Shown: one piece after another, positions 1 to 20,149 of the stretch
Numbering within the stretch: position 1 is the stretch's first letter
How the letters are laid out: each line of letters starts with the position of its first letter
Assembly: GCA_934776915.1 (NCBI GenBank)
Contig: CAKVNA010000003.1
Location: forward strand, 1-20,149
Length of the DNA: 20,149 bases
DNA from: an uncultured Clostridia bacterium
GTDB taxonomy: Bacteria; Bacillota; Clostridia; Christensenellales; UBA1242
Direction of reading: 5' to 3'
Notes under the pieces: model-generated
Told to the model about the DNA's origin: nothing
Databases searched by the model: none
What the model saw: the letters and a program-made list of their open reading frames with translations, nothing else
Position numbers and translations under genes: made by a program

Positions 1-985
1 GTTTAGAATTAACCCAAAGACATATACATATCTTGCGTCAGAACACCTTGAACGAGGCGACAAAGTTATTGTCGAAAGCCCTCTTGGTCAAAGTTTTGGA
101 ACGGTGGAAAGAATTGATGTGGAGTCATCTATTCCAAATGACGAACTAAAAAAAGTCATTCGCAAAGCAACAGAAGAGGACATAAAGAGAAACGAGGACA
201 ACTGTGACAAAGAGCATGAGGCAATTTTGTTTACAAAAAAACTTGTTGACGAACTGCACCTTGATATGAATGTTGTTAATGCAGAATATTCTTTTGACTG
301 TAGCAAAATTGTCATTGACTTTATTTCTGACAACAGAGTAGATTTTAGGGAACTTGTAAAGCAACTTGCAAGCGGACTTAAAGCGAGAATTGAACTTAGA
401 CAAATTGGCACAAGGGACCAAGCAAAAATGGTGGGCGGAATTGGCATTTGTGGCAGAGTTTGTTGCTGTGCGGCGCATCTTCGAGATTTTGAAAAAGTTT
501 CTATGAAAATGGCAAAAAATCAAGGTCTGGCCCTCAACCCAACAAAAATATCTGGTGCTTGTGGCAGACTTATGTGTTGCCTTGAATATGAAGACCCATA
601 TTATATTGAAACATTGTCCCATATGCCAAAACTTAACTCTGAAGTGAAAACTCCAGAGGGTCCCGGCATGGTGATTTATCAAAATGTTTTAAAGCAAACT
701 GTATCCGTCAAACTGCAAACAAAAGACGGCTCCAACCTTATAAAAGATTATCCAATAGACATCTTTGAAAAGCAAATTTTGGACAAGAAGAAAAATATTC
801 CTCAACCAAAGCAAGAACAATCAAAGCCAACGGGAAAGCCACAAGAAAAGACAAAAACTTCCATGCAGAAAGAACACAAAATTGAGGATAACTCAAAAGA
901 ACAAAACAGTTCCAAAAATGAACAAGCAAATAAGCAAAATAACAAAAAATCTTTCTTCAAACCTCGTCATAAGGCACAAAAATGA
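1..985 (+). CDS. ricT: RicT/YaaT, PSP1-domain protein (5' end outside window)
   Basis: The reading frame is already open at base 2, so the gene starts upstream; by comparison with B. subtilis RicT only about ten N-terminal residues are missing. The PSP1 domain is clear: a VDFRELVKQLA stretch, IELRQIGTRDQAKM, then GGIGICGRVCCC and SGACGRLMCCLEYE. The cysteines of these last two motifs belong to the group that binds an iron-sulfur cluster in the Ric (Y) complex, which in B. subtilis adjusts RNase Y mRNA processing and influences sporulation, competence and biofilm. The last 70 or so residues are a Lys/Gln/Asn-rich low-complexity tail not needed for the fold. The stop overlaps the start of trmN6 (ATGA type), matching the yaaT-yabB neighbourhood of Bacillus. 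Family assignment is firm; the RNA-processing role is inferred from orthologs. Confidence 0.95.
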   Translation, partial: FRINPKTYTYLASEHLERGDKVIVESPLGQSFGTVERIDVESSIPNDELKKVIRKATEEDIKRNEDNCDKEHEAILFTKKLVDELHLDMNVVNAEYSFDCSKIVIDFISDNRVDFRELVKQLASGLKARIELRQIGTRDQAKMVGGIGICGRVCCCAAHLRDFEKVSMKMAKNQGLALNPTKISGACGRLMCCLEYEDPYYIETLSHMPKLNSEVKTPEGPGMVIYQNVLKQTVSVKLQTKDGSNLIKDYPIDIFEKQILDKKKNIPQPKQEQSKPTGKPQEKTKTSMQKEHKIEDNSKEQNSSKNEQANKQNNKKSFFKPRHKAQK

Positions 986-1671
986 TAAAAAACGCAAAAA
1001 ATTTGTTAAAAACGGGTGAAACTCTTGACGACTTGCAACTAAATGATTTGTTTATCATTCAAAACAGAAGGAAATATTGCTTTTCTAGTGATAGTGTTTT
1101 GCTTTCTAATTTTGCAAAAATGGGAAAAAAAGATTTTGTTGTGGAACTCTGTTCGGGCAGTGGGGTTGTGTCCATTTTGTGCAATGAAAAATATCACCCA
1201 AAGCAAATTTTGGGAATAGAAATTGACGAATCTTTGTGGGATATGTCCATAAGAAGTCTTAAAATAAATGATATAAAAAATGTTGAATTTTTAAACCTAG
1301 ACTTAAACAATGCCTTGCAAAAAATATCTGCGGGAAGCGTGGATAAAATTGTTTGCAACCCGCCATATTTCCCGCTACCAAAGGACAAATCTAACATAAA
1401 CGAAAAGTATTTATCCACAAAATATGAGGGGAAAACAAACATTTCACAAGTTATGGCAATTTCAAGCAAACTTCTTAAATTTGGTGGCAAAATGTTTGTA
1501 AGTTTTCCTGCGGAAAGATTGCAAATTTTACTTTCAGAAGCAATGAAAAATAATTTAGTTTGCAAAAGATTACGCTTTGTTTGTGCAGAGGGAAAGAGTT
1601 TTCACCTAGTACTTGCAGAACTTGCTAAAGGCGGCGGCGAAGGAGTCAATGTGTCTTTTGAAAGCCTTTAA
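982..1671 (+). CDS. trmN6: tRNA1(Val) (adenine(37)-N6)-methyltransferase-like protein (TrmN6/YabB family)
   Basis: This is a 229-residue class I SAM-dependent methyltransferase. SAM-binding motif I is VELCSGSGVVS (about residues 54-64), an acidic motif II follows (GIEIDESL), and NPPY at 126-129 is the signature of N6-adenine methyltransferases. The N-terminal stretch with FIIQNRRKYCFSSDSVLL is typical of the COG4123 family that modifies A37 of tRNA1(Val) in E. coli. The start at 982 is fixed by its overlap with the ricT stop and by an AAGG at 971-974. The gene ends in an antiparallel overlap with spmB, with no room for a terminator between them. The family is secure; the tRNA substrate is inferred from homology and could differ. 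Confidence 0.9.
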   Translation: MIKNAKNLLKTGETLDDLQLNDLFIIQNRRKYCFSSDSVLLSNFAKMGKKDFVVELCSGSGVVSILCNEKYHPKQILGIEIDESLWDMSIRSLKINDIKNVEFLNLDLNNALQKISAGSVDKIVCNPPYFPLPKDKSNINEKYLSTKYEGKTNISQVMAISSKLLKFGGKMFVSFPAERLQILLSEAMKNNLVCKRLRFVCAEGKSFHLVLAELAKGGGEGVNVSFESL

Positions 1672-2174
1672 AATATTCTGCACAAAAGACAACTTACAAC
1701 AGCTCCAAGAAGGGTGGCAAGAAGGGCAACGGGGACAGCGTATGAAAGTTTTTTGACTTTTGTTTGTGAGCAATAAAGTGTTGTGACATAAAACACAGTG
1801 TCGCAACTGCCAACAATAACACTGGCACATCTTCCAGCATAGCTATCCACACCATAACGGGCAAAAATATCGTTTAATATGGCAAGACTGCCATTGCCAC
1901 TGAAAGGCTTTAGTAGCACAAGTTCGCATAGTTCTGTTGGAATTCCAAGCAAATTAAATAGGGGCGACACAACCCTTGCCATAAGCGAGGCTAGTCCACT
2001 TATTTTTATAAGTTCCACCATTATCATAATGGTGACAAGATAGGGAAATATGCCAACTACAATTCCGATGCTTTGTTTTGCGCCACCAATAAAACTTGTA
2101 TAAACATTCACCTTTTTCATTTTGGCATAAACAAAAATAGATAAAATAAGAACAGGGAGAAGATAAATGCTCAT
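1668..2174 (-). CDS. spmB: Spore maturation protein B
   Basis: This 168-residue hydrophobic membrane protein has several predicted transmembrane segments and a nucleoside-recognition (Gate) domain. GGAKQSIGIVVGIFPYLVTI near the N-terminal third and LLKPFSGNGSLAIL in the middle are typical of SpmB. Bacillus SpmB is about 178 residues, so this is full length. SpmA and SpmB are needed for proper dehydration of the spore core in B. subtilis and are made in the mother cell. The gene follows spmA with a 4-base overlap and has a strong AAAGGAG site inside the spmA 3' end. Its stop overlaps the trmN6 stop on the opposite strand. Identification rests on motifs plus the spmA partner. Confidence 0.93.
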   Translation of the reverse strand: MSIYLLPVLILSIFVYAKMKKVNVYTSFIGGAKQSIGIVVGIFPYLVTIMIMVELIKISGLASLMARVVSPLFNLLGIPTELCELVLLKPFSGNGSLAILNDIFARYGVDSYAGRCASVIVGSCDTVFYVTTLYCSQTKVKKLSYAVPVALLATLLGAVVSCLLCRIF

Positions 2175-2746
2175 TTATTTCTCCTTTTTATTTTCTTAAG
2201 TTTTTCAATCAAAAGTGCTATTGCAATGCCAATGCCCGTTGTGAAAATGGCGGCGATAATTGTTGCAAGCATAATGTCACTGGGGGAACTACTGCCTGCA
2301 GTTATCCTAAGTCCAATTACTGTTGTTGGCAAAATTTGCATAGAGGTGGAAGCAAATATTATGAGCATAATCATGGCTCTGTTTGCTTTGCCACTGCCGT
2401 CATCAAGCCTGCGCATTGCCTTCATTCCAAGTGGGGTTGCAGCCCCGCCCATGCCAAGAATGTTGCAAGAAATGTTCATACACACAAGTTCGTTTGTTTT
2501 GTCGTCAAGTGGCCCAAAGATTTTTTTTGTTACAGGACTTAACAGACGGGATAACTTTTTGTTTATGCCACTGTCCTCCATAACTTGCAATATTCCCATC
2601 CAAACGGAATAAATTGCACACAATTTAAGGCATAGTTTAAGTGTATTTTCACTTGCTTGAAGCATGCTTGGAAGCACAATTTCTGGGTTTATGTAAAGCA
2701 AAATGCACATGCTCAAAACAATCAACCAAAACCAAATTTTGTTCAT
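2171..2746 (-). CDS. spmA: Spore maturation protein A
   Basis: This 191-residue integral membrane protein is close to the 196 residues of B. subtilis SpmA. It opens with a hydrophobic helix (WFWLIVLSMCILLYI). The family hallmark MNISCNILGMGGAATPLGM follows in the middle, then further membrane segments and a basic C-terminus (EKLKKIKRRNK). It forms a two-gene operon with spmB, whose products act together in spore core dehydration and heat resistance. Start codon 2744-2746 has no convincing Shine-Dalgarno sequence. I could not recognise a sigma-E-type promoter in the 92-base gap shared with divergent tatD, so developmental control is inferred from the family only. Confidence 0.93.
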   Translation of the reverse strand: MNKIWFWLIVLSMCILLYINPEIVLPSMLQASENTLKLCLKLCAIYSVWMGILQVMEDSGINKKLSRLLSPVTKKIFGPLDDKTNELVCMNISCNILGMGGAATPLGMKAMRRLDDGSGKANRAMIMLIIFASTSMQILPTTVIGLRITAGSSSPSDIMLATIIAAIFTTGIGIAIALLIEKLKKIKRRNK

Positions 2747-2803
2747 AATAAATTTTTATGTTTGTCCAATTTTCATTATGCAAGCGATTTTGACAAAAAC
2801 TAT

Positions 2804-2832
2804 TTGAAAAGTATAAGAAAAAGTGATATAAT
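2804..2832 (+). promoter_or_regulatory. tatD promoter, extended -10, apparently leaderless
   Basis: TTGAAA at 2804-2809 and TATAAT at 2827-2832 are separated by exactly 17 bases, with TGA directly before the -10 (extended -10). The expected start site, seven bases after the -10, is 2839, which is the A of the tatD ATG. No ribosome-binding site precedes the ATG. Confidence 0.8.
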
Positions 2833-2838
2833 CTCTGC

Positions 2839-3612
2839 ATGATTATAGATGCACATTGCCATTTGTATGACGAAAAAATGGCGGGAATTAAAGACGAAGT
2901 TTTTGAAAAAATAATACAAGGTGAAACGGGCTGCATTGTAAGTGGTGACAATGTGGAAAACTCCAAAAAGTGCATTGAAATTGCAAATAAATATAAAAAT
3001 GTCTATGCTACCGTAGGAGTTCACCCTCACGAAACGAAAAATTTTGATGACGATATGTTAGGTCAAATAAAATCTCTTTGCAAAAACAAAAAAGTTGTTG
3101 CAGTGGGGGAAATTGGGCTTGATTATTATTATGATGAAAACTTAAAGCCACAACAACTTCTTGCACTTCAAAAGCAAATTGACTTGGCAGATGAGTTGTC
3201 CCTTCCATGTGTGTTTCATGTTAGGGAGGCAATGGGTGATTTTTTGGATATGGTCAAAAAGAACAAAGACAAATTTAGATGTGGTGGTCTTGTCCACTGT
3301 TTCAATGGAAGTGTGGAGGTGGCAAAGGAACTTATGAAGTTTGGCTTTAGTTTTAGTTTCAATGGCATTGCAACTTTCAAAAATGCAAACAATGTTTTAA
3401 AAGTAATTGAGTTTTTGCCAATGGACAGAATTTTGATAGAAACAGACAGCCCTTATCTTGCACCTGTTCCACATAGGGGCGAAATAAACAGACCAAGTTA
3501 TGTTAGCCTTGTGGCACAAAAAATTGCCGACATAAAAAAAGTGCCAGTTGATGAGATTATATCCCAAACAAAATTAAATACAGAAAGACTATTTAACATT
3601 AAATTTGAATAA
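2839..3612 (+). CDS. tatD: TatD-family metal-dependent DNase
   Basis: This is a 257-residue TIM-barrel hydrolase of the TatD family. Visible metal and active-site residues are H6 and H8 (DAHCHL), E91 (GEIGLDYYY), H127 (FHVREA), H153 (HCFNGS) and D203 (ETDSPYLAP). The length is normal for the family (about 255-260). TatD proteins are two-metal 3'-5' exonucleases acting on DNA and possibly RNA during repair or DNA degradation. The start is the first ATG and sits at the predicted transcription start. In B. subtilis tatD (yabD) lies upstream of rnmV and ksgA; here an A-rich 198-base gap replaces rnmV. Family certain, physiological substrate not. Confidence 0.95.
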   Translation: MIIDAHCHLYDEKMAGIKDEVFEKIIQGETGCIVSGDNVENSKKCIEIANKYKNVYATVGVHPHETKNFDDDMLGQIKSLCKNKKVVAVGEIGLDYYYDENLKPQQLLALQKQIDLADELSLPCVFHVREAMGDFLDMVKKNKDKFRCGGLVHCFNGSVEVAKELMKFGFSFSFNGIATFKNANNVLKVIEFLPMDRILIETDSPYLAPVPHRGEINRPSYVSLVAQKIADIKKVPVDEIISQTKLNTERLFNIKFE

Positions 3613-3810
3613 TTGCAAGGGTTTAAGAATTGATAGAAAAAGCAACAATGAAGCAACAAAAACTAGAAACTAAAAAGACTAACAAAAACTAAAAAACCAA
3701 TAGAAAACTAATAGAAAACAACAGGAAAATTATAAAAAATTATAAAAAAACAATAAATCACTAAAAACGGGCAAAAAGTGGCAAAATTTAATTAAAAAAT
3801 TGGAAATAAA
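3613..3810 (+). other. A-rich, T-poor intergenic spacer with degenerate short repeats
   Basis: No gene is visible. The top strand is dominated by A, with degenerate repeats such as ACTAAAAA (3 or 4 variants between 3660 and 3700), AATAGAAAAC (twice in a row near 3700-3720) and ATTATAAAAA (twice near 3728-3747). There is no clear promoter or terminator, so ksgA may be co-transcribed with tatD. Confidence 0.5.
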
Positions 3811-4635
3811 ATGGAAAATAAAAATTTTAGATTTAAAAAAGAATTTGGACAAAACTTTATCTTTGATACAAACTTCATAACAAGTTTTGTAAGGAAGTTT
3901 GACATTCCAAGTGATAGCAACATTGTAGAAATTGGGGCGGGCATGGGAACATTGACTGAGGTTTTGGCAAAGAATTTTAAGAGAGTTGTCAGTTTTGAAA
4001 TAGACAAAACATTAACAGAAAAATTGCATGGTCTTGAAAACAATTATAAAAACTTGACTATTGTTTTTGGTGATATTTTGGAGCAAAAACTGTGTGATAT
4101 TGAAAAGATGTTTGACGGCGAAAAATATTTTGTTGTTGCAAATTTGCCATATTACATAACTTCACAAATTATTTTTAAATTTCTTTTTGAAAGCCAAAAA
4201 CTGGATAGCATGTTTGTTATGGTGCAAAGGGAAGTGGGCGAAAGATATTGTGCAAAAAGTGGAACGAAAGAATATGGAATTCCAAGCGTTATGCTGGGGA
4301 CTTTTGCTGAAACAAAGATTGTGCAACAAGTGTCACGCAAGATGTTTACGCCAATGCCAAATGTTGACTCTTGCATTATCAAAATTAAGTTGGATAGAGA
4401 TAAATTTGACATTGCAGACCAAGACAAGTTCCACAAGTTTGTGTCAGGCTGTTTTGCAATGAAGCGAAAGACACTTGCGAACAATCTTAAAAAAATGGGA
4501 TATAATGAAGGGCAAGTTTTATCTACATTAAATGCTCTTTCTTTAATTCCTACAATTCGTCCAGAGGATATATCACCAGAAGATTATGTAACTATGTTTA
4601 ATCTTTTGTGTGGGGAAAAGCATAAAGACAGATGA
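3811..4635 (+). CDS. rsmA: 16S rRNA (adenine(1518)-N6/adenine(1519)-N6)-dimethyltransferase
   Basis: RsmA/KsgA dimethylates two adjacent adenines in the 3'-terminal hairpin of 16S rRNA late in 30S assembly. The 274-residue protein shows all the family landmarks: FGQNFI near the N-terminus (positions 12-17), SAM-binding motif I GAGMGTLT (42-49), the acidic SFEIDKTL, and NLPYYITS (111-118), the N6-adenine methyltransferase motif. The C-terminal helical domain includes FAMKRKTLANNL. Length is normal. The only upstream match to a ribosome site is a weak GGA in TTGGAAATAAAATG. It follows tatD on the same strand, as in Bacillus minus rnmV, and ends just before two hairpins. Confidence 0.97.
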   Translation: MENKNFRFKKEFGQNFIFDTNFITSFVRKFDIPSDSNIVEIGAGMGTLTEVLAKNFKRVVSFEIDKTLTEKLHGLENNYKNLTIVFGDILEQKLCDIEKMFDGEKYFVVANLPYYITSQIIFKFLFESQKLDSMFVMVQREVGERYCAKSGTKEYGIPSVMLGTFAETKIVQQVSRKMFTPMPNVDSCIIKIKLDRDKFDIADQDKFHKFVSGCFAMKRKTLANNLKKMGYNEGQVLSTLNALSLIPTIRPEDISPEDYVTMFNLLCGEKHKDR

Positions 4636-4660
4636 ACGAAAATTGCCTTTTGAACATATA

Positions 4661-4682
4661 ACAACTATTGCAAGATAGTTGT
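4661..4682 (+). terminator. First of two tandem hairpins after rsmA
   Basis: ACAACTA (4661-4667) pairs with TAGTTGT (4676-4682) around an 8-base loop, followed only by AATTT. It is a near copy of the next hairpin, 44 bases downstream, and is weaker as a terminator. Confidence 0.45.
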
Positions 4683-4701
4683 AATTTCAGAAATCAGATG
4701 T

Positions 4702-4737
4702 ATAACAACTATTGCAAAAGTAGTTGTTATTTTTTTT
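4702..4737 (+). terminator. Intrinsic terminator after rsmA
   Basis: ATAACAACTA (4702-4711) and TAGTTGTTAT (4721-4730) form a perfect 10-bp stem with a 9-base loop, followed by seven T (4731-4737). Confidence 0.85.
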
Positions 4738-4856
4738 GCAAAAATTAAATAAATTGTGCTTTTTGTGACAAAAATTGACAAAAATTCATAAAAAATAGCA
4801 AAAAAAATGATAAGAGTTGTTTTAAAATTGTAGTTATAAAACAAAAAAAGGTTTGG

Positions 4857-5888
4857 GTGAAAATGGAAAATTTGGCAAGAACGGTTATTTTGTCAGGAAG
4901 CAAGAATAAAGATGCAAAGGCAATTTTGTCACTTAAAGAGGGCGGGAAAGGTGAAATTAAATTTTATAATATGCGAGAGTTGCCAAAGTCACTTGCTGTT
5001 GGAATTAGACAAAAATGTAAAGTAAGCAAATTCCCGCTGAATGTTTGTGGTGGGGTGGGCGAATTTAACACCGAAAGCAAGGTGAGTGTAAACGAGCCAC
5101 TTTTTTGTGCTGTTGTTGATGTTTCAAATGCTTTCTGTCCAGAACTTGTGCTGTGTAGCAATGGAGATAAGGTTGAAGATAATAGAAAAATTGAAACCGC
5201 TTTTGTGCAAGGAGCTCCAAAGAATAGGGCAACACTATACAAAAATGAAAGTCAGGACGAGATTGAAAACTTGATTGACCAAAACCTTTCTGACGATATG
5301 TCTTGCCATTATTATGACTCTTGCAGTAAATGTAAATACAAAGAGGCATTTTATGCTGAATGTGACGGAGAAAAACATATTTCTTCATGTGAGAATTGTA
5401 ATTCAAAGCAACAAAACATAAGTGATAGTGATGTTTGCAGTCATGCTGATGTTCATGTGGCGGGAGAGGATAATACTGATGCTCAAAACAGAGTGAAAAC
5501 AAAAGTTTATGATAAGCAGAAGGAACTTAAAGCAAAACAAATGGAAAGCGAAGGAGATATGTTTTTTGAACAAATAAGGTCGCAGATTGATATTTTGTTT
5601 TCTAAATATGAACATGATGAAAATTTGGAAAAACTTGTGCCAAATTCAAAATGGGTCAAGGTAAATTATGAAGGCAGTGACGAGTGTTATGAATTGGGAG
5701 TTATATGTGATGAAAATGGGGTGGAAGAATATGTTTGTTATGGCATTCCGTCACAGGACTCTGCAACTCCGCCCAAAAGCCTTGAAGAGTATGCAAAATA
5801 TTTAAAATTGTCCTCAACTGACGGGCTTTGGGTGGCGTGTCAAGATGCAAAAACTGGCGAAACAATCAAACTAGATTTTGGGAATTGA
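4857..5888 (+). CDS. Unrecognised cysteine-rich cytoplasmic protein
   Basis: I do not recognise this 343-residue protein. It has no signal peptide or membrane segment. An N-terminal region of about 105 residues (starting ARTVILSGSKNKDAK) looks like a folded, beta-rich domain. A polar linker follows with a cluster of cysteines at about 150, 156, 159, 169, 178, 181 and 194, including CSKC and CENC, which could bind metal. The C-terminal part (about 235-343) runs from a helical IRSQIDILFSKYE to a domain with WVKVNYEGSDECYELGVI and YVCYGIPSQD. Start is either GTG 4857 (AAGG five bases upstream) or ATG 4863; I cannot decide. It sits where B. subtilis has yabG, but I see no resemblance to the YabG protease. 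It is flanked by terminators and so is probably a single-gene unit. Confidence 0.85.
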   Translation: MKMENLARTVILSGSKNKDAKAILSLKEGGKGEIKFYNMRELPKSLAVGIRQKCKVSKFPLNVCGGVGEFNTESKVSVNEPLFCAVVDVSNAFCPELVLCSNGDKVEDNRKIETAFVQGAPKNRATLYKNESQDEIENLIDQNLSDDMSCHYYDSCSKCKYKEAFYAECDGEKHISSCENCNSKQQNISDSDVCSHADVHVAGEDNTDAQNRVKTKVYDKQKELKAKQMESEGDMFFEQIRSQIDILFSKYEHDENLEKLVPNSKWVKVNYEGSDECYELGVICDENGVEEYVCYGIPSQDSATPPKSLEEYAKYLKLSSTDGLWVACQDAKTGETIKLDFGN

Positions 5889-5933
5889 CCACTTTTGAAT
5901 GAAAATGGAAAAATGTGGAAATATAAAATATGG

Positions 5934-5967
5934 ATAATGATAGATAAATTTTTCTATCATTATTTTT
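5934..5967 (+). terminator. Intrinsic terminator
   Basis: ATAATGATAGA (5934-5944) pairs perfectly over 11 bp with TCTATCATTAT (5953-5963), with an 8-base loop, followed by TTTT. It ends the unit of the unknown gene 4857-5888. Confidence 0.8.
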
Positions 5968-5985
5968 ATAACTTGCTTAATTGTA

Positions 5986-6014
5986 TTGACAAAAGATTAA
6001 ATTTTTGTTAACAT
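5986..6014 (+). promoter_or_regulatory. Sigma-A-type promoter for the lipoprotein gene
   Basis: A perfect TTGACA (5986-5991) is followed after 17 bases by TAACAT (6009-6014). The gene start lies 27 bases downstream, with GAGGT at 6030-6034 as its ribosome site. Confidence 0.75.
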
Positions 6015-6040
6015 TTTCGTGTTTCTAGCGAGGTATCAAA

Positions 6041-7483
6041 GTGAAAAAGAAATTAGCAATCATATTTTCAATGATTTTTATGTTCTCTGCATTGCTTTTT
6101 GCATGCAGTGGAATCAAGTTGTCAAATGGCCCAGATGCAAACGCCACAGTTTATGGAAATGGCGGCTCGGCTGTTATTAAAGGCGACTATATTTATTTTG
6201 CCAACGCATACATTGCGTCAAGCGAACTTGGCAACAATGACAACCAATATGACAAAAAGAGCAAACAAACAATCTATGGCATTTATAGGTCAAAACTTGA
6301 CTCTGAAGGCAATGTCGTCTTGAACAATGACGGCGTTCCACAAGGGGCAGAAATTTTGACATACAATGTTGGCGGGTTTGAACAAGCTCAAATTTATCTT
6401 TGTGGGGAATGGATATATTACACCACTCCATACACAGTTAAGGGAAGTGACGGCTCAAGTATCACTGGTCTTGTGAGATTTGACAGAATTAAACTTGACG
6501 GAACAGGTCACGAGCAACTTTCATCAAGCGGCGAAGACGGTTATTCAATCAAATGTAAATTCAATGTTGTTTATATTGGCGGAGCAACTTATATTGTTGT
6601 TTCTAATGAATCAGGCGATGTTGATGTTATCAAATGCCAAGGTGGCGGATATTCAAAATATTCTCTTGCAACTGGAACACTAAGTTATGTTGTTGCAAAT
6701 CAAAATGTTTTGAAAGCAACTGGAACACGACCAGAAGTTGAAAACTATCTTTACTTTGTAAGAAAAACATCTGTTGGCTCTGCATATGAAATTGTGAGAA
6801 AATCACTTTCTGGCGGAACAGAAACTTCAATTTTGGTCGATAGCAATCAACCAGAACTCGTTGCAATGAAAAACGGCAGAGTATATTACACACTAAACAG
6901 CAACCTCTATTCAACAACTGACGGAGAAACATCAAAGAGTTATCTTTCAGCACCACTAAAAGGCGAAAAACAAACAAGCGAAATAACCTCAACATATGTT
7001 ATCCTAGACGATGCAGACGGGCTTGACAGGGGCGTAGTTGCAGTTTATTATGACGGAACAAACTATCGTATGATTTATCAAAATGGCAACGGATATCAAC
7101 CAATTACAACCGTTGCAGAAGGAACAAAAGAAATAACAATTCTTGCTTCTCAAAGAGATGAAATTTACTATCAAATTGCAGACAGCAACGAACTATATAT
7201 GCTCAGACTTACTCTTGCATATGAAAATTCAAAATTCGTGCTTGAAAATGCAGAAGAGCCAAAAGTTATTGCATCTTCCTTTACAACAAAGAATGGAGAT
7301 TATGCAATTTATGACTTCGACTTGGAACATTTTTACACATATGAACAAGTTAAAAATTCACAACTTCAATATCTCAAAATGTATTCAATCCACTCTCCAA
7401 AGAAAGACGCAGACGACAAAGTTGTTGGACAATACATTGGAATTTTAAGCGAACAAGATACAACACTTGTAAACGCCGAATAA
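6041..7483 (+). CDS. Lipoprotein with probable beta-propeller (DUF5050-like)
   Basis: The start is GTG 6041, supported by GAGGT six bases upstream. The N-terminus is a lipoprotein signal: KKK, a hydrophobic core (LAIIFSMIFMFSALLF) and Cys22 in a LFAC lipobox, so the mature 459-residue protein should be anchored to the outer face of the membrane. The rest is built from repeated short units with an aromatic strand: GDYIYFAN, GEWIYYTT, ENYLYFVRK, NGRVYYTLN, DEIYYQIAD. This is the pattern of DUF5050-type beta-propeller proteins of Clostridia, often surface sensors or binding proteins; no catalytic motif is visible. It has its own promoter and a strong terminator, so it is a single-gene unit. The propeller is inferred from repeat spacing; function is unknown. 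Confidence 0.88.
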   Translation: MKKKLAIIFSMIFMFSALLFACSGIKLSNGPDANATVYGNGGSAVIKGDYIYFANAYIASSELGNNDNQYDKKSKQTIYGIYRSKLDSEGNVVLNNDGVPQGAEILTYNVGGFEQAQIYLCGEWIYYTTPYTVKGSDGSSITGLVRFDRIKLDGTGHEQLSSSGEDGYSIKCKFNVVYIGGATYIVVSNESGDVDVIKCQGGGYSKYSLATGTLSYVVANQNVLKATGTRPEVENYLYFVRKTSVGSAYEIVRKSLSGGTETSILVDSNQPELVAMKNGRVYYTLNSNLYSTTDGETSKSYLSAPLKGEKQTSEITSTYVILDDADGLDRGVVAVYYDGTNYRMIYQNGNGYQPITTVAEGTKEITILASQRDEIYYQIADSNELYMLRLTLAYENSKFVLENAEEPKVIASSFTTKNGDYAIYDFDLEHFYTYEQVKNSQLQYLKMYSIHSPKKDADDKVVGQYIGILSEQDTTLVNAE

Positions 7484-7489
7484 AACATA

Positions 7490-7520
7490 AGGTGAAAAGA
7501 AACTTCTTTTCACCTTTTTT
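7490..7520 (+). terminator. Intrinsic terminator of the lipoprotein gene
   Basis: AGGTGAAAAGA (7490-7500) pairs with TCTTTTCACCT (7505-7515) in an 11-bp stem with an AACT loop, running into six T (7515-7520). Confidence 0.92.
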
Positions 7521-7608
7521 ACAGATTAGATTTTCTTGTAGCAAAAAAGACAGAACATAAGATATGCTCTTTTGGGGTGGCAAGAACTTTGTGGATTTGC
7601 AGGAGTGC

Positions 7609-7890
7609 TTAAAGGCTTGCTAGGAAGTCTTCTAGAAGTTTAACTTGTTTTTCTGTCAGATTGGAAACATTTATTGTGTGGCTGTTTTCGTCTTTGAAAA
7701 ATGTTTCCATTGTTATTCCTAGCCCTTGACAGATATATCCAAGATATTCAACTGTTGGACATTTTCTGCCCGCTTCAAGGTCATTTATATATGTTGGCGA
7801 TACGCCAGCCAAGTTTGCAAGTGCATTTTTCTTTATGCCCTTGCTCTCTCTTATTGTCTTTATTTTGTTCCCGATCTCAACAGATGTCAT
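7609..7890 (-). CDS. XRE-family (HTH_3) transcriptional regulator
   Basis: This 93-residue protein is an N-terminal helix-turn-helix of the XRE/Cro-C1 type (about residues 7-61: IGNKIKTIRESKGIKKNALA, then GVSPTYINDLEAGRKCPTVEYL). A short tail, VSNLTEKQVKLLEDFLASL, looks like a single helix suited to dimer formation. The ribosome site is GAGG five bases before the ATG. It is transcribed away from spo0A, sharing about 480 bases of upstream DNA that contain a 22-bp-spaced direct repeat. Small XRE proteins often repress their own promoter and a divergent one, and SinR, which controls sporulation and biofilm in Bacillus, has the same architecture. I see no specific SinR signature, so the target is open. 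Confidence 0.9.
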   Translation of the reverse strand: MTSVEIGNKIKTIRESKGIKKNALANLAGVSPTYINDLEAGRKCPTVEYLGYICQGLGITMETFFKDENSHTINVSNLTEKQVKLLEDFLASL

Positions 7891-7916
7891 ATTATCCTCG
7901 CTTATCTTAAATTATA
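7891..7916 (-). promoter_or_regulatory. Probable xre -10 element and ribosome site
   Basis: On the minus strand TATAAT (complement of 7911-7916) lies 20 bases before the ATG, with GAGG between them. No good -35 is present at 16-18 bases, as in promoters that need an activator or are weak. Confidence 0.5.
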
Positions 7917-7939
7917 AAGAAAATTTTACACTAATATTT

Positions 7940-7974
7940 AAACTATTGTGTTGACAAACTAAAACTATTGTGTT
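7940..7974 (+). repeat. Direct repeat pair AAACTATTGTGTT, 22-base period (candidate operator)
   Basis: AAACTATTGTGTT occurs at 7940-7952 and again, identical, at 7962-7974, i.e. two helical turns apart on the same DNA face. The repeats run into the -35 and -10 of the rightward promoter at 7951-7979 and lie just upstream of the leftward xre promoter. They are the best candidates in the gap for a regulator site. Confidence 0.6.
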
Positions 7975-7979
7975 AATAT
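7951..7979 (+). promoter_or_regulatory. Rightward promoter between xre and spo0A
   Basis: A perfect TTGACA (7951-7956) is followed after 17 bases by TAATAT (7974-7979). Transcription would start near 7986, about 390 bases before spo0A, making either a long spo0A leader or a separate short RNA. Confidence 0.6.
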
Positions 7980-7986
7980 GTAATAA

Positions 7987-8285
7987 ATTCATAAAAATTA
8001 TACAAGATAAGGGCTTATGAAAATTAGGATATAGGGAAAAGTTCTATAATATGGCGTTTGGGGTGGTTTTGCAAGCGGGAATTATGCTATATTTGACACA
8101 AAACACTCAAAAGTGAACAAAAAGTGGAGATATTGCGATTTTATTTTTCAAAACGATAAAATTAACAAAAATAACAGAGAATTTGGGCTTTTCTTTTAAA
8201 AAACATTTAAATTTCAGTGTAAATGTATGAAAATCAAATTTTCCGTCTTTTTTCGAGCAATTATACCCTTTAGGGACAGTGAATG
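7987..8285. other. Intergenic region with no recognisable gene
   Basis: About 300 bases upstream of spo0A contain no coding region with a ribosome site. There are scattered promoter-like words (TATAAT at 8045-8050, TTGACA at 8093-8098) without partners at the right spacing, and only weak hairpins. Confidence 0.5.
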
Positions 8286-8309
8286 ACAATATCTAACAGC
8301 GAATATTGT
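8286..8309. promoter_or_regulatory. Dyad ACAATAT-N10-ATATTGT upstream of spo0A
   Basis: The perfect 7+7 inverted repeat touches the -35 region of the spo0A promoter at its right end. Its spacer and right arm contain AGCGAATAT (8298-8306), which fits the sigma-H -10 consensus, but no good sigma-H -35 (AGGA-type) is at the right distance. It may be an operator. Confidence 0.4.
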
Positions 8310-8337
8310 TACCTTTTTTCTTATTCTGTGTTAGTAT
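8309..8337 (+). promoter_or_regulatory. spo0A proximal promoter, extended -10
   Basis: TTACCT (8309-8314), 17 bases, then TAGTAT (8332-8337) preceded by TGT, an extended -10 that can offset the poor -35. The leader is about 30 bases and carries AAAGGAGAT (8358-8366), eight bases before the ATG. Confidence 0.6.
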
Positions 8338-8373
8338 CTTTGTATCAACTAAATTTAAAAGGAGATCGGTTTT

Positions 8374-9126
8374 ATGATTAAAACAATATTACTTGATCAA
8401 AACGAAGAAAGCAGAAGAAGTTTGCGTGAGTTTTTGGAAAAAACGGGAAAATTTGAAATGATGGAGGAAGACGGCAACGGACAAAGTGGCTTGGAGAAAA
8501 TTGAAAAACATAAGCCAGATGTTGTGGCACTTGACATTGTGCTTGAAGGCTTTGACGGATATGAAGTTTTGGAACGCTTGAAAGCGTTTGTCGAAAGACC
8601 AAAAATACTTGTTCTCTCGTCACTCAAAAACGAGGGCTTCGCACAAAAGGCTGTTGACCTTGGAGCAGATTATGTTCTTGCAAAGCCAGTGGAAGAAGAA
8701 ATTGTTGCAAAAAGAATTGAAGAACTTGTGGGGCAAAGCGAAGTTTTGCGAGTTGACGGCAAACGCATGCCAAAGAATAGGGCTCTTGAAGAAAAGATTA
8801 GCAACATATTTATTACAGTTGGAATTCCAGCACACATAAAAGGTTATCAATTTTTGCGAGAGGCAATAAAAATGGCTATTGAGGAGCCAGATATTATAAA
8901 TTCAATTACAAAACAACTTTATCCTTCCATTGCAACAAGATTTTCAACCAGTGCAAGCAAGGTGGAAAGAGCAATTAGACATGCCATAGAAGTGGCTTGG
9001 AATAGAGGAAAAATTGAAAACATTAACAACCTTTTTGGCATAAAAGTTTATGACAGCAACGAAAAACCAACCAACGGAGAATTTATTGCTCTTGTTGCAG
9101 ATAAAATGCTTGTTGAAGGGGCTTAG
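8374..9126 (+). CDS. spo0A: Stage 0 sporulation master regulator Spo0A
   Basis: Spo0A is the phosphorylation-activated transcription factor that commits the cell to sporulation. The 250-residue protein has a receiver domain (1-120) with phospho-acceptor D54 (ALDIV) and conserved K104 (AKP), and an effector domain. The latter carries the highly conserved GIPAHIKGYQFLREAI, LYPSIATRFSTSASKVERAI and RHAIEVAWNRG segments that recognise 0A boxes. The DNA-binding half is canonical, but the receiver is divergent. The acidic pair of the phosphorylation pocket (DD in B. subtilis) is D8-Q9, the usual MP after the phospho-Asp region is LE, and the conserved Thr is S82. The start has a strong AAAGGAG. It is the only sporulation kinase target seen here; no kinase is in the window. 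Confidence 0.97.
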   Translation: MIKTILLDQNEESRRSLREFLEKTGKFEMMEEDGNGQSGLEKIEKHKPDVVALDIVLEGFDGYEVLERLKAFVERPKILVLSSLKNEGFAQKAVDLGADYVLAKPVEEEIVAKRIEELVGQSEVLRVDGKRMPKNRALEEKISNIFITVGIPAHIKGYQFLREAIKMAIEEPDIINSITKQLYPSIATRFSTSASKVERAIRHAIEVAWNRGKIENINNLFGIKVYDSNEKPTNGEFIALVADKMLVEGA

Positions 9127-9264
9127 TGGACTTCGCTTAGGGCAAAACAGTGTTTTATCCAAAAAAAATTGAAAATACATAAATAATTTTTAAAAAACTA
9201 GTTAAAATCACTTGTGTATTATAGAGAAATGTGATAAAAAGTTGCTGATTGTGAGGGAGAAAAA

Positions 9265-9756
9265 ATGAAACAAACATATATCAGATGCCCTAGGTGTGAA
9301 CTTAACTATATTTTGAAAAAAGATAAATATTGCAATGTCTGCAAAGCGGAGATGAAAGCCGTTGGAAATATGGGAACTGACGAGGATATGGACCTTGAAC
9401 TTTGCCCAATTTGCAAGACCAATTATATAAACGCTGACGAAGATATTTGTCCAGCGTGCGCAAAAGAGAGAGAAGAAGAGGAAGAAGATGCAGTTCCAAC
9501 TTCTGTTTGGGATACTTACACCTCTCCAGACGATGACGAAGGCTATAACGATGACGAGGACAGCGATATGGTGTCCATAACTAGGCTTGACGACAGCCCT
9601 CTTGATGATGACTCTTTGGACCTTGGTCTTGATGACGAAGACGAGCAAGAAGAAGTGGACGACGAGTCAACCGAGCCAGACGAAATTGACGAAGATTTTG
9701 ACGACATTGGTGACGATGACGACTCGGACGATGATGACGATGACGAGGATTTCTAA
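9265..9756 (+). CDS. Acidic protein with two zinc ribbons
   Basis: This 163-residue protein is not a family I can name. The first 66 residues are two tandem zinc ribbons with identical spacing, C8-C11...C23-C26 and C47-C50...C62-C65 (each CxxC-11 residues-CxxC), evidently an internal duplication. From residue about 68 onward the chain is low complexity and extremely acidic: roughly 53 of the last 96 residues are Asp or Glu, ending in a run of Asp. There is no signal peptide. The ribosome site (GAGGGAGA) is strong and a terminator follows directly, so it is a separate unit between spo0A and veg. Acidic tails of this kind can bind basic proteins or mimic nucleic acid, and the ribbons could bind RNA or protein; that is inference only. 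Confidence 0.85.
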   Translation: MKQTYIRCPRCELNYILKKDKYCNVCKAEMKAVGNMGTDEDMDLELCPICKTNYINADEDICPACAKEREEEEEDAVPTSVWDTYTSPDDDEGYNDDEDSDMVSITRLDDSPLDDDSLDLGLDDEDEQEEVDDESTEPDEIDEDFDDIGDDDDSDDDDDDEDF

Positions 9757-9760
9757 CATG

Positions 9761-9785
9761 ACCCCCTTGGGGGGTTTTTGTTTTT
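9761..9785 (+). terminator. Intrinsic terminator with C/G-only stem
   Basis: ACCCC (9761-9765) pairs with GGGGT (9771-9775) around CTTGG, followed by TTTTTGTTTTT. It starts four bases after the stop of the acidic zinc-ribbon gene. Confidence 0.85.
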
Positions 9786-9829
9786 AAGACTAATTTTCCA
9801 AATTTTGGGCATAATAGTTTGGGGGCAAA

Positions 9830-10108
9830 ATGAAAAGAGGTCTTTTAAACTTAAATGATATTAAAGAAAGAATAAATGCAATAAGAGGCGAGGAGATTGA
9901 CATTTCCATAAACCGTGGTAGAAGAAAAATTGAAACTTATCAGGGAATTGTCGAAAGCACTTATCCGTCAGTTTTTACGGTGCGGGTCTTAAGCGATAGC
10001 AATGTTAAGTCGGTCACTTGTTCATATTCAGATGTTTTGTGTGGTGATGTTAAAATTAACGGCAACGAAGAAGAAGCAATAAAAACACAAGCAGAAAGCA
10101 AAATTTAA
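9830..10108 (+). CDS. veg: Veg protein
   Basis: This 92-residue protein matches Veg (DUF1021; 86 residues in B. subtilis): LNDIKERINAIRGEEIDISI, then RGRRKIETYQGIVESTYPSVF and a beta-rich C-terminal half with TVRVLSDSN and SYSDVLCGDVKI. The fold is a small SH3-like barrel. In B. subtilis veg is very strongly expressed and its product promotes biofilm matrix genes by opposing SinR; an RNA polymerase association has also been described. Veg in B. subtilis lies downstream of ksgA and yabG, which fits the gene order here with insertions. The start follows TTGGGGGC, an unusual G-rich ribosome site. It is a single-gene unit between two terminators. Family certain, role inferred. Confidence 0.93.
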   Translation: MKRGLLNLNDIKERINAIRGEEIDISINRGRRKIETYQGIVESTYPSVFTVRVLSDSNVKSVTCSYSDVLCGDVKINGNEEEAIKTQAESKI

Positions 10109-10137
10109 AAAAGTTTTTTCAAATTGGAATAATTTTG

Positions 10138-10183
10138 AAAGTTGTTTTGTATTTATGTAACAATCAGCAAGACAACTTTTTTT
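10138..10183 (+). terminator. Intrinsic terminator of veg
   Basis: AAAGTTGTTTT (10138-10148) pairs with AAGACAACTTT (10169-10179; one G-U) around a 20-base loop, running into a T tract (10177-10183). The tract overlaps the earliest TTG that could start the next gene. Confidence 0.7.
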
Positions 10184-10208
10184 GTTGCCGAAATTGGAGG
10201 GTAGAAAT

Positions 10209-11720
10209 TTGGAAAACGCAAACGAACTTAACATTGCAACAAGCAAAAGAGTGGGTGACCTTGAAATCACAAACACAGTGGGGGTTTTGGGGGAAGGTGA
10301 AAGAATTACAAAAGTGCTGACTGCAACATCTCAGCCACGAATCGAAAAAATTTCAACCTCTATGGGTGAAGCAAAGGTTGAAGGAAAGATTTGCTATAAC
10401 TTTTTGGTGCAACAAGAAAACGGGGAAATAGTCAATATAAATAGGGAAGAAAACTTTGTCGGAAGTTATCAAAACGATAGCATAAAAGAAGGCTGTGAAG
10501 TTTTTGGCAAGGCTATGCTTGTTGACTTGTCCACAGACGGCTCTGCTGGTGATGACATAAGATACACAAGCAAAATTAAAGTTACACTTTTTGCAGTGTG
10601 TCATGATGCGGGCATTGCTTGTGCAGTGGCTCCAGATGGGGTGTTTGTTAAGGAAGAAGAAACCTCATATATGTCCTTTGCGGGCAAGTTTGACACTACG
10701 GCAAACATTTTCTTTGACTTGCAAAAAGACAGCAAAATAAGCCGTGTTCTGTGCGTCAGAAACTATGCTACAATCAAAAATGTCATTCCGTCAGACGGCT
10801 ACTTTGCAGTGTCGGGCGAAGTGTATTCAAATGTTGTTTATCAAACAGAAGACGGCAAACTTAGAAGCATGTTCAAGCAAAATCAATTTCAAGAAGAAAT
10901 TGCAGGAAACGACATAACAAGAGATTCACTTGTTGAAGCGTGGGTTTTGGCTGGCTGCGGCAATGTGGAAGAAAATGCGGACAGAAATGTGTTTGAAGTG
11001 TCAATTCCTTTGTATATTGAAGGTTTGGTGTATAACAAGCAAGCACAAAATTGCACTGTTGACGCTTTCAGCCCAAAGTGTGAAGTGAAACTTACAACCA
11101 CAAGTTTTGAACAAACAGAATTTGAAGCAACAAGACAATTTGACGAAAATGTCTTAACAACTTTTGCAGTGCCAGAAGGCGTGCCACCTATTGACAAAAT
11201 TTTGACCACGACGCCAAATAACATTACAATAATAAATCAAGTGGCAAAACAAGGCGAAGTGACATTTGAAGGCATCGCAAACATTAACATTGTGTTCGAA
11301 ACAGCAGACGATGACGACAATATTTCAATTAACTCACTTGATGTTGAAGTGCCTTACTCAATCGCCTACACCTCACAAGACATTGTGGAAAACGGCAATA
11401 TCTTTGCCACAGCAAGCATTGGTGATGTGAATGTTAAAGCAAAGCGTGGGGGCGAACTTGAAATACTTGCAGAAGTGAATATAAACTTTGCTCAAAACAA
11501 AAATTATACCAATGCAGTGACCACAGCAATTACCCTTGGGGAAGAAAAACCTCAAAAAGACTGGGCTCTTGAAATTTATCTTGCGCACGAAGGGCAAACC
11601 TTGTGGGACGTGGCAAAAGAACTTAATGTGCCAATGTCCACACTGGTGGAACAAAACGGTGAATTGTCACTTCCACTTGCAGACGGGCAAAAGATTGTTG
11701 CATACAACCAAGAAAGATAA
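10209..11720 (+). CDS. sipL: SipL-like spore morphogenetic protein (DUF3794 repeats + LysM)
   Basis: The start is taken as TTG 10209 because GGAGGG (10196-10201) lies seven bases before it. The earlier TTG at 10182 sits inside the veg terminator. The protein is then 503 residues, close to the roughly 520 of C. difficile SipL. Three beta-rich DUF3794/SPOCS-type units are suggested (about 20-160, 165-310, 330-440). The C-terminus is a LysM domain (AHEGQTLWDVAKELNVPMST ... LPLADGQKIVAY). In C. difficile SipL binds SpoIVA through its LysM domain and is needed to encase the forespore in coat; it is made in the mother cell. No signal peptide is present, as expected. I could not find a clear sigma-E promoter. 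Family clear; orthology to SipL is likely from architecture and length. Confidence 0.85.
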   Translation: MENANELNIATSKRVGDLEITNTVGVLGEGERITKVLTATSQPRIEKISTSMGEAKVEGKICYNFLVQQENGEIVNINREENFVGSYQNDSIKEGCEVFGKAMLVDLSTDGSAGDDIRYTSKIKVTLFAVCHDAGIACAVAPDGVFVKEEETSYMSFAGKFDTTANIFFDLQKDSKISRVLCVRNYATIKNVIPSDGYFAVSGEVYSNVVYQTEDGKLRSMFKQNQFQEEIAGNDITRDSLVEAWVLAGCGNVEENADRNVFEVSIPLYIEGLVYNKQAQNCTVDAFSPKCEVKLTTTSFEQTEFEATRQFDENVLTTFAVPEGVPPIDKILTTTPNNITIINQVAKQGEVTFEGIANINIVFETADDDDNISINSLDVEVPYSIAYTSQDIVENGNIFATASIGDVNVKAKRGGELEILAEVNINFAQNKNYTNAVTTAITLGEEKPQKDWALEIYLAHEGQTLWDVAKELNVPMSTLVEQNGELSLPLADGQKIVAYNQER

Positions 11721-11751
11721 AAAACTCCCTTCGGGGAGTTTTTTATCTTTC
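11712..11751. terminator. Long bidirectional terminator, 18-bp stem with UUCG loop
   Basis: GAAAGATAAAAAACTCCC (11712-11729) pairs perfectly with 11734-11751 around TTCG, a C(UUCG)G tetraloop. The stem includes the last two sense codons and stop of the sipL-like gene. A and T tracts flank the GC core on both sides, so it can stop transcription in either direction. Confidence 0.92.
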
Positions 11752-11922
11752 AATGATATTCACTTCGTGAATGGTATTTGCTTTGCAAATGATATTCGCC
11801 TTGTGTGCAAGTCGAATGATATTTTCCCGCACCCGCAAACTGCGGAAAGCGAGAAAGTGATTGGCTCTGCGAGGCAGTTTAATTGGCAACAGCGTTGCAT
11901 TGGCGGTTCTGTGAAGCAGTTT
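11752..11922. repeat. Array of short palindromes (hairpin mosaic)
   Basis: The left part is three 18-base units beginning AATGATATT or AATGGTATT (11752, 11770, 11788). Each contains a small palindrome: ATTCAC-TTC-GTGAAT, ATTTGC-TTT-GCAAAT, and ATTCG.CTTG-TGTG-CAAG.CGAAT. A fourth AATGATATT is at 11815. The right part has CCGCA-AAC-TGCGG (11833-11845), CTGC-GAG-GCAG (11867-11877), GCAAC-AGC-GTTGC (11886-11898) and a diverged copy of the second (11905-11922). ATTGGC recurs at 11860, 11882 and 11899. No coding sequence is supported. Similar AATGATATT palindrome strings are common between genes in gut Firmicutes, by my recollection. Confidence 0.75.
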
Positions 11923-11941
11923 GGTGCGATATAAATTCTTC

Positions 11942-11970
11942 TTTTCAAATGAAAAAGAATGTGATATAAT
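11942..11970 (+). promoter_or_regulatory. mrnC promoter, extended -10, apparently leaderless
   Basis: TTTTCA (11942-11947), 17 bases, then TATAAT (11965-11970) preceded by TGA. The predicted +1 is 11977, the A of the mrnC ATG. There is no ribosome-binding site. Confidence 0.75.
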
Positions 11971-11976
11971 GCTGGC

Positions 11977-12459
11977 ATGGAAAAGAAAGAAATAGATTGT
12001 GTGGAAAGTCTTGAAAAACTTAATATGGGAGCAGGGGCGGAAATGGTGGCTCATGCAAGGGAAGAAAGTTCGCTTAGTCTTGCTTTTTTGGGGGATAGTG
12101 TGTGGACACTTCTTGTGCGAGATTATTTTTGCCAAAAGACAACTTTTAAGAACAACAATCTTCACAAACTATGCACAAAGTTTGTTAAGGCAAGTTTTCA
12201 GGCAAGAGCGGTGGAACAAATTATGGAGTTTCTTTCTGACGAGGAATTGGGAGTTTTTAGGCGGGCAAGAAACACCAAAATGGCAACTGTATCCAAAAAT
12301 TCTAGCTTAGCTGACTACAAATATGCAACGGGTTTTGAGGCTTTATTGGGCTATCACTATTTGACGGGCAATTTTGGGCGTATAAAGTGGGTTTTTGAGC
12401 AGTCTGTGGGTGAGTTTGATAAATCTCTTGAAAGTTACGAAAAGGGGAAAAGAAAATGA
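11977..12459 (+). CDS. mrnC: Mini-ribonuclease III (MrnC)
   Basis: This is a 160-residue RNase III catalytic domain without a double-stranded-RNA-binding domain, the hallmark of Mini-III. The signature LAFLGDSVWTLLVRDY carries catalytic D40, and the second metal-binding site is E121 in GFEALLGYHYL. The conserved ARNTK is at 97-101. In B. subtilis MrnC trims the 5' and 3' ends of 23S rRNA. Bacillus has the order cysS-mrnC-rlmB-yacP-sigH; here mrnC heads mrnC-rlmB-sigH, with cysS and yacP absent from the window. The stop overlaps the rlmB start by four bases. The start codon coincides with the predicted transcription start. Confidence 0.95.
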   Translation: MEKKEIDCVESLEKLNMGAGAEMVAHAREESSLSLAFLGDSVWTLLVRDYFCQKTTFKNNNLHKLCTKFVKASFQARAVEQIMEFLSDEELGVFRRARNTKMATVSKNSSLADYKYATGFEALLGYHYLTGNFGRIKWVFEQSVGEFDKSLESYEKGKRK

Positions 12460-13172
12460 TTATAAGTGGCAAAAACAGTGTGTATGAAGCACTTGTTGCG
12501 GGCAAAACAATAAACAAAGTTATGCTTGATAATAGCAAAATGGACGATTTTTCAAAAAAGATTGTGGAATTGTGCAAAAAATCTCACACAAGGTTTGATT
12601 TTGTGCAAAGAAAGTCGCTTGACAAGTTGTCAGAACATCATCAAGGGGTGGTGGCAGAGATAACAGATTTTTGCTATTGTGATGTGGAAGATATTTTAAG
12701 TAGCAAAGACGAAAAGGGCAGTTTTATTGTCATTCTTGACGGGGTACAAGACCCACACAACTTTGGAAGCATTATTCGTGTGTGTGAGTGTGCGGGCGTT
12801 GACGGAATAATTATTGAATCTAGAAGAAGTTGTGCTGTGAATGAAACAGTGTTTAAGACTAGTTGCGGGGCGATAAATCACATGAAAATTGCCAAGGTAA
12901 ATAACATTAACGACCAAATAAAGAAGTTGCAAGAAAAGGGCGTTTGGGTGTATTGTGCCGAGGCTGACGGGGATGATATTTACAAAACAAATCTAACTGG
13001 CAACATTGCCATAGTTATGGGTAGTGAAGGCTTTGGCGTGGGAACGCTTACTCGCAAACTTTGTGACGGAACTCTGTCACTTCCAATGTTTGGCAAGGTG
13101 AATTCGCTTAATGTTTCCACAGCGACAAGTGCCATGGTTTATGAAATTGTCCGTCAAAGACAAACAAAGTAA
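12456..13172 (+). CDS. rlmB: 23S rRNA (guanosine-2'-O)-methyltransferase, RlmB/TrmH (SPOUT) family
   Basis: This 238-residue SPOUT-class methyltransferase has a short N-terminal substrate-binding domain (ISGKNSVYEAL...HHQGVVAEI) and a C-terminal knotted SAM domain. The three family motifs are visible: motif 1 DPHNFGSIIRVCEC with N102 and R108, motif 2 IVMGSEGFGV, and motif 3 LPMFGKVNSLNVSTATSAMV. RlmB methylates G2251 of 23S rRNA in E. coli; Gram-positive YacO proteins next to mrnC are assigned the same or a related site. It is translationally coupled to mrnC (ATGA overlap), with AAGGGG as ribosome site, so two RNA-maturation enzymes are co-expressed. The exact nucleotide is inferred. Confidence 0.93.
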   Translation: MIISGKNSVYEALVAGKTINKVMLDNSKMDDFSKKIVELCKKSHTRFDFVQRKSLDKLSEHHQGVVAEITDFCYCDVEDILSSKDEKGSFIVILDGVQDPHNFGSIIRVCECAGVDGIIIESRRSCAVNETVFKTSCGAINHMKIAKVNNINDQIKKLQEKGVWVYCAEADGDDIYKTNLTGNIAIVMGSEGFGVGTLTRKLCDGTLSLPMFGKVNSLNVSTATSAMVYEIVRQRQTK

Positions 13173-13176
13173 ATTG

Positions 13177-13205
13177 TTGCAAATGTGCAATGTTTTTGAT
13201 ATAAT
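13177..13205 (+). promoter_or_regulatory. sigH promoter, extended -10, very short leader
   Basis: TTGCAA (13177-13182), 17 bases, then TATAAT (13200-13205) preceded by TGA. The predicted +1 is 13212, so the leader is only GGAAGAAA, with the ribosome site at its very 5' end. Confidence 0.75.
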
Positions 13206-13219
13206 ATAAACGGAAGAAA

Positions 13220-13855
13220 ATGGAAGAAAAATATTTTAACCTTGATGACATTGAAATATTAAAAAAGGCAAGGGGTGGTGATGAAGTTGCGCTAAATGAA
13301 CTTATGTCACGCTACAAACCACTTGTCACTCGTGTTTCACGCAAATATTTTCTTGCAAATGCCGAACCAAGTGACCTTTTGCAAGAGGGAATGATTGGAC
13401 TTTTTAAGGCTTATAGGAGCTTTGACGAAAAATCTGGGACTTCCTTTAAGACCTTTGCCACACTTTGCATAACTCGTCAAATTCAACAAGCTCTAACGCA
13501 TGATGCAAGGCAAAAAAACATTCCAATGCAAGCATATTTATCCATAAACAATCAAGGGAAAGTGCTTTTGTGCGAAAATGAAGATATTGATGACTCAAAC
13601 GAAGAAAACGGATTTTATATAGAAGCTCGTGAGCTTTCCCCCGAGGAAACTGTGCTTTTTAGGGAAAAACTTCAAGAAACGGGGCGAGTTATTGACAAGC
13701 TTTTAAGCCCACTTGAAAAGCGTGTTCTTGGAAGTTACATATCGGGACATAATTATCAAGAAATTTCAAAAATTATGAACAAACAGCCAAAAAGCATTGA
13801 CAATGCTTTGCAAAGGATTAAAATAAAGTTAAGAGATTTAAAAGGAGCGGACTAA
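13220..13855 (+). CDS. sigH: RNA polymerase sporulation sigma factor SigH
   Basis: Sigma-H drives early sporulation genes and in Bacillus raises spo0A expression. The 211-residue protein has region 2 (DLLQEGMIGLFKAYRSFD at 52-69, with TSFKTFATLCITRQIQQAL for -10 recognition). Its diagnostic stretch RQKNIPMQAYLSI parallels RQKHIPLNSYASL of B. subtilis SigH. Region 4 (about 157-208) includes LSPLEKRVLGSYISGHNYQE and KSIDNALQRIKIKL. Length is close to the 218 of B. subtilis. Location downstream of mrnC-rlmB supports the call over other sigma-70-like factors. It has its own promoter, and its stop overlaps the dnaX start by one base, so dnaX and ybaB are probably in the same transcript. Confidence 0.95.
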   Translation: MEEKYFNLDDIEILKKARGGDEVALNELMSRYKPLVTRVSRKYFLANAEPSDLLQEGMIGLFKAYRSFDEKSGTSFKTFATLCITRQIQQALTHDARQKNIPMQAYLSINNQGKVLLCENEDIDDSNEENGFYIEARELSPEETVLFREKLQETGRVIDKLLSPLEKRVLGSYISGHNYQEISKIMNKQPKSIDNALQRIKIKLRDLKGAD

Positions 13856-14955
13856 TGCATTTGTCTTTCTATAGAGAATTTAGACCAAAGACTTTTGACC
13901 AAGTGATAGGGCAACCTCACATTGTGTCCGCACTTAAAAACCAAGTGGTGTCGGGCAATATTGGGCATGCTTACCTTTTTACTGGCACTCGTGGAACGGG
14001 CAAAACTTCTTGTGCAAAAATTTTTGCCAAGGCAATAAATTGCGAAAACCCACAAAACGGCTCTCCTTGTGGCAAATGTAAAACTTGCCTTGCACTTGAC
14101 GAGCCAAGCAATGTTGATGTGCTTGAAATTGACGCAGCATCAAACAATGGTGTTGACGAAATTAGAGCCTTGAGGGAAAAAGTTAAATATCCACCTGTGC
14201 ATGGGAAATATAAGGTATATATCATTGACGAAGTGCATATGCTCACAGACAGTGCTTTTAATGCACTTCTAAAAACTCTTGAAGAGCCACCAACTCATGC
14301 AGTGTTCATTCTTGCAACAACAGAAGTTTACAAACTTCCTTCAACGATTCTTTCAAGGTGTATGCGTTTTGACTTTCGTCTGGTGGGGAAAGATGACCTA
14401 GAAAAGCAAGTGAGATATGTGTTTGACAAGTGCAACATTAAATCTGATGACAAGTCTGTTGAAGCCATTGCAATAGCGGGAGAAGGCAGTGTGCGAGATA
14501 CGCTTTCTGTTGCCGATTGTGTGGTTGCTTTTGGTGGCAATAACATAACTATTGACAAGACTTTGCAAATTCTTGGAACAAGTGATTTTGACACTACAAT
14601 AGCCCTTGCAAATGCCATTTTGGACAAAGACCTAGGACAAGTGTTAACAACAATAAACAATGTCTGTCAGTCGGGCAAAAATTTGACCGCTTTTGGCAAA
14701 GAAATGACGGTGCTGTTTAAAAACTTAATTGTTATTAAAAGTTGCAAAAATGCAAAAGATATATTGGCAGTGCCACAGGACATTTTTGACAAACTGAAAG
14801 CACTTTCTGAAAAATCTGACACAACAACACTCTTGTCCTTTATGCAAAAATTTAGCAGTGTGGAAAGTGAACTGAAATATGCAATTTCCCCACGAACACT
14901 TATTGAACTGACATCTCTTGAATGTGCAAGCATAGATAATGTAAAAAAAAACTAA
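13855..14955 (+). CDS. dnaX: DNA polymerase III clamp-loader subunit DnaX, gamma form (zero frame)
   Basis: The zero-frame product is 366 residues: an AAA+ ATPase with Walker A GTRGTGKTS (44-52) and zinc-binding C63, C72, C75 and C78. The Walker B/DEVH box is at 125-128, sensor 1 ATTEVYKLP at 155-162 and SRC at 167-169. Domain III, the oligomerisation domain, ends near residue 360. It loads the sliding clamp. The frame stops right after VKKN at a run of nine A. An open -1 frame continues from there for 201 residues with a tau-like domain, so this ORF most likely encodes gamma and the gene as a whole spans 13855-15557. Ribosome site AAAGGAG lies seven bases upstream. The order dnaX-ybaB is that of Bacillus. 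Confidence 0.96.
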   Translation: MHLSFYREFRPKTFDQVIGQPHIVSALKNQVVSGNIGHAYLFTGTRGTGKTSCAKIFAKAINCENPQNGSPCGKCKTCLALDEPSNVDVLEIDAASNNGVDEIRALREKVKYPPVHGKYKVYIIDEVHMLTDSAFNALLKTLEEPPTHAVFILATTEVYKLPSTILSRCMRFDFRLVGKDDLEKQVRYVFDKCNIKSDDKSVEAIAIAGEGSVRDTLSVADCVVAFGGNNITIDKTLQILGTSDFDTTIALANAILDKDLGQVLTTINNVCQSGKNLTAFGKEMTVLFKNLIVIKSCKNAKDILAVPQDIFDKLKALSEKSDTTTLLSFMQKFSSVESELKYAISPRTLIELTSLECASIDNVKKN

Positions 14956-15002
14956 TAAATGAAGATTTAGTTAAGAATTTGTCCGAATTTTTAAAAAATC
15001 TT
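14946..15002 (+). promoter_or_regulatory. Programmed -1 frameshift element in dnaX
   Basis: A-AAA-AAC (14946-14952) is in the proper X-XXY-YYZ register of the zero frame and is followed at once by the stop TAA (14953-14955). After a 9-base spacer comes a stem-loop. AAGATTT (14962-14968) pairs with AAATCTT (14996-15002), and TTAAGAATT (14971-14979) pairs with AATTTTTAA (14986-14994; one G-U) around a 6-base loop. No upstream Shine-Dalgarno-like enhancer is visible. The full A run is nine bases, so transcriptional slippage could add to or replace ribosomal slippage. Confidence 0.85.
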
Positions 15003-15557
15003 GCTTCAAATGGTGGGGAAATATTACAAGAGGTAAGCAATGTTGAAAAAGACAAATCAAAAGATACAACACCCGAGAAAACTTCTTCAAGTGGGGAATA
15101 TGACGAGTATGAAGACTATTTCATTCCGCCAGATGATTTGCCACTGCCCGACCTAAATGAAATTCACGAAACGGACAGAACAGCAACTCCAAAGGTTATT
15201 GCAAACATTTCACCAGAAGAAATGCGAAACCCATACAAACTTTGGGGGCTTGTCGTTATTAGATTGCGTGAGCAAAATTTAATAACACTTCACACCGCTT
15301 GTGGTGAACTTAGACACCTAAAACTTGTTGGAGATGAACTAATTGTTGAGGTTTATGAGGAATATCTTTACAAAATTCTTACGAATTCAGATAATCTTGC
15401 TAAAATTTCGTTGGAACTATCCAAAATAAATGATAAAATAAAACTGAATTTTGTGCTAAAACTTAAAGAAAACAAAGTTCTTGACAGTTACAACAAACTA
15501 AAAGCACTTTTCGGTGATGACCTAGAGAGCAATTTCAACACTTTTGGTGCAAACTGA
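14952..15557 (+). CDS. dnaX: DnaX tau-specific C-terminal extension (-1 frame)
   Basis: Read in the -1 frame from the slippery site, this adds 201 residues (LINEDLVKNL...) to give a 567-residue tau, the usual size for Firmicute DnaX. An acidic, Pro-rich linker (about 25-80 of the extension, EYDEYEDYFIPPDDLPLPD) leads to a C-terminal domain with LWGLVVIRLREQNLITLHTA followed by beta strands. This is the pattern of the DnaX C-terminal domain that contacts the polymerase and helicase. An independent start (TTG 14979) would have no ribosome site. It could still be annotated as a separate hypothetical protein; the frame continuity argues for one gene. Confidence 0.85.
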   Translation, partial: LINEDLVKNLSEFLKNLASNGGEILQEVSNVEKDKSKDTTPEKTSSSGEYDEYEDYFIPPDDLPLPDLNEIHETDRTATPKVIANISPEEMRNPYKLWGLVVIRLREQNLITLHTACGELRHLKLVGDELIVEVYEEYLYKILTNSDNLAKISLELSKINDKIKLNFVLKLKENKVLDSYNKLKALFGDDLESNFNTFGAN

Positions 15558-15583
15558 AAATATACTAATTTAAGGAGTTTAAA

Positions 15584-15904
15584 ATGGGATATAATAAATT
15601 TGGCGGCTTTGGCGGCGGCATGAATATGCAAAACATGATTAAGCAAGCCCAAAGAATGCAAGCCGAAATGGAGAAAAAGCAAGAAGAACTGGCTGAAACA
15701 GTGCTTACAGGTGTTTCTGGTGGCGGAATGGTGGAAGTTACAATCACTGGCAAAAAAGACATCACGGGCATAAAGATTGACCCACAAGTGGTTGACACAG
15801 ATGATGTGGAAATGCTTGAGGACTTGGTCCTAGGGGCAATTAAAGACGCACAATCTAAAGCAGACAATCTTTCAAAAGACGCCCTCGGCGGATTTGGGTT
15901 GTAA
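15584..15904 (+). CDS. ybaB: YbaB/EbfC-family nucleoid-associated protein
   Basis: This is a 106-residue protein with the YbaB profile. It has a Gly/Phe/Met-rich start (GGFGGGMNMQNM) and an amphipathic helix (MIKQAQRMQAEMEKKQEEL). A beta core follows (TGVSGGGMVEVTITGKKDITGIKID), then a helix ending KDALGGFGL. Such proteins are DNA-binding dimers that coat or bridge the chromosome. Position directly after dnaX is conserved in most bacteria. In most genomes recR comes next; here it is missing and a surface-protein gene follows 26 bases later. The ribosome site is AAGGAG. Confidence 0.95.
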   Translation: MGYNKFGGFGGGMNMQNMIKQAQRMQAEMEKKQEELAETVLTGVSGGGMVEVTITGKKDITGIKIDPQVVDTDDVEMLEDLVLGAIKDAQSKADNLSKDALGGFGL

Positions 15905-15930
15905 GACAATTTAAAAGGAGAAAACCAAGA

Positions 15931-16170
15931 ATGACCAGATATGAACGCTTTGTGTTATGGCTGAATAGATTTTATCATAAGCAAAACAAGATAACAATTT
16001 GCGTGCTATACACACTCATTATGATTATCCTTGGAGTTATGATATATGGTGCAACCCACCAACAAGCAAATTCAAATATTTCAGTAAAATATATTCGTCC
16101 AACACTCACTTTGAATTTTGATGCAAACGGTGGCGAGTTATCCACGACAGGGGGGGGGGGTAACCTCTAA
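15931..16170 (+). CDS. N-terminal part of a membrane-anchored surface protein, frame broken by G11
   Basis: This frame has a good ribosome site (AAAGGAG, ten bases upstream). It encodes a short basic cytoplasmic start and one transmembrane helix (ITICVLYTLIMIILGVMIYG, residues 21-40) with no cleavage site, so the rest should face outward. The start of an InlB B-repeat (LTLNFDANGGELSTT) follows. At 16150-16160 it enters eleven G and, as sequenced, stops after 79 residues. Removing one G would give STTGGGVTSKQIS and continue without interruption through 17137 as a 401-residue protein, with the B-repeat completed by GDSYGDLPVPYL. I therefore read 15931-17137 as one gene in the OFF phase; a sequencing or assembly error in the run is the alternative. 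Confidence 0.8.
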   Translation: MTRYERFVLWLNRFYHKQNKITICVLYTLIMIILGVMIYGATHQQANSNISVKYIRPTLTLNFDANGGELSTTGGGGNL

Positions 16171-17137
16171 GCAAATATCACTGGGCGATAGTTATGGCGA
16201 TTTGCCTGTGCCATATCTAAACGAAAAGAGTGCTTTTTTTGGCTGGCAGCAAGAAAATGTTAAATCACAAAAAATTGACTTAGGCTCAGTTTGGCAAGGC
16301 TCTGCAACATTCAACGGCATAACATGGACATCTCTTTCCGACGGTGGAATGAGCGTCAATGGAACACTGGGAACTAAAAGTACTTATTCTAATCCACCAA
16401 GTGCATGGGATACTCGCTGGGTGGTTGACCTTAGTTTTTTTGAAGTGGGCAAGCAATATTGTCTGCGTGCCTCTAGTTCAAAAATTAAAGCGCTGTTTCG
16501 AGCCGAAACTGGCAGTGTGACTATTTGGGAAACTTCAGTCTATAAATTTACGGGGCAAGAGAGCCAAGTTGCTGTCTATCCACAAATAGATAGAGTTGGG
16601 GGTGGAACTGTTGTTGAAAGTGTTTCAAACGAAACTTTTTATTTATATCTTGAGGAGTTTGTCCCTGCGACAAAAACATTGACCAATCAAAATCTGCAAA
16701 ATAGTGAGGAGAAACTTACTGCTATTTGGAAACCTAATCTTCTTAATGTTGCTGATCTAGAAAATCTTAATTATTATGGAATGAATTGGCAAAGTTTGGG
16801 ACAAGGACAACTAAAAATAGAAGGAACAAGCACGGAAAGACCAAATTCAAGTGGGACGACTTTTTATCCATCAACAAGCCAAGTGATTGACATCACTGAT
16901 AAAATTTCTAATCTTGTAACGGGCAAAAGATTTTACTTCCTTTCGGATAAGTCGAAAGAGGAAGTTGATGTTGCGTATATTATAAAAGTAACACGCGTGG
17001 ATGGAGAAAGTGCTTATTATCGAGATGAGTATATCTCAGAAGGGAGTGCTGTTGTAACTAAAGTAGAGGTTTATATTCAAGCACAGTTTGACATAACATA
17101 CAACGATATAATTTACCCGATATTCACTACAATATAA
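16118..17137 (+). CDS. C-terminal part of the same surface protein (InlB-type repeat, two tandem beta domains)
   Basis: The frame is open from 16118 but has no ribosome site, and its first residues (MMQTVASYPRQ) are an out-of-frame reading of the upstream half. The real protein content begins after the G run at about 16161. It completes the InlB B-repeat (KQISLGDSYGDLP...FFGWQ). Two tandem domains of about 130 residues follow that share NGITWTSLSDGGMSVNGT and YGMNWQSLGQGQLKIEGT. This is the pattern of a beta-sandwich found in Clostridia surface and phage-tail-like proteins, probably a binding domain. There is no LPXTG motif, so anchoring depends on the N-terminal helix. Translation needs the G-run frame to be restored. 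Ligand unknown. Confidence 0.75.
   Translation: MMQTVASYPRQGGGVTSKQISLGDSYGDLPVPYLNEKSAFFGWQQENVKSQKIDLGSVWQGSATFNGITWTSLSDGGMSVNGTLGTKSTYSNPPSAWDTRWVVDLSFFEVGKQYCLRASSSKIKALFRAETGSVTIWETSVYKFTGQESQVAVYPQIDRVGGGTVVESVSNETFYLYLEEFVPATKTLTNQNLQNSEEKLTAIWKPNLLNVADLENLNYYGMNWQSLGQGQLKIEGTSTERPNSSGTTFYPSTSQVIDITDKISNLVTGKRFYFLSDKSKEEVDVAYIIKVTRVDGESAYYRDEYISEGSAVVTKVEVYIQAQFDITYNDIIYPIFTTI
16150..16160 (+). repeat. Homopolymer of 11 G inside a coding region
   Basis: This run of eleven G stands in an AT-rich genome. Ten (or thirteen) G would fuse the two frames; eleven reads to TAA at 16168-16170 and twelve reads to the TAA directly after the run. It is a typical layout for slipped-strand phase variation. 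Confidence 0.95.
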
Positions 17138-17142
17138 ATAAA

Positions 17143-17178
17143 AAAAAGGCTTAAATTGATTTAAATTTAAGCCTTTTT
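17143..17178. terminator. Bidirectional terminator between surface-protein and PHP genes
   Basis: AAAAAGGCTTAAATT (17143-17157) pairs perfectly over 15 bp with 17164-17178 around GATTTA. A and T tracts on both sides serve both strands. The PHP gene stop (complement of 17151-17153) lies inside the stem. Confidence 0.92.
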
Positions 17179-17999
17179 GCTATTGTTAGGTTTTCTTTTA
17201 TGGGTGAAAAGTTGTAATTTGAAAGTTCGCCTATTTGAACGGTTTTATTCTTGCCGTGATAATCACTTCCGCCAGAGATTAAAAGATTGTGTGTTGTTGC
17301 GTAGTTAGTTAGATAGTTTTGTTCTTCTTTGTTGTAAAGGGAATAATAACATTCAATTCCATTTAGTCCACATTCCGAAAATGCTTTTGCACGCTTTTCA
17401 AAAGTGCTTCTTTCCACTCGCTTTTCGCCAACTCCGCCCAGTGGGTGAGCATAAACGGATATTATGTTTGCTTTCGCAAGTTCTTTTATAACATATTGTG
17501 TGTTAAGTTTGTTTTCGGGCATTTTGTGATAGAGATATTTCTTAATAACTTCCGTTATGTTTTCGCCCAGCCCACGAGATATTAAAATATTTGCCAAAAG
17601 AGGCTTGTTTGGGTTGTCGCTTTGTTCTACAATTTCAAGTTCTTCTTTTGATAGGACAATGCCAAATTCCTTTTTCAAAATGTCAATTCTATCCTTTATT
17701 CGTTTCAAGCGAAGTTCTTTTGACTTTTTCACAAGGGAGTTTATTACCTTGCCGTTTTTTCTGTAGCCATATGCCAAAAGGTGAATAGACTCGCCCTCAA
17801 ACTCGGTGGAAAATTCAATTCCCGTCACAAATTTTATGCCGAAGCTTGTTTCACCACCTAAAAGTGCTTTTGCTGACTGAATGTTATCGTGGTCTGTGAC
17901 TGACATATATTCTATGCCCATAGCCTTGTTTTTTTTCACAAGTGTCACAATATCATCAGTCCCGTCAGAAAATGTGGAATGTTGATGTAAGTCAATCAT
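17151..17999 (-). CDS. PHP-domain phosphoesterase (YciV/TrpH, RNase AM-like)
   Basis: I choose the ATG complementary to 17997-17999 because AGGAG lies six bases before it and the protein then starts MIDLHQHSTFSDGT, the classical PHP start. Length is 282 residues. Metal-site motifs in order: HxH (H5, H7) and D12, TDHDN with H37, GIEFST, YAHPLGG, and SGGSDYHG near the C-terminus. The insertion after about residue 75 (KELRLKRIKDRIDILKK) is typical of the YciV/TrpH group. E. coli members hydrolyse 3',5'-nucleoside bisphosphates and trim 5' ends of RNA. It is a single gene with its own promoter. The family is secure; the substrate is inferred. Confidence 0.92.
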   Translation of the reverse strand: MIDLHQHSTFSDGTDDIVTLVKKNKAMGIEYMSVTDHDNIQSAKALLGGETSFGIKFVTGIEFSTEFEGESIHLLAYGYRKNGKVINSLVKKSKELRLKRIKDRIDILKKEFGIVLSKEELEIVEQSDNPNKPLLANILISRGLGENITEVIKKYLYHKMPENKLNTQYVIKELAKANIISVYAHPLGGVGEKRVERSTFEKRAKAFSECGLNGIECYYSLYNKEEQNYLTNYATTHNLLISGGSDYHGKNKTVQIGELSNYNFSPIKENLTIAKRLKFKSI

Positions 18000-18015
18000 A
18001 GTTTCTCCTACCCTT

Positions 18016-18044
18016 ATGTTGGCACATTTTGTAGCATATGTCAA
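18016..18044 (-). promoter_or_regulatory. Promoter of the PHP gene
   Basis: On the minus strand a perfect TTGACA (complement of 18039-18044) is followed after 17 bases by CAACAT (complement of 18016-18021), then AGGAG and the ATG at 17999. The -10 is a partial match only. Confidence 0.5.
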
Positions 18045-18148
18045 TTATAATTATATTACATATGATATATTTATTTAGACATATATAATGTCGCCTTATT
18101 CACAAAACACACAAGCGTTGCATATGTAAAAGGGAAATAGGGGGCGGA

Positions 18149-18724
18149 ATGGAAGATTTTTTGAATAGTGAGCGATTTGAGCAAATGGCCAGGGAATATA
18201 ATGCAAAATATAGACAGGCAAATGTTCTGGAAAAAGTTTTTGATAGGGCGGGGCAAGAAGATATAAAAGAAGACTCCACAACACAGGAAAGTGTGTGCGG
18301 GGAAGATTTTGCTCGGTGTAACCTTAACTGTGAAATAGGTAATAGAAGTACTGACAATTTACAAAATGAAAGTTATGTAGAAATGGCGGGGAACAAACTA
18401 GTGGCGGAAGTGCTGGGGCAGATTGTGTTGCTTGTCAAACTTTGTGAAGCCAAAACTCAGAGAAATGTCAGATTTTTGTCCACGAATAACATTGGGGAAA
18501 GACTTTTGGAAAAGATACATAAAACTGCTCTTGACAATGATATTTTGCTGAATAATGGGTGTAATGGGCAGAGTTATTGGGGAAATAACAAAATTTTTGT
18601 TCAGAAATTTATAGAAATTGAAAAAACTTTCGCAAAAAACAAAGAAACCGCTAAAGTGCAGTGTTTATGCGACATTCATAAGTTGTTCCTTGAATATATG
18701 GACAGTTTCTGCGGTAGAATTTAA
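18149..18724 (+). CDS. Unrecognised 191-residue protein upstream of the rRNA operon
   Basis: I do not recognise this protein. It is soluble and has no signal peptide. The first 80 residues are polar and acidic and look flexible (SERFEQMAREYNAKYRQ, then EDIKEDSTTQES). The second half is likely helical: KLVAEVLGQIVLLVKLCEAK, then GERLLEKIHKTALDNDILL, and FIEIEKTFAKN...LCDIHKLFLEYMD. Six cysteines are scattered without a metal-binding spacing. The ribosome site is a G-rich GGGGGCGG directly before the ATG. TATAAT at 18084-18089 may be its -10, but no good -35 accompanies it. No terminator is evident before the rRNA promoter, so it may read into it. Confidence 0.75.
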   Translation: MEDFLNSERFEQMAREYNAKYRQANVLEKVFDRAGQEDIKEDSTTQESVCGEDFARCNLNCEIGNRSTDNLQNESYVEMAGNKLVAEVLGQIVLLVKLCEAKTQRNVRFLSTNNIGERLLEKIHKTALDNDILLNNGCNGQSYWGNNKIFVQKFIEIEKTFAKNKETAKVQCLCDIHKLFLEYMDSFCGRI

Positions 18725-18809
18725 GGGAAGAAAAGTGGAAACACGAGGCAAGGTGTTCGAGAATTTCTAAAAAAAGTGAAAAAATTGCCGAAATTTTTAA
18801 AAAAAGTTG

Positions 18810-18838
18810 TTGACAGCAGATTTCTATTATGGTATTCT
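18810..18838 (+). promoter_or_regulatory. rRNA operon promoter
   Basis: A perfect TTGACA (18810-18815), 17 bases, then TATTCT (18833-18838). The 50 bases upstream are A/T tracts (AAATTTTTAAAAAAAG), like an UP element. Confidence 0.75.
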
Positions 18839-18844
18839 TGCATT

Positions 18845-19020
18845 GTCGTTACGAAAGAGCGACATGTTCCATAACAATTTAATAGTTAGGTTTATACAAA
18901 ATTCTTGTTAATTTTAACTTGAATTTTAATCAAGCAAAACTTAAACGAATAGTCAATGATTTGTTTTGAGTGAGTTTGAATTTTAAATTTTGATAATACA
19001 TCGAAAGATTTATTATACCA
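18845..19020 (+). other. rRNA leader (16S 5' precursor)
   Basis: About 175 AT-rich bases lie between the predicted start and mature 16S. A small hairpin TGTCG/CGACA (18844-18864) is at the very 5' end and CTTGA/TCAAG occurs near 18919-18935. I could not identify a convincing boxA or the RNase III half-stem. Confidence 0.5.

Positions 19021-20149
<1,129 letters not shown>

What the first reader, a model, noticed from the sequence alone, without database searches (positions are those of the whole stretch)
15931..17137. Surface-protein gene switched off by a G11 tract: probable phase variation
The sequence shows one continuous protein design broken exactly at eleven consecutive G. Upstream is a transmembrane anchor and the first half of an InlB-type repeat; downstream is the second half of the same repeat and two tandem beta domains. 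Ten G restores a 401-residue protein; eleven or twelve truncate it to under 80 residues. A G11 run is very unlikely by chance in such AT-rich DNA. Poly-G slippage is a known route to phase variation of surface proteins (well described in Campylobacter and Neisseria) but is little described in spore-forming Clostridia. The tract sits inside the repeat, between STT and TSK.
Basis: partly seen in the sequence, partly recalled or inferred. Interest (0 to 1): 0.85.

Follow-up and report, generated by a model that had tools for sequence, protein, structure and literature searches.

The report
Slipping G-run switches gut-bacterium surface protein
A run of eleven Gs inside a surface-protein gene of an uncultured gut Clostridia bacterium looks like an on/off slippage switch, and related bacteria carry many similar G-runs in genes and promoters of surface-like proteins, which suggests that this poorly known group varies its surface cell by cell.

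Summary
Confirmed and extended. G11 lies at 16150-16160, the only G or C run of 7 or more in the window; 0 of 100 shuffles hold one. It breaks a gene for a membrane-anchored ectodomain protein; a 324-codon frame continues behind it. The break recurs: relative P0001 (402 aa, 96% identical to the second piece) reads straight through, while P0017 equals P0001 for 76 residues and then stops at the tract site. Ten of ten short database ORFs with this N-terminus end there; fourteen relatives (P0001 included) read through. Distant relative P0003 (52%) is out of frame there too, yet its 320 codons behind stay open. This fits slippage phase variation, not decay.

The GTDB family around the window is rich in G-runs: 108 of 294 genomes have one of 11 or more, against 46 of 391 across the class. 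Of 71 read in context, 20 sit 7-10 codons behind a start and 15 between -35 and -10. The cassette TTGACA-N-G8+-TA occurs in 69 of 294 genomes against 9 of 391. The mechanism is known; nine paper searches showed no such phasome in Clostridia. Switching itself is unmeasured.

The parts
15914..15920 (+). Ribosome-binding site AAAGGAG, 10 bases before the ATG
   Evidence: read
15931..16170 (+). First frame, 79 codons: cytoplasmic start, membrane helix, first half of an InlB-type repeat, then stop just behind the tract
   Evidence: relatives
15994..16056 (+). Membrane anchor (about residues 22-42)
   Evidence: hydrophobic by eye; helix in the model of P0001
16150..16160 (+). G11 tract, proposed slippage switch
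16163..17137 (+). Second frame: rest of the repeat and the ectodomain, 324 codons plus stop, kept open
17143..17178 (.). Terminator-like hairpin, works on both strands, between this gene and the convergent PHP gene

Best explanation
This is a phase-variable (contingency) gene. It belongs to a multigene family of anchored surface proteins: a nearly constant N-terminus with one membrane helix, an InlB-type repeat, and an exchangeable ectodomain. A poly-G tract coding for glycines in the repeat slips during replication. In one register the whole ectodomain is made; in the other two, translation stops within a few codons behind the tract and only a membrane stub of about 80 residues is made. The window caught the gene out of frame. 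Shown: the tract, the two frames, the recurrent break at the same site in relatives (at protein level), read-through relatives, the kept downstream frame. Inferred: replication slippage as the cause, surface location, switching in a living population, and the benefit (variation of surface binding or antigenicity).
For: Long G tract far above chance. P0001 reads through and is 96% identical to the second piece; P0017 equals P0001 for 76 residues and then leaves the frame. 10 of 10 short ORFs end at the tract site. A codon-compatibility test finds the tails of 7 of these 10 to be readable as the family's next motif in a shifted register over 8 or more residues, five at one offset and two at the other; 4 of 500 random tails reach 8. 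P0003's odd start fits the motif before the tract in another register over 7 residues; 1000 random peptides reached 5 at most. The part behind the break has no stops in the window, P0002 or P0003. The surrounding GTDB family is enriched in G-runs placed in 5'-coding and promoter-spacer positions.
Against: No raw reads and no DNA for P0001-P0003 or P0017-P0026, so tract lengths in relatives are inferred from proteins. Of the ten stubs, three tails (P0017, P0018, P0026) are too short for the codon test, and P0026 lacks a third glycine, so it may be broken otherwise. With the first motif set alone only three of ten tails stood clear of random; the other motif variants were added afterwards from full-length members. 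The sister genome G060 has five in-frame copies with G5-G6 at most in that region, and no G-run of 9 or more.
Confidence: 0.87

Rival explanations
1. Assembly or sequencing error in a homopolymer: the cell's gene is in frame and the contig is wrong.
For: Homopolymers are error-prone, and the closest relative P0001 is in frame.
Against: The same break appears in P0017 and, at 52% identity, in P0003, and in 10 of 10 stubs in two registers; an error would still need a long tract at a conserved place.
Confidence: 0.05
2. Plain pseudogene: the gene was broken once at a mutable site and is decaying.
For: The frame is broken in the window.
Against: 324 codons behind the break are open and 96% identical to P0001; P0003 is broken at the same place yet open over its whole length at 52% identity.
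Confidence: 0.03
3. Transcriptional slippage or ribosomal frameshifting at the G tract makes a fixed fraction of full protein; the out-of-frame gene is the normal state.
For: P0003 and the window are out of frame in the same register sense, and slippery tracts can act on RNA polymerase (general knowledge).
Against: In-frame and two out-of-frame registers coexist among relatives, which a fixed recoding signal would not need.
Confidence: 0.04
4. Two separate genes: a small membrane peptide and an independently started downstream protein.
For: Gene calls of P0002 and P0003 start inside or out of frame.
Against: Fourteen relatives are one chain with anchor or anchor remnant plus ectodomain; no ribosome-binding site was seen by eye before the inner starts in the window; the second product would have no anchor.
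Confidence: 0.01

Closest known systems
Bifidobacterium breve intragenic G-tract pilus switch (PMC9187656; abstract, outline, introduction and passages seen)
   Same: Slippage at an intragenic G tract in a Gram-positive gut commensal switches a surface structure
   Different: Sortase-dependent pili in Actinobacteria, measured by deep sequencing; here a membrane-helix-anchored protein family in Clostridia, inferred from assemblies
Poly-G phase variation in Campylobacter and Neisseria, including the poly-G tract in the porA promoter (PMC6321876, PMC3639595; search listing only)
   Same: Poly-G tracts inside reading frames and in promoters of surface genes, many loci per genome
   Different: Gram-negative, measured switching; here uncultured Clostridia, other gene families
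Streptococcus zooepidemicus SZO08560, a surface protein with PF09479 repeats and an invertible promoter (PMC2654543; passages seen)
   Same: A proposed phase-variable surface protein with InlB-type repeats in a Gram-positive
   Different: Recombinase-driven inversion and an LPXTG anchor instead of slippage and a membrane helix

Membership tests
Slippage-driven phase-variable (contingency) gene | Long simple repeat, well above chance, inside the gene or its promoter | tested here: met
   G11
Slippage-driven phase-variable (contingency) gene | Register of the repeat decides between full and truncated product | tested here: met
   Frames; P0001 against P0017
Slippage-driven phase-variable (contingency) gene | Rest of the gene stays intact in the off register | tested here: met
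   Open in window and P0003
Slippage-driven phase-variable (contingency) gene | Different repeat lengths in close relatives at DNA level | tested here: inconclusive
Slippage-driven phase-variable (contingency) gene | Reversible switching in a population | not testable with these tools
   Needs reads or cultures
InlB B-repeat / Listeria-Bacteroides repeat (PF09479) | Match above Pfam's cut-off | tested here: not met
   P0001 and the two window pieces have no match; 7 of 7 other full-length relatives scanned pass
porA-type promoter-spacer phase variation (related genomes only) | Poly-G between -35 and -10, differing in length | tested here: met
   Position and differing lengths between copies in one genome. 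Effect on transcription not tested; the window's own gene has no such tract

The most novel reading that the evidence does not exclude
A whole family of small-genome, uncultured gut Clostridia runs a large slippage phasome: dozens of dispersed surface-protein, acyltransferase, glycosyltransferase and DNA-methyltransferase loci, each with its own G tract, using two designs (a tract 7-10 codons behind the start, or a tract between -35 and -10), so that each cell shows another combination of surface proteins. The window gene is one member of a constant-anchor, variable-ectodomain repertoire within it.
Probability: 0.7. Interest if true: 0.85.

Novelty: new member of a known kind. Interest (0 to 1): 0.72.

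Why it matters
Slippage phase variation is well described in Neisseria and Campylobacter, but for Gram-positive gut commensals the searches here showed one worked case, Bifidobacterium pili. If the reading holds, an uncultured clostridial group changes its surface clone by clone by this route. It can be tested in existing metagenome reads without cultures. It would affect how strains, immune recognition and phage sensitivity of these bacteria are read, and it warns that gene callers split such genes into false short and N-terminally shortened proteins.

Tried and rejected
Viral contigs (two scans), phage records and plasmids gave no relatives, so a mobile-element origin is not supported, nor excluded. 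Nine related genomes gave none; within the genus 1 of 12 genomes has relatives (one search turned out to be the same 12). AlphaFold models of P0001 alone (mean pLDDT 33) and with 14 rows (47) are too poor for a fold; Foldseek gave nothing at E 0.001 or below (best 0.013, a carbohydrate-binding module), so a glycan-binding ectodomain is only a guess, with LamG-type domains in one relative, P0005. A promoter reading of the window's own tract was dropped: no promoter-like pair spans it. Not every G-run fits: in the 71 read in context 32 were neither promoter nor 5'-coding; the acyltransferase-like gene of L107 closes in all frames within 27 codons behind its tract, so it looks degenerate; several runs in G082 lie in odd low-complexity stretches. 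Papers: searches returned none; some searches gave the items cited or nothing on such systems in Clostridia.

Full report
Observation. Eleven G stand at 16150-16160. It is the only G or C run of 7 or more in the window; none is seen in 100 shuffles and 0.0013 are expected. The gene starts at 15931 behind AAAGGAG; its frame ends after 79 codons at 16170; a second frame is open to 17137, and a two-way terminator-like hairpin follows at 17143-17178.

Where it comes from. The window carries dnaX, ybaB, a SipL-like (SPOCS) protein and the first 1.1 kb of a 16S rRNA gene. A DnaX scan of one-genome-per-species contigs kept 80 loci, the eight best 66-73% identical, from records titled uncultured Clostridia or Christensenella, some naming sheep, goat or deer gut. 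The window's own genome is not held. In none of the 80 loci does either piece of the gene match (tblastn, E 1e-3; some loci end soon after ybaB), and in four of the eight best the next conserved gene follows ybaB directly, so the gene is an accessory one at this place.

The protein family. The piece behind the tract has three relatives in the protein database: P0001 (96%, 402 aa), P0002 (82%, called from an inner start) and P0003 (52%, called from an out-of-frame start just before the tract). Residues 1-110 of P0001 find 14 proteins, itself included, that run through the site. Ten show the whole nearly constant anchor and four are called from an inner Met; P0012 and P0016 have a shorter glycine stretch. 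Their ectodomains differ, some in mosaic fashion (P0004, P0006 and P0015 share a C-terminal part; P0008 and P0010 are almost alike); P0005 has LamG-type domains. One genome of the genus, G060, holds five copies in frame, of 366 to 773 codons, that match P0001 only in its N-terminal part.

The break recurs. A search with the 79-residue stub finds ten short proteins; ten of ten leave the family frame at the glycine site. P0017 equals P0001 for 76 residues and then leaves the frame. A codon-compatibility test asked whether the odd tails can be the family's next motif read in another register. With one motif, three of ten tails stood clear of random. With three more motif variants, modelled on members with the shorter repeat and chosen after that first result, seven of ten reach 8 or more residues, five at one offset and two at the other, against 4 of 500 random 9-residue tails; three of the seven tails are longer than those controls. 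The other three tails are too short. P0003's odd start fits the motif before the tract over 7 residues; 1000 random peptides reached 5 at most. So this site is where these genes go in and out of frame while the rest stays open. The length limits of the search pre-select short proteins, so no rate follows from 10 against 14, and P0026 may be broken otherwise.

The genus. Among 12 held genomes, 7 have a G run of 9 or more, and G060 has none. In G005 an Acyl_transf_3 gene is split at a G9 run (L102), and in G001 a C5 DNA methyltransferase is (L103). In G002 two surface-like genes have a G9 run between TTGACA and TACACT. Other runs lie in intergenic or odd stretches, and one lies in frame inside an open gene (L097).

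Promoter tracts in the GTDB family. TTGACA-N4..9-G8+-TA occurs in 69 of 294 genomes, up to 37 sites in one of about 1.2 Mb, the backward control in none of them; in the class in 9 of 391 genomes, two of which are family members. Copies of one cassette in one genome differ in tract length (8, 9 or 10 in G021). In 54 promoter-like sites of the held loci the total spacer is 15-17 in 42, with a mode of 16; these loci were partly picked with a similar pattern, so this is description, not a test. Of the 30 loci examined one by one, 23 gave a downstream frame and 18 of these have a strongly hydrophobic segment in the first 60 residues; the others include an elongation-factor-like frame and an HD-hydrolase-like frame (by eye), and 7 loci gave no frame, some for a contig end.

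Coding tracts in the GTDB family. G runs of 11 or more: 108 of 294 genomes with 471 tracts; class 46 of 391 genomes with 108 tracts, although class genomes are on the whole larger. The class draw includes some family members. I read 71 distinct tracts in context, a chosen part of the 471: 30 loci picked by the tool and 40 regions that I took mostly from tract-rich genomes. Fifteen are promoter-spacer (random positions 0.8%), 24 stand near a start with a ribosome-binding site before a long frame (random positions 6%), 32 are neither, some of them at contig ends. Of the 24, 20 sit 7-10 codons behind the start; registers split 7 in frame and 10 and 7 out, as expected for a freely slipping tract. 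Paralogous genes in one genome share the site but differ in register (G073 and G011); others (G190) were in frame in three of four. Of ten pieces behind G tracts scanned with Pfam, seven had matches: methyltransferase, acyltransferase, glycosyltransferase, asparagine synthase, subtilase, InlB-type repeat and DUF6273.

Mechanism and confidence. Best reading: replication slippage at poly-G with three registers, one productive. That the slippage is in replication rather than transcription is inferred from the coexistence of registers among relatives. Surface location is inferred from the anchor and domains. The ectodomain's function is open; models were too poor.

What is known. Poly-G switches are described in Campylobacter and Neisseria (search listing), and one intragenic G-tract switch in Bifidobacterium breve pili (PMC9187656, abstract, outline, introduction and passages). 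A surface protein with InlB-type repeats and an invertible promoter is described in Streptococcus zooepidemicus (PMC2654543, passages). Nine searches of open-access papers showed no report of such a phasome in Clostridia or Christensenellales; preprint and subscription literature was hardly covered.

Noticed in passing
L019 near 1053, L022 near 8997, L127, L142, L143, L150 near 1501: Behind several promoter-spacer G tracts a long palindrome begins at the -10 element itself (for instance TAAAATAGGGTATC...GATACCCTATTTTA), repeated between copies; role unknown.
   Followed up: no
L103 791-1871: C5 cytosine DNA methyltransferase gene split at a G9 run near its start (PF00145, E 6e-67 on the piece behind): a possible phase-variable methylome.
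   Followed up: partly
L102 1133-2288: Acyltransferase gene (PF01757) split at a G9 run, a candidate for switching of surface glycan modification.
   Followed up: partly
G021, G057, G129, G218, G266: Many contigs end within about 150 bases of a promoter G tract, as if the repeated cassettes break assemblies.
   Followed up: no
L098, L158 (G082): G runs of 18, 10 and 15 in a short low-complexity stretch, perhaps decayed promoter cassettes or assembly noise.
   Followed up: no
window 19021-20149: First 1.1 kb of a 16S rRNA gene, which could place the organism exactly.
   Followed up: no
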